Shown in pieces: positions 1 to 64,000 of a stretch of 64,000 nt of DNA. The notes beneath the pieces were generated by a model. That model ran no database searches, was not told the DNA's origin, and was given only the letters and a program-made list of their open reading frames with translations. Source of the stretch: Stenotrophomonas tumulicola. GTDB lineage: Bacteria; Pseudomonadota; Gammaproteobacteria; Xanthomonadales; Xanthomonadaceae. The stretch covers positions 248,001 through 312,000 of the forward strand of contig NZ_JACGXS010000004.1 of NCBI RefSeq assembly GCF_014117215.1, given 5' to 3'. A program made the translations under genes and the position numbers. The first letter of the stretch is position 1. Every line of letters begins with the position of its first letter.

Positions 1-27
1 CGTCCGGTCCATGCCGGAGGAATCCCA

Positions 28-933
28 ATGATCAAGATCGTGCTGGCAGTGCTGTTCGTCGCCTGCGTGCTGTACATCCATTACCGCGGCAAGGTCCGCG
101 CGCGCTGGTCGCGGCAGTTGCTGGATCATTCCAGTTTCATGGCGCCGATCAACGTGGTCATGTACCTGTTCTCCAAGGTGCCCACCACGGCGTTCCTGGA
201 TCCGGGCAAGGACTTTCCACAGCTGGAGCCGCTGCGGCAGAACTGGCAGGTGATCCGCGACGAGGCGCTGGCACTGCGTGATGCGCAGAAGATCGCTGCC
301 TCCAGCAGCTTCAACGATGCGGGCTTCAATTCGTTCTTCCGCCGTGGCTGGAAGCGCTTCTACCTGCGCTGGTATGGCCCATCGCATCCGTCGGCCAAGC
401 AGCTGTGCCCGCAGACCGTGGCGTTGATCGAGTCCATTCCGGACGTGCGCGCGGCGATGTTCGCGCAGTTGCCACCGGGCAGCGAACTGCGCCCCCACCG
501 CGATCCGTTCGCCGGTTCGCTGCGCCTGCACCTGGGCCTGAGCACGCCCAACGATGACGGCTGCTACATCGTGGTGGACGGGGTGAAGAAGAGCTGGCGC
601 GACGGCGAGTGGATGATGTTCGACGAGACCTACATCCACCATGCGCACAATGAAACCGACCAGGACCGGGTGATCCTGTTCTGTGACATCGCCCGTCCCT
701 TGCGCTTCGGACTGCCGGCCCTGTTCAACCGCGCCGTGGCGGCGACGCTGCTGGCGGGCGGTGCATCGCCGAACCTGCCGGGCGATCCTACCGGTGGCGT
801 CAACAAGGCGTTTGGCGGCGTGTACAAGGTGCGGCTGAAGGCCAAGGCATTGCGTGCGCGAAGCGCGCTGGCGTACCACGTGATCAAGTGGGGCCTGGTG
901 CTGGCGGTGATCGCTGGTATCTGGGCGCTGTAA
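28..933 (+). CDS. lpxO: Lipid A hydroxylase LpxO (aspartyl/asparaginyl beta-hydroxylase family)
   Basis: 301 residues, almost the length of Salmonella LpxO. Members are Fe(II)/2-oxoglutarate dioxygenases that 2-hydroxylate a secondary acyl chain of lipid A at the inner membrane. An N-terminal membrane segment (about residues 2-18) and a C-terminal hydrophobic segment (about 283-301) flank a cytosolic domain. That domain carries the iron-binding pattern H157-R-D159 and a distal histidine in the YIHHAHNET stretch (about 204-207), with R214 in place for 2-oxoglutarate. A GGAGG Shine-Dalgarno lies a few bases before the ATG. The gene stands alone in the visible part of the window and is followed by a GTAG palindrome pair. 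Family assignment is strong; lipid A as substrate is inferred from similarity. Confidence 0.88.
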   Translation: MIKIVLAVLFVACVLYIHYRGKVRARWSRQLLDHSSFMAPINVVMYLFSKVPTTAFLDPGKDFPQLEPLRQNWQVIRDEALALRDAQKIAASSSFNDAGFNSFFRRGWKRFYLRWYGPSHPSAKQLCPQTVALIESIPDVRAAMFAQLPPGSELRPHRDPFAGSLRLHLGLSTPNDDGCYIVVDGVKKSWRDGEWMMFDETYIHHAHNETDQDRVILFCDIARPLRFGLPALFNRAVAATLLAGGASPNLPGDPTGGVNKAFGGVYKVRLKAKALRARSALAYHVIKWGLVLAVIAGIWAL

Positions 934-944
934 GCGCGGAACCT

Positions 945-1014
945 GTAGCGCCGGGCCATGCCCGGCGGCGGGGGTGTATGCAGCTGCGTAACGCCGGGCA
1001 TGGCCCGGCGCTAC
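945..1014. repeat. Paired GTAG palindromes (SMAG/REP-like)
   Basis: Two inverted copies of a GTAG-headed palindrome (GTAGCGCCGGGCCATGCCCG and its complement ending in CTAC) face each other between lpxO and the convergent speE. The layout matches the paired form of SMAG REP elements described in S. maltophilia. It may also act as a 3' end stabiliser or terminator for both genes. Confidence 0.8.
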
Positions 1015-1038
1015 GGAGGAAACCCGCGCAGGTCCGGA

Positions 1039-1893
1039 TCAGGCTTTCAGCGCTGCCTGTACGAACGGCGGGGTCACCAGCACGCCGGTGTGCAGCGCGG
1101 CAGTGTAGTACAGGGTGTCGAAGCCCTTGGCGGCTGCATCGGCCTGGCGGAAGTCGAAGCCGCTTTCGCCCTTGCGCGCCAGGGTCACGCTCCACCAGCC
1201 GGTGGGGTAGCACGGCTGCGGGAACGGCAGGGTCTTGAACGAGCCGAAGCCGGCCTTGCCCATTTCCGTGCGCATTTCATTGATCAGGTCCAGCTGCATC
1301 AGCGGCGATTCGGACTGCTGCACCAGGATGCCGTCGTCCTTCAGGGCCTTGAAGCAGCTTTCGTAGAAGGCCTTGTTGAACAGGCCTTCGCCAGGGCCGA
1401 CCGGATCGGTCGAGTCGACGATCACCACGTCCACGCTGCCGGCCGGGCAGTTGGCCATGTAGGCCACGCCGTCGTCGAACATCAGCTCGGCGCGTGCATC
1501 GCCGTTGGAATCGCACAGCTCCGGGAAGTGCTTCTCGGCCATGCGGGTGACCTGCTCGTCGATGTCGCACTGGGTCACGCTCTGCACGCCCTTGTGCTTG
1601 AGTACTTCGCGCAGCGTGCCGCAGTCGCCGCCACCGATGATCACCACGCGCTTGGGCGCGGCGTGGGTGAACAGCACCGGGTGGCTGATCATCTCGTGGT
1701 AGAAGAAGTTGTCCTTGCTGGTCAGCATGATGGCCCCGTCGATCGTCATCAGGTTGCCCCAATCGGTGGTCTGGAAGATCTCGATCTTCTGGAACGCCGA
1801 CTGCACCTCGTCCAGCTTGCCGGTGATGCGGTAGCCGATGGCCGAGCCGGTGCGCTCGAAATGCTCGATGTACCAGTTGTTGTTGTCAGTCAT
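1039..1893 (-). CDS. speE: Spermidine synthase (polyamine aminopropyltransferase)
   Basis: 284 residues. Transfers the aminopropyl group of decarboxylated S-adenosylmethionine to putrescine, giving spermidine and methylthioadenosine in the cytosol. The nucleotide-binding motif VVIIGGGDCGTLREVL and the catalytic DSTDPVGPGEGLF stretch of the family are intact, and the acidic substrate-binding region is full length. The start was set at MTDNNNWYIEHF, because upstream in-frame sequence is Arg-rich and runs into the promoter region. It is divergent from speA (about 170 bp between starts), so two polyamine genes share one control region. The partner enzyme SpeD is encoded at 50.3 kb. Confidence 0.95.
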   Translation of the reverse strand: MTDNNNWYIEHFERTGSAIGYRITGKLDEVQSAFQKIEIFQTTDWGNLMTIDGAIMLTSKDNFFYHEMISHPVLFTHAAPKRVVIIGGGDCGTLREVLKHKGVQSVTQCDIDEQVTRMAEKHFPELCDSNGDARAELMFDDGVAYMANCPAGSVDVVIVDSTDPVGPGEGLFNKAFYESCFKALKDDGILVQQSESPLMQLDLINEMRTEMGKAGFGSFKTLPFPQPCYPTGWWSVTLARKGESGFDFRQADAAAKGFDTLYYTAALHTGVLVTPPFVQAALKA

Positions 1894-2065
1894 GAGGGAG
1901 CAGTCCTGTTCGGAGGAGATGGAGTTGGGCTGGCGGTGGCAGACCGCAGGGCAGGTCCGTTCAGGTCCAGGGGACCGGTCACGGGCGCGGGCGCGCATGA
2001 TAACGAACCCGTCGTCGATCAGGGGTTATCATGCACCCCCTTTTTTACCAACCAGGCCGACTGCA

Positions 2066-3955
2066 ATGACCGATTGGTCCCTCGACCAAGCCCGCAAGAC
2101 CTACTCGATCCCGCATTGGGCGGATGGGTACTTCGACGTGGACCAGGCGGGGCACATGGTGGTGAGGCCTACCGGGGCCGATGGCCCGGTGGTATCGCTG
2201 CCGGCCGTGGTCGACGCGGCGCGCGCCAATGGTGCCAAGCTGCCGCTGCTGGTACGTTTTCCGGACATCCTGGGCCAGCGACTGGGCAAGCTGCAGGCCG
2301 CCTTCAGGCAGGCGCAGGCCGACTGGGAGTATCCGGGCGGCTATACCGCGGTGTACCCGATCAAGGTCAACCAGCACCGTGGCGTGGCCGGCACCCTGGC
2401 CAGCCACCATGGCGAGGGCTTCGGCCTGGAAGCGGGCAGCAAGCCGGAGTTGATGGCCGTGCTGGCGCTGTCGCGGCCGGGCGGGTTGATCGTCTGCAAT
2501 GGCTACAAGGACCGTGAGTACATCCGCCTGGCGCTGATCGGCCGCAAGCTGGGCCTGCAGACCTACATCGTCATCGAGAAGCCGTCCGAACTGAAGCTGG
2601 TGCTGGAAGAATCCAAGGCACTGGACGTGAAGCCGGGCCTGGGCGTGCGCATGCGTTTGGCCTCGCTGGGCGCTGGCAAATGGCAGAACAGCGGAGGCGA
2701 CAAGGCCAAGTTCGGCCTGTCGCCGCGCCAGCTGCTGGACCTGTGGAAGTCGCTGCGCGATACCGAGTACGCCGACTGCCTGGGCCTGCTGCATTTCCAC
2801 ATGGGTTCGCAGATTTCCAACGTGCGCGACATCGCCAATGGCATGCGCGAGGCCACCCGCTACTTCGTCGAGATGTCGCGGCTGGGCGCGAAGATCACCC
2901 ATGTGGACGTGGGGGGTGGATTGGGCGTGGATTACGAAGGCACCCGTTCGCGCAGCTTCTGTTCGATCAACTATGGGTTGAACTCATATGCCAGCAACAT
3001 CGTGCAGCCGCTGGCCAATGCCTGCGAAGAGCATGGCCTGACCCCGCCGCGCATCGTCACCGAGTGCGGTCGTGCGATGACAGCACACCACGCGGTGTTG
3101 ATCGCCAACGTGTCCGAGGTGGAGCAGGCGCAGGAAGGCCGCGTGCCGGACCAGCATGACGACGAGCCGGCGGCGATCCGCCACCTGCGCGAGATCCATG
3201 CCGAGCTGGACGAGCGCCCGGCGGTGGAGCTGTTCCAGGAGGCCCAGCATTTCCATGCCGAGGGACTGTCCAGCTATGCGCTGGGCCAGATCGACCTGCC
3301 CCAGCGCGCGCGCATCGATGACTTGTTCTACGCCATCGCCCATGCGGTGCGCATGCGCCTGAGCTACGACGAGAAGAGCCATCGCCCGGTGCTGGATGAG
3401 TTGAACGAGCGGCTGGTAGACAAGTATTTCGTCAACTTCAGCGTGTTCGAATCGATCCCGGACGTATGGGCCATCGACCAGGTGTTCCCGATCGTGCCGA
3501 TCGAGCGCCTGGACGAGCAGCCGGACCGCCGCGGCATCATCGCCGACATGACCTGCGATTCCGACGGCATGGTCAAGACCTATGTCGAGAACGAGAGCTT
3601 GGACAGCTCGTTGCCACTGCATGCGTTGAACGCCGGCGAAAGCTACCGCATCGGCTTCTTCATGGTCGGGGCGTACCAGGAGATCCTGGGCGACATCCAC
3701 AACCTGTTCGGCGATACCGACGCGGTGGAAGTGCTGGCCGATGCCGATGGTTATGCGATCACCCAGCAGCGCCGGGGCGATACCACCGATGTGATGCTGG
3801 ATTACGTGGGCTACAGCCTGGCGGAGCTGCGTGCGACGTATGCAGAACGCGTGGCCGCCGCCGGGCTGTCGGCCGAGCGCGCGCAGGAACTGTCCGCTGC
3901 GCTGGAAGCAGGCTTGACCGGTTATACCTACCTGTCCGACGAACCGTTGGTGTAA
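2066..3955 (+). CDS. speA: Biosynthetic arginine decarboxylase
   Basis: 629 residues, the usual length of SpeA (about 630). A PLP enzyme of alanine-racemase-like fold III that converts arginine to agmatine, the first step from arginine to putrescine. The PLP lysine lies in the YTAVYPIKVNQHRGV motif (about residues 95-110); the glycine-rich phosphate-binding loop HVDVGGGLGVDYEG and the C-terminal CDSDG motif are also present. The start chosen is MTDWSLDQARKTYS, where family alignments begin; longer in-frame starts would overlap divergent speE. No agmatinase or agmatine deiminase is visible in the window, so the onward route to putrescine must be encoded elsewhere. Confidence 0.95.
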   Translation: MTDWSLDQARKTYSIPHWADGYFDVDQAGHMVVRPTGADGPVVSLPAVVDAARANGAKLPLLVRFPDILGQRLGKLQAAFRQAQADWEYPGGYTAVYPIKVNQHRGVAGTLASHHGEGFGLEAGSKPELMAVLALSRPGGLIVCNGYKDREYIRLALIGRKLGLQTYIVIEKPSELKLVLEESKALDVKPGLGVRMRLASLGAGKWQNSGGDKAKFGLSPRQLLDLWKSLRDTEYADCLGLLHFHMGSQISNVRDIANGMREATRYFVEMSRLGAKITHVDVGGGLGVDYEGTRSRSFCSINYGLNSYASNIVQPLANACEEHGLTPPRIVTECGRAMTAHHAVLIANVSEVEQAQEGRVPDQHDDEPAAIRHLREIHAELDERPAVELFQEAQHFHAEGLSSYALGQIDLPQRARIDDLFYAIAHAVRMRLSYDEKSHRPVLDELNERLVDKYFVNFSVFESIPDVWAIDQVFPIVPIERLDEQPDRRGIIADMTCDSDGMVKTYVENESLDSSLPLHALNAGESYRIGFFMVGAYQEILGDIHNLFGDTDAVEVLADADGYAITQQRRGDTTDVMLDYVGYSLAELRATYAERVAAAGLSAERAQELSAALEAGLTGYTYLSDEPLV

Positions 3956-3962
3956 CCAACCC

Positions 3963-3993
3963 ACGCAGGGCCGGGCCATGCCCGGCCCTGCGT
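3963..3993. terminator. Hairpin between convergent speA and sensor kinase genes
   Basis: A perfect inverted repeat (13-14 bp arms around CAT, containing GGGCCGGGCCATGCCCGGCC) fills the 41-bp gap between speA and the convergent kinase gene. It has no T-tract, so it is either a REP-like palindrome or a weak bidirectional terminator. Confidence 0.6.
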
Positions 3994-3996
3994 GCT

Positions 3997-5319
3997 TCAC
4001 CCCACCGGCAACCATAACGTGGCGCGCATTCCTGGCTGGGTGTTCTCGAGCGCCAGCCGGCCGCCATGGCTGGCTGCGATGTCGCCGACGATGGCCAGCC
4101 CCAGTCCGCTGCTCCCTTCGCGCTGGTCAAGCCGTACGCCACGCTGCAGCACGCGCTGCAGTTGTGCGGCGTCCAGTCCCGGGCCATCGTCGCTGACGGT
4201 GATGCACAGCTGCCCGGCGTCGCGCCGTGCACTGACATGCACGTCCCGTCCCGCCCACTTCGCGGCATTGTCGATCAGGTTGCCCAGCATCTCTTCCAGG
4301 TCCGCGGCATCGCCCGCGAACTGCAGCGCGGGGTCGATCATGTCGGCATGGAAATGGACATCGCCATCCCCATGCACCCGTTCCATCAGCTGGCACAAGG
4401 TCTGCACCACGGGTGCCACCGACGCGCGTTTGCGATGGTCCACCGCAAGCCCGGCCGCGAGGTAACGGTCGATGCTGCCCTGCATGCGCTTTCCCTGTTC
4501 ACGCAGCGTGGCACGCCAGCTCCCCCCTGCGCCGTCGGCCTCGGCTGCCAGCACGCTCAAGGGCGTCTTCAGCGCATGCGCCAGATCCTGCGCGCTGGTG
4601 CGGGCACGCGCCACCATGCGCTGGTGATGGTCGAGCAGCGCGTTGAGTTCATCACCGAGCGGGGCGATCTCCGCGCTCAGCCCGGCGGTATCGATGTGGT
4701 GTGCCTCGCCGCGCCGGACCGTCTCCACCTGCCGGCCCAGGCGACGCAGGGGACGCAGGCCAAAATGGATCTGGGTGGCCAGTACCGCCAGCCAGGCAGC
4801 GACCAGCACCGCCAGTGCCAGCGCACTACGCTGCCGGAACTGGGCCACCTGTGCCTGCAGGTCGCTGCGGTCCAATGCCACCAGCACCTGCAGCGGAGCC
4901 TGTGCGCGTGGCAGGCGCACCTGCCGGGCCAGCACGCGAAGTGGCTGCTGCAACGGGCCCTGGATGTCGCCGGCCATGCTTTCGCCACCGACGATGGGCA
5001 TGGGCAGGGTCTGGTCCCACAGCGAGCGTGACTGCAGCAGCACGCTGCCGTCGGCTGCGCTGACCTGCCAGTAGGCACCGGAAAAAACGCGCTGGAAGCG
5101 CGCGTCGTTGGGTTCCTGGCGCAGCACCACGCGACCGTCGGCGTCCACTTCCGCCTGCGCGAGCAGGGTCAGCAGGTCCTGCTCCAGCATGGCGTCCAGG
5201 CTGTCGCGCGTGGCGCGTTCGAACAGATGGCCGAGCAGCGCGCTGGCCAGCACGGTGACCAGCAGCAATCCCAGTCCGCCAGCCAGCAGCAGGCGGTTGC
5301 GCAGCGATCCCGGCTTCAT
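3997..5319 (-). CDS. PhoQ-like sensor histidine kinase
   Basis: 440 residues. Membrane segment about 9-30, a periplasmic sensor region of about 120 residues, a second membrane segment about 165-185, a HAMP-like linker, then the kinase core. The H-box DLAHALKTPLSVL, N-box GNLIDNAAKW and G-boxes DDGPGLD and GSSGLGLAIV are intact; the ALKTPL wording resembles PhoQ kinases. The start overlaps the stop of the regulator gene by four bases (ATGA), so the pair is translationally coupled. It belongs to an operon PepSY-regulator-kinase. The signal is unknown; PhoQ-like kinases often sense divalent cations or cationic peptides. I do not name it phoQ because the canonical Xanthomonas PhoP sequence, as I recall it, differs from this regulator. 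Confidence 0.87.
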   Translation of the reverse strand: MKPGSLRNRLLLAGGLGLLLVTVLASALLGHLFERATRDSLDAMLEQDLLTLLAQAEVDADGRVVLRQEPNDARFQRVFSGAYWQVSAADGSVLLQSRSLWDQTLPMPIVGGESMAGDIQGPLQQPLRVLARQVRLPRAQAPLQVLVALDRSDLQAQVAQFRQRSALALAVLVAAWLAVLATQIHFGLRPLRRLGRQVETVRRGEAHHIDTAGLSAEIAPLGDELNALLDHHQRMVARARTSAQDLAHALKTPLSVLAAEADGAGGSWRATLREQGKRMQGSIDRYLAAGLAVDHRKRASVAPVVQTLCQLMERVHGDGDVHFHADMIDPALQFAGDAADLEEMLGNLIDNAAKWAGRDVHVSARRDAGQLCITVSDDGPGLDAAQLQRVLQRGVRLDQREGSSGLGLAIVGDIAASHGGRLALENTQPGMRATLWLPVG

Positions 5320-5978
5320 CTGGGTGCCGACAAACGCCAGCCCTGGCCGCGCACGGTGTGGATGAGGTCGACGCCCAGCTTGCGCCGCACCCGTCCCAGC
5401 AGGACGTCCAGTGCGTTGGAGTCGGGATCGAAGCCGGCATCGAAGACGTGCTCGCCGAGGCGCTCGCGGCTGATCACGTTGTCCACGTGGTGGATGAAGT
5501 AACCGAGCAGGCGGAACTCCTGCGGGCCAAGTGCAAGTTCCTGGCCGTCCAGGCGGAAGCGGCCGGCGTTGACGTCCAGCTGCAGCGGGCCGCACTGCAG
5601 GCGTGGGCTGGCGTGGCCGGTACTGCGGCGGATCAGCGCACGCAGCCGCAGCACCAGCTCGTCAGGCTGGAACGGTTTGGTCAGGTAGTCGTCGGCGCCG
5701 GCATCGAAGCCGGCCAGTTTGTCGTGCCAGCGGGCGCGTGCGGTCAGTACCAGTACCGGGAACGCACGGCCGTTGGCACGCCAGCGTTCGATGATGCTCA
5801 GTCCATCCAGGCCCGGCAGGCCGAGATCGACGATGGCGGCCTGCACGTCTTCCAGCTGGCCGTGCTCTTCGGCCTGGCGACCATCGGCGAACATGTCCAC
5901 CACGTAACCGGCCTGTTCCAGCAACGGCTGCAGGCGCTGCGCCAGCTCGCTGTCATCCTCGGCCAACAGGATCCGCAT
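5316..5978 (-). CDS. OmpR-family response regulator
   Basis: 220 residues. The N-terminal receiver domain has the acidic pair near residue 8, the phosphoacceptor Asp in AAIVDLGLPGLDG (about 51) and the conserved Lys in DDYLTKPF (about 102). The C-terminal winged helix (about 125-218) ends with the typical RVRRKLGVDLIHTVRGQGWRL wording. It overlaps the upstream PepSY gene by one base (TGATG) and the kinase by four bases. Its targets are not visible; the divergent PepSY gene at 6399 and its own operon are the natural candidates. Confidence 0.9.
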   Translation of the reverse strand: MRILLAEDDSELAQRLQPLLEQAGYVVDMFADGRQAEEHGQLEDVQAAIVDLGLPGLDGLSIIERWRANGRAFPVLVLTARARWHDKLAGFDAGADDYLTKPFQPDELVLRLRALIRRSTGHASPRLQCGPLQLDVNAGRFRLDGQELALGPQEFRLLGYFIHHVDNVISRERLGEHVFDAGFDPDSNALDVLLGRVRRKLGVDLIHTVRGQGWRLSAPR

Positions 5979-6274
5979 CAGTCGTCCAGCTCCGTTTTCA
6001 ACAGCTTGCCGTTGCGCGCATCATAGTCCAGCTCCACGACAACGCCGTCATCGCGCAGGATCTCGACTTCATAGACGCCGTCGTCCAGTTCCACCTCCAG
6101 GAATTTACCCGGATGGCGTCGCAGTGCGTCGCGCACCACGTCTTCCAGTGGCACGTAGCGGCCTTGTTCAACGGCGCGGCGCGCGGTCTGCTGGGCATGG
6201 TCGTCGCCTGCCGCCGCCGGCAGGGCCGGCAGCAGCATGAGGATGAGCAGGGCAAGGGATCTGCACGGATACAT
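5978..6274 (-). CDS. Small exported PepSY-domain protein
   Basis: 98 residues: a signal peptide (about 1-21, ending LPALPAAA) followed by one PepSY unit (about 35-95) with the family pattern EVELDDGVYEVEI...VVVELDYDARNGKLL. PepSY domains are periplasmic modules thought to modulate proteases or sensor kinases. Its stop codon overlaps the regulator start (TGATG), so it is the first gene of the three-gene operon. A longer in-frame reading upstream exists, but the ATG at MYPCRS gives a clean signal peptide. Confidence 0.8.
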   Translation of the reverse strand: MYPCRSLALLILMLLPALPAAAGDDHAQQTARRAVEQGRYVPLEDVVRDALRRHPGKFLEVELDDGVYEVEILRDDGVVVELDYDARNGKLLKTELDD

Positions 6275-6398
6275 GTGTACAGGAATACCGCGCTTGCCTA
6301 ACAGTCGGGTAACAGCACAGCCTAGGGGTCTGTTAGGAACGCCGGGCAGACTGTGTTGGCCGGACCGATGCGGTCCATTCCCAGACAGGAGATGTCCC

Positions 6399-6836
6399 AT
6401 GTTCAAGCCACTTGCTCTTGCCGCTGCTGCCGCGGCATTGCTGGCAACCGCCACCGCACACGCCGCTCCGCTGGGCTTGGCGCAGGTGGAACAGGCGCTG
6501 CGCGCCGCCGGATACAGCCGCATCCATGAGATCGAGAAGGACGATGGCCTGTGGGAGGCCGACGTAACCCGCGACGACGGACGCTTCCGCGAGGTCCATG
6601 TGGACCCGAAGACCGGTGAGATTTTCGATGAACTCGACGGCCGCAGCCAGCTGTCGATCGACCAGCTGTTGGCCAGGGCCAGGGCACAGGGGCTGCAGGA
6701 GATCCATTCGGTGGAACGCGATGGCGCCATCTGGAAGCTGGAGGCCCGCAACGCGCGCAACCAGAAGGTGGACGTGCGCATGAGCGGCCATGATGGCCGG
6801 ATCCTGGCCAGCGAGCGTGAGGGTTGGCTGGACTGA
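6399..6836 (+). CDS. Exported protein with two PepSY-like repeats
   Basis: 145 residues. Cleavable signal peptide (about 1-22, ending ATAHA), then two PepSY-like units of about 55 residues. Each has a helix (GLAQVEQALRAAGY; SIDQLLARARAQGL) followed by strand pairs (LWEADVTRDDGRFREVHVD; IWKLEARNARNQKVDVRM). An AGGAG site lies seven bases before the ATG. It is transcribed divergently from the PepSY-regulator-kinase operon, 124 bp away, so it is a likely member of that regulon and may buffer or tune the sensor in the periplasm. The functional link is inference from position. Confidence 0.8.
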   Translation: MFKPLALAAAAAALLATATAHAAPLGLAQVEQALRAAGYSRIHEIEKDDGLWEADVTRDDGRFREVHVDPKTGEIFDELDGRSQLSIDQLLARARAQGLQEIHSVERDGAIWKLEARNARNQKVDVRMSGHDGRILASEREGWLD

Positions 6837-6884
6837 TGGCCGGTGCCGGGCAACAACGCCGGGGGCCATGCCCCGTCCGGGGAA

Positions 6885-7382
6885 TTACCAGCCGAACGGT
6901 GGCGGACGGCCCCAGTAGCCGGGGCCCGGACCAAAGCCGCCGCCGTAGGGACCATCCCATGGGCCGTAGAAGCCTGGACCGTTGCCTTCGCTGACGTGGA
7001 TGTTGACGTTCACCCCTCGGGTCTTGCCTTCGTCGGTGGTGTAGTTCTTGCTGAGATTCAGCGTGGCGGCGTTGTAGTGGCTGTTGCCGTAGCCCTTGGA
7101 GTAGCCGATGCCGGTGCTGAAGCTGCCGGATACCTTCATCTTGTCGTCGTCCAGCGTGCCAGGGCTGCCGTCCGCACGCGGGCGTGGCCCGGTCTTGTCG
7201 CCGTAGTACGTCCCGGGCGCATCCTGCTGGAAGCTGGGGTCGTTGAGGTAGCGCAGCGGCTCGTTCGGAACGGCCAGGTTCAGGCCGGTGACCGACTGCG
7301 GGCCGGTGGCGCCAGCCGCACTCTGGGCCAGCGCCACCGAAGGGGCGCAGGCCAGGCACAGCAGGATAAGGGGGCGGATCAT
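6885..7382 (-). CDS. Secreted Gly/Pro/Tyr-rich hypothetical protein
   Basis: 165 residues from MIRPLILLCLACAPSVALAQ, a clear signal peptide. The middle (about 90-125) alternates polar and aromatic residues (SGSFSTGIGYSKGYGNSHYN), suggesting short beta strands. The last 30 residues are low-complexity Gly/Pro/Tyr/Trp (GPGFYGPWDGPYGGGF). I recognise no named family. An in-frame ATG six codons earlier is possible but weakens the signal peptide. It is convergent with the PepSY gene at 6399. Confidence 0.65.
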   Translation of the reverse strand: MIRPLILLCLACAPSVALAQSAAGATGPQSVTGLNLAVPNEPLRYLNDPSFQQDAPGTYYGDKTGPRPRADGSPGTLDDDKMKVSGSFSTGIGYSKGYGNSHYNAATLNLSKNYTTDEGKTRGVNVNIHVSEGNGPGFYGPWDGPYGGGFGPGPGYWGRPPPFGW

Positions 7383-7508
7383 CGCGGGACGCTCCAGCAT
7401 CGGACGGGGCAGGGCACGCGGGCCCTCATGGCGACGCTAGCAGCTGCTGGTTGAATGATGCCTGTCGTGGCGCGCATGCGCCATGGCGTGCGCCACAGGT
7501 CCCCACGC

Positions 7509-8003
7509 CTAGGCGGTCTTGTTGCCCGTGTGCGGGGTGTCGATCAGCTTGGACAGGTCGAAGCCCTGCTGGCGTGCCGTGGCCAGGTAATGGTCGCGTA
7601 CGGTCTTGTCCAGCTGCGGCGTGCGTGCCAGCAGCCAGAGATACTCGCGGTCCGGGCTGCCGACCAGGGAGACGCTGTAATCCGGCGCCACCTGGATCAC
7701 CCAGTAGTCGCCCTTGGTGAAAGGCAGCCAGCGCAGCCCCTTGGGCAGGAAGCTGACCGCCAGGCGCGCGCTGTCATTGTCGACGACGCAGGCTTCACCG
7801 ATGGCCTCTTCCAGTACGCCATCCATGCGGCAGCGGTTGTGCACGCGCACGTTGCCGTCTTCCTGCAGGCTGTAGTGGGCCGACACATCGGTGCAGCCCT
7901 CGGGTTCGTGGCGCATGGGCAGCCGGGCGATTTCGTACCACGTGCCCAGGTAACGGGGCAGCTTGAGGTCGGGCACGGTTTTCAGGTCTGGATGGGCAGT
8001 CAT
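7509..8003 (-). CDS. Bacterial lipocalin family protein (Blc-like)
   Basis: 164 residues. The first lipocalin motif is clear (LPRYLGTWYEIARLP, near residue 14), followed by the barrel pattern through LPFTKGDYWVIQVAPDYSVSLVGSPDREYLWLLAR and a C-terminal helix QQGFDLSKL. E. coli Blc is an outer-membrane lipoprotein that binds fatty acids or lysophospholipids. Here the best start (MTAHPDLKTV) gives no signal peptide or lipobox, and the 30 in-frame residues upstream do not look like one either, so this copy may be cytosolic. Ligand unknown. Confidence 0.85.
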   Translation of the reverse strand: MTAHPDLKTVPDLKLPRYLGTWYEIARLPMRHEPEGCTDVSAHYSLQEDGNVRVHNRCRMDGVLEEAIGEACVVDNDSARLAVSFLPKGLRWLPFTKGDYWVIQVAPDYSVSLVGSPDREYLWLLARTPQLDKTVRDHYLATARQQGFDLSKLIDTPHTGNKTA

Positions 8004-8167
8004 GGTGGGCTCGGCCCGGAAGCGGTAGGACACCTTGCCGCCACCGGCGATAGGGTGAGGTGAAACCGCCTGCAGGTGGCGTGATCGAAACATTGCGTAT
8101 CGGCCTGCGGCTTTATGGAGCAGGCCATTGCGTCCATGCTGGAGCGACGTATCAAGGAGTGAAAGCG

Positions 8168-8416
8168 ATGTACCAGGTCATCCTGCTCAAATCCGAATCC
8201 ACTTTTGAACGCGACCGTTGGGAAGATGCCGAACCGGTGGTAGAGCGCGGCGGCGTTGCCTACACGCTGCGTGCTGGCCCGCGCCAACCCCTGCCGACCG
8301 ACCACGCGTGGGATCCGGTGGCGGTCTACGCGCCGGAGGACATCACCGAGGAGGAATTCCAGGAGTGGTATGCGCGGCAGCAGCCACAGGTGGAAGAACT
8401 GCGGCTGAAATACTGA
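8168..8416 (+). CDS. Small hypothetical protein
   Basis: 82 residues starting at MYQVILLKSESTFERD; an AAGGAG site lies about nine bases upstream. The sequence is acidic toward the C terminus (PEDITEEEFQEWYARQQPQVEELRLKY), with no signal peptide or membrane segment, so it is cytosolic. I recognise no domain. Codon use matches neighbouring genes. It stands alone between the lipocalin gene (divergent) and the MscS-type channel. Confidence 0.65.
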   Translation: MYQVILLKSESTFERDRWEDAEPVVERGGVAYTLRAGPRQPLPTDHAWDPVAVYAPEDITEEEFQEWYARQQPQVEELRLKY

Positions 8417-8486
8417 TTCGATCACGACGCCGGGCGTCGTATAGTCCGCGCAGGCGTGGTGGTCCGCGCATCCCGGTACTCGTGCA

Positions 8487-10901
8487 TTGTCCTCCTTCAG
8501 CCTGATCTCCAAGCGTGGCGCCCTGATGGGCCTGTTGATGTCCCTGTCCCTGCTCGTGGGCCCCGTGTACGCGCAGGACAAGGCCGAGCCGGATCCGGAA
8601 GCACGGGTAGCGCGCGCCGAGGCCACGCTGAAGGCAGCGCGTGCTTCCCTGGATGATGCCGATACGCCGCTCACGCTTGATGCCCTGAGCGAACGTGCGC
8701 AGTCGGCCAAGGATGACGCGGACGCTGCCGCCAAGGCGCTGGCACCACAGCTGGCGCAGGTCAACGAGCAGTTGGCGCCGCTGGGCGAGGTGGCCGACGG
8801 CATCACGGAGTCACGCGAAGTGGCGGTGCAGCGTGCCGCCCTGGGCCGGCAGCGCAACGCGCTGGACGGCACGATCAAGCGCGCCGAACTGGCGGCGGTC
8901 AACGCATCGCAGCTGTTGGCTGACATCGACAAAATGCGGGTCAGCCAGTTCAGCGAGGAACTGGGCCGCAAGGTGGCGTCGCCGTTGTCGCCTGCATTGT
9001 GGCACCAGGTTGCCGAGGTTGCGCCGTCCGACACCACCCGGGTAGTGGGGCTTTACCGGCAGGGTGCCAGTGCGGTGCGAACCGCGTTCAAGCGCGAAGG
9101 CTGGGGCGTTCCATTGCTGGGGCTGGGCGTGGCCCTGGTCCTGTTCTTCCCGCTGCGGCTGTGGCTGCGGAGCGCAGGACGGCGCTACGCCGCATCCGAG
9201 CGCGCGCCGAAGGGGCGCCTTCGCCGGTCCGGCCTGGCGGTCTGGTTGCTGGCGGTCGGCACGCTGCTGCCGGGCCTCGCAGCATGGACGCTGTTGTCGG
9301 CGCTGGATTCGGTGGGCGCCATTCCGCCGCGCCTGCAGACGGTGTCGGGGCATTTCCTCCTGGCTACCTGCTTTGCTGCTTTCATCGTTGCGCTCAGCGC
9401 CAGCCTGCTGGTGCCCAAGCGGCCATCATGGCGCCTGCTGGACCTTGATGACACCGCCGCGCGCAACCTGCGCAAGTACGCATGGAGTGCGGCCGCAGTC
9501 AGCTGGATAAGCATCATGCTGGTGGCGGTGGACCATGCGGCGCGTACCAGCGAGGTCAATACGATCGCGCTGGATGGGGTGATCGCGCTGACCTACCTGG
9601 GCCTGATCATGGCCATGCTGGTGACGCTGTCGCGGCTGCATCGGCGACAGACTGCCGAAGCCGCCGAGCGCGCTGAGGCACAAGCCGCCGATGCCCGTGC
9701 CCGGGGCCCGGCGCAGCGCAGCGGCTGGATGGTGTTGACCCGCGTGGCCGGCAACCTGGTAGTGGTGGCAGCGATCATCGCCTCGCTGCTGGGTTATCTC
9801 AATTTCGCCAAATTCGTCACCCAGCAACTGGTGTGGGGCGGCATCGTGGTGCTGACGATGACCCTGCTGCTGAAGTTCGCCGATGACCTGTGCACCGCGA
9901 TCCTGCATCCGGACAGCCGCTTCGGGCGCACCGTGGTGTTGACCACCGGCCTGAGCGCGGCGCAGGTGGAGCAGGCCGGCGTGCTGCTTTCGGCGGTCAG
10001 CCGCATCGGCGTGGTGATCCTGGCGATGCTGGTGTTCGCGGCTCCGTTCGGCAACCTGGGTTCGGTACTGGGCAGCATCGAGTCGCTGTCGCATGGCATC
10101 AGCATAGGCAGCATCACCTTGGAGCCGGGCAAGGTGGTGCTGGCGGTGGTGGTACTGCTGGTGGGCCTGGCGCTGATGCAGGCGCTGCAGCGCTGGCTGG
10201 TGGAGACCTACCTGCCAAAGACCGAACTGGACCTGGGTGCGCAGAATTCGATCAGCACGGTGGCCCGTTACGTGGGCATCATCCTGGCGGTGCTGTGGGC
10301 GCTGGCTGCGCTGGGGATCGGCTTCGAGCGGCTGGCGCTGGTGGTCAGCGCGTTGTCGGTAGGTATTGGCTTCGGCCTGCAGGCAATCACGCAGAACTTC
10401 GTCTCCGGGCTGATCCTGCTGGCCGAACGCCCGGTGAAGATCGGCGACTGGGTGAAGATCGGTGACCAGGAAGGCGACATCCGCCGGATCAACGTGCGCT
10501 CCACGGAGATCACCGTGGGTGACAAATCAACGCTGATCGTGCCGAACTCCGAGCTGATCACCAAGACCGTGCGCAACATGACGATGGGCAATGCGCAGGG
10601 CCGGATCCAGATCCAGTTCTCGGTGCCGTTGAACACCGACGTGGCGGCGGTGAAGCAGGTACTGCTGGATGCGTATGCCGGGCATGCCTCCGTGCTGCAG
10701 GATCCCGCCCCGTCGGTGTACATCGATTCCATCAGCGGGGGGCAGGTGGCGATCAACAGTTTCGCCTACACCTCCAGCCCGCGTTCCACCTACGGCACCC
10801 GCAGCGATCTGTTCTTCAGCGTGCTGCAGGAGCTGGCAGGCAAGGGCATCGCGTTGTCGGCACCGACCGATATCCATCTGGTCGGTGAGGGGCAGCGGTA
10901 G
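8487..10901 (+). CDS. Mechanosensitive ion channel, MscS/MscK-like with N-terminal DUF3772-type domain
   Basis: 804 residues from a TTG start; an ATG start 13 codons later (MGLLMSLSLL) is an alternative. Signal peptide ending PVYAQ, then a periplasmic helical region rich in Ala and Glu (about 30-190), a series of membrane segments (about 215-610), and the MscS core. The pore helix and beta domain are recognisable as VSALSVGIGFGLQAITQNFVSG (split here as VSALSVGIGFG and LQAITQNFVSG) and VKIGDWVKIGDQEGDIRRINVRST. Such large MscS paralogues release osmolytes during hypo-osmotic shock. Its stop codon overlaps the GTAG head of a REP pair. Confidence 0.88.
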   Translation: MSSFSLISKRGALMGLLMSLSLLVGPVYAQDKAEPDPEARVARAEATLKAARASLDDADTPLTLDALSERAQSAKDDADAAAKALAPQLAQVNEQLAPLGEVADGITESREVAVQRAALGRQRNALDGTIKRAELAAVNASQLLADIDKMRVSQFSEELGRKVASPLSPALWHQVAEVAPSDTTRVVGLYRQGASAVRTAFKREGWGVPLLGLGVALVLFFPLRLWLRSAGRRYAASERAPKGRLRRSGLAVWLLAVGTLLPGLAAWTLLSALDSVGAIPPRLQTVSGHFLLATCFAAFIVALSASLLVPKRPSWRLLDLDDTAARNLRKYAWSAAAVSWISIMLVAVDHAARTSEVNTIALDGVIALTYLGLIMAMLVTLSRLHRRQTAEAAERAEAQAADARARGPAQRSGWMVLTRVAGNLVVVAAIIASLLGYLNFAKFVTQQLVWGGIVVLTMTLLLKFADDLCTAILHPDSRFGRTVVLTTGLSAAQVEQAGVLLSAVSRIGVVILAMLVFAAPFGNLGSVLGSIESLSHGISIGSITLEPGKVVLAVVVLLVGLALMQALQRWLVETYLPKTELDLGAQNSISTVARYVGIILAVLWALAALGIGFERLALVVSALSVGIGFGLQAITQNFVSGLILLAERPVKIGDWVKIGDQEGDIRRINVRSTEITVGDKSTLIVPNSELITKTVRNMTMGNAQGRIQIQFSVPLNTDVAAVKQVLLDAYAGHASVLQDPAPSVYIDSISGGQVAINSFAYTSSPRSTYGTRSDLFFSVLQELAGKGIALSAPTDIHLVGEGQR

Positions 10902-10977
10902 AGCGGGTCCATGACCCGCTTGTTTCAGGGTCTCCTGCCAACCACGCGAACGGCAGCGGGTCATGGACCCGCTCTAC
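10898..10977. repeat. Paired GTAG palindromes (SMAG/REP-like)
   Basis: GTAGAGCGGGTCCATGACCC and its inverted copy ending in CTAC face each other across about 32 bases, between the convergent channel gene and opgB. The TAG inside the first GTAG is the channel gene's stop codon. The palindrome sequence differs from the CGCCGGGC subtype found at other sites in this window. Confidence 0.8.
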
Positions 10978-10978
10978 C

Positions 10979-13084
10979 TCAGCCGCGCGGCTGACGCCGC
11001 GACGGCACCAGCGCGAAGGTATCCACGGCCAGTTTCTCGGCATGGTTCAGCCATGCGCGGACCTCCAGGTCATCGACCTCGTGGTCCAGCCCGAAGCTGA
11101 CATTGATGCGGCCGCTGGCATCGGGCTGCACCCACTGCTGGGCCAGCACTACCTGCCGCTGCGACGACACCGCTTCGATCCAGAAGCCGCGCTGCGGCTG
11201 CGTGCTGGCCACGAGCTGCAGCATGTACTGCCCGGCGCGCGTGCGACGTCCCTTGGCGGTGATCATGTGCGCCTGGCGCACGCTGGGGCGCGGCCCTGCG
11301 AACGCATCCAGCGGTGCATCCACCTGGATGCCACCACGCAGCTGGTCGTCGCGGTACAGCTTGATGCCGTCCTCGCGGTTGACCAGCAGGGCGCACCAGT
11401 CGCCGTCGGCCGAACCGTCCTCGAACGCAGTGCAACGATCGACATAGGCCAGGGTGCTGTCCTTGTCGGCCTGCTCGAACTGGCGCGAGGTGTTTTCCAG
11501 ATATACCGACTTCAGCGCCCAGTCCTTGTCATATTCCAGCAGCACCGGCGGTTGCACGTGCTGCACGCCGACGACCACCTGGTTGCCGTCGTCGATGCGC
11601 AGCTCGCGGGTAGGTTCGCCCAGCCACAGCGAGCGTGCGAAGGAGAGGTACTTCGGGTAGTCGCGGCCATTGTCGCGACGTGCGGCCACGCTGGCACTGG
11701 CCGGACGCTGCGGGTCCAGCAGCGAGCGGCCGAAGCCGATGCGCTGGATGCCTGGATCGAGCAGGCTGAGCAGGGTTGCGCCGCTGTCCAGCGTGGTGGC
11801 GTCCTCCACCTGCAACTGGCGCGGCTCGATGCCATCGCCGACGAACAGCAGCAGGTTCTCGCGCTCCTGGCTGGCCAGCACGTGGCTGAGGTCGTTGGGC
11901 ATGGCCAGGTGGTCGGAGGACACCACGATCAGGGTGTCCTTGCCATGCGGACTGGCCTGGATGCGTGCCACCAGCTGGGAGATCAGGCGGTCGCTGCACT
12001 TCAGTGCGTTCAACAGGCCGATGTTGCCGAGCTTGCTTTCGTAGCGTTCGTTCTTGCAGGCCACCGGCAGATGGCCGGCCGGATGGTGGGTGTCCATGGT
12101 CAGCGTGGTCAGCATGAACGGCGTGCCGGCGCGTGACAGCTGTTCGAAGCGACGGTAGGCGGTGTCCAGCAGCACGTCATCGTGCACGCCCCATGCCGAA
12201 TAGTGGATGCGGCCGATCTTCTTCTGCTGCTTGAACCAGTCCAGGTCGTGCACTTCATCGAACCCGTGGCTGGCCAGGAACTGGCCCTTGCCGGCGAACT
12301 GCCCGTCGGCACCGCCCAGGTAATGGTTGGTGTAGCCCTGCTGTTTCAGGTAATCGCCCAGGCAGACGGCCCTGGGCAGGAAATTGCCCATCCGTCCCAT
12401 GCTGTTCTCATCGCCATGGGCGGTGGTCAACGGAACGCCGCACATCGAGGCGACCAGGCCGGCGATGGTCCAGCCGCTGCCTTCGGGGGAATCCAGCCCG
12501 CGCACGTCCAGCGAGCGGGCCGCCAGGCGGCTCAGGTTCGGCATCAGGCCGGGGAACGCTTTCTCGTCCAGATAGGTGCGTTCCAGGCTTTCACCGTAGA
12601 TCCAGACGATGTTGCGCGGACGCTGCAGTGGCTGCACCGGTACCTGGTATTCCGGTGCTATCTGCGCGAAGTCGACCGGGCGCAGCTGGTAGTACAGGCG
12701 CTGGCCATCGGAGAACAGCGGGCTGATGAACACCGCCAGCAACCAGACGCCGGCGAAGCCGGTGAACCAGGACTTGCCATGTGCAGGACGCTGCCAACGC
12801 TTGACCCGCGCCAGCGCCAGCGGCAGCAGGGAAACCAGCAGCAGTGCGATGGAGCCTGCGATGACACGCTTGAAGTCGGAAACGCCCGCACCTTCCATGT
12901 CCGCGCCAAGGTGGTACAGCGTGGCGGCATTCAATCCGTCGCCGGACAACTGGTCGATCGTCCACCAGAGGCTCAACGCCACCATCAGCAACGACAGCAG
13001 GCCAGCCTTCCACCACAACCACTTGCTGGATACCAGCAACAGCCAGGCGAGCACGAACAGTGTAAACAGGAGAATCCAGAGCAT
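10979..13084 (-). CDS. opgB: Phosphoglycerol transferase (OpgB/MdoB-like sulfatase-fold enzyme)
   Basis: 701 residues. Four N-terminal membrane segments (about 1-155) precede a periplasmic alkaline-phosphatase/sulfatase-fold domain. The metal and nucleophile region is NIVWIYGESLERTYLDE (about 195), and TMDTHHPAG and VVSSDHLAMPND supply further metal ligands. E. coli OpgB moves phosphoglycerol from phosphatidylglycerol to osmoregulated periplasmic glucans. Start placed at MLWILLFTLFVLAWLL because the 28 upstream in-frame residues are polar and unlike a membrane anchor. LtaS-like phosphoglycerol transferases are the main alternative, but the long C-terminal domain favours OpgB. Confidence 0.85.
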   Translation of the reverse strand: MLWILLFTLFVLAWLLLVSSKWLWWKAGLLSLLMVALSLWWTIDQLSGDGLNAATLYHLGADMEGAGVSDFKRVIAGSIALLLVSLLPLALARVKRWQRPAHGKSWFTGFAGVWLLAVFISPLFSDGQRLYYQLRPVDFAQIAPEYQVPVQPLQRPRNIVWIYGESLERTYLDEKAFPGLMPNLSRLAARSLDVRGLDSPEGSGWTIAGLVASMCGVPLTTAHGDENSMGRMGNFLPRAVCLGDYLKQQGYTNHYLGGADGQFAGKGQFLASHGFDEVHDLDWFKQQKKIGRIHYSAWGVHDDVLLDTAYRRFEQLSRAGTPFMLTTLTMDTHHPAGHLPVACKNERYESKLGNIGLLNALKCSDRLISQLVARIQASPHGKDTLIVVSSDHLAMPNDLSHVLASQERENLLLFVGDGIEPRQLQVEDATTLDSGATLLSLLDPGIQRIGFGRSLLDPQRPASASVAARRDNGRDYPKYLSFARSLWLGEPTRELRIDDGNQVVVGVQHVQPPVLLEYDKDWALKSVYLENTSRQFEQADKDSTLAYVDRCTAFEDGSADGDWCALLVNREDGIKLYRDDQLRGGIQVDAPLDAFAGPRPSVRQAHMITAKGRRTRAGQYMLQLVASTQPQRGFWIEAVSSQRQVVLAQQWVQPDASGRINVSFGLDHEVDDLEVRAWLNHAEKLAVDTFALVPSRRQPRG

Positions 13085-13285
13085 GGGCAGATTCGGCAGT
13101 GACGGGAGTGGTGATGGACGTCGTACCGACGCGTGTCCATCCGACCGGACTGCCAACCACAGCGACATGACACCCCGATGACCGGATCATGCCTGCACGA
13201 ACCTGACTGAAATGTTTGTTGGAAGCGACGGCGCGGTTTCTACCACGCCCCCTGTAAAGTGAACGTTAAGCGTTGCAGGGCCCGC

Positions 13286-14974
13286 TCAACGGTGCCCGCG
13301 TTCCTCGCGTGCGCGTGCGCGACGGTCGAACAGCAGCGCGCTGGCAATGATGCCGAGCCCGAGGAACACGCCGATCAGCATCAGCACCATGGCGATGGCC
13401 GGGTAGCCGAACAGGTGCACGCCATTGTCGATCTTCATCATCAGTGCCGAAGCCAGGATCAGCGCCGCGGTGACGATGCCGGCCGACACCCGGTTGGCGA
13501 TCTTCTGCAGGTTCTCCATCAACCGCGATTCCTCCAGCCCGGTCACCTTCATCTGCAGGCGGTTCTCTGCCAGCAGGGCCAGGATGTCGGTCATCTTGCG
13601 CGGCCCGACCCGCAACAGCTCCTGCACCTCCATGGCCTCGCTGGCCAGGTTGGCGGCAGACAGCGATTTCTTCAGCCGTGCGCGCATCACGTGCTGCAGC
13701 TGTTTTTCCACGATGCGACGCGTGTCCAGCGTGGGCGAGAGCAGGCGGCACACCGTTTCCAGGTTCAGCAGTGCCTTGCCGATCAGGCTCAGCTCCGGCG
13801 GGGTGCGCAACCCGGAGGCGGTGGCGATGCGCACCATGTCCAGCACCACGCGGCCTTCGGAGTAATGGCTGCTGGCCGCATAACGGGCGATCATCTGCCC
13901 GGTTTCGCGCAGGTAGCGTTCTTCCTCGAATGATTCCAGCCGTGTACTGATCGCGATGATCTCGTCGGCGACTTCCTCGCCGCGGCCATCGACGGCGGCG
14001 AACAGTACTTTCAACAGCCGCTCGCGCAGGCGTGGCGGCATGTGCGCGACCATGCCCAGGTCGAAGATGGCCAGGCGCCCGTCACCGGTCACGCGCAGGT
14101 TGCCCGGGTGCGGATCGGCGTGGATCTCGCCATGCACGAATATCTGGTCGAGATAGCCACGGATCAGGGCGGCGGCCAGCGGATCCATCGCCTGTTCGGT
14201 GCGGCGCACGTCCGGAATCATGTCCACGCGCACGCCGTCGGCCAGCTGCATGGTCAGCACCCGGTGGCTGCAGTAGTCCCAGATCGGCTGCGGTACCCAT
14301 AGCGGCTTGAACGGCCGCAGGTGCTGGCCGAAGCGTTGCAGGTTCTCCGCTTCGGCCTGGTAGTCCAGTTCCTGCATGAGCGTCTTGGCAAACTCGTTGA
14401 GCCAGTCGCGCAGGCGCACGCGGCGGCCAACCTGGGTCAGGTGGTCGGCGGCCAGGGCGAAGCTGCGCAGCGCTTCCAGGTCCGAACGCAGCTGTGCGGC
14501 CACTTCCGGCTTCTGCACCTTGACGGCTACTTCGCGGCCATCGTGCAGGGTGGCGCGGTGGACCTGGGCGATCGAGGCACAGCCCAGCGGGACCGGGTCG
14601 AAGCTGGCGAACAGCTTGCCCACCGCCACGCCGAGTTCCTTCTCGATGATGGCGTGGATGCGTTCGACCGGGATCGGCGCGACGCTTTCCTGCATCCGTT
14701 CCAGCGCCGTGGCGAACTCCACCGGCACCATGTCCGGCCGGGTCGACAGCATCTGCCCGAGTTTGACGAAGGTAGGCCCCAGCGATTCCAGGTCGGTGAC
14801 GAACTGTTCCGGATTCCCGTCTGGCGGCACGTCCGGCGCCCCCGCCGCATCGAGGTTCATGCCGGAGAACACGCCGGAATTGCGGTAGCGCATCAGCAAC
14901 CGCAGGATCTGGCTGCGACGGTTCATGCCGGTCACCAGTGGCGGGTTGGCAGGCGCGACAGGCGGATTGTTCAA
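13286..14974 (-). CDS. ABC1/UbiB-family atypical kinase
   Basis: 562 residues. The hallmark KxGQ motif is present (TFVKLGQMLSTRPDMVP, about 70-86), with the ATP-binding lysine in REVAVKVQKP, the A-rich loop SIAQVHRA replacing a normal P-loop, and catalytic HADPHPGN and FDLGM motifs. Two C-terminal membrane segments (about 495-550) anchor it. Family members support ubiquinone synthesis or act as ATPases on lipids. Whether this is UbiB itself or a paralogue cannot be settled here, since canonical ubiB sits with ubiE/ubiJ and no such genes are adjacent. Confidence 0.85.
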   Translation of the reverse strand: MNNPPVAPANPPLVTGMNRRSQILRLLMRYRNSGVFSGMNLDAAGAPDVPPDGNPEQFVTDLESLGPTFVKLGQMLSTRPDMVPVEFATALERMQESVAPIPVERIHAIIEKELGVAVGKLFASFDPVPLGCASIAQVHRATLHDGREVAVKVQKPEVAAQLRSDLEALRSFALAADHLTQVGRRVRLRDWLNEFAKTLMQELDYQAEAENLQRFGQHLRPFKPLWVPQPIWDYCSHRVLTMQLADGVRVDMIPDVRRTEQAMDPLAAALIRGYLDQIFVHGEIHADPHPGNLRVTGDGRLAIFDLGMVAHMPPRLRERLLKVLFAAVDGRGEEVADEIIAISTRLESFEEERYLRETGQMIARYAASSHYSEGRVVLDMVRIATASGLRTPPELSLIGKALLNLETVCRLLSPTLDTRRIVEKQLQHVMRARLKKSLSAANLASEAMEVQELLRVGPRKMTDILALLAENRLQMKVTGLEESRLMENLQKIANRVSAGIVTAALILASALMMKIDNGVHLFGYPAIAMVLMLIGVFLGLGIIASALLFDRRARAREERGHR

Positions 14975-15114
14975 GCAGGACTCCGCGACGGTACGGGAAC
15001 GCGCAGTGTGGCCGGGACCAGGTGGTGGGCCGGTGAATCCGGGCCTGCCTTCCAGGATTCACGCCGGATCAGTCAGAATCCAGCCCGTGCCCCCTTCCTG
15101 ATCCTGGATACTCC

Positions 15115-16047
15115 ATGGCCGGTGCCAGCCTGTTCACCCTCCTCGACGACATCGCCGCGCTGCTGGACGATGTCGCTGTCCTGACCAAGGTGGCGGCGAA
15201 GAAGACCGCCGGCGTGCTCGGCGACGACCTTGCGCTCAATGCGCAGCAGGTGTCCGGGGTCAGTGCCAACCGGGAACTGCCGGTGGTGTGGGCGGTGGCC
15301 AAGGGCTCGCTGGTGAACAAGGTGATCCTGGTGCCGGCGGCGCTGGCGATCAGCGCGCTGGAAGCATGGCTGGAGTCACGAGGCTACGACGTACCGCTGA
15401 TCGTGCCGCTGATGATGCTCGGCGGTGCATTCCTCTGCTACGAAGGCGTGGAAAAGCTGGCACATCGTTTCCTGCACCGGGCCGAAGAGGACGAGCAGAA
15501 GCAGGCACGACGACTGCAGGCACTGGCCGACGAACAGGTCGACATGGTGGCGTGGGAAAAGGACAAGATCAAAGGCGCGATCCGCACCGATTTCATCCTG
15601 TCGGCCGAGATCATCGTGCTGACGCTGGGCGTTGTCGTCGGTGCGGACTCCGGCTTCGTGCAGCAGCTTGCGACGCTGTCGGTGGTGGCGCTGGCGATGA
15701 CGGTGTTCGTCTACGGGTTGGTGGGTGGCATCGTCAAGCTGGACGATGCGGGCCTGTACCTGTCACGCAAGGGCGGTGCACGGGCCGCGCTGGGACGTGG
15801 CCTGCTGGCGGGCGCGCCATGGCTGATGAAGTTCCTGTCCGTGGCGGGTACCGCTGCGATGTTCCTGGTCGGGGGCGGCATCCTGGTGCACAACGTGCCG
15901 GTGCTGCATCACTGGGTGCTTGGGCACGGCGGTGAAGGGCAATGGGCGTGGCTGGTCAACGCATTGGCGAACGTGGCCGTAGGGGTGGTCATCGGCGCGC
16001 TGGTGCTGGGCGCGGTGATGCTGGCGCAGAAGCTGCGCAGGCAGTAA
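15115..16047 (+). CDS. DUF808 (YedI-like) inner membrane protein
   Basis: 310 residues. The N terminus MAGASLFTLLDDIAALLDDVAVLTK is the signature of the DUF808/YedI family, followed by the conserved KTAGVLGDDLALNAQQVSG. About five to six membrane segments follow (about 78-105, 165-215, 245-275, 280-305). Function is unknown in E. coli as well. It is divergent from the ABC1 kinase gene, with about 140 bp between starts. Confidence 0.88.
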   Translation: MAGASLFTLLDDIAALLDDVAVLTKVAAKKTAGVLGDDLALNAQQVSGVSANRELPVVWAVAKGSLVNKVILVPAALAISALEAWLESRGYDVPLIVPLMMLGGAFLCYEGVEKLAHRFLHRAEEDEQKQARRLQALADEQVDMVAWEKDKIKGAIRTDFILSAEIIVLTLGVVVGADSGFVQQLATLSVVALAMTVFVYGLVGGIVKLDDAGLYLSRKGGARAALGRGLLAGAPWLMKFLSVAGTAAMFLVGGGILVHNVPVLHHWVLGHGGEGQWAWLVNALANVAVGVVIGALVLGAVMLAQKLRRQ

Positions 16048-16060
16048 GGCCCGGACGGCG

Positions 16061-17608
16061 TCATGGCGCTTCTGCCGCCTGCACGCGGTTTCGGCCCAGG
16101 CCCTTGGCGGCATACAGCGCCTCGTCGGCACGTTGCAGCAGCGACTCGGGCGTGTCGCCCTTCCGCCATTGCGCCAGCCCCGCGCTGAAATGCACCGGGA
16201 CCCGTTGTTCCTGCACGGTCAAGGTGCGCTGTGCCAATGAACGCTGCAGGCGTTGCAGGGTCGACATGCCATCGGCGCCAGGTGTTTCCGGCATCACCAG
16301 CACGAACTCGTCGCCGCCCAATCGTGCCACGCAGTCGCCGGCCCGCAGCAGCAACTGGCAGACCGCAACGAAATGGCGGAGCAGGGCGTCGCCGCCGGCA
16401 TGGCCATGCAACGCGTTGGTCTGGCTGAACTCATCCAGGTCGATCACTGCCACCGCCAATGGGCTTCCTGCCCGCATGGCCCGCGCCAGCTCGGACCGCA
16501 GCAGGTCATCCAGCCCGCGTCGGTTGAGCGCGCCGGTAAGCGGATCGGTACGGACAAGGTCGGTAACCTCGCGCAGCTCCTGCTCCAGCTGGGTGATGCG
16601 CTGTTCGGCCACCGCCACCTGCTGGCGCGCACTGGCCAGGTGATCGCGGGCCTGTGCCGCCTGCTGCTGCACGCGCCCGGTGTCCTGCAGCACGCCCTGC
16701 AGCAGTTGGTTCAGGTCGGCGAGGCTGCGTGCTTCGCGCAATGCCAGCGCATAGCTGCTGATGCGGTCGTGGTACTCACCGGTGCTGCTGGCCATGCCAT
16801 CGAGCTGCTTCACGAAGTCGCCCATCAAGCCGCGCATGGCCGCCTTGGAATCGCTGATGCCTTGCTTCAGCAGCCCCTGGCGATAGATCACCTGGCGCAG
16901 CCCGGCACGCGTTCGTTCCACCGCTGCGGTATCCAGCGGACCGGCCAGCAGCTGGCGTACGGCGTCGATCTGGCCATGCAGCCAGGCGCCGTCGTCCAGC
17001 AGTTCGCTGATGTTTTCCAGCAGCAGGTCGAACAGGCTGAGCAGCAGGGCGTCGCGCTCCTGCCACGCCTCGCTGCGCACGCCGATCTGGTGGCCCAGCT
17101 CACGCAGCCCATGTTCCAGGGCATCCAGCGGCTGGCCGGGTTGCCACTGCCGCCAGGCGGCCGCCTGCTGGATGGCCTGGTCGCGCAGTTGCGGGTCGTG
17201 CTGCAGCAGGCTGGCCAGGGCGATGCCGAGGACGTGGCGCAACTGGTCGCGCAGGCGCTCGCTGTCCGGGGGGCCGGTTGGTGCTTGCAGTTCGATGGTG
17301 CGGATGTATTTATCGATCAACTGGCGCATTGCGCGGCCATAGCGTGGCCAGTCCGCACTGGCCTGGGCCGAGCGCAGGCGATCGCCCATGTCACCCAGCT
17401 CGCCGGGCAGGGAGGCCATGCCATCGGCGAATGCCGCCAGCAACGTATCGGGCTGCCCGGCGGCGGCGAACATCTGCTGCAGCGCTGCGCCATCCGCGCT
17501 TCGCCGCATGGGAGCGGCCGGTGGCTGTCCCGTCGCAGCCGCACGCACCTGCGCCGGCGGCCCGATCCGGGTGCTGGAGGCGGGGTGGGAGTCGCTGCGA
17601 TCCGTCAT
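16061..17608 (-). CDS. Diguanylate cyclase with large N-terminal helical domain
   Basis: 515 residues from MTDRSDSHPAS; in-frame ATGs 4 and 11 codons upstream are alternatives. About 340 residues of mainly helical, Gln-rich sequence of unknown fold are followed by a coiled coil (about 320-360) and a C-terminal GGDEF domain. The active-site motif is intact (RLGGDEFVLVMPE). The inhibitory I-site RxxD sits exactly five residues before it (RAGD), so product feedback by c-di-GMP is expected. No membrane segment or signal peptide is seen, so it is probably cytosolic. The helical region may be a sensor or oligomerisation unit. Divergent from the NAD(P)-binding gene. Confidence 0.87.
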   Translation of the reverse strand: MTDRSDSHPASSTRIGPPAQVRAAATGQPPAAPMRRSADGAALQQMFAAAGQPDTLLAAFADGMASLPGELGDMGDRLRSAQASADWPRYGRAMRQLIDKYIRTIELQAPTGPPDSERLRDQLRHVLGIALASLLQHDPQLRDQAIQQAAAWRQWQPGQPLDALEHGLRELGHQIGVRSEAWQERDALLLSLFDLLLENISELLDDGAWLHGQIDAVRQLLAGPLDTAAVERTRAGLRQVIYRQGLLKQGISDSKAAMRGLMGDFVKQLDGMASSTGEYHDRISSYALALREARSLADLNQLLQGVLQDTGRVQQQAAQARDHLASARQQVAVAEQRITQLEQELREVTDLVRTDPLTGALNRRGLDDLLRSELARAMRAGSPLAVAVIDLDEFSQTNALHGHAGGDALLRHFVAVCQLLLRAGDCVARLGGDEFVLVMPETPGADGMSTLQRLQRSLAQRTLTVQEQRVPVHFSAGLAQWRKGDTPESLLQRADEALYAAKGLGRNRVQAAEAP

Positions 17609-17714
17609 GCGGGCATCCATGTGGCGGGTGGGTGCCAGCATATCGGCGGCGTCGTCCTTGGCTTTATACCCGCGTTGCGTCCACCATGGGTGAGGGCGAT
17701 GCAAGGAAACGGCG

Positions 17715-18350
17715 ATGCGGGTAATGCTGCTGGGGGCGACGGGGCTGGTGGGCGGACAGGCGCTGCAACTGCTGTTGCGCGACCGCCGCTGCACCGCCCT
17801 TGTCGCACCGACCCGACGTGCACTGGCACACGGGGCATCCAAGCTCGACAATCCGGTGCTGGATTTCGAGCAGATTCCGGATGACGTGCCCTGGTGGGCC
17901 GTGGACGCGGTGATCTGTGCGTTGGGCAGCACCATGGCCCAGGCCGGCAGCCAGGCTGCCTTCCAGCGGATCGACCATGATTACCCGTTGGCGTTTGCCC
18001 GACGGGCCCGTGGCCAGGGCGCGGGGGTGTTCGTGCTGAATTCCGCCGCAGGGGCCAATGCCCGGTCGCGGTTTTTCTACAACCGGGTCAAGGGGACGCT
18101 GGAAGAGGACCTGCGCGGGCTGGAGTTCCATTCACTGACACTGGTGCGGCCCGGTCTGATTGGAGGGCAGCGCACACAAAAGCGCTTGGGCGAGCATCTG
18201 GCGCTGCAGGTGCTGGGGGCGCTGGGGCCGGTGCTGCCGCGCGGCTGGCGGATCAATCCGGCTGGAAACATCGCTGCTGCACTGGTCGAGGCGGCACTGG
18301 AACCGCAGCCGGGGGTCAGCGTGGTCGCGGCTGGCGAACTGGTGGGCTAG
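17715..18350 (+). CDS. NAD(P)-binding Rossmann-fold protein (atypical SDR)
   Basis: 211 residues. The nucleotide-binding motif MLLGATGLVGGQALQLLL is at the N terminus, with VICALGSTMAQAGS and VLNSAAGANARSRFFYNRVKGTLEEDL matching atypical short-chain dehydrogenases of the HTATIP2/YbjT type. The YNRVK motif retains the catalytic Tyr-x-x-x-Lys spacing. These proteins are redox sensors or oxidoreductases of unknown substrate. Divergent from the diguanylate cyclase gene. Confidence 0.78.
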   Translation: MRVMLLGATGLVGGQALQLLLRDRRCTALVAPTRRALAHGASKLDNPVLDFEQIPDDVPWWAVDAVICALGSTMAQAGSQAAFQRIDHDYPLAFARRARGQGAGVFVLNSAAGANARSRFFYNRVKGTLEEDLRGLEFHSLTLVRPGLIGGQRTQKRLGEHLALQVLGALGPVLPRGWRINPAGNIAAALVEAALEPQPGVSVVAAGELVG

Positions 18351-18377
18351 GAAGAGGGCAGATCCGCCCTGGGTCAT

Positions 18378-18486
18378 GACGGGCCATGCCCGTCACACCG
18401 TGCTTCGCGCGGCCCATCATCCGGTACCGCGCCAAGGGTCCAGCGGGGCATGGCCCCGCTCTATTGACCTGACGGGCCACGCCCGC
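18378..18486. repeat. Cluster of three GC-rich palindromes
   Basis: Three short palindromes (GACGGGCCATGCCCGTC at 18378, AGCGGGGCATGGCCCCGCT at 18442, GACGGGCCACGCCCGC at 18471) fill the gap between two convergent genes. They share the CATG-centred design of the GTAG palindromes but with different stems, so they look like other REP subtypes. Confidence 0.65.
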
Positions 18487-18504
18487 CATCCGCCATGGAT
18501 GATC

Positions 18505-19890
18505 TCAGCTGGCCAGGGCCAGGTCGTCCATCATCGCGCGCAGGAAGCGTGCCGCTTCACCACCCGTGGCGGCACGGTGGTCGAAGGTGACCGACAGCGG
18601 GATCACCTTGTGCGCTTCCACGCCACCCATCACCGGGGTCATCTGGTGGCGGGCACGGCCGGCCCCCACGATGGCCACGCACGGCGGCACCACGACCGGC
18701 GTCGCATAGCGGCCGGCGAACATGCCGAAGTTGGACAGCGAGATCGTGTAGCCGCTCAGTTCCGATGCGGCGATCGAACGGCCCTCCACCTGTTCGCGCA
18801 GGCGGTTCACGCCCTCGCGGACGCCGCGTGCATCAAGCATGTCGGCATTGCGCAGCGCGGGGACGAACAGGCCATCGTCGGTGTCCACCGCGATACCCAC
18901 GTCCACGTGGGCGTGCAGCGTACGGGTGAGCGCTTCACCGTCGAACCACGCATTCATCGCCGGTACCTTCTGGCTGGCGGTGACGATCGCACGCACCAGG
19001 CGCGCGGTGACATCGTTGCCCGGCTGCCAGGCGTGGACGTCGGCATCATCGTTCAGCGTGGTCGGCACGACCTTGCTGTGCGCATCGGCCATGACCCGCG
19101 CCATGTTGCGGCGCACGCCCTTCAGCGGCTCCGGCTGGCCCTTGGCGACCACGCCCGGTGGCTGGGTGCGCATCGGCTTGCCGGTGGCCGACATCGGCGT
19201 GCGCTGGCTTTCGACCCGGACCGGGGCGGCGGCCTGTGCAGCCACCGGTGCGGCAGCGGCAGCCACAACGGGTGCGGCACCGAGCCTGGCACTGCCATCA
19301 GCGGCAGCCTGCTTGACGTCGGCCATGGTGACCGCGCCGTCGGTGCCGGTGGCACGTACGCGCGACAGATCGACGCCCAGCTTGCGTGCGGTGGCGCGCA
19401 CGGCAGGAACCGCCTTGACCCCGCCCACCGCAACCGCCTGCTCGGCATGCACGGTGTTGGAGCTCTGCATCGCACCGACCACCGTACCGGCGTCGTCACG
19501 CTCGCTGCCGGCCTTGATCTCGCCGCCTTCGTCGGAGGCGACCACCTTGGCCGGCTGCGCCGGGGCGGGCTCGCCCGTGCTCGCCGGGGCGGCGTGGCCA
19601 TGGCTGTGGCCCGTGTCCTGCCCGTCCGCGCGCTGTGGCAGGTTCGGGTCGATCTCGAAGCTGGCCAGTACCGCGCCGGTGGGAATGATGTCGCCGACCG
19701 CGCCGGCCAGCTTCAGCACCTTGCCGGATACCGGCGAGGGCACTTCCACCACCGCCTTGGCGGTCTCCATCGAGACCAGCGGTTCGTCCAGCCGGATGGT
19801 ATCGCCCTCCTTGACGAACCATTCCACGATGGTCGCGTCCGGCAAGCCTTCGCCCAGGTCGGGCAGGTTGAAATTCTTGGTCTGGCTCAT
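18505..19890 (-). CDS. bkdB: Branched-chain 2-oxoacid dehydrogenase E2 (dihydrolipoamide acyltransferase)
   Basis: 461 residues. Lipoyl domain at the N terminus (about 5-80; lipoyl-lysine in VSMETAKAVVEV), a Pro/Ala linker, a peripheral-subunit-binding domain (AVPAVRATARKLGVDLSRV, about 148-185) and a C-terminal acyltransferase domain (about 230-461). The catalytic histidine motif reads DHRAATGGEA, with Thr where many E2s have Asp or Asn before the Gly. It accepts the acyl group from E1 and passes it to CoA. The start overlaps the SH3 gene stop by four bases. E3 (lpdA) is not in the window. A pyruvate-type E2 is the alternative, but the E1 subunit pair and gene order favour the branched-chain complex. 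Confidence 0.87.
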   Translation of the reverse strand: MSQTKNFNLPDLGEGLPDATIVEWFVKEGDTIRLDEPLVSMETAKAVVEVPSPVSGKVLKLAGAVGDIIPTGAVLASFEIDPNLPQRADGQDTGHSHGHAAPASTGEPAPAQPAKVVASDEGGEIKAGSERDDAGTVVGAMQSSNTVHAEQAVAVGGVKAVPAVRATARKLGVDLSRVRATGTDGAVTMADVKQAAADGSARLGAAPVVAAAAAPVAAQAAAPVRVESQRTPMSATGKPMRTQPPGVVAKGQPEPLKGVRRNMARVMADAHSKVVPTTLNDDADVHAWQPGNDVTARLVRAIVTASQKVPAMNAWFDGEALTRTLHAHVDVGIAVDTDDGLFVPALRNADMLDARGVREGVNRLREQVEGRSIAASELSGYTISLSNFGMFAGRYATPVVVPPCVAIVGAGRARHQMTPVMGGVEAHKVIPLSVTFDHRAATGGEAARFLRAMMDDLALAS

Positions 19891-20240
19891 GTGCAGTTCT
19901 CTTCCAGCAGTTCCAGTTCGCGGGCCGGCAGCCAACCCGTCGCGCCATTCGCGCGTTCGGACCACCACCAACCCCCATGTTCATGGTGCAACCGCACCAG
20001 TTCGCCGTTTTCCACGTCCAGTTCGCGGGCGTCATAGTCGCGCAGGGCTTCTGCACGACCATCATCCAGCCGTTGCAACCATGCCACCGGAGCCCAGCCG
20101 GCACGCCCGTCATCGGTGCGTACCCAGGCGAACGCCGGCCATTCCTCGTCGCGGACTCCCAGTTCGACGATCTGGCCGGCGCGGAACCGGAGCGGGTTGG
20201 GATACTGGCTGCGGTACGGGCCTAGAAGGCGGGCCCGCAT
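19887..20240 (-). CDS. Small tandem SH3-domain protein inside the bkd operon
   Basis: 117 residues with two bacterial SH3-like units. Unit 1 is about 1-57 (RFRAGQIVELGVRDEEWPAF and GRAGWAPVAWLQ); unit 2 is about 62-112 (ALRDYDARELDVENGELV and GATGWLPARELELL). The ALRDYDA...GWWWSE...GWLP pattern is like eukaryotic SH3 folds. No signal peptide, so cytosolic. It starts two bases after the E1 beta stop (TGACATG) and overlaps the E2 start by four bases (ATGA), so it is co-translated with the complex. A role in assembling or binding the proline-rich E2 linkers is a guess from position. A start five codons earlier is possible. Confidence 0.8.
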   Translation of the reverse strand: MRARLLGPYRSQYPNPLRFRAGQIVELGVRDEEWPAFAWVRTDDGRAGWAPVAWLQRLDDGRAEALRDYDARELDVENGELVRLHHEHGGWWWSERANGATGWLPARELELLEENCT

Positions 20241-20241
20241 G

Positions 20242-21309
20242 TCAGCCTGCCGCAATGGCGCGCTTGGCCGCGCTGACGATCCGGTCCACGCTCGGCAGGT
20301 ATTTCATCTCCAGGCGGAACAGCGGAATGTGGGTGTCGTACCCGGTGACGCGCTCCACCGGAGCCAGCAGGTCGTAGATCGATTCCTCGGCCAGGCGTGC
20401 GGCGATCTCCGCGCCGAAGCCCGCCGTCTTCGGCGCCTCCTGCACGATCACGCAGCGGCCGGTCTTGGCCACCGATTCGGCGATGGTGGCGAAGTCCAGC
20501 GGGCGCAGGGTGGCCACGTCGATCACTTCGGCGCTGATGCCTTCGCCGGCCAGCTTGTCGGCCGCTTCCAGCGCTTCCTTGACCTGCGCACCCCAGGTCA
20601 CCAGGGTGACATCGGTACCGTCGCGCAGCACGAAGCACACGTCCAGCGGCAGTGCCTCGCCATCGTTGGCGACCACTTCCTTGTACTGGCGATAGATGCG
20701 CTTGGGCTCCATGTAGATCACCGGATCCGGTTCGCGGATCGCGGCCAGCAGCAGGCCATAGGCACGCTGCGGCGAAGACGGCAGCACCACGCGCAGGCCT
20801 GGCACGTTGGTGAAGATCGATTCGTTGGCTTCGCTGTGGTGTTCCGGCGCACGGATGCCGCCGCCCCACGGCACGCGCAGCACCATCGGGCAGTGCAGGC
20901 GGCCACGGGTGCGGGTGCGCAGGCGCGCGGCATGGCAGATGATGTGGTCCACCATCGGGTACATGAAGCCGTCGAACTGTGCCTCGGCGACCGGTTTCAT
21001 GCCCTGCGCGGCCAGCCCGATCGTCAGCCCGGCGATGGTGGTTTCGTCCAGCGGGGTGTCGAGGATGCGCCTGGAACCGAAGCGCTGCTGCAGGCCGGCG
21101 GTGGCGCGGAACACGCCGCCGTTGACGCCCACGTCCTCGCCCAGCACCAGCACCGATTTGTCGTGTTCCAGCTCCCAGGCCAGTGCCTGGGTGATGGCTT
21201 CGATCAGGGTGATGGGGGTGGTGGTCATGACCGTGTCTCCACCGGCGACAGCGGCACTGTCGGCGGCATTGGTGCGGGAAGCAGGAGCGCCTTGCTTGAT
21301 GTCATCCAT
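20242..21309 (-). CDS. bkdA2: Branched-chain 2-oxoacid dehydrogenase E1 beta subunit
   Basis: 355 residues from MDDIKQGAPASR. This start overlaps the E1 alpha stop by eight bases and has GGAG seven bases upstream. An internal start at 21228 (MTTTPITLIEAI, 328 residues) also has a good GGAG site and matches where homologues begin, so both are plausible. Transketolase-like pyrimidine-binding domain: LIEAITQALAWELEHD, LGEDVGVNGGVFRAT, and the C-terminal domain with VIDVATLRPLDF. With E1 alpha it decarboxylates 2-oxoacids from Val, Leu and Ile using ThDP; the products also prime branched fatty acids such as those of DSF signals in xanthomonads. Confidence 0.9.
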   Translation of the reverse strand: MDDIKQGAPASRTNAADSAAVAGGDTVMTTTPITLIEAITQALAWELEHDKSVLVLGEDVGVNGGVFRATAGLQQRFGSRRILDTPLDETTIAGLTIGLAAQGMKPVAEAQFDGFMYPMVDHIICHAARLRTRTRGRLHCPMVLRVPWGGGIRAPEHHSEANESIFTNVPGLRVVLPSSPQRAYGLLLAAIREPDPVIYMEPKRIYRQYKEVVANDGEALPLDVCFVLRDGTDVTLVTWGAQVKEALEAADKLAGEGISAEVIDVATLRPLDFATIAESVAKTGRCVIVQEAPKTAGFGAEIAARLAEESIYDLLAPVERVTGYDTHIPLFRLEMKYLPSVDRIVSAAKRAIAAG

Positions 21310-22384
21310 GGCGCTGCTCCAGGGCAATGGCGGCAGCGCGCTGGGCCAGCAGGTCCGGCGGCGGATCGGCGTAGAGATAATCGAACATGGCCTCGACCGG
21401 CTGCACCGGCGTGTTGAGGTACTGGTTCACGTCCTCGTCCACGCGGGCGGCGCATTGTTCGGTCCACGCTTTTTCTTCGTCTTCGCTCCACAGCCCCTGC
21501 GCGGTCAGGTACTTGCGCAGGCGCAGCATGGGTTCGAGCTTCCAGGCATCCTTCACCTCGGCATCGTCGCGGTAGCGGCGCGCATCGTCGGCGGTGGTGT
21601 GGTCCGACAGCCGATAGGTCATCAGTTCCAGCACGGTGCCGCCTTCGCCGGCCAGGCCGCGTTCGCGTGCCTGCTCCATCGCCGCCAGTACGGCGATCAA
21701 ATCGTTGCCGTCCACCTGGAGGCAATGCAGGCCACCGGCCAGGCCCTTCTGGGCCAGTGTTTCAGCGCCGGTCTGCGCCGAGCGCGGCACCGAGATCGCC
21801 CAGCCGTTGTTGACGATGCACAGGATCAGCGGGAGCTTGTAGGCGCCGGCCGAGTTCAGTGCGGCATAGAAATCGGTCTTGGAACTGCCGCCGTCGCCAC
21901 ACACGGCCACGGCCACGTGCTGCTCGTCGTTGAGCTTGAATTTCAGTGCCGCACCGGCTGCATGCAGGCACTGGGTGGAGATCGGCACGCAGAACGGGAA
22001 GTCCTTGGCTGCATTGCCGCCGTAGTCGTTGCCGCGCTCGTCGCCGCCCCAGTACATCAGCACGTCGTAAGGGCGCACGCCGCGCATGAACATCGCGCCG
22101 TATTCGCGATAGCTCGGCGCGAACACGTCGCCGGCATGCATCGCCGCGCCGATGCCCACATGGGCTGCTTCATGGCCGAGGCAGGCCGCGTAGGTGCCCA
22201 GCTTGCCGGTGCGCTGCAGCGCGATGGACTTGCTGTCGAACACGCGTACGTACAGCATCTGCTTGAACAGCGGGAGCAGCACCTTGGGGTCGCGCAGGGA
22301 CGCGGGCAGGTCATCGCGGACGAGATTGCCGTCCGCGTCCAGGTACTGGAGATATTCGATCTTGAACTCGGCGGCAACTGTCAT
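21302..22384 (-). CDS. bkdA1: Branched-chain 2-oxoacid dehydrogenase E1 alpha subunit
   Basis: 360 residues. The ThDP-binding motif starts with GDGGSSKTDFY and ends with CIVNNGWAIS (about 165-200), and the phosphorylation-loop region TYRLSDHTTADDARRYR (about 268-285) is typical of BCKDH rather than pyruvate E1. First gene of the operon E1 alpha-E1 beta-SH3-E2. Upstream in-frame codons to 22546 read into a region without coding character, so the start was placed at MTVAAEFKIEYLQYLD. Divergent from kynA across 328 bp. Confidence 0.92.
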   Translation of the reverse strand: MTVAAEFKIEYLQYLDADGNLVRDDLPASLRDPKVLLPLFKQMLYVRVFDSKSIALQRTGKLGTYAACLGHEAAHVGIGAAMHAGDVFAPSYREYGAMFMRGVRPYDVLMYWGGDERGNDYGGNAAKDFPFCVPISTQCLHAAGAALKFKLNDEQHVAVAVCGDGGSSKTDFYAALNSAGAYKLPLILCIVNNGWAISVPRSAQTGAETLAQKGLAGGLHCLQVDGNDLIAVLAAMEQARERGLAGEGGTVLELMTYRLSDHTTADDARRYRDDAEVKDAWKLEPMLRLRKYLTAQGLWSEDEEKAWTEQCAARVDEDVNQYLNTPVQPVEAMFDYLYADPPPDLLAQRAAAIALEQRHG

Positions 22385-22712
22385 TGCGTACTGCACCCTC
22401 GACAGGAAGTTACAAATGATATGAATCGCCATGTTAAGGAAGGCGCGCGGAAAAGCCGTCCTGCGGCGCAACAACGGAATTCCCGGCCAGACTCCCACGG
22501 GCCGGCGACGCGCCCATGACAGCAACGTATTCAGGCGTTGCTGCAAAGCACCACAATACGCCTCGTGTGGCGGCCTGGGGAGGTTCCGTGGAGGGTTCCA
22601 CGCGCCGCACGCAGGAAGCTGGGTTCCACGGCGGCGCCTGCGCTGAAGGCAGAATTCCGCTGGCGACCGGCGTGACGCGTTACTCTTCGTGGTCTTTGGC
22701 TCTTACCGCCCC
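22385..22712. other. Divergent intergenic region bkdA1/kynA
   Basis: 328 bases without a supported gene. It must hold the promoters for the bkd operon (leftward) and kynA (rightward). The AT-rich patch near 22410-22440 (TTACAAATGATATGAATCGC) is the only low-GC stretch and is a likely promoter or regulator site for bkd. I see no strong consensus promoter, terminator or RNA structure. Confidence 0.4.
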
Positions 22713-23567
22713 ATGTCCGCCGACAACAACCAACGCGATCTCGAAGCCGGCATCCACACCGATCTGCAGGACCGGCTGACCTATGGCGGCTACCTGCGGC
22801 TGGACCAGCTGCTCAGTGCGCAGCAGCCGTTGTCCAGTCCGCCGCACCACGACGAGATGCTGTTCATCATCCAGCACCAGACCTCCGAGCTGTGGCTGAA
22901 GCTGCTGGCCCATGAACTGCGCGCTGCGATCGGCTTCCTGCAGCGCGACCAGGTCTGGCAATGCCAGAAGGTATTGGCGCGCAGCAAGCTGGTACTGCGC
23001 CAGCTGACCGAGCAATGGTCGGTGCTGGAAACGCTGACCCCCACCGAATACATGGGCTTTCGCGACGTGCTGGGCCCGTCGTCTGGATTCCAGTCGCTGC
23101 AGTACCGCTGCATCGAGTTCCTGCTGGGCAACAAGAACGCGCAGATGCTGAAGGTGTTCGAACACGATGCAGCCGGACAGCAGGGCCTGCGCCAGGCGCT
23201 TGAATCGCCCAGCCTGTACGAGGAATTCCTGCAGTACCTGTCCCGGTTCGGGCACGCCATCCCGGCACAGTACCTGCAGCGGGACTGGTCGTTGCCGCAC
23301 GTCGCCGATGATGCGCTGCACCCGGTGTTCGAGCGTATTTACCAGGACGCCGACCGCTATTGGCGCGAGTACGCGCTATGCGAGGACCTGGTGGACCTGG
23401 AGACCGCCTTCCAGTTGTGGCGCTTCCGCCACATGCGCACGGTGATGCGGGTGATCGGTTTCAAGCGCGGTACCGGCGGCTCGTCCGGGGTCGGTTTCCT
23501 GGCCAAGGCGCTGGACCTGACCTTCTTCCCTGAACTGTTCCAGGTGCGGACGACGCTGGAAGGCTGA
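22713..23567 (+). CDS. kynA: Tryptophan 2,3-dioxygenase
   Basis: 284 residues, normal for bacterial TDO. A haem enzyme that opens the indole ring of tryptophan to N-formylkynurenine, the first step of the kynurenine route. Conserved stretches include [16 protein letters not shown], the substrate-pocket region [17 protein letters not shown] (active-site His at about 49), [12 protein letters not shown], and the distal [25 protein letters not shown] with the proximal haem His at about 234. Neither kynB nor kynU is adjacent. The start at MSADNNQRD gives the family length; no clear Shine-Dalgarno is present. Confidence 0.95.
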
Positions 23568-23809
23568 GGCGTGGCCCAGCATGAGCGGAATCTGCAAGGC
23601 CTTGCCGGGCATGGCCCGGTCTTGCCGTGGCTGTCGCGACGTGACGCGCATTCAGTTCTGTGGAATTCGTTGCAGATGCAAGTTCAGCGAGCAGGCAGCC
23701 TCCTGCCGCGAACGGTGTGTATTTGACGTGAACGCCAGAAGTCGGTGATGCTCGCGCGTTACTTCGGCACAGCGGACGTGCCTGTCATCCACCGAACCAG
23801 GAATCCCGC

Positions 23810-25309
<1,500 letters not shown>

Positions 25310-25320
25310 GAGGTAAGCGT

Positions 25321-25914
25321 ATGCGCAAGTCTGCAGGTTGGATGTCCATGGGGGTGCTGGCCGTTGCGTTGGCGGCGTGTTCGCAGCCCGGTCCCGAAAC
25401 CAGCCAGGCGCCTGCGCAGCCGCTCGATACGCGCCCCACCACGGCACCGGCCGCTGATCCCAGCGTGCCGGTGGCCTCGGGCAATACGCCAGCGGCGGCG
25501 GATATCGCCGCCATCGCCGCGTTGAATGCGAGCTTCGACCCGGCCCGCAACCCGGCCGATGATCTGGAAACGGCCAAGGTGGAGGCGCAGCGTGGCAACA
25601 AGCGCATCATCCTGGACGTGGGCGGGGAGTGGTGCCCGTGGTGCCACATCCTGGACAAGTTCGTCGAAGGCGATGCCGAAGTACGCCGCCTGCGCGACGC
25701 GAACTATGTGTGGATGAAGGTCAATTACAGCGATGACAACGAGAACGCGGCGTTCCTGTCGCAGTACCCGGAAGTGAAGGGGTACCCGCACCTGTTCGTG
25801 CTGGATGCGGAGGGCGGGCTGCTGCATTCGCAGTTCACCGGCGAGCTGGAAAAAGGCAAGGGCTACGACCGGGCCAAGTTCCTGGCGTTCATGAAGGAAT
25901 GGGCACCGCGCTGA
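25321..25914 (+). CDS. Thioredoxin-fold lipoprotein with CPWC motif
   Basis: 197 residues. Lipoprotein signal with lipobox VALAAC (Cys about 20), a Pro/Ala/Thr-rich linker (about 25-75), then a thioredoxin-like domain. The redox motif is CPWC in DVGGEWCPWCHILDKF (about 103-118), and a cis-Pro region lies in KGYPHLFVLD. This resembles DUF255/thioredoxin_7 type thiol reductases acting in the periplasm. An AGAGG site precedes the ATG. It follows the peptide transporter by 11 bases; no functional connection is evident. Confidence 0.83.
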   Translation: MRKSAGWMSMGVLAVALAACSQPGPETSQAPAQPLDTRPTTAPAADPSVPVASGNTPAAADIAAIAALNASFDPARNPADDLETAKVEAQRGNKRIILDVGGEWCPWCHILDKFVEGDAEVRRLRDANYVWMKVNYSDDNENAAFLSQYPEVKGYPHLFVLDAEGGLLHSQFTGELEKGKGYDRAKFLAFMKEWAPR

Positions 25915-26025
25915 CCGCGGCTCGGTTGAAGGGGCGGCCGCCTTTCCCTCAATTTCAAGGCAGCGCCGCCGCTAACGCCAAGGTAGCGACGCCACGCTGA
26001 TCGTGGCGCACGACCGGAGCGCCCG

Positions 26026-27135
26026 ATGCACAGCGACCTCACCGACGACCTTCCGCCAGCCGATGCCGTGGCCCTGCCATCGGTGGGCAGCCTGCTGGAT
26101 GATGCGGCGGCTGGCGAACCGCCGGTCGGCGACCTGCCGCCGCTGCATCGCCTGCCGACGATTTCGCTGCCGGACAACCCGGCGCTCAACGGCGTGGTGC
26201 AGAAGCTGGTGGAACAGAAGGCGTTGTTCGACCGGCTGGCACGTGATGGCCGGCTGGCCGGCCTGCTGCCGGGCGAATGGCTGGGGCAAGGCGGCCGCGC
26301 GCTGGACCCGGGGGCTTTCATGCAGAGCGTGTTGCCCTTCCTGCAGCCGGCCGACCGTGGCGAAACGGCGCCGGTGCGACTGCCATTGCGGCATGTGTTG
26401 GGCGAGGACGGTCGTTGGAACCGCGACGATGTGGCCGAGCCGAACTCGCTGGCCTGGTTCCTGGCCAGTGACGAACGTGCCTCGGCGGGCAGCAAGGACC
26501 GCGCCGAGGCGTTCCTGGTCGGGGCGCTGGGGCTGGCGTGGATGCAGGAAGGACGCAGCCGCCCGGGTTTCCTGCGCGCGATGGGCATGGAGACGCTGGC
26601 GGCGCGGACCACGATGCTGGCCTATCCTGCCGCGGCGGAGCTGGCGCTGTATGAAGTGGTGGCCCATGGCCGGGCTGAGGTGTGGTGCGTGCACGGGCGT
26701 CGTCGCCTGCGTCCGCTGGCTGCGCCGTGGCTGAGCGTGCCACTGCTGGTCGCCCATGGCGTGGCGGCACCGCAGGCCTGGCCGACGGGTCTTCCGGCGG
26801 TGGAAGAGGTCGCACTGGCGCTGGCCGTGGCGCGGCCGGGCAGGATGCTGCCGGAAGTCGACCTGGCCCGGGTGGCGAAGAAAGTCGCCGAGGACGCCAG
26901 TGGCGAAGCCTGGCAACCGGTGAGCCTGCTGCAACTGGGTACCTGGGTGCCGCGCTGGCGCTTCTTCCTGGCTACCTTCGTCGGCCTGCCGTCGCTGCTG
27001 CTGGTCACCGCCGCGTTGGCATTGCCGGGCGCGATCGAAGCGGCCACGGTTGCCGCATCACTGGGCTTTGCCGGCGGAGCGATCGGCGCCCTCGCCGCGC
27101 CCTGGATCTACGCCCGGCGCAAGCACCTGAGCTGA
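26026..27135 (+). CDS. Hypothetical protein with C-terminal membrane hairpin
   Basis: 369 residues. No signal peptide. The N-terminal 300 residues are soluble and Leu/Ala-rich, with an acidic Pro-rich start (DLPPADAVALPSVGSLLDD). Two membrane segments near the C terminus (about 306-328 and 334-358) end in the positive stretch YARRKHLS, so the bulk faces the cytosol. I recognise no named domain. A CGGAG site precedes the ATG. Its TGA stop merges directly into the A-run of a long inverted repeat. Confidence 0.65.
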   Translation: MHSDLTDDLPPADAVALPSVGSLLDDAAAGEPPVGDLPPLHRLPTISLPDNPALNGVVQKLVEQKALFDRLARDGRLAGLLPGEWLGQGGRALDPGAFMQSVLPFLQPADRGETAPVRLPLRHVLGEDGRWNRDDVAEPNSLAWFLASDERASAGSKDRAEAFLVGALGLAWMQEGRSRPGFLRAMGMETLAARTTMLAYPAAAELALYEVVAHGRAEVWCVHGRRRLRPLAAPWLSVPLLVAHGVAAPQAWPTGLPAVEEVALALAVARPGRMLPEVDLARVAKKVAEDASGEAWQPVSLLQLGTWVPRWRFFLATFVGLPSLLLVTAALALPGAIEAATVAASLGFAGGAIGALAAPWIYARRKHLS

Positions 27136-27216
27136 AAAAAGGGGACGGAGGGGATTAAATCGTTTTGGCGCCGCAACGCGGGTCGAAACGATTTAATCCC
27201 CTCCGTCCCCTTTTTT
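27135..27216. repeat. Long inverted repeat, GGGGACGGAGGGG family (copy 1)
   Basis: Perfect 31-bp arms (27135-27165 and 27186-27216) around a 20-base loop. Each arm reads A6-GGGGACGGAGGGGATTAA-ATCGTTT or its complement, ending in T6. It sits exactly between the stop codons of two convergent genes, and because each strand shows a GC stem followed by a T-run it can serve as a bidirectional intrinsic terminator. Confidence 0.85.
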
Positions 27217-27217
27217 G

Positions 27218-27706
27218 TCAGTCGCCCATGCGCTGCAGGCCTTCGCCGGCCAGGCGCAGGATCAGTGTTTCCAGCATCTGCTCTTCTTCTTCGTTGAGCA
27301 CCGACATCAGCTTGCGGGTGATCTCGATGACCAGTGGCGCGATGGTTTCGTACACCTCGAAACCGGCCGCTGACAGCGCCAGTACCGAACGGCGGCGGTC
27401 ATCGCCGTGGGTCTCGCGCTTGATGAAGCCTCGCTCCAGCAGGCGGGCGACGGCGCGGCTGACGGCCACCTTGTCCATTGCGGTGCGTTCGGAGACCTCG
27501 CTGGCCGAGGAACCCGGGTACAGCGCGAGGATAGTGATCACCCGCCATTCCGGAATGGCCAGGCCGTAGCGGTCGCCGTAGAGTTTGGCGATGTTGCCGC
27601 TGACCCGGTTGGACAGCACGCTCAGCCGATAAGGCAGGAACTGTTCCAGGTCGAGCAGGACGTGCGAGGCGCGTACGCTGGTGGAGGCGGGATCGGCTGG
27701 ATTCAT
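27218..27706 (-). CDS. MarR-family transcriptional regulator next to hppD
   Basis: 162 residues. The winged helix is clear: helices around RLSVLSNRVSGNIAKLYGDR, recognition region SSASEVSERTAMDKVAVSRAVARLLERGFI (about 63-92) and wing RETHGDDRRRSVLALS. Long terminal helices give the dimer interface. It is divergent from hppD, so control of tyrosine/homogentisate catabolism is likely, with a pathway intermediate as candidate ligand. The start used is MNPADPAST; the TGA stop abuts the T-run of inverted repeat copy 1. Confidence 0.88.
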   Translation of the reverse strand: MNPADPASTSVRASHVLLDLEQFLPYRLSVLSNRVSGNIAKLYGDRYGLAIPEWRVITILALYPGSSASEVSERTAMDKVAVSRAVARLLERGFIKRETHGDDRRRSVLALSAAGFEVYETIAPLVIEITRKLMSVLNEEEEQMLETLILRLAGEGLQRMGD

Positions 27707-27719
27707 GCTGCAGTGCACC

Positions 27720-27748
27720 TTGCTGGTGGTTTCAGGTGTAACTATAAG
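27720..27748 (+). promoter_or_regulatory. Candidate sigma-70 promoter of hppD
   Basis: TTGCTG, 17-base spacer, TATAAG. The -10 box matches the consensus in five of six positions. Transcription would start near 27755, giving an untranslated leader of about 80 bases before hppD. The promoter begins 14 bases from the divergent MarR start codon. Confidence 0.6.
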
Positions 27749-27794
27749 GGGAGTTTCCGGACTCCGCATTCTCGCGGGTCTGTCCGCTGCCTGC

Positions 27795-27810
27795 ACGTGG
27801 TTTGTCACGT
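27795..27810. promoter_or_regulatory. Candidate MarR operator in the hppD leader
   Basis: ACGTG-GTTTGT-CACGT: 5-bp perfect inverted arms with a 6-base centre, 40 bases downstream of the predicted hppD start of transcription. Its size suits a MarR dimer. Assignment rests on symmetry and position only. Confidence 0.35.
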
Positions 27811-27836
27811 TGCGGAAACGAATCGGAGCCATCGCC

Positions 27837-28949
27837 ATGAATACCACCGTCCAGACCGCCTCGCACCCCAATCCTGGCATGCAGGTCACCACCTTCGAGA
27901 ACCCGATGGGCATCGACGGCTTCGAGTTCGTCGAATTCGCGGCACCGGCCGGGCGCGGCAAGGAACTGCACGCCTACTTCCGCAGCATGGGTTTCACTGC
28001 GGTGCTCAAGCACAAGCAGCGCGCGATCACGGTCTACCGCCAGGGCGACGTCAACTTCCTGGTCAATGAGGAGCCTGGTTCGTTTGCTTCGGATTTCGCT
28101 GAAAAGCATGGCCCCTGCGCCTGCGGTTTCGCGATCCGCTTCAAGAAGCCAGGCGAGGAGGTGCTCCAGACCGCACTGGGCAATGGTGCCGAAGCGATCG
28201 ACTTCAAGCCGGAGACCAAAGCCGTCCCGGCCCCGGTGATCAAGGGCATCGGCGATTGCATGCTGTACCTGGTGGACCGTTATGGCGCCGCTGGCAGCAT
28301 GTACGACACCGATTACGCGCCGATCGAGGGCGCCAACCCGCGCCCGACCGGCTTCGGGCTGACCTTCATCGACCACCTGACCCACAACCTGTATTTCGGC
28401 AACATGCAGCAGTGGTCGGATTACTACGAGCGGCTGTTCAACTTCCGCGAGATCCGCTATTTCGACATCAAGGGCCTGAAGACCGGGCTGGTGTCCAAGG
28501 CGATGACGGCGCCGGACGGCATCGTGCGCATCCCGCTCAACGAATCGTCGGATCCGAAGAGCCAGATCAACGAATACCTGGACGCCTACAAGGGCGAGGG
28601 CATCCAGCACATCGCCTGTTTCACCGAGAACATCTACGAAACCGTCGAAGCGATGCGCGCGCAGGGCGTGGAATTCCTGGATACCCCGGACACCTACTTC
28701 GACGTCATCGACCAGCGTGTTCCGAACCACGGTGAAGACGTTGCGCGACTTGCGAAGAACAAGATCCTGATCGACGCGGATCCGGAAACGCACCAGCGCA
28801 AGCTGCTGCAGATATTCACCACCAACTGCATTGGTCCGATCTTCTTCGAGATCATCCAGCGCAAGGGCAATGAGGGCTTCGGCGAAGGCAACTTCACCGC
28901 GCTGTTCGAAAGCATCGAGCGCGACCAGATGCGCCGCGGCGTACTGTAA
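27837..28949 (+). CDS. hppD: 4-hydroxyphenylpyruvate dioxygenase
   Basis: 370 residues. Converts 4-hydroxyphenylpyruvate to homogentisate in tyrosine breakdown; a homogentisate-derived pigment (pyomelanin) can form when the next step is slow. Two vicinal-oxygen-chelate halves; the Fe(II) ligands are visible as His in [11 protein letters not shown], His in [12 protein letters not shown] and Glu in [12 protein letters not shown]. The start [15 protein letters not shown] follows a CGGAG site. hmgA, the next enzyme, begins 68 bases after the stop, so the two are probably one transcript. Confidence 0.96.
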
Positions 28950-29017
28950 CGTTCATCGGTAGCGCCGGGCCCTGCTCGGCTGCTTTCCGTTCCGGCCTTG
29001 CCGTTCCTGGAGCTCCC

Positions 29018-30316
29018 ATGTCCACCTCCATCACCGCCCGCGGCTACCAGTCCGGTTTCGGCAACGAATTCGCCACCGAAGCGCTGCAAGGCACATTGCC
29101 GGTCGGGCAGAATTCGCCGCAGCAGGTGCCCCACGGCCTGTATGCCGAGCAGCTGTCAGGCACGGCGTTCACCGCACCCCGCGGCAGCAACCGCCGCAGC
29201 TGGCTGTATCGCATCCGCCCGGCGGTCGCCCATGGTGCGTTCGTGCCGTTGCAGCAGCCGCGCCTGCGGATGGATTTCCATGCCCAGCCGGCATCGCCGG
29301 ACCAGTTGCGCTGGAGCCCGCTGCCGCTGCCGGAGGTGCCGACGGATTTCGTCGAAGGCCTGTATACGATGGGCGGCAATGGGTCGCCCGAAGCGCATGC
29401 GGGCGTGGCCATCCATCTGTATGCGGCGAACCGGGACATGGTGGGCCGCTATTTCTACAACGCCGACGGCGAACTGCTGATCGTGCCGCAGCAGGGACGC
29501 CTGCGATTGCTTACCGAGATGGGCGTGATCGAGATCGAGCCGCAGCAGGTCGCGGTGGTCCCTCGTGGGGTGCGCTTCCGGGTGGAGCTGCCGGACGGGG
29601 AGGCGCGAGGGTATGTCTGCGAGAATTTCGGCGCGCTGCTGAAGCTGCCCGACCTGGGCCCGATCGGCTCCAATGGACTGGCCAATCCACGCGACTTCGA
29701 AACCCCGCATGCGGCGTTCGAGGACCTCGACGGTGACTTCGAACTGGTGGCCAAGTTCGATGGCCAACTGTGGCGCGCACCGATCGACCACTCACCGCTG
29801 GACGTGGTGGCATGGCATGGCAACTATGCGCCGTATCGCTACGACCTGCGCCGCTTCAATGCCATCGGTTCGATCAGCTTCGACCACCCGGATCCGTCGA
29901 TTTTCCTGGTGCTGCATTCGCCCAGCGATACGCCGGGTACCAGCAACATGGATTTCGCGATCTTCCCGCCGCGCTGGCTCGTGGCGCAGCATACGTTCCG
30001 GCCGCCGTGGTTCCACCGCAACATCGCCAGCGAGTTCATGGGCCTGGTGCACGGTGCGTACGATGCGAAGGCGGAAGGCTTCGTGCCCGGCGGAGCGTCG
30101 CTGCATAACTGCATGAGTGGGCACGGTCCGGATGCGCCGACGTTCGACAAGGCGTCCAACGCCGACCTGTCCAAGCCGGACGTGATCAGGGACACGATGG
30201 CCTTCATGTTCGAAACCCGCGCGGTGATCCGCCCGACGGCGCAGGCACTGGCCGCCGCGCACCGCCAGGGCGACTACCAGCAGTGCTGGAACGGCCTGCG
30301 CAACAATTTCCGTTGA
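29018..30316 (+). CDS. hmgA: Homogentisate 1,2-dioxygenase
   Basis: 432 residues, normal for HmgA. Cupin-fold Fe(II) enzyme that opens the homogentisate ring to maleylacetoacetate. Begins with the typical [19 protein letters not shown]. The iron and active-site region lies near [20 protein letters not shown] (His and Glu ligands) and [20 protein letters not shown] lies before the ATG. The later steps (isomerase and fumarylacetoacetase) are not in the window. The TGA stop leads straight into inverted repeat copy 2. Confidence 0.96.
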
Positions 30317-30388
30317 AAAAAGGGGACGGAGGGGATTAAGTCGTTTCCGGCTCTGTCTTGAGCGACTTAATCCCCTCCGTCCCCTTTT
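30316..30388. repeat. Long inverted repeat, GGGGACGGAGGGG family (copy 2)
   Basis: Perfect 26-bp arms (30318-30343 and 30363-30388) of AAAAGGGGACGGAGGGGATT followed by AAGTCG, with a 19-base loop. It begins at the hmgA stop and is read through by the convergent gene, whose last 16 or so codons and TAA lie inside it. The A6 and T4 ends suit a bidirectional terminator. Confidence 0.85.
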
Positions 30389-30872
30389 CTGGCAGGACCT
30401 CCAGCAGGCGTTCGCGCACCCGCTCGGTGTAGCCGACCGATGTCAGCACGGGCAGGGCGCCCAATGCGGCGTGCATGGCCTCGAGCACGTCGCTGTCGTG
30501 GCGGGCCTGCTGCAGGGCATGGAACAGGGCGGCCGCCTGCGGATGGCGCTGCATCTCGAGGATGCCCAGCAGGTAAATGCGTGCGGCGGCCATCGAACGC
30601 CGGCGTTCGGGGCTGGCCGGCCGGGACAGAACCGCCGCCGCAGGGCTTTCCGCGGTCGCCGAGGCCGGTGGTTGTTCTGGAGAAGTGACCAGGTAGCCGG
30701 AATGCACCAGTTGGATCACCATCGCTGGCGTTTCCGGCCCGACCATCGCGGTCAGGGCGGCGATGTCGCGCTGCCCATCGCACAGGATCAGCAGGCGGCG
30801 CTGGCGCATGTCCAGCGGCGCGCGATGCGCCTGCAATGCAATTCGGGCTTGGTCGGTCTTGCGCGGCAGCAT
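30336..30872 (-). CDS. Hypothetical protein whose C terminus is encoded by a repeat
   Basis: 178 residues. The N-terminal part (about 18-65: LDMRQRRLLILCDGQRDIAAL, PAMVIQLVHSGYL) looks like a small winged-helix-type fold. It is followed by a Pro/Ala/Ser linker (about 66-90) and a helical C-terminal half with REYTER-like basic segments (YTERVRERLLEVL). No signal peptide or membrane segment. The last residues (EKGTEGIKSLKTEPETT) are translated from both arms and the loop of inverted repeat copy 2, so the original stop has been replaced. Function unknown. Confidence 0.65.
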   Translation of the reverse strand: MLPRKTDQARIALQAHRAPLDMRQRRLLILCDGQRDIAALTAMVGPETPAMVIQLVHSGYLVTSPEQPPASATAESPAAAVLSRPASPERRRSMAAARIYLLGILEMQRHPQAAALFHALQQARHDSDVLEAMHAALGALPVLTSVGYTERVRERLLEVLPEKGTEGIKSLKTEPETT

Positions 30873-30994
30873 GGCGGCAGGGTCGAGGCGGTGCAGGCCG
30901 AGCCTGAATGCCTGCCGTTAAACCCCGATGACAATGCGGCGCGTGCACGGCATCCGCGCTAGCGTTGCGGCACCGCCTTGCAGGAGATGTCCCG

Positions 30995-31642
30995 ATGAAA
31001 GCCTTTCCCGTTGCCGGCCTGTTGGCCCTGTCGCTGGCCGCATGTGGCCAAGGGGCGCAGGTTCCCGATGCTGCCTCCGAGGTCTCCGCGCCGACTGCGG
31101 GGGCGACCGACGCTGCGGCCGATCCGGACCTCGCAACGTCGACCCCGATGGATCCGCGTAATGACAGTCCCGCGCGCCTGGATGGGTTCGGTGCGGTCGC
31201 GCTGGGAGCCAGCATCGACGATGTCCGCAGCCGCTTCGGCGAGCCGCTGCAGGGCCTGGCGACGGACGCGGCTGGCAAGCCGCTGGCGGCAGATGATGGC
31301 AATGAAGACTGCTACTACCTGCATCCGCAGAAGGCCTCGCCCGAGGACCCCTGGCTGATGATCGAGGGCCGCAAGCTGGTGCGCTACGACGTACGTGGCC
31401 CGGCCATCGTCGCGCCGGGGGGCGGCAAGGTCGGCATGACCCTGGGCGAGCTGCAGCAGCTGTATCCGGAGCGTGGCGATGTCACCCCGGACAAGTACGA
31501 CCCGCAGGCGCGGCATCTGCGGGTGCGACCGGCACAGGAAGGCCAGGGCATCATCGATTTCGCCCTGGATGCCGACGGCAAAGTGGGCGCCTGGCGGGTA
31601 GGCCTGCCGCCGCAGGTGGATTACGTGGAAGGCTGCGGTTGA
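30995..31642 (+). CDS. Hypothetical lipoprotein
   Basis: 215 residues. Signal peptide with lipobox LSLAAC (Cys about 17), an Ala/Asp-rich linker (about 20-55), then a domain with GFGAVALGASIDDVRSRFGEPL, DCYYLHPQ...DPWLMIEG and VGMTLGELQQLYPERGDV. This duplicated pattern (G-x-S/T-xx-D/E-V/L...) resembles lectin-like DUF families of secreted proteins. AGGAG lies before the ATG. Membrane side is not determined; position 2 after Cys is Gly, which does not force inner-membrane retention. Confidence 0.7.
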   Translation: MKAFPVAGLLALSLAACGQGAQVPDAASEVSAPTAGATDAAADPDLATSTPMDPRNDSPARLDGFGAVALGASIDDVRSRFGEPLQGLATDAAGKPLAADDGNEDCYYLHPQKASPEDPWLMIEGRKLVRYDVRGPAIVAPGGGKVGMTLGELQQLYPERGDVTPDKYDPQARHLRVRPAQEGQGIIDFALDADGKVGAWRVGLPPQVDYVEGCG

Positions 31643-31767
31643 GCAGGGGGGCCGCGTCTTCCGGGGGCGGCCCTGGTGGGCATGCCTTTCACCGGCAGGG
31701 CATCGTCGTCCCCACGGGGGCAACCGCGACGTAGAATCCCGCTCACCACCCGCCTGAGGACTGCCTG

Positions 31768-32724
31768 ATGATCGCTCTCGCCGTCGCCTGGTTCCTGCTT
31801 GGCCTGCTGTTGCTGGCCCTCGGCGGTGATTCCATCGTCAAGGCGACCTCCGGCCTGGCCCAGCGCTTCGGTGCGTCGCCCTTCATGGCCGGCCTGGTGC
31901 TGCTGGGCCTCGCCACGTCGGTGCCGGAACTGGCGGTCAATGCGCGCGCGCTGGTCGTGGGGCAGCCGGAACTGGCGTTGGGCAACGCGGTGGGCAGTAC
32001 CCTGGCCAACCTCGGCCTGACCCTCGCGCTGGCCGCGTTGGCCCTGCCGTTGGTGCTTCGCGCACGCGTGCTCGGCAGGTCATGGTGGGCGTTGCTCATC
32101 GCGGCATTGCTGCTGATCGGCTTCGGCCGCGATGGCAATCTGCAGCGCTGGGAAGGCGGCGTGCTGTTGTTGGCGTTCGTGGTGGGGTTCGTGCTGCTGC
32201 TGCGCAAAGGGCGTGATGAAGCGCCAGGGGTGCAGGCGGTGATCGCGGCATCGGCGGCATCGCGCACCGGCATGGCATTGAACGTGTTGCGGCTGGTCGT
32301 TGCCGCGATCACCCTGTACTGGGGTGCGCGACTGATAGTGGGCGCGGCATCGGACATCGGCGTGGCGCTGGGCTGGACGCCGTTGATGGTGGGCCTGTTG
32401 CCGGTGGCGATCGGTACCACGTTGCCCGAAGTGGCCGCAGCGGTGATGGCGGCGCGGCGTGGCCACGGCGACATGGTCGTCGGGCACGTGCTCGGTTCCA
32501 GCGTGGTCAACCTGTTGTTGGTCATCGGGACGATGGCGCTGGTCCAGCCGTTGGCATTGCCGGCATCGTTCGTGCGGCTGGAGTTGCCGGCCGTGCTGGC
32601 GTTCGCGCTGGTGTTGTATCCGATGCTGCGTGGGGACCTGCGCATCAGCCGCGGCGAAGGCGGGGTCCTGCTGGCCGCATTCGTGGCGTGGGTGGGGCTG
32701 GAGCTGGCACTGGTGAATGGCTAG
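31768..32724 (+). CDS. Sodium/calcium exchanger family protein (CaCA, YrbG-like)
   Basis: 318 residues with about 10 membrane segments in two inverted halves. Each half has the ion-binding alpha repeat: GLATSVPELAVNARAL (about 49-64) and IGTTLPEVAAAVMAA (about 214-228), both keeping the key T/S-x-P-E. A cytosolic loop (about 145-165) joins the halves. E. coli YrbG is the closest well-known relative. Expected to exchange Ca2+ or similar cations for Na+ or H+ at the inner membrane. Convergent with the pha operon. Confidence 0.9.
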   Translation: MIALAVAWFLLGLLLLALGGDSIVKATSGLAQRFGASPFMAGLVLLGLATSVPELAVNARALVVGQPELALGNAVGSTLANLGLTLALAALALPLVLRARVLGRSWWALLIAALLLIGFGRDGNLQRWEGGVLLLAFVVGFVLLLRKGRDEAPGVQAVIAASAASRTGMALNVLRLVVAAITLYWGARLIVGAASDIGVALGWTPLMVGLLPVAIGTTLPEVAAAVMAARRGHGDMVVGHVLGSSVVNLLLVIGTMALVQPLALPASFVRLELPAVLAFALVLYPMLRGDLRISRGEGGVLLAAFVAWVGLELALVNG

Positions 32725-32771
32725 CGACGATCCGCGCCGCACCGGCCCGTGTCGATGGGCGTGGCCCGCTT

Positions 32772-33161
32772 CTACCGGGTTGCGGCGTCTTCGTCCTCGC
32801 GTTCCGGCTCCGGCGGCGGCAGCTGTTCTTCGGCAGCACGCTGGTTGCCGGGCAGGCTGGGGCGGGTTTCCATCAACAGCGACAGTGCGGCCTTGGCCAT
32901 CATGTGCGCGCTGATCGGCGCGGTGATGAACAGGAATACGGTGATCAGCAGTTCGCGCGGCTGTGGATCCTGGCCGAGGAAGATGTGGTAGCACACCGAC
33001 GCCACCAGCACGCAGCCCACGCCCAGCGTACTGGCCTTGGTCGGTGCATGCAGGCGCTTGAAGAAGGTGGACAGTTTCACCAGCCCCAGTGCGCCCATCA
33101 GGATGAAGAAGCAGCCGAACAGCAGCAGGACGGACAGGACGATCTGGATGAAGGTGATCAT
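32772..33161 (-). CDS. phaG: Monovalent cation/H+ antiporter subunit G
   Basis: 129 residues with three membrane segments in the first 90, and the MnhG/PhaG signature LGLVKLSTFFKRLHAPTKASTLGVG. A charged tail (about 108-129, rich in Glu/Pro) is longer than usual. Last gene of the six-gene operon; its ATG overlaps the phaF stop by four bases. Confidence 0.92.
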   Translation of the reverse strand: MITFIQIVLSVLLLFGCFFILMGALGLVKLSTFFKRLHAPTKASTLGVGCVLVASVCYHIFLGQDPQPRELLITVFLFITAPISAHMMAKAALSLLMETRPSLPGNQRAAEEQLPPPEPEREDEDAATR

Positions 33162-33442
33162 TCGACGATGTCCCGCCGCAGCACGAACTTGCTCAGCACC
33201 ACGGTGCTGCCGAAGCCGAGCATGGCGATGACCAGCGCAGCTTCGAAATAGATCGCCGAATTGAGGTACATGCCGAACAGCATGAGTTCGGCGATGGCGG
33301 TCACCGACAGCGTGTCCAGCGCAAGGATGCGGTCCGGGACGGTGGGTCCACGCAGCAGGCGCCAGGTGGCGAGCAGCATGGCCACCCCCACCACGTGCAT
33401 GCATACCACCAGCGTGGTCTGGATGACGTCGAATCCGGTCAT
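33158..33442 (-). CDS. phaF: Monovalent cation/H+ antiporter subunit F
   Basis: 94 residues, three membrane segments. The conserved LRGPTVPDRILALDTLSV motif of MnhF/PhaF is present (about 30-47). Overlaps phaE and phaG by four bases on each side (ATGA), which fixes both the start and the operon order. Confidence 0.93.
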   Translation of the reverse strand: MTGFDVIQTTLVVCMHVVGVAMLLATWRLLRGPTVPDRILALDTLSVTAIAELMLFGMYLNSAIYFEAALVIAMLGFGSTVVLSKFVLRRDIVE

Positions 33443-33945
33443 GGGAATATCTCCATCAGCGGTGCCTCGTAACGGCGTTTTATGTCGGCCACCAGCTGCG
33501 CCTCGTCTTCGAGGTGCAGCACATGGACCAGCAGGAAGCTGCGGTCGTCGCTGAGCGCGGCCGACACCGTTCCCGGGGTCAGCGTGATCATGCTGGTCAG
33601 CGCGGCGATGCCGTGGATGTTGGCGATGTCCAGCGGGACCCACACGAAGCCCGGGTGGAGGGTGCTTTCCTTGCCGAGCACCTGTCGCGCCACCTTGATG
33701 TTGGACAGCAGGATGTCCCACAGCGTGACCGCCACCAGCTTGGGTACCGGCCGCAGGGTGCCGATGCGCGCGAACTCGCGGTCCAGCCGGGCGGCGAACA
33801 GCGGTATGACCATGCCCAGCACCAGGCCAAGCACGAACTGGCCCAGGGTGAAGCTGTCGGACATCAGCAGCCAGAACACCACGACCATGACAGTCAGTGG
33901 CAGCGAGGGAAACAGGCGACGGAACAGGGGGCGCTTCGGGCTCAT
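33439..33945 (-). CDS. phaE: Monovalent cation/H+ antiporter subunit E
   Basis: 168 residues. Two N-terminal membrane segments (about 14-52) and a cytosolic domain with the family motif ALTSMITLTPGTVSAALSDD (about 112-131) and LLVHVLHLEDEA. Four-base overlaps with phaD and phaF fix the start at MSPKRPLFRRLFPSLP. Confidence 0.93.
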   Translation of the reverse strand: MSPKRPLFRRLFPSLPLTVMVVVFWLLMSDSFTLGQFVLGLVLGMVIPLFAARLDREFARIGTLRPVPKLVAVTLWDILLSNIKVARQVLGKESTLHPGFVWVPLDIANIHGIAALTSMITLTPGTVSAALSDDRSFLLVHVLHLEDEAQLVADIKRRYEAPLMEIFP

Positions 33946-35477
33946 GGCTGGCGGATCTCCGGCGTGGTCGCGCGCACCTGCTCCACGTAGCGGGACGGCT
34001 GCAGCAGGTCGCTGGCGATGGCGTCGGTGTGGCGCATCAGTGGCGCCGCGAACAGGGTCATGCCGATGCCATACAGCAGCAGCAGGCTGGCCGCGAACAG
34101 TTCGACGGTGCGGGTCGGCGCCTTGCGCGGTTTCGGTGCATCGGGCTCGATGTTCGGCACGCGCCAGAACAGCCGGATGCCACCGCGTGCCAGGCCCATG
34201 ATGACCAGCAGGCTGCTGCCCAGCACAGCAGCCCATACCGGGGCCGTCAGCTGCGGCGGCATGCCGGCAAGCAGGGCGGCCTTGGCCAGGAAGCCGGACA
34301 ATGGCGGCAGGCCGGCCACCGAAATGGCGCCGATCAGGAACAGTACGGCAGGCGTTTCCTTGCCCGGCATTGGCGCGATCACTTCCTTGCGGTCGCTGGC
34401 ACCGCCGCGACGGCGGCGGATGAGATCGGCGATCAGGAACAGCGCGGCGGCCACGAAGGTGCTGTGCGGCAGGTAATACAGGCCTGCACCCAGCACCTGC
34501 TGGTTGCCCACCGAGAACGCGATGAACAGCGTTGCCGCCGATACCACCACCAGGTAGGAAATGAGCACGCGCAGGCGCACTGCCGCCAACACGCCCAGAC
34601 CGCCCAGCACCAGGGTGGCCACGCCCGCCCACAGCAGCCAGTCGCGGCCATAGCCGGCCATGGCACCGGCGTCGTCGCCGAACCACAGCGACTGCACCCG
34701 CAGCACCGCATACAGGCCGACCTTGGTCATGATCGCGAACAGTGCGGCCACCGCCGCCGGTGCGCGTGCATAGGATTCGGGCAGCCACAGGTACAGCGGC
34801 ATCAGCGCCGCCTTCGCGCAGAACACCAGCAGCAACAGGCCCATGGTTGCTTTCACCAACAGCAGGTGCGAGGGCGGGACTTCGGCGATGCGCTGCGACA
34901 GCTCGGCCATGTTGAGCGAGCCCAGCGAGGCGTACAGCAGGCCCAGCGCGATCAGGAACAGGGTGGAGGCGGTGACGTTGAACACCACGTAATGCAGGCC
35001 GATGCGCATGCGCAGGCCGCGCCCGCCACTGAGCAGCAGGCCGTATGAAGCGATCAGCATCACTTCGAAGAACACGAACAGGTTGAAGATGTCGCCGGTA
35101 AGGAAGGCGCCGTTGAGGCCGACCAGCTGGAACTGGAACAGCGCATGGAAATGCGGTGCACGGCGGTCCCAGCCAGAGCAGGCATGCAGCAGGCAGCCGA
35201 TGGCCAGCAGCACCGTGGTCAGCAGCATCCACGCCGACAGGCGGTCGGCGACCAGCGCGATGCCCAGTCGCGACGGCCAGTCGCCCAGCAGGTAAACCAT
35301 GGCCGCACCATCGGCGGTGCGCGCGAACAGCAGCAGCACCGCGGCGAACAGGGCGGCCATCGTCGTCCAGGACACCGCGCGCTGCACCCGCGGGCCGTAA
35401 CGGCGATGTTCGACGAACAGCGACAACGATGCGCCGAGCAGCGGGATCAGGATCGGCAGGATCACCAGATGGTTCAT
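33942..35477 (-). CDS. phaD: Monovalent cation/H+ antiporter subunit D
   Basis: 511 residues, about 14 membrane segments, homologous to NADH dehydrogenase subunit N. Proton-pathway residues are seen as Glu in FNLFVFFEVMLIASYGLLL and Lys in the LLVKATMGLLLLVFCAKAALMP region, which also has the LPESYARAP loop. With PhaA it forms the antiporter-like core of the complex. Overlaps phaC by four bases. Confidence 0.94.
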   Translation of the reverse strand: MNHLVILPILIPLLGASLSLFVEHRRYGPRVQRAVSWTTMAALFAAVLLLFARTADGAAMVYLLGDWPSRLGIALVADRLSAWMLLTTVLLAIGCLLHACSGWDRRAPHFHALFQFQLVGLNGAFLTGDIFNLFVFFEVMLIASYGLLLSGGRGLRMRIGLHYVVFNVTASTLFLIALGLLYASLGSLNMAELSQRIAEVPPSHLLLVKATMGLLLLVFCAKAALMPLYLWLPESYARAPAAVAALFAIMTKVGLYAVLRVQSLWFGDDAGAMAGYGRDWLLWAGVATLVLGGLGVLAAVRLRVLISYLVVVSAATLFIAFSVGNQQVLGAGLYYLPHSTFVAAALFLIADLIRRRRGGASDRKEVIAPMPGKETPAVLFLIGAISVAGLPPLSGFLAKAALLAGMPPQLTAPVWAAVLGSSLLVIMGLARGGIRLFWRVPNIEPDAPKPRKAPTRTVELFAASLLLLYGIGMTLFAAPLMRHTDAIASDLLQPSRYVEQVRATTPEIRQP

Positions 35478-35851
35478 GCGTGGTCCTCGTCACGGCGCGG
35501 CGGTGCATCCGCATCAGGCTCATGCGCGTCGACGTGGTCGCTATGGTTGTCGCTGCGGCTGCGGATGGCCAGCACGATGGTGACGGCGGTCATCGCAAAG
35601 GCGATCACGATGGCGGTCAGCACCAGCGCCTGCGGCAACGGGTCGGTGTAATTGCCCAGGTTGCTGTCCAGGCCTTCCTTCAGCACCGGCGCCTTGCCCT
35701 GTACCAAGCGGCCACCGGCGAAGATCAGCAGGTTGGTGGCGTAGGACAGGAAGGTCATGCCGAGGATGACGTCGAAGCTGCGCGCCCGCAGCAGCAGGTA
35801 TACCGCGAGCATGGTCAGCACGCCGATGGCGCTTGCCAGGGCCAGTTCCAT
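35474..35851 (-). CDS. phaC: Monovalent cation/H+ antiporter subunit C
   Basis: 125 residues, a NuoK homologue with three membrane segments. Contains LGMTFLSYATNLLIFAGG and the PLPQALVLTAIVIAFAMTA motif. A hydrophilic acidic/His tail (about 100-125) extends past the last segment. The ATG overlaps the phaAB stop (TGATG). Confidence 0.93.
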   Translation of the reverse strand: MELALASAIGVLTMLAVYLLLRARSFDVILGMTFLSYATNLLIFAGGRLVQGKAPVLKEGLDSNLGNYTDPLPQALVLTAIVIAFAMTAVTIVLAIRSRSDNHSDHVDAHEPDADAPPRRDEDHA

Positions 35852-38679
35852 CAGCGCATCTCCCCGGTCAGGGCGGAACGTTGCCGCGGATCGATCTCGC
35901 CACGGCGCGAGCCGCGGGTGCGCGACGGCTTGATCGTTCCCATCATCGACAACATCAGCATCGCGCCGCCGAACACCACCAGGTATACACCGATGTCGAA
36001 GCCGATCGCGCTGGCCAGCGGCACGTGGCCGATCAGCGGCAGCTGCAGGTCCAGGTGGCCACTGGTCAGGAACGGTACGCCGAACAGCATCGAGGCGCCG
36101 CCACTGGCCACGGCCACCAGCAGGCCGATGCCGATGCAGCGGATGTAGTCGAAGCCGAAGCGTGATTCCACCGATGCGGTGCCCTGGATGACGTACTGGA
36201 TGAGCAGCGGCACGGCCAGCATCAGGCCGGCGATGAATCCGCCGCCGGGCGCGTTGTGGCCGCGCAGGAACAGGAAGATCGACACGGTCAGGGTCAGCGG
36301 GAACATGATCTGGGCCAGGTCGGCCGGTACCGGCAGCTTGATCGGCGGGCCAGGCATCACCTGCTCCGGTGCCATCCGCGAACGCCGCAGCATGGCGTGT
36401 ACCACCAATGCGGCAATGCCGAACACGGTGATCTCGCCGAAGGTATCGAAACCGCGGAAATCGACCAGGATCACGTTGACCACGTTGCTGCCATACGCCT
36501 CGGGCAGCGCACGCGCGAGCAGCTCGCCGGCCATGGTGTTGGGAGGCAGCGTCATCGCGGTGTAGGCCAGTGCCGCGATGCCCACGCCTGCGACCAGTGC
36601 GATCGCTGCATCGCGGTATTTACGCGCCCTGGAACGTTCGGTGACCGACTGTGCCGGCAGGTAGTTCATGCCGAGCAGCATCAGCACCAGCGTGACCATC
36701 TCCACCAGCAGCTGGGTCAGGGCCAGGTCCGGGGCGGACAGGAACACGAAGGTCAGTGCCACCATCAGGCCCACGCCGCCGACCAGCAGCACTGCCAGCA
36801 GGCGCTGCTTGTACATGCGCAGGGTGGCCATCGCACAGGCCATCATCACCGCCCACAACGCCCAGCCCAGCAGCGGGATCGGTTGCGGCGACGGCCAGTT
36901 CGGCCAGGCAGGCGCGGCCAGCCAGGGCGCGGCACCGACGATCACCGCCACTACCACCAGCCCCAGCAGCATGCGCTGCAGGCTGCCGTTGGCGATCGCG
37001 GCCGTCAGCCGCTGGGCCAGCGCGGACAGCAGGTCCAGCTGGCGGTGGAAGACGTTGCGGCCGGTGGCGATGTTCTGCACCGCATACAGGTCGATCAGCC
37101 GGCGCAGGCCGAAATACAGTGCGATGCCGCCCAGCACGCCGGCTGCGCTCATCGCCAGCGGCAGGTTGAAACCGTGCCAGATCGACAGGCTGTACTCGGG
37201 CATCTGCGCGCCCAGGATGGATGCGGCGCTGGCATGCAGTACCGGGGCGATGGTGATCGCCGGTGCGATGCCGACGGCCACGCAGGCCACCACCAGGATC
37301 TCCACCGGCACTTTCATCCAGCGCGGCGGCTCGTGCGGCACCCGGTCCAGATCGTGCGGCCCCTTGCCGAAGAAGGTGTCGTGCACGAAACGCAGGCTGT
37401 AGGCAACGCCGAACACACCGGCCAGCAACGCGGCAATGCTCATCGCCACGCGCATGGGTTGCGGGCCCTCGGTGACCAGCGCCTCGGCAAACAGCATTTC
37501 CTTGGACAGGAACCCATTGAGCAGCGGGATGCCGGCCATCGCCAGCGAGGCAATGATCGCCAGCAGACTGGTGAACGGCATCAGTTTCCGCAGCCCACCC
37601 AGCCTGCGCATGTCGCGGGTGCCGGTCTCGTGGTCGATGATTCCCGCCGCCATGAACAACGATGCCTTGAACGTAGCGTGGTTGAGGATGTGGAACACGC
37701 CGGCCACCACCGCCATCGGCGTGGACAGCCCGAACAGCATGGTGATCAGGCCCAGGTGGGAGATCGTGGAATACGCCAGCAGCCCCTTCAGGTCGTGCTG
37801 GAAGATCGCATTCCAGGCGCCGATCAGCAGGGTCAGCGCGCCGATGCCGCTGACGGTGTAGAAAAACAGGTCGCTGCCGGCCAGCACGGGGTGCAGCCGG
37901 GCCAGCAGGAACACGCCGGCCTTCACCATCGTGGCCGAATGCAGGTAAGCCGAAACCGGGGTGGGCGCGGCCATCGCGTGCGGCAGCCAGAAGTGGAACG
38001 GGAACTGCGCGCTCTTGGTGAAGATGCCGGCCAGGACCAGCAACAGGGCGTACGGATACAACGCGCTGGCGCGGATCTGCTCGCCGGCGGCCAGCACCGC
38101 GTCCAGGTCGTAACTTCCGACGATGCGGCCGATCAGCAGCACGCCGCCCAGCAGTGCCAGACCGCCGCCACCGGTGATCACCAGCGCCATGCGGGCGCCT
38201 TCGCGCGCATCCTGGCGGTGTGACCAGAAGCCGATCAGCAGGAACGAGCTGATGCTGGTCAGCTCCCAGAAAATCATCAGCAGCAACAGGTTGCCCGACA
38301 GCACCATGCCCAGCATGGCGCCCATGAACAGCAGCAGGTAGCAGTAGAAGCGGTGGGCGTTGTCCTGGCTGCTCAGGTAATAGCGGGCATACAGCACCAC
38401 CAGCGCGCCGATCCCCAGCACCATGCCGGCAAACATCCAGGCCAGCCCGTCCACGCGCAGGGTGAAATCCAGGCCGATCTGGGGCAGCCATTGGCCACTG
38501 CTGCGCAGCACCTGCCCATCCAGCACGGCGGGGGTAAGCGTGGCGAGGATGGCGAGGCCGGCCAATGGCGCCGCCGCAGCCAACCAGGCAGCGGTGGTTC
38601 GGGAACTTCGGGGCAGGGCGGCGACCAGCACGGCCAAGATGAATGGCAGGGCGAGCAGCAGGATCAGGCTGGGGATCAT
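35851..38679 (-). CDS. phaAB: Fused monovalent cation/H+ antiporter subunits A and B
   Basis: 942 residues. The N-terminal 600 residues are NuoL/MrpA-like with about 16 membrane segments; key residues are Glu in LLMIFWELTSISSFLLIG, Lys in FTKSAQFPFHFWLPHAM, and His in AYLHSATMVKAG. The MbhD-like middle (about 615-760) is followed by a MrpB-like C terminus (FPLTLTVSIFLFLRGHNAPGGG, about 810-930). This fused A+B form defines group 2 (Pha-type) Mrp antiporters, giving the six-gene set phaAB-C-D-E-F-G. It exports Na+ or K+ in exchange for H+ and supports alkaline and salt tolerance. Confidence 0.95.
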   Translation of the reverse strand: MIPSLILLLALPFILAVLVAALPRSSRTTAAWLAAAAPLAGLAILATLTPAVLDGQVLRSSGQWLPQIGLDFTLRVDGLAWMFAGMVLGIGALVVLYARYYLSSQDNAHRFYCYLLLFMGAMLGMVLSGNLLLLMIFWELTSISSFLLIGFWSHRQDAREGARMALVITGGGGLALLGGVLLIGRIVGSYDLDAVLAAGEQIRASALYPYALLLVLAGIFTKSAQFPFHFWLPHAMAAPTPVSAYLHSATMVKAGVFLLARLHPVLAGSDLFFYTVSGIGALTLLIGAWNAIFQHDLKGLLAYSTISHLGLITMLFGLSTPMAVVAGVFHILNHATFKASLFMAAGIIDHETGTRDMRRLGGLRKLMPFTSLLAIIASLAMAGIPLLNGFLSKEMLFAEALVTEGPQPMRVAMSIAALLAGVFGVAYSLRFVHDTFFGKGPHDLDRVPHEPPRWMKVPVEILVVACVAVGIAPAITIAPVLHASAASILGAQMPEYSLSIWHGFNLPLAMSAAGVLGGIALYFGLRRLIDLYAVQNIATGRNVFHRQLDLLSALAQRLTAAIANGSLQRMLLGLVVVAVIVGAAPWLAAPAWPNWPSPQPIPLLGWALWAVMMACAMATLRMYKQRLLAVLLVGGVGLMVALTFVFLSAPDLALTQLLVEMVTLVLMLLGMNYLPAQSVTERSRARKYRDAAIALVAGVGIAALAYTAMTLPPNTMAGELLARALPEAYGSNVVNVILVDFRGFDTFGEITVFGIAALVVHAMLRRSRMAPEQVMPGPPIKLPVPADLAQIMFPLTLTVSIFLFLRGHNAPGGGFIAGLMLAVPLLIQYVIQGTASVESRFGFDYIRCIGIGLLVAVASGGASMLFGVPFLTSGHLDLQLPLIGHVPLASAIGFDIGVYLVVFGGAMLMLSMMGTIKPSRTRGSRRGEIDPRQRSALTGEMR

Positions 38680-39020
38680 GCAGGGAATACGCGATTCACG
38701 AGCAGGTCATGCAGTCTAACAGTGCGTGATCTGCCGCCGATACCCACGATCAGGCCCGCATCTGCACGGATCGTGTGCTGATTCATTTTTTCTTTGGTGG
38801 GCTGGCAGGCGAGTGGGCTTTGACGACAAGCGCAGGATGACTTTGCCGTATCCGTTGCCAATGTCGCCTGTTTGGCCAAAGTGCCCGTACGGCAGGGGCT
38901 GTAACGGCATGGTGCAGGTGCCGAGGGGCGAGTGGCGGGAATGGCGTGTGAGATCGGCGGCGCCATTGAAGGTTGCGGCCGAGGGCCGGCTGCTCCTCCC
39001 ACTCGTTCAGGAAGTCCGGG
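38680..39020. other. Intergenic region upstream of the pha operon
   Basis: 341 bases with no supported gene. It must carry the pha operon promoter on the minus strand. Base composition is less extreme than the neighbours (ATTCATTTTTTCTTTGG near 38781). Short open frames on the minus strand lack a ribosome site and family resemblance. No convincing terminator or RNA structure was found. Confidence 0.4.
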
Positions 39021-39503
39021 TCAATAGCGCCAATCGAACTTGCGATAGACCTTGGCCAGCACCCAGGCCGGACCGATCAGCAGGTAGGTCAGGTCGGTGA
39101 GGAAGCTGGGCTTGCGTCCTTCGAACTGGTGTCCGACGAACTGTGCGATCCAGGCCAGCACGAATACCACGGCTGCCAGCACGGCCAGGTTGCCCAGGCC
39201 GACGCGGGCTTCCAGCAGCCGGCAGAGGCAGCCGCAGACGAACAGTACCGCCAGCATGCCAAGGCCCAGCGGCCGCGACAGGCGATTGTAGAAACACCAG
39301 GCAGCGAACATCGCCAGGCCGGCCCAGATGCCGTTCTGGAACCAGGTGATCAGTGGTGGCAGGCACCACAGCAGGGCGATCACCGACCACAGGATGGCGG
39401 GCACGGCGACCACATGGATACGCTGGTTCAGCGCATTGCGGTGATCGTCGGAATAGCTGGCGAAGTAACGGTCCACGGGGCGTGCGAGTTGGGTGCTGGA
39501 CAT
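39021..39503 (-). CDS. DUF962 / Mpo1-like membrane protein
   Basis: 160 residues. The family pattern is YFASYSDDHRNALNQRIHVVAVPAILW split as YFASYSDDHRN and RIHVVAVPAILW, then about four membrane segments, and AQFVGHQFEGRKPSFLTDLTYLLIGPAW near the C terminus. The conserved histidines (HRN, IHV, GHQFEG) are the Fe(II)-binding set in yeast Mpo1, a dioxygenase that alpha-oxidises 2-hydroxy fatty acids. A GGAGG site precedes the ATG. Enzyme activity in bacteria is inferred. Confidence 0.83.
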   Translation of the reverse strand: MSSTQLARPVDRYFASYSDDHRNALNQRIHVVAVPAILWSVIALLWCLPPLITWFQNGIWAGLAMFAAWCFYNRLSRPLGLGMLAVLFVCGCLCRLLEARVGLGNLAVLAAVVFVLAWIAQFVGHQFEGRKPSFLTDLTYLLIGPAWVLAKVYRKFDWRY

Positions 39504-39571
39504 GCTTCCCTCCGGTGGGGTGACGGCCTGGCCGCCACCCGGTAAGTGCTGGCCGTTGGCCGGCACGGCCC

Positions 39572-40498
39572 TCAGTCGATGCTGATGCCGGCCAGGCGCT
39601 GCAGCGCTTCGGCATACTTGGCACGGGTGCGCTCGATCACCTCGGCCGGGATGCTTGGACCGGGAGCGGTCTTGCCCCAGTCCAGCGTCTCCAGGTAATC
39701 GCGCACGAACTGCTTGTCGTAGCTCGGCGGGCTGGTGCCCACCTCATACTCGTCGGCAGGCCAGTAGCGCGAAGAATCCGGCGTGAGCATCTCGTCCATG
39801 ATGTACAGGCGGCCATCCTCGTCGGTGCCGAACTCGAACTTGGTGTCGGCCAGCAGGATGCCGCGCTCGCGGGCGTATTCGGCAGCGAACGCATAGATGC
39901 GCAGGGTGGCATCGCGCACGCGCTCGGCCAGGTCCGCGCCGACCGCCTTCACCATCGCATCGAAATCGATGTTCTCGTCATGGTCGCCGACGGCGGCCTT
40001 GGTCGAGGGGGTGAAGATCGGCTCGGGGAGCTGCTCGGCCTGGCGCAGGCCGTCGGGCAGGTCGATGCCGCTGACCTTGCCGGTGCGCTGGTAATCCTTC
40101 CAGCCGCTACCGATCAGGTAACCGCGGGCGATGGCTTCAACCGGCACCGGCTTGAGCCGACGGGTGACCACGGCGCGCTTGGCGTACAGCGCGGCGTCCA
40201 CGCCTTCCGGCAGCACGCTGGCCACGTCGATGCCGGTCAGGTGGTTGGGCATCAGGTGCGCGGTCTTGGCGAACCAGAAGTTCGAGACCTGGCACAGCAT
40301 TTCGCCCTTGCCCGGGATCGGGTCGGGAAGCACCACATCGAATGCCGAGAGGCGATCGGTGGCTACCATCAGCAGGTAGTCGCCGGGCGGCGTACCTGCG
40401 GGCAGGCGCTCGCGCGGGATATCGAATACGTCACGCACCTTGCCACGATGGCGCAAGGGCAGGCCGGGGAGATCGGATTGCAACAACGTGGTCGGCAC
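39572..40498 (-). CDS. purC: SAICAR synthetase (phosphoribosylaminoimidazole-succinocarboxamide synthase)
   Basis: 308 residues. ATP-dependent ligation of aspartate to CAIR in purine synthesis. Motifs: [12 protein letters not shown] at the N terminus, [41 protein letters not shown] and [12 protein letters not shown]. The length and wording are of the longer, yeast ADE1-like type used by xanthomonads. The GTG start chosen (followed by [12 protein letters not shown]) has AGGAG five bases upstream; another GTG two codons earlier would sit on top of that site. Divergent from the J-domain gene. Confidence 0.95.
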
Positions 40499-40641
40499 GG
40501 GCACTCCTGGGGGCTTCGTCGAAACGGCTGCCCAGAGGACCCGGCGGGGCCCGCTGGCCAGCGGGCGGCCTAGTGTAAAGCCGTCCGGGGCGTGTGTGAC
40601 GTAAAATGGAAAGCCAATTGGTCAAATCTGCCCGGAGCACC

Positions 40642-40971
40642 ATGCGCTGGTACGGAAAACTGCTGGGTTTCATCGCCGGGGCCCTGCTGTTCCGGCCCAA
40701 TCCTCTTTTTGGCGCCGTGCTGGGGCTGCTGATCGGGCATGCCTTCGACGCCGACTGGTTCCGCCTGAACAAGGAGAACCCCTACCGGGAGCTGGGGTTG
40801 ACCTCCTCGGCGACCGATGCGGACATCGATCTGGCCTACCGCCGCCTGATGTCGCAGTACCACCCCGACAAGCTGGTCGGCGCCGCGCCGGAACTGCTCA
40901 GGCAGGCCGAGGCCAAGAGCCGCCGCGTCAATGCCGCCTACGACCGCATCAAGACCCTGCGCAAGCGCTGA
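40642..40971 (+). CDS. Membrane-anchored J-domain protein
   Basis: 109 residues. An N-terminal hydrophobic glycine-rich segment (about 5-33: LLGFIAGALLFRPNPLFGAVLG) resembles the membrane part of DjlA. A C-terminal J domain (about 45-108) has the HPD motif in SQYHPDKLVG and the helix RRLMSQY. It should stimulate DnaK ATPase at the membrane. The central DjlA domain is missing, so this is a short DjlA-like form. The ATG at MRWYGKLLG has CGGAG upstream. Confidence 0.87.
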   Translation: MRWYGKLLGFIAGALLFRPNPLFGAVLGLLIGHAFDADWFRLNKENPYRELGLTSSATDADIDLAYRRLMSQYHPDKLVGAAPELLRQAEAKSRRVNAAYDRIKTLRKR

Positions 40972-41007
40972 GTCCTGCCTCCTTTTCCTGTTCCGAAGGC
41001 CCCGGCC

Positions 41008-41682
41008 ATGTCCAACTGCATCATCGCCCCGTCCATCCTTTCCGCTGATTTCGCCCGCCTTGGCGAGGAAGTGGACAACGTTCTCGCCGCCGGTGCGGAC
41101 TGGGTCCATTTCGACGTGATGGACAACCACTACGTACCCAACCTGACCATCGGCCCGATGGTCTGCCAGGCGCTGCGCAAGCATGGGGTCACTGCGCCGA
41201 TCGACGTGCACCTGATGGTGGAGCCGGTGGATCGCATCATTCCGGACTTCGCGCAGGCCGGGGCGACCTACATCAGCTTCCATCCTGAAGCGAGCCGCCA
41301 CCCGCACCGCACCATCCAGCTGATCCGTTCGCTGGGCTGCAAGCCGGGCCTGGTGCTCAACCCCGGCACCCCGGTGGACCTGCTGGACTGGGTGCTGGAT
41401 GACCTGGACCTGGTGCTGTTGATGTCGGTCAATCCGGGCTTCGGCGGGCAGGCATTCATTCCCTCGACGCTGGACAAGCTGAAGGTGGTGCGGCAGAAAA
41501 TCGATGCCAGCGGCAAGGACATCCGCCTGGAGATCGACGGTGGGGTGAAGGCGGACAATATCGGTGCCATCGCTGCGGCCGGTGCCGATGCGTTCGTGGC
41601 CGGCTCGGCGATCTTCAACGCGCCGGATTACCGGCATGTGATCGCTGCGATGCGTGCCAACGTCGCCGCGGCGAGGGGCTGA
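41008..41682 (+). CDS. rpe: Ribulose-phosphate 3-epimerase
   Basis: 224 residues. TIM-barrel enzyme interconverting ribulose 5-phosphate and xylulose 5-phosphate. Motifs: [63 protein letters not shown] and [12 protein letters not shown], supplying the two catalytic Asp and metal His residues. The GNAT gene begins three bases after the stop, so they are probably cotranscribed. Confidence 0.96.
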
Positions 41683-41685
41683 GCC

Positions 41686-42192
41686 ATGGATACGGTGGCT
41701 GCACCGAGCATCCGTGTCGCCACCGCGGCGGATGCGGCGCTGATCCTGCGCTTCATCCGCGAACTGGCGATCTACGAAAAGGCCGAATCGTCGGTACAGA
41801 CCGATGAGGCCGGCATCCGCGCAAGCCTGTTCGGGCCGGGTGCAACGGCACGTGCGCTGGTCTGCGAAGCCGACGGGGAAGCGATCGGTTACGCGGTGTA
41901 TTTCTACAACTACTCCACCTGGCTGGGTCGCAACGGCATCTATCTGGAAGATCTGTACGTGAGTCCGGAAAAACGCGGGCTCGGCGCCGGAAAGGCGTTG
42001 CTGCGGCACATCGCGCGCATCGCCGTGGCAGAAGGCTGCGGCCGGTTCGAATGGTCGGTGCTGGACTGGAATGCCCCGGCGATCGCCTTCTATGAAGCTG
42101 CAGGTGCCAGGCCGCAGGACGAATGGACCGTATACCGCCTGCAAGGCGACGCCCTGCGCGCATTCGCCGAAAAAGGGGACGGAGGGGATTAA
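41686..42192 (+). CDS. GNAT acetyltransferase, SSAT-like, with repeat-encoded C terminus
   Basis: 168 residues. The acetyl-CoA loop is in EDLYVSPEKRGLGAGKALL (about 88-106; Q/RxxGxG/A form), and the C-terminal half has FEWSVLDWNAPAIAFYEAAGA, wording typical of diamine (spermidine/spermine) N-acetyltransferases. Polyamine as substrate is plausible given speA/D/E in the window but is not shown. The last codons (EKGDGGD) and the TAA stop come from the left arm of inverted repeat copy 3, so the natural end has been altered by the repeat. Follows rpe closely. Confidence 0.87.
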   Translation: MDTVAAPSIRVATAADAALILRFIRELAIYEKAESSVQTDEAGIRASLFGPGATARALVCEADGEAIGYAVYFYNYSTWLGRNGIYLEDLYVSPEKRGLGAGKALLRHIARIAVAEGCGRFEWSVLDWNAPAIAFYEAAGARPQDEWTVYRLQGDALRAFAEKGDGGD

Positions 42193-42247
42193 GTCGCAAT
42201 CAGCCCCGGGGGCCGATTGCGACTTAATCCCCTCCGTCCCCTTTTTC
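42169..42247. repeat. Long inverted repeat, GGGGACGGAGGGG family (copy 3)
   Basis: Perfect 33-bp arms (42169-42201 and 42215-42247) with a 13-base G/C-rich loop. Core AAAAAGGGGACGGAGGGGAT followed by TAAGTCGCAATC. It overlaps the end of the GNAT gene and supplies its stop. A further partial unit (CCGTCCCCTTTTTC) follows at 42249-42262. This copy lies between tandem, not convergent, genes. Confidence 0.87.
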
Positions 42248-42262
42248 ACCGTCCCCTTTTTC

Positions 42263-42292
42263 AAAAAAAAGACCACGCCGTTGCCGGCGTGG
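42263..42292 (-). terminator. Intrinsic terminator on the minus strand
   Basis: Perfect 8-bp stem (42273-42280 with 42285-42292), loop of four, followed on the minus strand by TC and eight Ts. It reads leftward, opposite to every annotated gene nearby. Confidence 0.75.
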
Positions 42293-42385
42293 CCCTGCTG
42301 AAATAGTGGGAGGCTGATCCTGCCTCCATCCGTCTTCCCTGCTATGGCCTTCCATGTTCCGGGGGGATGGTGACAGGTGCATGAC
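42263..42385 (-). ncRNA. Candidate structured small RNA (minus strand)
   Basis: On the minus strand, CCTGTC-A-CCATCC (from 42377 to 42365) pairs with GGATGG-A-GGCAGG (42331 to 42319), a 12-pair stem with one A-A mismatch and one G-U pair. It encloses a second hairpin (ATGG-AAGG-CCAT). A C-rich single strand with CCTCCC (about 42310) follows, then a hairpin CCACGCCG-GCAA-CGGCGTGG and eight Ts (42292-42263), a textbook intrinsic terminator. No minus-strand protein gene lies upstream for this terminator to serve. The enclosed region carries several GGA triplets. The 5' end and promoter are uncertain; about 120 nt is an estimate. Confidence 0.45.
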
Positions 42386-42449
42386 ATTCACCGCGGCGGA
42401 ACGGGGCGCTGCTAGCCTGTGCCACCCCCGACCCACGGTTGCCTTCCGC

Positions 42450-43418
42450 ATGAGCACTCCCCGCTGGCGCTTGATCCTCAATGGAAAATCCGGCGGTGAC
42501 GACGCCGTGCGCGATGCGGTGGCGACGTGGCGCGGGCGTGGTGTCGAACTGGACGTGCGGGTGACCTGGGAAGAGGGTGACGCTGAACGTTACGTCGCCG
42601 AAGCCATCGACCATGGCGTGGATGTCATCATCGCCGGCGGCGGTGACGGAACCTTGAGCGCGGTCGCCGAGACCCTGGCGCATCGCGATGAACCGGCCGA
42701 CGCATTGCCGTCGCTGGCGCTGCTGCCGCTGGGCACGGCCAACGATTTTGCCAGCGCCGGCGGATTCCCCGAAGAACCGTCCGATGCGCTGGGCTTGATC
42801 GCCGCACGGCAGGCCCTGCCCATCGACCTGCTGCGCATCGAGGCAGACGGCCGCACCTGGTGGTGCGCCAATGTGGCCAGTGGTGGCTTCGGCACGCAGG
42901 TCACCGTGGAAACCGACGAGGGACTGAAGAAGGTTCTCGGTGGCCTGGCTTACGTACTTACCGGCATTTCCAGGCTCGGCCGCATCGATCCGATCCAGGC
43001 GCGGCTGCAGGGCCCTGGATTCGAGTGGGAGGGGGGCTTCATTGCGCTGGGTATCGGCAACGGCCGCCAGGCGGGCGGTGGGCAGGTGCTGTGCCCACAG
43101 GCGGTGATCGACGACGGCCAACTGGACGTGACCGTCATCCCCGAGCTGGCGGGGGAGGTGGTGGCGACATTGCAGCAGTTGGTCACCGGCGGCAAACAGG
43201 CTGCGCTGGAACAGGTGGCGACCCGCGCGCGGCTGACCCGCGTGGATGTCCGCACCGAGCAGCCACTGACCTTGAACCTGGATGGCGAGCCGGTGCAGGC
43301 GCGGCATTTCCGCATCGAATGCGTGTCGCGCCGGGTACGCATGCACCTGCCTGCCGATTGTCCGCTGCTGGGCAAGGAACGCACGGCCGGGGTTCCGCCC
43401 GGCGGGAAGCTGCGCTAA
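42450..43418 (+). CDS. yegS: YegS-like lipid kinase (diacylglycerol kinase catalytic domain)
   Basis: 322 residues. The nucleotide-binding [14 protein letters not shown] motif (about 64-77) and PLGTANDFA (about 92-101) define the DAGK catalytic fold. The C-terminal beta-sandwich includes [21 protein letters not shown] (split at family sites) and [10 protein letters not shown]. coli YegS phosphorylates phosphatidylglycerol in vitro; the physiological lipid is unclear. Start at [18 protein letters not shown]; the upstream frame overlaps the candidate small RNA and lacks coding character. Confidence 0.9.
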
Positions 43419-43539
43419 AGTCTGCCTGTGTCCATCCTGACGACCCCACGTTCCGTTTCTTCCGCGCGCCGTAGCTGGCGATGGTGGCCCGTTGCCGTCG
43501 TCCGCCCAGAAAATGCCGTGTCCCGGAAGGAAAGTCGTC

Positions 43540-45030
43540 TTGATCACCCCCGCTCAGTTCCAGCAGCAGGCCGCTGAAGGCCACACCCGCATCCCCGTTG
43601 TCCGTGAAGTGCTGTCCGACCTGGACACGCCGCTTTCGGTCTACCTGAAGCTCGCCGACGGCCCCCATACCTACCTGTTCGAATCGGTCGAAGGCGGTGA
43701 ACGCTTCGGACGCTATTCAATCATCGGGCTGCCCGCGCGCCGCGTATATACCTTCCATGGACATACGCTGGCCATCGCAGAGCAGGGCACGGTGGTCGAA
43801 ACGCGCGAAGTCGCCGATCCGTTCGCCGAGGTTGAAGCGCTGCGCAGCGCGCATTCGGTGCCGAAGCTGGAAGGCCTGCCGGGGTTTACCGGTGGCCTGG
43901 TCGGCTGGTTCGGTTTCGAGTGCATCGGTTACATCGAGCCGCGCCTGGCACCGCCGGCTGGCCGCGACGAGCTGGGCACGCCGGATATCCTGTTGATGCA
44001 TTCGGAAGAGCTGGCGGTGTTCGACAACCTCAAGGGCCGGCTGTACCTGATCGTGCATGCCGATCCGCGCCAGCCCGATGCCTGGGACGATGCGCAGGCG
44101 CGCCTGGATGGACTGGTGGCCAAGCTGCGCGCACCTGGCGCGGGGTACCCGGCACCACTGCAGCGCGACGTGCTGGACGAGAGTGACTTCATTTCCGGCT
44201 TCACCCGCGAGGGCTTCATCGACGCCGTCCAGCGCAGCAAGGAATACATCCGTTCCGGCGACATCTTCCAGGTGGTGCTGAGCCAGCGCCTGAGCGTGCC
44301 GTTCAAGGCGCGTCCGGTGGACGTGTACCGTGCATTGCGTGCATTGAATCCTTCGCCATATATGTACTTCCTGGATGTCGGTGACATGCAGGTGGTCGGC
44401 TCGTCGCCGGAAATACTGGTGCGCCTGCAGCACACCAGTGACGGCGTGGGTGAAGTGACCGTGCGTCCGATTGCCGGCACCCGTCCACGCGGCGCTACCG
44501 TGGAAGAAGACAATGCGCTGGAAGCCGAGCTGCTGGCCGATCCGAAGGAGCGCGCCGAGCACCTGATGCTGATCGACCTGGGCCGCAACGATGCAGGCCG
44601 CGTGTCGAAGGCCGGCACGGTGGAAGTGGGCGAGCAGTTCGTGATCGAACGCTACAGCCATGTGATGCACATCGTCAGCGAGGTCACCGGCCAGCTGCAG
44701 CCGGGCCTGAGTTATGCCGATGTGCTGCGCGCCACCTTCCCGGCCGGAACCGTCAGCGGTGCACCGAAGGTCCGCGCGCTGGAAGTGATCCGTGAGCTGG
44801 AGCCGATCAAGCGCAACGTATATGCCGGCAGCATCGGCTACATCGGTTGGCACGGTGATGCGGACACGGCCATCGCCATCCGGACCGCGGTGATCAAGGA
44901 CGGTCGTCTGCACGTGCAGGCTGGCGCCGGCATCGTTTACGACTCTGATCCGCAGAAGGAATGGGACGAGACGATGAACAAGGGACGCGCGCTGTTCCGT
45001 GCGGTTGCCCAGGCGGCGAAGGGCTTGTGA
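43540..45030 (+). CDS. trpE: Anthranilate synthase component I
   Basis: 496 residues from a TTG start (LITPAQFQQQ), preceded by AAGGA at good spacing and matching where xanthomonad TrpE proteins begin; an upstream start would add 16 residues of non-family sequence. Converts chorismate to anthranilate with ammonia from TrpG. Chorismate-binding motifs: SGDIFQVVLSQRL, PSPYMYFLD, IAGTRPRG, DLGRNDAGRVSK, FPAGTVSGAPKVRA and GAGIVYDSDPQKEWDE. The feedback-site LLESxx motif appears as LFESVEGGERFGRYSI near residue 46. First gene of trpE-G-D-C. Confidence 0.96.
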   Translation: MITPAQFQQQAAEGHTRIPVVREVLSDLDTPLSVYLKLADGPHTYLFESVEGGERFGRYSIIGLPARRVYTFHGHTLAIAEQGTVVETREVADPFAEVEALRSAHSVPKLEGLPGFTGGLVGWFGFECIGYIEPRLAPPAGRDELGTPDILLMHSEELAVFDNLKGRLYLIVHADPRQPDAWDDAQARLDGLVAKLRAPGAGYPAPLQRDVLDESDFISGFTREGFIDAVQRSKEYIRSGDIFQVVLSQRLSVPFKARPVDVYRALRALNPSPYMYFLDVGDMQVVGSSPEILVRLQHTSDGVGEVTVRPIAGTRPRGATVEEDNALEAELLADPKERAEHLMLIDLGRNDAGRVSKAGTVEVGEQFVIERYSHVMHIVSEVTGQLQPGLSYADVLRATFPAGTVSGAPKVRALEVIRELEPIKRNVYAGSIGYIGWHGDADTAIAIRTAVIKDGRLHVQAGAGIVYDSDPQKEWDETMNKGRALFRAVAQAAKGL

Positions 45031-45101
45031 GCCAGCGGCGAATCCGACGGTGTGCACTGCACGTGCCTGCCTGTATCCCTACAAAGACTGGAACCTGATC
45101 C

Positions 45102-45680
45102 ATGTTGTGGATGATCGACAACTACGACAGCTTCACCTACAACCTCGTGCAGTACCTGCAGACGCTGGGTGCCGAGGTGAAGGTGGTGCGCAATGACGCG
45201 ATGACGGTCGACGAGATCGCCGCGCAGAACCCCGAGCGCATCGTCATCTCGCCCGGCCCGTGCACGCCCAACGAAGCGGGCGTGTCGCTGGAGCTGATCC
45301 AGCGCCTTGGCCCGACCACGCCGATCCTCGGCGTATGCCTGGGCCACCAGGGCATCGGCCAGGTATACGGCGGTACGGTGATCCGCGCCGGCAACATCAT
45401 GCACGGCAAGACATCGCCGATCCGGCATGAGGGCAGGGGCGTGTTCGCTGGCCTTCCCGATCGTTACCTGGCCACCCGCTACCACTCTCTGGTGGTGGAC
45501 AAGACCCGCTTGCCGGATTGCCTGGAAGTGACCGCGTGGACCGAAAATGAAGACGGTTCGATGGAGGAGATAATGGGCCTGCGCCACCGCGAGCATCCGG
45601 TCGAAGGCGTGCAGTTCCACCCCGAATCCATCCTGACCGAACACGGCCACGCGCTGCTGCGCAACTTCCTGCAGCGTTGA
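45102..45680 (+). CDS. trpG: Anthranilate synthase component II (glutamine amidotransferase)
   Basis: 192 residues. Class I amidotransferase with catalytic Cys in [11 protein letters not shown] (about 79), and His and Glu in [13 protein letters not shown]. Supplies ammonia to TrpE. It lies 71 bases after trpE. In many xanthomonads a single TrpG/PabA serves both anthranilate and aminodeoxychorismate synthesis; whether a second copy exists cannot be seen here. Confidence 0.95.
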
Positions 45681-45709
45681 GCTGCGCGACGACCCAAGGA
45701 GTCCCTTCG

Positions 45710-46741
45710 ATGAGCTTCTCCCCCCAGGAAGCCCTGCAACGCACCATCGAGCACCGCGAGATCTTCTTCGACGAGATGGTCGACCTGATGCGGCAGATCA
45801 TGCGCGGCGAGGTGTCGCCGATGATGACCGCCTCGATCCTGACCGGCCTGCGGGTCAAGAAGGAGACCATCGACGAGATCGCCGCCGCCGCCACGGTGAT
45901 GCGCGAGTTTGCGCTGCCTGTAGCGGTGGCCGATACCTCGCATATGGTCGACATCGTCGGTACCGGTGGCGATGGATCGCACACGTTCAACATTTCCACC
46001 TGCTCGATGTTCGTCGCCGCTGCGGCCGGCGCGCGCGTGGCCAAGCACGGCAATCGCAGTGTGTCGTCGAAGTCCGGCAGCGCCGATGCGGTGGAAGCGC
46101 TCGGCGCGGTAATCGAACTGCAGCCGGAGCAGGTGGCACGCGCCATCGAGAAGACCGGCGTTGGTTTCATGTTCGCGCCGATCCACCATCCGTCGATGAA
46201 GGTGGTCGCGCCGGTACGACGCGAGATGGGCGTGCGCACCATCTTCAACATCCTGGGGCCGCTGACCAACCCGGCCAACGCGCCGTCGGTGTTGATGGGT
46301 GTGTTCCATCCGGACCTGGTGGGTATCCAGGCGCGCGTGCTGCGCGAGCTGGGTACCGAACGCGCCATGGTGGTGTGGGGGCGCGACAACATGGATGAGA
46401 TCTCGCTGGGCGCTGGCACGCTGGTCGGCGAGCTGCGCGACGGCAAGGTGCGCGAGTATGAGATCCATCCGGAAGACTTCGGCATCGCCATGTCGGCCAG
46501 CCGCAACCTGCGCGTGGACGGGCCGGAACAGTCCATCGCCATGCTGCGCGCGGTGCTGGACGGCACGCCGGGGCCGGCGCTGGACATCGTGGCGCTCAAC
46601 GCCGGTGCGGCCTTGTACGTGGCCGGTGTCGCCGACGACATTGCCGACGGACTGGCGCGCGCGCGTGCGGTCATCGCCGACGGTAGTGCCCGCCAGCGCC
46701 TGCAGGCCTATGTCGAGGCCACGCGTGAGCTGGCAGGGTGA
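45710..46741 (+). CDS. trpD: Anthranilate phosphoribosyltransferase
   Basis: 343 residues. Adds the phosphoribosyl group of PRPP to anthranilate. Conserved motifs: MDMM-like [18 protein letters not shown], the PRPP loop [38 protein letters not shown], and [14 protein letters not shown]. The AAGGAG site is seven bases before the ATG. Separate from TrpG, unlike the enteric fusion. Confidence 0.96.
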
Positions 46742-46751
46742 TGGGCCAGAT

Positions 46752-46780
46752 GCGACTTAATCCCCTCCGTCCCCTTTTTT
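46752..46780. repeat. Half copy of the GGGGACGGAGGGG inverted repeat inside the trp operon
   Basis: GCGACTTAATCCCCTCCGTC followed by CCCTTTTTT: exactly the right arm of the family, without the left arm, between trpD and trpC. Without a partner arm it cannot form the terminator hairpin, which fits its survival inside an operon. Confidence 0.8.
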
Positions 46781-46797
46781 GAGTGCTGACCGACGAC

Positions 46798-47592
46798 ATG
46801 AGCGACATTCTGCAGACCATCCTGGCCCGCAAGGCCGAAGAAGTGGCGCAGCGCCGCGCGCAGCTGCCGCTTGAGCAGTTGCAGGCGCGCCTGGCCAGTG
46901 CGCCACCGGTACGCGGTTTCGCCCGCGCGCTACGCGCCGCCATTGCCAATGGCGACCCGGCGGTGATTGCCGAAGTGAAGAAGGCCAGCCCGTCCAAGGG
47001 GGTGATCCGTGCCGATTTCCATCCGGGCGACATTGCGGTCAGCTACGAGTTCGGCGGCGCCAGCTGCCTGTCGGTGCTGACCGACGTGGACTTCTTCCAG
47101 GGCAGCGATGCCTATCTGCAACAGGCGCGCGAAGCCTGCACGTTGCCGGTGCTGCGCAAGGACTTCGTGATTGATGCCTACCAGGTCTACGAGGCGCGCG
47201 TGCTGGGGGCGGATTGCATCCTGTTGATCGTCGCGGCGCTGGATGACCAGCAGCTTGCCGGACTGTCCGACCTGGCCATGCAGCTGGGCATGGACGTGCT
47301 GGTGGAAGTACACGATATCGACGAGCTGGAGCGTGCCATCCAGGTGCCGGTGCCGTTGATCGGCATCAACAACCGCAACCTGCGCACCTTCGAGGTTTCG
47401 CTGCAGACCACGCTGGACATGCGCAGTGCCGTGCCGCGCGATCGCCTGCTGGTTACCGAAAGTGGCATCCTGGGGCCGCAGGACGTCGGACTGATGCGCG
47501 ACGCGGGCGTCAACGCGTTCCTGGTCGGCGAAGCCTTCATGCGCGTGGAAGAGCCCGGTGAAGGCCTGCGTCAGCTATTCTTTGCCGCATGA
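46798..47592 (+). CDS. trpC: Indole-3-glycerol phosphate synthase
   Basis: 264 residues. TIM barrel closing the indole ring. Motifs: [18 protein letters not shown] (catalytic Lys), [52 protein letters not shown] and [10 protein letters not shown]. The ATG at [12 protein letters not shown] has no clear Shine-Dalgarno; the preceding 29 bases are a repeat arm, which may have displaced it. A GTG five codons upstream is an alternative start. The HAD gene overlaps the stop by four bases. No trpF fusion. Confidence 0.95.
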
Positions 47593-48305
47593 GCACGACT
47601 TACCCGACTCCGCGCGACGACGCGCCGCTGGTGGTTTTCGACTTCGACCATACGCTGTATGACGGCGATTCCGGCAGCCATCTGTTCGCCACGCTGATCA
47701 AGCGTAATCCGTTACGCCTGCTGGCTGCGCTGTTGGTTACGCCGATCGCCGGGCCACTGGTGGCGATGCTGCCGACGCGTCGTACCGGCATCTCCCTCTA
47801 TGTGTGGATCGCTACCTTCGGCATGCATCGGGCACGCGAGTTCAACCGCGTCATCGATGCCTATGTGCTGAAGAACGAGCCGGGACTGCGGGCCCGGCTG
47901 TTGCCACAGGCACTGGAAGTATTTGCCGCGCACCGTGCCAGGGGCGACCGGGTGGTCGTGGCCACCGGCGCTCCGCCGGAACTGGCACGTGCGATCCTGG
48001 CCTTCGTCGCCCACCAGGGCGTGCCGGTGATTGGCAGCGAGGTCGGCCCGCGGCTGGGCGCCGTCGGGGCCACGCGGCACTGCCACAACGAGGAGAAGAT
48101 GCGCATGCTGCGCGAGCGCGGTTACGGTGACATCGATATCGCGTATTCCGACAGCACTGCTGATCTTCCACTGCTGCTGGCGGCCAAGGCACCGGTGGTG
48201 GTCAATCCGAAACAGGGCAGCGTGGAGCACTTCCGCCGCGTGCTGCCCGCCGGTACCCGCATCCTCAACTGGGGCTGCGAAGACCGCGGCGGCGACAAGG
48301 CGTGA
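47589..48305 (+). CDS. HAD-superfamily hydrolase (HAD-IB, PSP-like) coupled to trpC
   Basis: 238 residues. HAD motif I is [14 protein letters not shown] (nucleophile Asp, about 17), motif [14 protein letters not shown] (Thr), and motif [14 protein letters not shown] (Asp). The cap is helical and includes a hydrophobic segment [18 protein letters not shown] (about 42-60), which could touch the membrane, as in phosphatidylglycerophosphatase-like or HAD-IB enzymes. It overlaps trpC by four bases (ATGA), so it is translated with the trp genes. Substrate unknown; no tryptophan step needs it. Confidence 0.83.
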
Positions 48306-48316
48306 CGGATGGCGTC

Positions 48317-48447
48317 CGCCGGGCATGGCCCGGCGCTTCCCGCCCATGATCCGGTAGCGCCGGGCCATGCCCGGCGAGTACAGCGGCATGACGGCCAGCC
48401 GCCGTCACCCAGCAATGCAACAGCCGCCGGGCATGGCCCGGCGCTAC
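48317..48447. repeat. Three GTAG palindromes (SMAG/REP-like)
   Basis: Units at about 48317-48336, 48354-48376 (GTAG head) and 48425-48447 (ending CTAC), all with the CGCCGGGC-ATG-GCCCGGCG type stem. They lie between the convergent HAD and TSUP genes. Confidence 0.8.
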
Positions 48448-48462
48448 CGGTCCAGTGGGGCG

Positions 48463-49224
48463 TTACCGGTTGACCAGCCCGATCACGGTATGGCCGATCT
48501 GGTACAAGCTGATTGACAGGACCAGCAGGCCGACTGCGACCAGCACCCAGCGTTCCTTGACCCGTTTCACCAGCACCGCGGCCAGCGGCGCGGCCATCAT
48601 GCCGCCGATCAGCAGGCCTGCAACGATCTGCAGGTGATGCAGGCCCATCGACAACAGGAAGGTCGCCGATACCGTAAGCGTCACAACGAATTCTGCCGCA
48701 TTGACGGTACCGATGGTGGTACGGGCCTGTCCGCCGCGCGCCAGCAGCGTCGAAGTGGCCACTGGCCCCCAGCCACCGCCACCGGTGGCATCCAGGAAGC
48801 CCGCAACGGCGCCCAGCAGCGGCACGCGCTTGATGTCGCCCTTGGGCACCAGGCGTCCCGCAGCACGTAGCAGGATGACGATGGCAAGGGCCAGCAGGTA
48901 CAAATAGATCAATGGCCGGATGACGTCTCCGGGCAGCTGGGTGAGCCCGTATGCGCCGATGGCACCGCCGATAGCGCCGGGTACCGCCAGGCGCACGAAC
49001 AGCCTGCGATCGACATTGCCGGCCACCAGGTGGGATACGCCGGAAGCGCCGGTGGTGAAAACCTCCGCCGTGTGCACGCTGGCACTCACATGCGCCGGCG
49101 GGATGCCCATGCTGAGCATCACCGATGACGACACCAGGCCAAAGGCCATGCCCAGCGCACCATCGACCAGTTGTGCGCCGAGGCCGATGAGGATGAACCA
49201 CCAGAATTCGTTGCTCAACTCCAT
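48463..49224 (-). CDS. TSUP-family transporter (TauE/SafE)
   Basis: 253 residues with about eight membrane segments in two repeats. The family signature GLGAQLVDGALGMAFGLVSS at the N terminus (about 14-33) and its counterpart VAGFLDATGGGGWGPVATS (about 140-158) are clear. TSUP proteins export sulfite, sulfoacetate or related anions, or take up sulfur compounds. Start at MELSNEFWWFILIG. No sulfur-metabolism genes are adjacent, so the substrate is open. Confidence 0.88.
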   Translation of the reverse strand: MELSNEFWWFILIGLGAQLVDGALGMAFGLVSSSVMLSMGIPPAHVSASVHTAEVFTTGASGVSHLVAGNVDRRLFVRLAVPGAIGGAIGAYGLTQLPGDVIRPLIYLYLLALAIVILLRAAGRLVPKGDIKRVPLLGAVAGFLDATGGGGWGPVATSTLLARGGQARTTIGTVNAAEFVVTLTVSATFLLSMGLHHLQIVAGLLIGGMMAAPLAAVLVKRVKERWVLVAVGLLVLSISLYQIGHTVIGLVNR

Positions 49225-49271
49225 GCCGGCAGCCTGCGTGGTGGCCGCATCCCGGTCAAGGCATCCCAACG

Positions 49272-49395
49272 GTAGCGCCGAGCCATGCCCTGCGGGCACG
49301 CCGCGCGGGTGGCGCAGGGGATCATCATGCTGCGTGGGCGAACAGCCGCCGGGCATGGCCCGGCGCTGCGGGGCAGTGACGGGCCACGCCCGTCA
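49272..49395. repeat. GTAG palindromes, mixed subtypes
   Basis: A degenerate GTAG-headed unit at 49272, a CGCCGGGCATGGCCCGGCGC unit at about 49347 and GACGGGCCACGCCCGTC at 49378. They fill the space between the TSUP gene and clp (both minus strand). Confidence 0.65.
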
Positions 49396-49411
49396 CGCAT
49401 ACCCGGATGCA

Positions 49412-50101
49412 TCAACGCGTGCCGTACAGCACCACGGTCTTGCCGCGGGCATGCAGCAGCCCGTCTACCTGCAACTTCTTCAGCACGCGTCCGGCCATTT
49501 CGCGGGAGCAGCCGACCAGGCGGGCCAACTCCTGGCGCGACACACGCAGTTGGCTGCCCTGCGGATGGGTCATCGCCTCGGGTTCCTCGGCCAGGTCGTG
49601 CAAGGTCCGCACGATGCGGTCGGTGACGTCCAGGAACGCGAGCCGGCTCGCCTTGCGGCTGGTATCCAGCAGGCGCTTGGATATCTGCTGGCCCAGTGCA
49701 TAGAGCAGGCGCGGCGCATCCCCGGACAGTGGCCCCAGGAACAGCTGGTGCAGCCGTTCATAGCTGATCTCGGCCAGCTCGCAGGCCGTGCGCGTACGCA
49801 GGATCACCTCGCGGCGGTCGGATTCGACGAACAGGCCCATTTCACCGACGAACTCACCGGTGCCGAAGTAGCCGAGCACCAGCTCGCGCTCCTCGTCTTC
49901 CTCGGCGATTATCGAAACGGAACCACTGATCACGTAGTAGAGCGTTCCAGCCGGATCTCCAGGGCGGAACACATCGGTGCGGGCAGGGTAGCGGCGCCTA
50001 TGGCTGTGAGCCAGGAAGCGGTCGATGGTAGCAATGTCCAAAGCCAACGGACTGGTAGCAAGGCGCACGGTTGACACGATGGGGGCGCTCCCTCTGCGCA
50101 T
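49412..50101 (-). CDS. clp: CRP-like global regulator Clp
   Basis: 229 residues, as for Xanthomonas Clp (230). A cyclic-nucleotide-binding fold (about 25-140; DVFRPGDPAGTLYYVISGSV, YFGTGEFVGEMGLF) is joined by a long helix to a CRP helix-turn-helix (VSRQELARLVGCSREMAGRVLKKL, about 182-205; not quoted as one motif). In Xanthomonas, Clp binds target promoters and is released by c-di-GMP, controlling extracellular enzymes and biofilm. Start chosen at MRRGSAPIVSTVRL to match family length. Divergent from speD. Two GGDEF-type proteins elsewhere in the window could feed its c-di-GMP input. Confidence 0.93.
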   Translation of the reverse strand: MRRGSAPIVSTVRLATSPLALDIATIDRFLAHSHRRRYPARTDVFRPGDPAGTLYYVISGSVSIIAEEDEERELVLGYFGTGEFVGEMGLFVESDRREVILRTRTACELAEISYERLHQLFLGPLSGDAPRLLYALGQQISKRLLDTSRKASRLAFLDVTDRIVRTLHDLAEEPEAMTHPQGSQLRVSRQELARLVGCSREMAGRVLKKLQVDGLLHARGKTVVLYGTR

Positions 50102-50251
50102 GAACGGATTCACGGGGTGTAGGAGCAGCTTAGCGGAGCGCAAATGTTAAGAGCAAACGGCGTGCCAGAACCGGCATGCCGTTCACATTCCCCCTCGGGC
50201 CATGTTTGCCTCATAATTGTTCCTTTCCCCTCTCTTACAGGATCGACCGCC

Positions 50252-51046
50252 GTGGTCAAGCCGTTGCCTCGCCTGAGGTTGCAAGGTTTCAACAACCTCA
50301 CCAAGGCGCTGAGCTTCAACATCTATGATGTGTGCTACGCCCGCACCGAAGAGGAGCGCCAGCGTTACATTGATTACATCGATGAAGAGTACAACGCCGA
50401 CAGGCTGACTCAGATTCTCACGGACGTGGCCGAGATCATCGGCGCGAACATCCTCAACATCGCGCGCCAGGACTACGATCCGCAGGGTGCGTCGGTGACG
50501 ATCCTGATCTCCGAAGAACCGGTGATCGACAAGAAGCAGGCCGGGAAGGAGTTGATCTCCGACGCGGTGGTCGCGCATATGGACAAGAGTCACATCACTG
50601 TCCATACCTATCCCGAGACCCATCCGCAGGAAGGCATCGCGACCTTCCGCGCCGATATCGACGTGGCCACCTGTGGCGTCATTTCGCCGCTGAAAGCGCT
50701 GAACTACCTGATCGAGAGTCTGGAATCGGACATCGTGATCATGGACTACCGCGTGCGTGGCTTCACCCGTGATGTGAAGGGCAAGAAGCACTACATCGAC
50801 CACAAGATCAACTCGATCCAGAACTTCCTGCACAAGAACGTGAGGTCGCGGTACGAGATGTTCGACGTCAATGTCTACCAGGAAAACATCTTCCACACGA
50901 AGATGCACCTGAAGGACTTCGACCTGGACCAGTACCTGTTCGAAGAGAAGGCCAAGAACCTGTCCTTCAAGGAACGCATGAAGATCGAAGCGCTGCTGCG
51001 TCGTGAGATCGAAGAGCTGTTCCACGGGCGCAACCTGTCCGAGTAA
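50252..51046 (+). CDS. speD: S-adenosylmethionine decarboxylase proenzyme (E. coli type)
   Basis: 264 residues, identical in length to E. coli SpeD, from a GTG start ([15 protein letters not shown]). The proenzyme cuts itself at K112-S113 in [13 protein letters not shown], turning Ser113 into the pyruvoyl cofactor. Other family segments: [18 protein letters not shown] and [20 protein letters not shown]. It supplies decarboxylated AdoMet to SpeE. It is not linked to speA/speE, which lie about 46 kb away. An ATG further upstream (50144) would overlap the control region shared with clp. Confidence 0.95.
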
Positions 51047-51052
51047 TGCTGC

Positions 51053-51184
51053 GCGTGGCGTGAATCGCCACCGCGGATATCGGTGGGATGCGCTGTCGCG
51101 TGGAACCTGAATCTGCGCGGATTTTCTGTTCCACGGCGAGACCTGCCTGCGGCCCGGTGTGAAGACACCGGGCCGTTCTGTTTT
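51053..51184 (+). other. Structured RNA segment between speD and gdx
   Basis: Three hairpins in a row. GTGGCG-TGAAT-CGCCAC (51055-51071); an 11-bp stem with one bulge, TCGC-GTGGAAC with GTTCCAC-G-GCGA (51096-51106 with 51128-51139), holding an inner AATC/GATT stem; and GGCCCGGTGT-GAAG-ACACCGGGCC (51151-51174) followed by a U-rich run. It may be an elaborate 3' end of speD or a leader that controls gdx. It does not match the guanidine-I, -II or -III patterns that I know. Confidence 0.45.
51151..51184 (+). terminator. Intrinsic terminator after speD
   Basis: Perfect 10-bp stem with GAAG loop followed by GTTCTGTTTT. It would end speD transcription, or attenuate gdx if transcription starts upstream. 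Confidence 0.75.
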
Positions 51185-51210
51185 CGTTCAAAAATTTGAG
51201 GAGCATTGCC

Positions 51211-51531
51211 ATGCCTTGGATCTATCTGTTGCTGGCCGGCCTGTTTGAGATCGGTTTCGCAATCGGCATGAAGTATTCAAATGGCTTCAGCAAGCCGTTG
51301 CCGACCATCGCCACCATCGTCGCGGCATTGATCAGCCTGTACCTGATGGGGCAGGCGATGAAGAGCATTCCGGTGGGTACGGCTTACGCCATCTGGACAG
51401 GTATCGGGGCGCTCGGCGTCACGCTGCTGGGCATCTTCCTGTTCAACGACAGCGCATCGCCGGCGCGGCTGGCCTGCGTGGCGTTGATCGTTACCGGGGT
51501 GATCGGGCTGAAGCTGGTGTCCAGCCCCTGA
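51211..51531 (+). CDS. gdx: SMR-family guanidinium exporter (SugE/Gdx)
   Basis: 106 residues, four membrane segments. The key Glu is in LLLAGLFEIGFAIGMKYSNGF (about 13), and SIPVGTAYAIWTGIGALG is the SugE/Gdx version of the SMR signature, distinct from EmrE. Gdx proteins export guanidinium in exchange for protons; some forms tolerate quaternary ammonium compounds. AGGAG lies seven bases before the ATG. A structured RNA segment lies upstream. Convergent with coq7. Confidence 0.9.
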   Translation: MPWIYLLLAGLFEIGFAIGMKYSNGFSKPLPTIATIVAALISLYLMGQAMKSIPVGTAYAIWTGIGALGVTLLGIFLFNDSASPARLACVALIVTGVIGLKLVSSP

Positions 51532-51562
51532 GCGAGCCGCCGAGCATGGCTCGGCGTGGCTG

Positions 51563-52204
51563 TCAAAACCGGTATGCGATGGTCTTCATCACCTTCGATG
51601 CCAGCGCCATCGCGCCGGGAATCGGGAATGGCAGGCGGCGCGCACCGGCCTGCTCGGCATGCTCGGCATGCCGCGCTTCGTCTTCCTTCATCACCTGGAT
51701 CACTTCGCGGCTGCGCAGGTCATTCGGCGGCAGCGTTTCCAGGTGTTCATCCAGATGGGCTTCCACCTGGCGCTCGGTTTCAACCACGAAGCCCAGGTTC
51801 CAGCCGTCGCCGCGCAGTCCGGCGAGGGTGCCGATGGCATAACTGCCTGCGTACCACACCGGGTTGAACAGGCTGGGTCGGCTGTCCAGTTCGGTCAGCC
51901 GGGCGGCGCACCAGGCAAGGTGGTCGGTTTCTTCCTGCGCGGCCTCCAGCAGGTGCTCGCGGGTGGCTGGATCGTGGGCGACCGCCGCCTGGCCGAAATA
52001 CAGGCCCTGTGCGCACACTTCGCCCACATGGTTGATGCGCATCAGGCCGGCCGCGTGGCGGCGTTCGGTGGACGTCATCCCGGGTTCCCCTGCAGCAGCA
52101 GGGTAGGGGCGAGCTGCCGGTGGGTTGCCGAACACCGTATCCAGGGCACGCTGGGCCTCGGTCAGCAGGTGGTCCAGCGGGGAGGTCTGGCGGAGCGCGG
52201 TCAT
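51563..52204 (-). CDS. coq7: Demethoxyubiquinone hydroxylase Coq7
   Basis: 213 residues, the usual bacterial Coq7 length. Di-iron enzyme for the last hydroxylation of ubiquinone synthesis at the inner membrane. Iron ligands: Glu in [22 protein letters not shown], Glu in [10 protein letters not shown], and [11 protein letters not shown]. Start at [14 protein letters not shown]; six in-frame codons upstream are possible. It is an alternative to the flavin enzyme UbiF used by E. coli. Confidence 0.93.
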
Positions 52205-52285
52205 CGTGGGCCAATCAATCATGTCGGGGGCCCCTGATTCTCGCTGCCCCGGCCGCCCCTGCCAAGCCGTTGGGCAGGGGCGGCT

Positions 52286-52314
52286 TGCGTCGTGCGGAAA
52301 AGATGGCTAAAATC
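52286..52314 (+). promoter_or_regulatory. Promoter of rplM-rpsI
   Basis: TTGCGT, 17-base spacer, TAAAAT; start of transcription near 52321, about 80 bases before rplM. A strong sigma-70 match, as expected for ribosomal protein genes. Confidence 0.7.
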
Positions 52315-52400
52315 CCGCCTCTTGCGTTTCACCTTCACAACGCGTGGCAGAGTTCCGGCCGTCCATCGCCGCAATGAGCCCGACCTACATAGAGTTCTTC

Positions 52401-52829
52401 ATGAGCACTTTCACCGCCAAGAACGAGACCGTCCAGCGCGACTGGTACCTCGTTGACGCCTCGGGCAAGACCCTGGGCCGTCTCTGCACCGAGCTGGCCC
52501 GCCGTCTGCGTGGCAAGCACAAGCCGGTCTACACCCCGCACGTCGATACCGGCGATTACCTCGTTGTCATCAATGCAGAAAAGATTGCCGTCACCGGCAA
52601 CAAGCTGCAGGACAAGAAGTATCACCGTTTCACCGGCTACATCGGCAACCTGAAGACCGAATCCCTGGCCCAGGCGCTTGAGCGCCACCCCGAGCGCGTG
52701 ATCGAGATCGCCGTGAAGGGCATGCTGCCGAAGGGTCCGCTGGGTCGCCAGATGTACCGCAAGCTCAAGGTCTATGCAGGCACTGAGCATCCGCACGCCG
52801 CACAGCAGCCGCAGGTTCTGGATATCTAA
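52401..52829 (+). CDS. rplM: 50S ribosomal protein L13
   Basis: 142 residues, standard length. Motifs: [53 protein letters not shown] and [10 protein letters not shown]. Early assembly protein of the large subunit. Pairs with rpsI two bases downstream, as in nearly all proteobacteria. Confidence 0.98.
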
Positions 52830-52831
52830 TC

Positions 52832-53224
52832 ATGGCTATCACTCAAAACTACGGCACTGGCCGCCGCAAGTCCTCCACCGCCCGCGTGTTCCTGCGTAAG
52901 GGTTCGGGCAAGATCACCGTCAATGGCCGTCCGCTGGACGAGTTCTTTGGTCGCGAGACTGCGCGCATGATCGTGCGCCAGCCGCTCGAGCTGACCCAGA
53001 ACACCGAAAGCTTCGACATCCTGGTCACCGCCGCTGGCGGCGGCACCACCGGCCAGGCCGGTGCGATCCGCCTGGGCATCGCCCGTGCGCTGGTCGAGTA
53101 CGACGAAACCCTGAAGACTGAACTGCGCAAGGCTGGTTTCATCACCCGCGATGCGCGTGAAGTCGAGCGTAAGAAGGTCGGCCTGCACAAGGCACGTCGC
53201 GCCACCCAGTTCTCCAAGCGCTGA
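52832..53224 (+). CDS. rpsI: 30S ribosomal protein S9
   Basis: 130 residues, standard length. Motifs: [15 protein letters not shown] at the N terminus, [19 protein letters not shown], and the C terminus [11 protein letters not shown] that reaches the P-site tRNA. Cotranscribed with rplM. Confidence 0.98.
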
Positions 53225-53247
53225 TCCACTGCGCCAAGGAACAGCAG

Positions 53248-53271
53248 AAGCCCGGCCTTGGCCGGGCTTTT
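53248..53271 (+). terminator. Intrinsic terminator of rplM-rpsI
   Basis: AAGCCCGGCC-TTGG-CCGGGCTTTT: GC-rich stem followed by four Ts, 24 bases after the rpsI stop. Confidence 0.85.
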
Positions 53272-53369
53272 GTCGTTCTGGGCGCAGTGGGCTGGCGTTT
53301 TTCCTGGAGAGGGGTCCCCTGGATGTTCAAGGGGGCGCCGACAGGGGCGGGGGTAAGGATGAATGCGTG

Positions 53370-53425
53370 GCCAAATTAAAAGAAAAGGCCTGATCTTTCG
53401 ATCAGGCCTTTTCTTTTAATTTGGC
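53370..53425. terminator. 26-bp perfect inverted repeat, tRNA-side terminator
   Basis: Arms 53370-53395 and 53400-53425 are perfectly complementary (GCCAAATTAAAAGAAAAGGC... on the left) around a TTTC loop. The inner AAAAGGCCTGATC/GATCAGGCCTTTT forms a bidirectional terminator for the leftward tRNA transcript and backs up the rpsI terminator. The outer end overlaps the encoded CCA of tRNA-Gln. Confidence 0.85.
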
Positions 53426-53496
53426 TGCCCCGGATGGATTCGAACCACCGAATGCCTGAGTCAGAGTCAGGTGCCTTACCGCTTGGCGACGGGGCA
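53422..53496 (-). tRNA. tRNA-Gln (CTG anticodon)
   Basis: 75 nt including encoded CCA. Acceptor stem TGCCCCG/CGGGGCA, D-arm CGCCAAGCGGTAAGGC, anticodon arm CCTGA-CTCTGAC-TCAGG giving anticodon CTG, T-arm GGTGGTTCGAATCCATC. Second gene of a two-tRNA transcript behind tRNA-Met. Confidence 0.95.
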
Positions 53497-53548
53497 AAAT
53501 AGGTGAAGCAATTATCTCACTTTCCAGGCCAAAAAACCAACTTCGGCA

Positions 53549-53625
53549 TGGTGGCTATGGGTGGACTCGAACCACCGACCCCAGCATTATGAGTGCTGTG
53601 CTCTAACCGGCTGAGCTACATAGCC
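53549..53625 (-). tRNA. tRNA-Met (elongator, CAT anticodon)
   Basis: 77 nt including encoded CCA. Acceptor GGCTATG/CATAGCC, D-arm TAGCTCAGCCGGTTAGAGC, anticodon arm CAGCA-CTCATAA-TGCTG with CAT, T-arm GGTGGTTCGAGTCCACC. The GG..CC first pair and overall wording match elongator Met rather than initiator tRNA. Confidence 0.95.
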
Positions 53626-53639
53626 TCGGTGAGCCGGCT

Positions 53640-53668
53640 ATTCTGCTCATGTGTATCAGGCATGTCAA
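53640..53668 (-). promoter_or_regulatory. Promoter of the tRNA-Met/tRNA-Gln transcript
   Basis: On the minus strand TTGACA, 17-base spacer, CAGAAT; the -35 box is perfect. Transcription would start about 8 bases before the mature tRNA-Met 5' end. Confidence 0.7.
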
Positions 53669-53684
53669 TACTTTTGTATTGAGC

Positions 53685-53713
53685 TTGTGGGCCGACAGAC
53701 GGCATGGGATAGT
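53685..53713 (+). promoter_or_regulatory. Candidate promoter of rppH
   Basis: TTGTGG, 17-base spacer, GATAGT; start of transcription near 53720, 25 bases before the rppH GTG. It lies back to back with the tRNA promoter. Confidence 0.45.
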
Positions 53714-53744
53714 CCTCGTCAGTAGATTTCTAGGAGTCCGCATC

Positions 53745-54368
53745 GTGATCGATCCGGACGGCTATCGACCGAACGTCGGCATCGTGTTGATGCGCCAGGA
53801 CGGTCAGGTGTTCTGGGCACGTCGTGTGCGCCGGGATGGCTGGCAGTTTCCACAGGGCGGCATGAACACCGATGAGACGCCCGTCGAGGCCATGTATCGT
53901 GAACTGCAGGAAGAGACCGGCCTGCTGCCCGAGCACGTTGAAGTGCTTGGTGCTACCCCCGGTTGGTTGCGCTACAAGCTTCCGGCGCGTGCGATCAGGC
54001 GCAATGAGCGCCAGGTCTGCATCGGCCAGAAGCAGGTCTGGTTCCTGTTGCGCCTCACCGGCGATGAAAGCCATGTGCAGTTGGACCATACCGACAGCCC
54101 GGAGTTCGACAACTGGCGCTGGGTGGACTTCTGGTATCCGGTGGAGCACGTCGTGATCTTCAAGCGCGGCGTGTATGCGCGTGCGCTGCGGCATCTGGCG
54201 CCGATGGCACGCGGTGTTGCCGGACCCGGGGTGTCGCCCATGCCTGCGGGTGCACAGGAGGCGTGGATGCCAGGCCATGTGGCCGGGCACGACCGCCCGC
54301 GCAAGCGCACGCAGAAGCGCGGCTATTGGCCGAAGAAGGCGGGTAGCAGCGATCCGAGCGTGCCCTGA
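53745..54368 (+). CDS. rppH: RNA pyrophosphohydrolase RppH
   Basis: 207 residues from a GTG start ([15 protein letters not shown]) with AGGAG eight to nine bases upstream. Nudix box [23 protein letters not shown], read as G(5)E(7)REUxEExGU, is intact (about 38-60); WQFPQGG is typical of RppH. It removes pyrophosphate from mRNA 5' ends to start decay. The C-terminal 50 residues (Pro/Gly/Lys/Arg-rich, [15 protein letters not shown]) extend past the E. coli length and may bind RNA; such tails are common in xanthomonads. Confidence 0.94.
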
Positions 54369-54406
54369 TGTTGCCGGGGACGGCCGTAGTCCATGCAGCC
54401 AATCGA

Positions 54407-54443
54407 AACAGCCTGAATCATGTCGAGAATGATTCAGGCTGTT
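54407..54443. terminator. 15-bp inverted repeat after rppH
   Basis: AACAGCCTGAATCAT-GTCGAGA-ATGATTCAGGCTGTT, perfect arms. It ends two bases before the -35 box of the bfd promoter, so it could end rppH transcription or be a regulator site. The T-run is short, which weakens the terminator reading. Confidence 0.55.
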
Positions 54444-54445
54444 AA

Positions 54446-54474
54446 TTGACAACCATTCGCGTTTGAAGTGGAAT
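54446..54474 (+). promoter_or_regulatory. Promoter of bfd
   Basis: TTGACA, 17-base spacer, TGGAAT. The -35 box is a perfect consensus. Expected start near 54481, about 34 bases before the bfd GTG. I see no convincing Fur box on it. Confidence 0.6.
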
Positions 54475-54514
54475 AGGGACAGGCCAGCTCCGGCCTGCCA
54501 GCCCTGACGCCACC

Positions 54515-54721
54515 GTGTACGTCTGCATCTGCAACGGAATCACCGACCACCAGATCCGCGAGGCCGCCAGCAATGGCTGCACGTCGGTGGCCGAGCTGAC
54601 CATGCGGACCGGCTGCGGTGCCACCTGTGGTTCCTGCCTGGACATGGCAGGCGACCTGCTGGCCAAGGCCTTGGCCACCCACGATCTGCCACTGCCGGTA
54701 CTGGGTCTCCAGGCTGCCTGA
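54515..54721 (+). CDS. bfd: Bacterioferritin-associated ferredoxin
   Basis: 68 residues from a GTG start. The [2Fe-2S] ligands C4, C6, C38 and C41 (VCICNG and CGATCGSC) match the Bfd fold. Bfd gives electrons to bacterioferritin haem so stored Fe(III) can be released. bfr lies 0.5 kb downstream, separated by one small membrane protein gene, which supports the pairing. No good Shine-Dalgarno is visible before the GTG. Confidence 0.92.
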   Translation: MYVCICNGITDHQIREAASNGCTSVAELTMRTGCGATCGSCLDMAGDLLAKALATHDLPLPVLGLQAA

Positions 54722-54872
54722 AGGTTTTCCCTGATTGCCCCTCACGTCCTGGCGGGCGTCGTCTACACTTCCTCATGGTGATTCGCCCTGTGCACAGGCG
54801 CAGGCGTGACGGTCGCTTGGCCCTGGCGCGTGGGGCAATGCGGTAAACGGAGGCAGGAAGCAGGAAGCAACG

Positions 54873-55085
54873 ATGACTCATCCCCAGCGAAAATTCGTCG
54901 TCGCATTGCTCTTTGCCGTGCTGTATGGCGGTGTCGGGATACTGTGCTGGTCCATCCCCTATGTGAGGGAGCTAGGACCGTTGCTTGCCATTGTCTGGTT
55001 GATCGTCGTCCGCCGGTTGCTCGGGTGGATGGTCGTAGCGCTGGGCTGGGCGCCCGTGGAGGCGGGCGAAGGTCAGGGGCGTTGA
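54873..55085 (+). CDS. Small membrane protein between bfd and bfr
   Basis: 70 residues with two membrane segments (about 8-28 and 33-57), a basic N terminus (MTHPQRKF) and a hydrophilic tail. AGGAAG lies near the ATG. I recognise no family. Position between bfd and bfr hints at iron metabolism but may be chance. Confidence 0.5.
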
Positions 55086-55227
55086 GTTTGCCTGCTGCGC
55101 GTCAGGCATCGGCATTCCCACCTCCGCCGCAGTGGCAGGACTCGCCAATGATCACGATTCGCGTTCCTTCATCGCCAGTGCAAAGCCGCTACAGTGCCGG
55201 CGTTTCCAGCGTGCAGGAGCACTCCCC

Positions 55228-55698
55228 ATGAAAGGCGACGCCAAAGTCATCCAGTACCTCAACAAGGTGCTGTACAACGAGCTGACCGCGATCAACCAGT
55301 ATTTCCTGCATGCCAAGATGCTGAAGAACTGGGGCATCAAGGAGCTTGCGGAACACGAGTACAAGGAATCGATCGATGAGATGAAGCATGCCGACATGCT
55401 GTCTGATCGCATCCTGTTCCTCGAGGGCCTGCCGAACTTCCAGGCGCTGGGCAAGCTGCGTATCGGCGAGAACCCTACCGAGATCCTGCGCTGCGACCTG
55501 GCGCTGGAAAGCGAAGGTGTCGTGGTGCTGCGTGAAGCGGTCGCCTACGCCGACTCGGTCGGCGACTATGTCAGCCGGCAGTTGTTCACCAAGATCCTTG
55601 ATTCGGAAGAAGAGCATATCGATTGGCTGGAAACCCAGCTGGACCTGATCGAGCGGATCGGTGAGCCGAAGTACCTGCTGAGCAAGCTGGAAGACTGA
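55228..55698 (+). CDS. bfr: Bacterioferritin
   Basis: 156 residues, normal length. Four-helix iron-storage protein forming 24-mers with haem between subunits. Haem ligand M52 and ferroxidase residues E18, E51 and H54 are in place ([22 protein letters not shown]), with E94/E127/H130 equivalents in ALESEGV and [11 protein letters not shown]. An AGGAGC site lies upstream of the ATG. Works with Bfd. Confidence 0.96.
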
Positions 55699-55840
55699 AG
55701 CTGCGTGCCGGCCAGCGACCGGCACCTACCTAAGCAAAGACGTGCCGGAGAAGAGGGTCACCCGGCACGTCAGACGGCCAGACGGCCAGTGCCAAGCGCC
55801 GGCAGGGGGGATCGGTGTGCCCCGTCCCCGGGCTGCCACG

Positions 55841-57715
55841 TCACGGCACCGCGTTGGGGAAGTCGAAATCCAGGTTGCTGCCAGCCGACTGCACCCGGTT
55901 GCGCTGGATGAAGTCCACGCCGTCCAGCCACGTCGGGGCAGTTGCCTGTGTATCTTCGCTCGGCTGCCCGATGATCTGCACCTTGGCCTGGCGCGCAGCC
56001 TCGAGGGCGCCGCGCAGCGCGTCGTGGGCCTGTGCAGTGGCGTTGCGGCTGGAATAGCGCGCGGCCATGCGCACGAATGCGAACGGCAGCTGGGCCAGCA
56101 ATGCGTTGGCTTCCGGGCCGGGCTCGAAATCGCTCAGGCAGAAGCGCACGCCCGATGTCGCGGCCCGTGCACAGAACTGCTGCAGGGTAACGGTGTGGAG
56201 CAGTGCGTCCGGCAGGCGCACGTCGATCACCAGCGCATTGCCGTCCAGTCGGCGTTGTTGCAGCGATGCAGCCAGCCAGTCGACGAAGGCATCGTGCGCC
56301 AGTGTGTGCAGCGACTGCGGAACGAACAGGTGCAGCGGCGGCGTGGCATGGCGACGCTGGTCCAGCAGGCCCAGCGCGTGCTCCATCACCTGCTGGTCGA
56401 GGTCGGCGATGCGGCCGGCCGATTCGGCGACCGGAATGGCCTGCGCCGCCGTGAGCAGGCGGCCGTCGGGCCGCCGCAGCCGCAGTTGCACCTGATACTG
56501 CGCGTTGTCGCCAGCGGCCACGGCGACGATGGGCTGGTAGGCCAGCTCCAGTTGGCCATCGAGCAGGGCCAGGCGTTCGTCGTTGCGGGGCGTCAGGCGC
56601 GGATCGAAGCCGGCGATCCCGGAAGGGAGCAGGCGCGCCTGCAGTGCGGTACGCTCGATCGCCTCCAGCGCGCTGCCGGCATCGCCGAGGCCCTGCGACA
56701 GCGCAGCGAATCCGACTATCCCGCGCAGGTGTGCAGACTCATCGTCACGGATGATGAAGGGGCGTGCTGACAGCTGTTCGCGCAACGCCTGCGCGGTGCT
56801 GCCCAACTGCTCCTCGTCGCTGCCACGCGCCAGTGCCAGGAAGCTGTTGTCGTTCAAGCGCGCGAGCAGGAAGGGCTGCATGGCGTCGGCCAAGCGTTGT
56901 CCGGCCTGCACCATCAGGCGCTCGAAGGTGGCATGGCCGTAACGTTCGCGCAGGCCCAGCGCGTTGCCGATCTCGATGAAGTACAGGCCGCCGTGCTCGC
57001 GCCGGAACAGCGCGTCAACCAACTGCTGCTGCAGGTGGCGGCGCGTCGGCAGGCCGGTTTCCGGGTTGTTCAACAGCGGGCCGCCGTGGCTGTCGGACAG
57101 GCTGGCGGCCTGCGCGCGCGCGCGGCGGATGCGATTGGACACTGCCGCGACGAGGTGGCGCGGGCGGATTGGTTTGTTCAGGTAGTCGTCGGCGCCGCTG
57201 TCCAGCACCTCGAACCGCCGCTCCGGGTCCGGATCGCTGCTGAGCAGCAGGATGGGCAGCATCTGCATGCCGGGCCGCTGGCGGATCATCGCGGTCAGGT
57301 GCATGCCATCCAGACCCGGCGGGTGCAGGTCCATCAGGATGAGGTCGGGCGCATGCGATTGGATGGCCGACAGCACGCTTTCGGTATTACCGACGACCTC
57401 CGCCTGCATGCCGGCTCCGTGCAGTACGCTCTGCGCGAACAGGGCCTGTGCGCGGTCGTCTTCGACTACCAGGATCCGATAAGGCGCATCGCCGGAAGCG
57501 GGTTCGGGCAGCAGAGGGGCATCGGGCGATACGGCAGTGTCGTCGCCCTGTGCCGGTGCGACCGACAGCGCCATGAGGTTGTCCGCAACCACAGCCGCAG
57601 CCGGAACTGTAGCCTCGGCGATGGCCGCCGCCACGGGCGCGGCCGCCCAGCGCTGCCAGTGGTTGGCGGGTGGGGTTTCGGCACCGGCGTGGCGCGAAGG
57701 ATGTGTTTCGTTCAC
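55841..57715 (-). CDS. Degenerate REC-GGDEF-EAL protein (likely c-di-GMP effector)
   Basis: 624 residues from a GTG start; an ATG 23 codons upstream would overlap the DUF4126 gene. Receiver domain (about 80-200) with phosphoacceptor Asp in LILMDLHPPGLDG and Lys in YLNKPIRP. The GGDEF domain is degenerate: RLNDNSFLALA replaces the RxGGDEF site. The EAL domain is also degenerate: the AYQPIV start is kept but the EALLR motif reads VQLRLRR, and later metal residues are lost (SDFEPG for DDFGTG). So it should neither make nor cut c-di-GMP; like FimX it probably binds it or a partner protein. The Pro/Ala-rich N terminus is disordered. Confidence 0.85.
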   Translation of the reverse strand: MNETHPSRHAGAETPPANHWQRWAAAPVAAAIAEATVPAAAVVADNLMALSVAPAQGDDTAVSPDAPLLPEPASGDAPYRILVVEDDRAQALFAQSVLHGAGMQAEVVGNTESVLSAIQSHAPDLILMDLHPPGLDGMHLTAMIRQRPGMQMLPILLLSSDPDPERRFEVLDSGADDYLNKPIRPRHLVAAVSNRIRRARAQAASLSDSHGGPLLNNPETGLPTRRHLQQQLVDALFRREHGGLYFIEIGNALGLRERYGHATFERLMVQAGQRLADAMQPFLLARLNDNSFLALARGSDEEQLGSTAQALREQLSARPFIIRDDESAHLRGIVGFAALSQGLGDAGSALEAIERTALQARLLPSGIAGFDPRLTPRNDERLALLDGQLELAYQPIVAVAAGDNAQYQVQLRLRRPDGRLLTAAQAIPVAESAGRIADLDQQVMEHALGLLDQRRHATPPLHLFVPQSLHTLAHDAFVDWLAASLQQRRLDGNALVIDVRLPDALLHTVTLQQFCARAATSGVRFCLSDFEPGPEANALLAQLPFAFVRMAARYSSRNATAQAHDALRGALEAARQAKVQIIGQPSEDTQATAPTWLDGVDFIQRNRVQSAGSNLDFDFPNAVP

Positions 57716-57743
57716 AAGGGCAGCCGCGTGGAGAGTAGTGGGA

Positions 57744-58358
57744 TTATGCGACAGGGTCGGCACGCGGCGCGTCCGGTCCGCCACCGACCAGCCAGCGCAC
57801 GCCCTTCCAGAGGGTGCGCCACACCAGCCAGACAGCCAGCGCGCCGGCGAGGCTGCAGGCCAGCACCACCACCAGGGCGATCCACGGGTGGGCCAGCGCC
57901 AGTGCCAGCCCGCCGACCACCACGGTGTCCTCGGCGGTTGATGCGATCCAGTTGCTGGCCGGTTCCGGGGACGTGTTGAGCAGCGCCCGCGTGCCGGCCT
58001 TCAGGCCATGGCTGGCCAGTGCGACGCCCGCTCCAGCCAACAGTGTGCCGGTGCCCAGGTCGCCGTCGGGCGACAACGTGGCGGCCGCCAGGAAGGCCCC
58101 GGCGGGAACCCGTGCCAGGGTCTGCAGCAGGTCCCAGGCCGAGTCCACGCCTGGAATCTTGTCGGCGAAGAACTCCGCCACCGCCAGCACGGCTGACGTG
58201 CCAAGCACCCACCAGGACTCGGTGGCCTGCAATGCCGGCGGAAGGTCCACCCAGCCCAGCAGGCCGGCCAGGCCCACGCCGAACACGGTCAGGTAGACCC
58301 GGATGCCGGCCAGCCAGGCCAGCAGGATGCCGATCACGAACAGGTGGGCGTCGGTCAT
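57744..58358 (-). CDS. DUF4126 membrane protein
   Basis: 204 residues with about five membrane segments. The family wording ADKIPGVDSAWDLLQTLARVPAGA (about 66-89) and GHGLKAGTRALLN-like SHGLKAGTRALLNTSPEPASNW (about 117-138; not a single motif) mark DUF4126. Function unknown. Start at MTDAHLFVIGILLAWLAGIRV. The degenerate GGDEF-EAL gene begins 28 bases after its stop, so they may be cotranscribed. Confidence 0.83.
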   Translation of the reverse strand: MTDAHLFVIGILLAWLAGIRVYLTVFGVGLAGLLGWVDLPPALQATESWWVLGTSAVLAVAEFFADKIPGVDSAWDLLQTLARVPAGAFLAAATLSPDGDLGTGTLLAGAGVALASHGLKAGTRALLNTSPEPASNWIASTAEDTVVVGGLALALAHPWIALVVVLACSLAGALAVWLVWRTLWKGVRWLVGGGPDAPRADPVA

Positions 58359-58547
58359 GGCGGTTGCTCCAGCCGGATACCAGTGCAGGAAAGAATGCTG
58401 TCGAGGGTGCACTATCGGGGATGCCGCGACTGAATGCCACAGGCGGGGCCAGGGCCAGGGGGCGCTGCGTCCTGAACTACAATGAACGGCACAGATCGAT
58501 TCGAGGCCGGGCCGTATCGCCCGCTTCGATGCCAATGGAGATTCGCC

Positions 58548-59291
58548 ATGAACAGCCGTCCGCCTTCGCGCGTCCAGATCCGCATGCCGGGCCAGCCCGC
58601 GCCAGGCCATGACCGTCGTCGCCTGCTGCTGGCCGGGGGCGCTGCGCTGTTCGTGCTGCTGTTGGCCGTGTTGTTGGGCTTCTGGCTTGGCCGGCCGGGC
58701 GGTGATGTCGGCAGCCAGTTGAAAGCCGCCAGCCAGCGCGCGGAGACCCTGCAGCAGCAACTGGTGGAACTGCAGCAGAAGCAGGCCACGCTGGAGGCCT
58801 CGGACCGCATCAGCCGGGCAGCCAACAACGAAGTGCAGGTATCCCTGGCCGAGCGCGATGAGGAAATCGCCGGGCTGCGCGCGGATGTCGCATTCTATGA
58901 ACGCCTGGTCGGCGCCACCAGCCAGCGCAAGGGCCTGAACACGCATTCGGTGGAATTCCGCCAGGAAACGGCGGGAACCTACCAGTACACCGTGGTATTG
59001 ACCCAGAACCTCAATCGGGGCGCAATCAGCCAGGGTCAGATGCGTTTTACCGTGGAAGGCGTCAAGAATGGGCGCCTGGCCACCGTCAGCTGGGACGAGC
59101 TGCACCAGCGCACCAGCGTGCCGGGACAGGAATATTCGTTCCGGTACTTCCAACAGCTCGGCGGCAGTGTGATGCTGCCGGCAGACTTCACCCCGCAACG
59201 GGTGAAGGTCACACTGGGAAGTGGTACGGGGAGTGCCACGCAGGTATTCGATTGGAAACTGGCCGGTGCGACGGCCGCGAACGGGGAGTAG
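58548..59291 (+). CDS. DUF6776-like coiled-coil membrane protein upstream of bactofilin
   Basis: 247 residues. Short basic cytosolic N terminus, one membrane segment (about 27-48: LLLAGGAALFVLLLAVLLGF), a coiled coil (about 55-110: QRAETLQQQLVELQQKQATL) and a C-terminal beta domain of about 120 residues (YQYTVVLTQNLNRGAISQG...). It is a type II membrane protein facing the periplasm. GGAG lies before the ATG. The bactofilin gene starts four bases after its stop, so the pair is an operon; this protein is a candidate membrane partner for the bactofilin filament. Confidence 0.78.
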   Translation: MNSRPPSRVQIRMPGQPAPGHDRRRLLLAGGAALFVLLLAVLLGFWLGRPGGDVGSQLKAASQRAETLQQQLVELQQKQATLEASDRISRAANNEVQVSLAERDEEIAGLRADVAFYERLVGATSQRKGLNTHSVEFRQETAGTYQYTVVLTQNLNRGAISQGQMRFTVEGVKNGRLATVSWDELHQRTSVPGQEYSFRYFQQLGGSVMLPADFTPQRVKVTLGSGTGSATQVFDWKLAGATAANGE

Positions 59292-59295
59292 GAAA

Positions 59296-59766
59296 ATGTT
59301 TGGAAGCAGCAAGTCCAGCCGTGATGGGCAACTGGTGGTCGATGCGTTGATCGGCAGCCAGGTGGTGATCCGCGGCGATGTGGAGTTCAGTGGCGGCCTG
59401 TACGTGGAAGGTCGCATCCATGGCAAGGTCATCGCCCAGGACGCGGCCAGTGCCGCCAACCTGACCCTGGCCGAGAACGGCGTGGTCGAAGGCGAGATCC
59501 GTGCCCAGGTCGTGGTGATCAGTGGGCGGATGGATGGCGACGTGCATGCCACCGAGCGGGTCGAACTGACTCCGAGCGCGCGGGTGAATGGCAATGTCCA
59601 TTACCAGGTGGTGGAAATGAGCGCCGGTGCACAGCTGAACGGACGCCTGATCCATGCCAGCACGCCGGTTGCCGCGTTGCCGCCACCGGAAACCGCCGAG
59701 GACGAGGCGGCCAGTGGCAAGGGCGACACCGCTGCACGGCGCAAGCTGGCCGAGGCGATGGCTTGA
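59296..59766 (+). CDS. Bactofilin
   Basis: 156 residues. The central beta-helix (about 17-120) shows the family's short strand repeats: [52 protein letters not shown] split over successive turns, and [16 protein letters not shown] disordered, charged C-terminal tail follows. Bactofilins polymerise without nucleotides into membrane-linked filaments that place cell-wall enzymes. The start GGAAA-ATG sits directly on the previous stop. erpA follows after 31 bases. Confidence 0.92.
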
Positions 59767-59797
59767 AACCCGTCGTCGGCAGCCCCATGCTGGAGGC

Positions 59798-60187
59798 ATG
59801 AGCACGCTGATCTCCCTACCCGGCACCGCAGAAGCGGCGCCGGGCTACCAGTCCCTTGACCGCCCGCTGAATTTCACCGAGTCCGCTGCGGCGAAGGTGC
59901 GCGAGCTGATCCAGGATGAAGGCAATGCCGACCTGGCCTTGCGCGTTTACATCGAGGGTGGCGGCTGCTCCGGCTTCCAGTATGGTTTCGAGTTCGACGA
60001 GAACCGTGCAGAGGATGACCTGGCCGTGCAGACCAGCGGCATGACCCTGCTGGTGGATCCGCTCAGCCTGCAATACCTGATGGGCGCCGAAGTGGATTAC
60101 ACCGAAAGCCTGACCGGCGCGCAGTTCGTGATCCGCAATCCGAACGCCAAGACCACCTGCGGGTGTGGCAGCAGTTTCAGCATGTAA
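59798..60187 (+). CDS. erpA: Iron-sulfur cluster insertion protein ErpA
   Basis: 129 residues. A-type carrier with the three cluster cysteines in [11 protein letters not shown] and [11 protein letters not shown]. The extension at the N terminus is typical of ErpA. It delivers Fe-S clusters to apo-enzymes such as IspG/IspH. TGGAGG lies four bases before the ATG. Cotranscription with bactofilin is likely from spacing. Confidence 0.93.
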
Positions 60188-60255
60188 CCCCTGGCCGCGC
60201 GAGGCGGTCGCAGCAGCGACTTGCCAGCGGCGGCGCATGCGTTCAGGCTTGCCGG

Positions 60256-61167
60256 ATGTCCATGATCCCAACGCTGCTTTCCGGATTCGCCTTCGTCGGT
60301 GAACCGCTCGAGCGCGCCGATACCCTGCGCGCTGATGCCGAGGCATTGGCGCAGCTGTGGCCGGATGCGCGCATCCTCGTGCTGGACCAGGACGGTACCG
60401 CTTTTACCGGACCGGACGACCAGCCACTGCCTTTGACGGGCGCCGCGCTTGGCGCAGGCCCGGGTACTGCCGTGTTCCTCGGCCTGCGTGGCCGCCAGGC
60501 CTGGTTTTCGGTGGAGGCATCGGTGGTCGATGTGTCTGCGCCCGGCCGCATGGACCTGCGCCAGGCGGCCCTGCTGTGGTCGATGGCCGATGCCACGGCC
60601 TTCAGCTATGCGCGCGGCATGTCCTACTGGCATTCGCGCACCCGCTTTTGCGGTGTCTGTGGTGGTGGCGTGCGTTTCGAACGCGGCGGCTTCGTCGGCC
60701 GCTGCCAGCAATGCGCCACCGAGCACTATCCGCGCGTGGATCCGGCGGTGATCGTGGCGGTGGAAAACCGCGGGCGCCTGCTGCTGGGACGGCAGGCGAG
60801 CTGGGCACCGCGCCGTTACTCGGTGCTGGCCGGTTTCGTCGAGCCGGGCGAATCGCTGGAGCAGACCGTCATCCGCGAAGTGCATGAAGAAAGCAAGGTG
60901 ACGGTGGCCGCGTGCCAGTACCTGGGTACCCAGCCGTGGCCTTTCCCTGGCGGGCTGATGGTCGGCTTCCGTGCGCAGGCTGCCGATGGCGAGCCGGAGG
61001 TGGATGGTGAGCTGGAAGACGCGCGCTGGTTCACCGCTGCGGAAGTGGGCGCCGCACTTGCCCGCGATGTGCAGGACGATGGCGAGGGAATCCGCCTGTC
61101 GCCGCCGATCTCGATATCACGCAGCCTGATCGAGCACTGGTACCAGCAGCAGCTCGGGAGCGCCTGA
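60256..61167 (+). CDS. nudC: NADH pyrophosphatase NudC
   Basis: 303 residues. Zinc ribbon CGVCGG...CQQC (about 132-154), Nudix box GFVEPGESLEQTVIREVHEE (about 194-213) ending with S rather than G as usual for NudC, and the NADH-specific QPWPFPGGLM motif. Hydrolyses NAD(H) and can remove NAD caps from RNA. The start chosen is MSMIPTLLSG; the second Met is also possible. Overlaps the next gene by one base (TGATG). Confidence 0.92.
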   Translation: MSMIPTLLSGFAFVGEPLERADTLRADAEALAQLWPDARILVLDQDGTAFTGPDDQPLPLTGAALGAGPGTAVFLGLRGRQAWFSVEASVVDVSAPGRMDLRQAALLWSMADATAFSYARGMSYWHSRTRFCGVCGGGVRFERGGFVGRCQQCATEHYPRVDPAVIVAVENRGRLLLGRQASWAPRRYSVLAGFVEPGESLEQTVIREVHEESKVTVAACQYLGTQPWPFPGGLMVGFRAQAADGEPEVDGELEDARWFTAAEVGAALARDVQDDGEGIRLSPPISISRSLIEHWYQQQLGSA

Positions 61168-62054
61168 TGTTCACCACCCTGGTCGCCGTACTGGTTGCGC
61201 TGGCCTTGGGACACGTTGCGCCCGACGCTGCGGCAACGCTGCGTCGCTTCGAGACCTTCCGCCGCTGGCTGGCGTGGCTTGCCGCACATGCGGGCCAGGG
61301 CTGGCGTGGGGCGGCCGGCGTGGCGATGGCGGTGTTGCCGCCATTGCTGCTGATGGCTGTGTTGGCCTGGTTGTTGCGTGGGGTGTTGTTTGGCCTGCCG
61401 TCGCTGCTGCTCGGGGTGGCCGTGCTGGCCTGGTGCTGGGGGCCGCGTGACCTGGACCGCGACGTCGAGGCGATCATCGACGCCGACGAGCCGGCCGTGC
61501 GCCATGTCGCCGTCAACAACCTGCAGGCGGCTGGCGGCAGCCTGAGCGAGGACATTCCCTCGTTGGTGGAAGCGACGGTATACAACGCGCTGCGTCGTTG
61601 GTTCGCGGTGCTGTTCTGGTTCCTGCTGTTGGGCCCGGCAGGTGCGCTGGGTTATCGGCTGATGGCGTTGATGGCGATCAGCCCGATGCGCGCGCTGGTA
61701 CAGCCGGAGACGCTGCGGCCCGCACAGCGCGTGCTGGGATGGCTGGAGTGGCCGGTGGCGCAGCTGATGGCCCTGTCGATGGCGCTGGCGGGCAATTTCG
61801 ATACCGCATGGAAGGCGTGGCGGCAGGCGCATGGCGAGCGCTGGATGCACGATGTCGGCTTCCTGGGGGCCGTGGCCCGTGCCAGTGTCAGCGCCGAACT
61901 GCGTGAAGAAGCGCATGACTACACCGATGCCGGATTGTTGCCGGTCTGGCAGCGGCTGCCCGAACTGCGCGATGCGATGAGCCTGGTGTGGCGGATGCTG
62001 CTGCTGTGGCTGGCGGCGCTGGCCCTGCTGGTGATTGCAGGCTGGGTGACGTGA
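61167..62054 (+). CDS. ampE: AmpE-like inner membrane protein
   Basis: 295 residues with about four membrane segments (about 50-90, 140-165, 265-290). The AmpE/CobD-like pattern includes FTTLVAVLVALALGH at the start and GGSLSEDIPSLVEATVYNALRRWFAVLFW (about 110-140, two motifs). In enterobacteria ampE follows ampD and has been linked to beta-lactamase regulation, though its role is unclear. Here it is coupled to nudC by a one-base overlap and no ampD is adjacent. Confidence 0.8.
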   Translation: MFTTLVAVLVALALGHVAPDAAATLRRFETFRRWLAWLAAHAGQGWRGAAGVAMAVLPPLLLMAVLAWLLRGVLFGLPSLLLGVAVLAWCWGPRDLDRDVEAIIDADEPAVRHVAVNNLQAAGGSLSEDIPSLVEATVYNALRRWFAVLFWFLLLGPAGALGYRLMALMAISPMRALVQPETLRPAQRVLGWLEWPVAQLMALSMALAGNFDTAWKAWRQAHGERWMHDVGFLGAVARASVSAELREEAHDYTDAGLLPVWQRLPELRDAMSLVWRMLLLWLAALALLVIAGWVT

Positions 62055-62077
62055 AGAACAGCTTCTGATGCGCCTGA

Positions 62078-62246
62078 TGCGCCGGGCCATGCCCGGCGGA
62101 ATCATCGGCACCCGCTGTGTCTTCTGTAGCGCCGGGCCATGCCCGGCGGAATCATCAGGCACCCGCTGTGTCTTCTGTAGCGCCGGGCCATGCCCGGCGG
62201 AATCATCAGGCACCCGCTGCGCTCGCCGAGCATGGCTCGGCGCTAC
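62078..62246. repeat. Tandem array of GTAG palindromes, 50-51 bp period
   Basis: Three direct units starting at 62081, 62131 and 62182 share a stem (GCCGGGCCATGCCCGGCGGA) and nearly identical spacer (ATCATC..GCACCCGCTG..). The last two GTAG heads are intact; the array closes with one inverted unit ending CTAC at 62246. It separates convergent ampE and DUF2752 genes. Confidence 0.85.
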
Positions 62247-62265
62247 CGATGACGATCGCGCTGGA

Positions 62266-62691
62266 TCATCCCGGGGCCAACGCGGTGAATGGTGCCCACG
62301 GCAGGTTGCGCAGGAGCGCATAGCCGACCAGCAGCACCAGCCAGAACATTGGATTGGCCAGCACGCGCATCAGGGGATCCAGTGCGCGCAAGCGCACGCC
62401 TGCGCCATACAGCAGCATCAACAGCAGGAATGGCAGGCTGATGACCAGCAACGGGTTCATCGCCATCGCGCCGGCCAGGTCGAAATGCACCAGTGAGTGC
62501 AGGCAGCGCGTGCTGCCACAGCCAGGGCAGTAGAGGCCGGTGAGCGCATACAGCGGGCAGGACGGCAACGGGCTGCCGCTTGCATAGGGGCTGACGTTGC
62601 GCAGCACCAAGGTGGCACCGGCAGCCAGGGCGGCGGCCGCGCCCAACGGCAGCCAGCGTCGCAATGGCGAAGTGGCGGTGGAAATCGACAT
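62266..62691 (-). CDS. DUF2752 membrane protein
   Basis: 141 residues, three membrane segments. The DUF2752 signature CPLYALTGLYCPGCGSTRCLH (two adjacent motifs, about 44-64) with the CPGCG cysteines is intact. Function unknown; commonly encoded beside CD225/dispanin proteins, as here. Start at MSISTATSPLRRWLPLG. Confidence 0.87.
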   Translation of the reverse strand: MSISTATSPLRRWLPLGAAAALAAGATLVLRNVSPYASGSPLPSCPLYALTGLYCPGCGSTRCLHSLVHFDLAGAMAMNPLLVISLPFLLLMLLYGAGVRLRALDPLMRVLANPMFWLVLLVGYALLRNLPWAPFTALAPG

Positions 62692-62737
62692 CGTGCAGTA
62701 GCGGGATCCCGCCAGTGGGCGGACCCTGCCGGTCGGC

Positions 62738-63016
62738 TCAGTAGTTGCTGTTGCCAAGCATGCTTGGGCCACCGATGGCAAACACGAAGATCGCATACAG
62801 CACGATGATGCTTATGGTCACGATCGCCGACCACATAGCGAACTTCTTCGCCTTGTCCGAGGCCTCGCGCGCACCGGCGATATCGCCCGCGGCGACCTTG
62901 CCATTGACCTGGGCGGCGAACACGATCGACACGATGCCAAGCGGCAGGCAGCAGAACAGGGTGGTCAGGATCGACCAGACCAGGTGGTTGGGGATCTGCG
63001 GGGTGGTGGCATTCAT
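62738..63016 (-). CDS. CD225/dispanin-like small membrane protein (1)
   Basis: 92 residues. The CD225 pattern is PNHLVWSILTTLFCCLPLGIV (intramembrane CCLPLG), then FAAQVNGKVAAGDIAGAREASDKAKKFA, and a C-terminal membrane segment (about 60-82). Related to interferon-induced transmembrane proteins that stiffen membranes; bacterial role unknown. A paralogue lies 29 bases upstream. Confidence 0.85.
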   Translation of the reverse strand: MNATTPQIPNHLVWSILTTLFCCLPLGIVSIVFAAQVNGKVAAGDIAGAREASDKAKKFAMWSAIVTISIIVLYAIFVFAIGGPSMLGNSNY

Positions 63017-63045
63017 TGCATGAGCTCCTTGCGGGTGGTGGTGAC

Positions 63046-63336
63046 TCAGTTACCGGAAAGCGCGCCCAGCGCGGCCAGGCCGCCGAACAGCCCGAACCAC
63101 ATCAGCAACAGGATCGGCAGCGCAGCGGCCGATGCCACGGCCCACCAACCTGCCTTGCGCGATGCATCGTGCGCGCCCGCGAGGTCACCGGCAGCGCGGC
63201 GGCCATCGACCTGGGCGGCATAGACGATCGAGACCACGCCCAGCGGCAGGCAGCAGAAAAGCGTCGACAGGATCGCCCAGACCAGGTGGTTGGGAACGAA
63301 GACCGACGAGGTGCCAAGCGGTGGTGGATGGTTCAA
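63046..63336 (-). CDS. CD225/dispanin-like small membrane protein (2)
   Basis: 96 residues, clearly paralogous to the previous gene: PNHLVWAILSTLFCCLPLGVV, YAAQVDGRRAAGDLAGAHDASRKA, and a longer Leu/Ala-rich final segment. The tandem pair plus DUF2752 forms a three-gene leftward cluster. Start by the ATG at 63336, which gives an N-terminal extension of about 10 residues compared with copy 1. Confidence 0.85.
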   Translation of the reverse strand: MNHPPPLGTSSVFVPNHLVWAILSTLFCCLPLGVVSIVYAAQVDGRRAAGDLAGAHDASRKAGWWAVASAAALPILLLMWFGLFGGLAALGALSGN

Positions 63337-63544
63337 CTGCGAAACTCCATTCCTTGGTGGCCGGCGATTTCACGGCATGCCGGAGCGCCCCTTGTGGTTG
63401 CGTAATCTACAGCAATGAACGTCATGTGTATGCGTTTGCGGCACGATCATGTAATCGATTCCATCCTGCATCGACGGCCAGCGAAGGGCGAGGGTAGGAT
63501 CGTGCGTCCTCACCGCCTCCCCTGCTACCGGCACTGCTGTGGCT

Positions 63545-64000
63545 TCATGCGTTGCTGCCGCGCAGCGCACGAACCTGCGTTTCCAGTGCGGCGGCGGTCG
63601 TGGTGGCGCCGTCGATGGCAGGTGCCGCCACCACTTCGATTGTGGCGCGGAACCGGCGCGGTACGCGCATGCGGCCCAGTCGGCTGTCGCGCCGGCTCCA
63701 CATGCTGCTCCACATGCCGCGCAATGCCATCGGCACCACGGGGACGGGGCGCCGTTGCAGGATCTTCTCCACCCCGCCCTTGAACGCCGAGATGTCGCCG
63801 TCGCGAGTCAGTGCGCCCTCCGGGAATATGCACACCAGCTCGCCTTCGGCCAGTGCTGCATCGATCTCCTCGAACGCGCGCTGCATCAATGCCGGGTCTT
63901 CCTTGGCACCGGAAATCGGGATGGCTTTGGCGGTGCGGAAGATCCAGCTCATCACCGGGATGTTGAAGATGCGGTAATACATGACGAAGCGCACCGGCCG
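63545..64000 (-). CDS. PlsC-type acyltransferase domain, gene truncated by the window edge
   Basis: Partial: only the last 151 or so residues are in the window; the frame runs open through 64000. Visible are FRTAKAIPISGAKEDP, the phosphate-binding FPEGALTRDGDISAFKGGVEKIL and PVVPMALRGMWSSMW, motifs III and IV of glycerolipid acyltransferases. The HX4D motif lies outside. The wording MYYRIFNIPVMSWIFRTAKAIPIS resembles the PlsC part of MFS-acyltransferase fusions (Aas/LplT-like), so the complete protein may be much longer. Confidence 0.8.
   Translation of the reverse strand, partial: RPVRFVMYYRIFNIPVMSWIFRTAKAIPISGAKEDPALMQRAFEEIDAALAEGELVCIFPEGALTRDGDISAFKGGVEKILQRRPVPVVPMALRGMWSSMWSRRDSRLGRMRVPRRFRATIEVVAAPAIDGATTTAAALETQVRALRGSNA

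Follow-up and report, generated by a model that had tools for sequence, protein, structure and literature searches.

A conserved small RNA gene of the Xanthomonadaceae with a proposed Pho-box-like promoter and its possible role as an antagonist of RsmA

The small RNA locus and its neighbours

The window analysed in this study is the whole stretch of 64,000 nucleotides, and positions refer to it. Between a plus-strand GNAT acetyltransferase gene (41686-42192) and the divergent neighbour yegS, which encodes a lipid kinase (42450-43418, plus strand; TIGR03702 above the cut-off) and is given as context only, the minus strand carries a Pho-box-like direct repeat, a putative -10 element and a small RNA gene as redefined here. 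The repeat, ATGTCAT-GCAC-CTGTCAC at 42370-42387 on the minus strand, has an 11-bp period and 13 of the 14 consensus letters, and is proposed as a PhoB site. The hexamer GAACAT (42354-42359, minus strand; family consensus GANNAT) follows 10 nt after the box. The small RNA of about 85 nt would occupy 42263-42347 of the minus strand, and its 5' end, deduced from the spacing to the -10 element, is placed within a few nucleotides (42348-42345) near the C/A of GGCCATAG. On the same strand, a first GGA site is found in the AGGGA of the 5' stretch (42336-42340; A[AG]GGA in the family), and a second (42320-42318) in hairpin 1 (42309-42327), which is composed of GGAGGC, the loop AGGATCA and GCCTCC. The gene ends with an intrinsic terminator (42263-42296, minus strand; stem 42296-42269, T8 42270-42263), which supplies the U tail. 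The first-pass annotation had correctly placed a leftward terminator with T8 on this strand; its stem is real, although the scan gave 12 pairs, 8 of them G-C, and not the 8 pairs originally counted.

The RNA gene lies between rpe and trpE. The order rpe/GNAT, RNA, yegS/trpE was retained in most of the 80 listed loci selected by pattern: one flank is formed by rpe, in some loci together with the GNAT gene, and the other by yegS plus trpE, some loci ending before a neighbour. The RNA was also present in several loci in which YegS was not detected, such as L182, L187, L207, L239 and L248.

Some other elements of the window were recorded. The plus-strand TGCTAGCCT at 42410-42418 resembles an extended -10 element for yegS; it is conserved as GGCTAGCA on the opposite strand in much of the genus and is replaced in some loci that keep the RNA. 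Directly after the GNAT gene, and facing the terminator of the small RNA, lies a near-perfect 78-bp palindrome (42170-42247), which recurs as a dispersed repeat; at least 84 matches were counted over the two strands of the genome, corresponding to about 40 places (40 of 61 candidates scored). Two minus-strand tRNA genes are located at 53425-53496 and 53552-53625.

Conservation and distribution of the small RNA gene

A DNA match to 42255-42420 was obtained in 89 of the 91 genomes of the genus, including the source genome. The two genomes lacking it were G080, an assembly of 690 contigs with 10% contamination, and G082. The latter is near-complete (3.2 Mb) and matched neither by DNA nor with either covariance model, which may reflect a natural loss. 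Eighty-eight copies from plain DNA matches were aligned with MAFFT (alignment A1); the truncated locus L090 and L091, a partial second copy in G087, were dropped from A1 and from the stem count of 88, and L091 also from the box count of 89. Four blocks stand out in A1, namely the repeat TGTCAY-N5-TGTCAY, GANNAT, an almost invariant GGCCATAGCARGGANGAYGGATGGAGGCAGGATCAGCCTCC, and the terminator, whose letters vary while its pairs are retained.

A covariance search across the Xanthomonadaceae, a check that the first-pass annotation had proposed, was made with a model built from the 88 copies, which matched 271 of the 395 family genomes, the source genome included, in 34 of 54 genera at E<=0.001, of which 13 genomes were weaker than 1e-5 by table reading and may partly be chance. 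A pattern scan of named genomes returned at least 117 stretches, of which 80 loci are listed, under the names Stenotrophomonas, Xanthomonas, Pseudoxanthomonas, Lysobacter, Luteimonas, [Pseudomonas] hibiscicola and two family- or order-level bins. One further locus among the 80 (L243, 5943-5972) lies on a contig labelled as the Rickettsia endosymbiont of Bradysia, and carries trpE-yegS-RNA-rpe-purC at Stenotrophomonas-like identity; this is likely a mis-binned contig. In an order-wide search, the first model also gave weak matches in nine genomes outside the family (E 4.8e-5 to 9.9e-4), which were taken as chance. A second model, built from 100 family copies and applied order-wide at E<=1e-5, matched 103 of 398 genomes, all 103 within the family; among these 398 genomes no match outside the family was obtained at 1e-5, under stricter filters by which some weak matches were lost. 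For the comparisons below, 20 cross-genus loci and 20 low-scoring divergent copies were picked by hand from the listings of model matches. As to second copies, the partial one on contig C8 of G087 has no Pho box, and further model matches were seen in G311 and G322.

No Rfam family reached the cut-off in this region or in the copy of X. euvesicatoria. The Moco riboswitch and microRNA-type matches of a permissive Rfam scan were below the cut-off and were rejected, the microRNA-type ones sitting on the neighbouring palindrome (about 42163-42253); the NsiR4 and P17 matches on the X. euvesicatoria copy were rejected on the same ground. A literature search covering titles and abstract openings found no description of this RNA.

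Secondary structure and covariation

The redefined 85-nt RNA had a fold z-score of -4.7, and none of 500 shuffles folded equally well. Among the 79 distinct rows of A1, 99.5% of cells pair, and the covariation score of 0.312 was reached by 0 of 500 shuffles. The terminator contributed changes on both sides in seven of its nine pairs within the genus, and in all nine among the 20 cross-genus copies, in which 100% of cells pair; the cross-genus alignment was fitted to the model and thus leans towards structure, while A1 was not fitted. Two measures did not rise above shuffles, i.e., further pair types in A1, one of five measures (reached by 130 of 500), and the number of pairs with both-sided changes in alignment A3 (123 of 500).

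In hairpin 1, all letter cells were paired in the 79 distinct rows, with one pair showing a both-sided change and four pairs invariant, and the 20 cross-genus copies gave one such pair and five invariant ones. The hairpin varies more in the 20 low-scoring copies (GGGC/GCCC, GGGGC/GCTCC, GGGGG/CCTCC), where 96.5% of its cells are paired and the innermost pair is lost in four.

The structure drawn in the first-pass annotation was a different one, a 12-pair stem with an A-A mismatch formed by CCTGTCACCATCC with GGATGGAGGCAGG. These arms are present in the sequence and do pair in the minimum-energy fold of 42263-42385 (z -2.67; 3 of 200 shuffles equally good). At least 12 of the 13 positions were paired in only two of the 88 same-genus loci, this window being one of them, and 7 or 8 positions were kept in 64 of the 88. 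Its 5' arm shares letters with the second half of the Pho-box-like repeat, upstream of the predicted start. On the 88 same-genus loci, the 12-pair stem was therefore rejected as an RNA structure, and the compensating changes sought in it were found instead in the terminator and the short hairpin. Nor is the CCTCCC stretch simply unpaired, as had been supposed, since its CCTCC forms the 3' side of the conserved GGAGGC/GCCTCC hairpin.

The proposed Pho-box-like promoter

The Pho box has been described as two 11-bp repeats with a CTGTCAT-like 7-mer (PMC2648988), and PhoB promoters are said to require a strict spacing between box and promoter (PMC10294691). Of the 89 same-genus loci, 87 have the pattern GTCAY-N6-GTCA, and in every one of these it stands exactly 20 nt ahead of the GGCCATAGC block. 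The same spacing was kept in 19 of the 20 cross-genus loci, in 78 of the 80 loci selected by pattern and in 16 of the 20 low-scoring divergent copies. The four divergent misses still have 9 of the 10 letters, three of them at 20 nt and the fourth at 18 nt. Over 165 stretches, the columns of the GTCA cores carried 1.85-2.00 bits, and the five columns between them 0.15-0.30. In the hexamer of the same stretches, A at position 2 and T at position 6 had a frequency of 1.00; GANNAT stands 10 nt after the box and looks as a -10 element would be expected to look. The same layout of box, 10 nt and hexamer precedes phoB of this genome (TIGR02154 above the cut-off), and boxes of 11/14 were located upstream of this phoB and of both pstS genes, their places being worked out by hand.

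Two of the 80 loci had too little upstream sequence for box scoring and for the GacA-site test below. Among the other 78, the best box within 330 nt upstream scored 12 or 13 of 14 at 61 loci, as compared to 8 to 10 in 73 of 78 shuffles. Four of the 78 shuffled upstreams reached 11/14, and at up to one mismatch the genome contains 28 matches to the box pattern, compared with 15 to its reverse, so the motif alone would prove little. The weight of the box evidence rests on its fixed place: direct repeats with an 11-bp period stand at a constant 10 nt from the -10 element. Control of the small RNA by PhoB is, on this pattern, highly probable.

Two other Pho-like boxes were seen. At L100 (1500-2040) in this genome, a box of 12/14 is followed after 10 nt by CATAGT and then by an ORF of 157 amino acids. 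The ORF matched neither Pfam nor NCBIfam at E 0.001 and is a candidate for an unknown Pho gene. At L097 (1459-1518), a box of 13/14 lies directly upstream of a TonB-dependent receptor gene (plug domain; gene cut by the locus end).

The GGA sites

The first-pass annotation had noted GGA triplets, which are indeed present, and had suggested that they would suit CsrA/RsmA. According to one paper (PMC7652899), proteins of the CsrA family recognise GGA within loops, in the case of RsmE an ANGGAN hexaloop, and a single dimer can span two sites separated by 10-63 nt, with an optimum above 18 nt. In the RNA of this study, A[AG]GGA near the 5' end was found in 130 of 130 distinct 60-nt starts, of which 34 come only from loci found by a pattern containing these GGA letters. 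GGA lies in the apical loop of 129 of the 130 distinct copies, though the length of stem and loop varies in divergent ones. The loops observed were AGGATCA, AGGATAA, GGGATCA, TGGATT, GGGATT, AGGATC, AGGAC, TGGAT, AGGGAC, ATGGAA, ATGGAG and ACGGAG; in the last six, which belong to divergent copies, the flanks change and GGA stays constant, and three copies carry an ANGGAN hexaloop as seen with RsmE (PMC7652899). Measured from start to start, the distance between the sites is 18 nt in 123 of the 130 copies and 16, 17 or 19 nt in the rest, as against a published optimum for bridging of more than 18 nt (PMC7652899), and the sequence between them is replaced in divergent copies. The genome encodes one protein of the CsrA family.

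Several observations bear on how far this pattern can be read. In the 80 pattern-selected loci the GGA letters were part of the search pattern and are therefore always present, and alignments A2 and A4 are biased towards these letters by the covariance models. Although GGA was found in a loop and in the 5' stretch, the first site is mostly paired in the fold of this strain (unpaired probability 0.04-0.17). Each 38-nt core has three or four GGA triplets (170 copies), including the conserved pair in the loop and the 5' stretch; only these two are family-wide, the GGA at core positions 19-21 being kept in 40 of 88 rows, and the many motifs by which a CsrA antagonist would hold several dimers were not found. 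Invariant letters outside the GGA sites (CCAT, and GACG in the main genera) are not accounted for by RsmA. The best GacA-type site (TGTAAG-N6-CTTACA) had 6-9 of 12 letters in 78 loci, one of them at 9, versus 6-8 in shuffles, and no CsrB/Rsm family of Rfam reached the cut-off in the region or in the X. euvesicatoria copy. Binding of RsmA nevertheless fits the conservation pattern best, and is slightly favoured as the main mode of action.

Discussion

A real small-RNA gene common to Xanthomonas, Stenotrophomonas and their relatives is almost certainly present at this locus, as conservation and covariation strongly suggest. The minus-strand finding of the first-pass annotation is thus very probably a widely conserved small-RNA gene whose structure had been wrongly drawn. 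When phosphate is scarce, phosphorylated PhoB would bind the Pho box and recruit RNA polymerase to the -10 element. Transcription would yield an RNA of about 85 nt that is ended by its own terminator, as the sequence and the covariation of its pairs indicate. Its two GGA sites, 18 nt apart in the 5' stretch and the apical loop, would most likely hold one RsmA dimer, and phosphate starvation may in this way draw RsmA away from its mRNAs. For the whole chain of a real gene, activation by PhoB and binding of RsmA, we put the odds somewhat below even, near the product of the odds for its three parts. The boldest reading, with a probability of about 0.42, is a family-wide RsmA antagonist of the Xanthomonadaceae of minimal size, which would hold a single dimer on its two GGA sites, answer to PhoB instead of GacA, and reset the Csr/Rsm network in phosphate starvation.

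If this is true, phosphate starvation would directly reset the Csr/Rsm network in Xanthomonas, Stenotrophomonas, Lysobacter and relatives. According to a paper of 2014, no homologs of rsmB had been identified in Xanthomonas, and the pathway of RsmA there was poorly understood (PMC3937308); RsmU, which was reported later, derives from a 3' UTR (PMC7694677). If conserved RNA of this kind combines a promoter of the PhoB type with sites of the RsmA type, it would offer a candidate antagonist together with a signal. Phosphate supply would thereby be linked to a regulator that acts on virulence and motility in bacteria that include plant pathogens, an opportunistic human pathogen and biocontrol strains. 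Should RsmA turn out not to be bound, a family-wide small RNA with a Pho box and no Rfam 15 family at the cut-off (two copies scanned) would still deserve a name.

Most terminator-ended small RNAs act by base pairing, and the main rival to RsmA binding, or a second activity beside it, is a PhoB-activated RNA whose 5' stretch pairs with mRNAs, perhaps with Hfq at the U-rich 3' part, the GGA letters being incidental or secondary. This is a substantial possibility, which we rate as rather less probable than not. The conserved CCAT and other letters outside the GGA sites speak for it, as do the U tail and a linker of the AATTTTC type in several genera. A purine-rich stretch is an unusual seed, and the seed here would be purine-rich; moreover, divergent copies lose the middle (GACGGGC to GAAACGC, and others) and keep both GGA sites. 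The complement of 22 letters (one N), with at most three mismatches, gave one match each in nine of nine same-genus genomes, which was the gene itself, and one of four other genomes had a match, with three mismatches; the 17-letter complement with at most two mismatches gave 202 matches in 41 genomes, the gene itself included, against 270 for the reversed pattern. Among the matches listed for these two complements no long complementary target was found, a result with little bearing on short seeds. That both activities can reside in a single RNA, as McaS illustrates (PMC10729762), speaks for the rival as well.

The remaining alternatives concern the promoter and the nature of the gene itself. 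PhoB is not the only winged-helix regulator that binds direct repeats of about 11 bp, so that the upstream repeat may be bound by an OmpR-family regulator other than PhoB, and the strict repeat is missing in 2 of 89, 1 of 20, 2 of 80 and 4 of 20 loci. We consider this improbable, as the repeat is the published Pho consensus with fixed promoter spacing and the same layout stands before phoB. Far less probable still is a short open reading frame (ATGGAAGGCCATAGC...) in place of a non-coding RNA. In 137 of 170 copies the frame stays free of stop codons throughout the 150-nt piece, and changes at core positions 15, 18 and 21 show a 3-nt rhythm, both of which would suit such a frame. Yet the start is ATG in 120 of 170 copies, ATG, GTG or TTG in 134, and ATA, ATC, GTA, ATT or GTC in 36, and differences of one or two bases in the length of the linker ahead of the terminator put the frame out of register. 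The would-be start also overlaps the -10 element, so the predicted transcript begins after it. The short frame was judged unlikely on the variation of its start codon and the changes in linker length. That the structure first drawn amounts to chance hairpins beside a terminator is scarcely credible for the gene as a whole: this reading holds for the 12-pair stem alone, which is nearly confined to this strain, and is already contradicted for the redefined gene by its conservation and covariation throughout the family.

The RNA may be compared with several known systems. It shares with sX13 of Xanthomonas that it is a small RNA conserved in Xanthomonadaceae; however, three C-rich loops and a locus downstream of polA are described for sX13 (PMC3771888), whereas the RNA here is G-rich and lies between rpe and trpE. 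Identity with sX13 was rejected on the GGA in the hairpin loop and the rpe-trpE locus, and an sX13-like action, to which the C-rich loops of the first-pass annotation pointed, does not agree with a purine- and G-rich conserved RNA, a paired C-rich stretch, a locus elsewhere and the lack of an Rfam family at the cut-off. RsmU of Xanthomonas campestris is an RsmA-binding RNA of the same bacterial family, and is described as processed from the 3' UTR of XC1332 (comEA) (PMC7694677), in contrast to the RNA between rpe and trpE with its own proposed promoter. EsrL of E. coli is a small RNA with a reported upstream PhoB site, although PhoB binding in K-12 is reported as not detected (PMC10294691). 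This likeness, and that to CsrC of Yersinia below, is drawn from published descriptions. PhoP senses magnesium and related signals, not phosphate, and in this the Yersinia system differs from the RNA here. In Yersinia pseudotuberculosis, CsrC is described as a CsrA antagonist activated by PhoP/PhoQ and not GacA/UvrY (PMC4950607).

McaS of E. coli both base-pairs and binds CsrA with few GGA sites, four in number (PMC10729762). The RNA of this study likewise has few GGA sites and could both pair and hold CsrA/RsmA; it differs from McaS in belonging to no Rfam family at the cut-off and in having no known shared control or target. As compared to CsrB/CsrC and RsmX/Y/Z/W, which sequester CsrA/RsmA, it has only two family-wide GGA sites where CsrB-type sponges have many, and it carries a PhoB-type box, no GacA-type site beyond shuffle level and no Rfam match. 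With these antagonists it has in common the GGA in an apical loop, a second GGA within bridging range, the terminator and, apparently, a two-component regulator that drives it.
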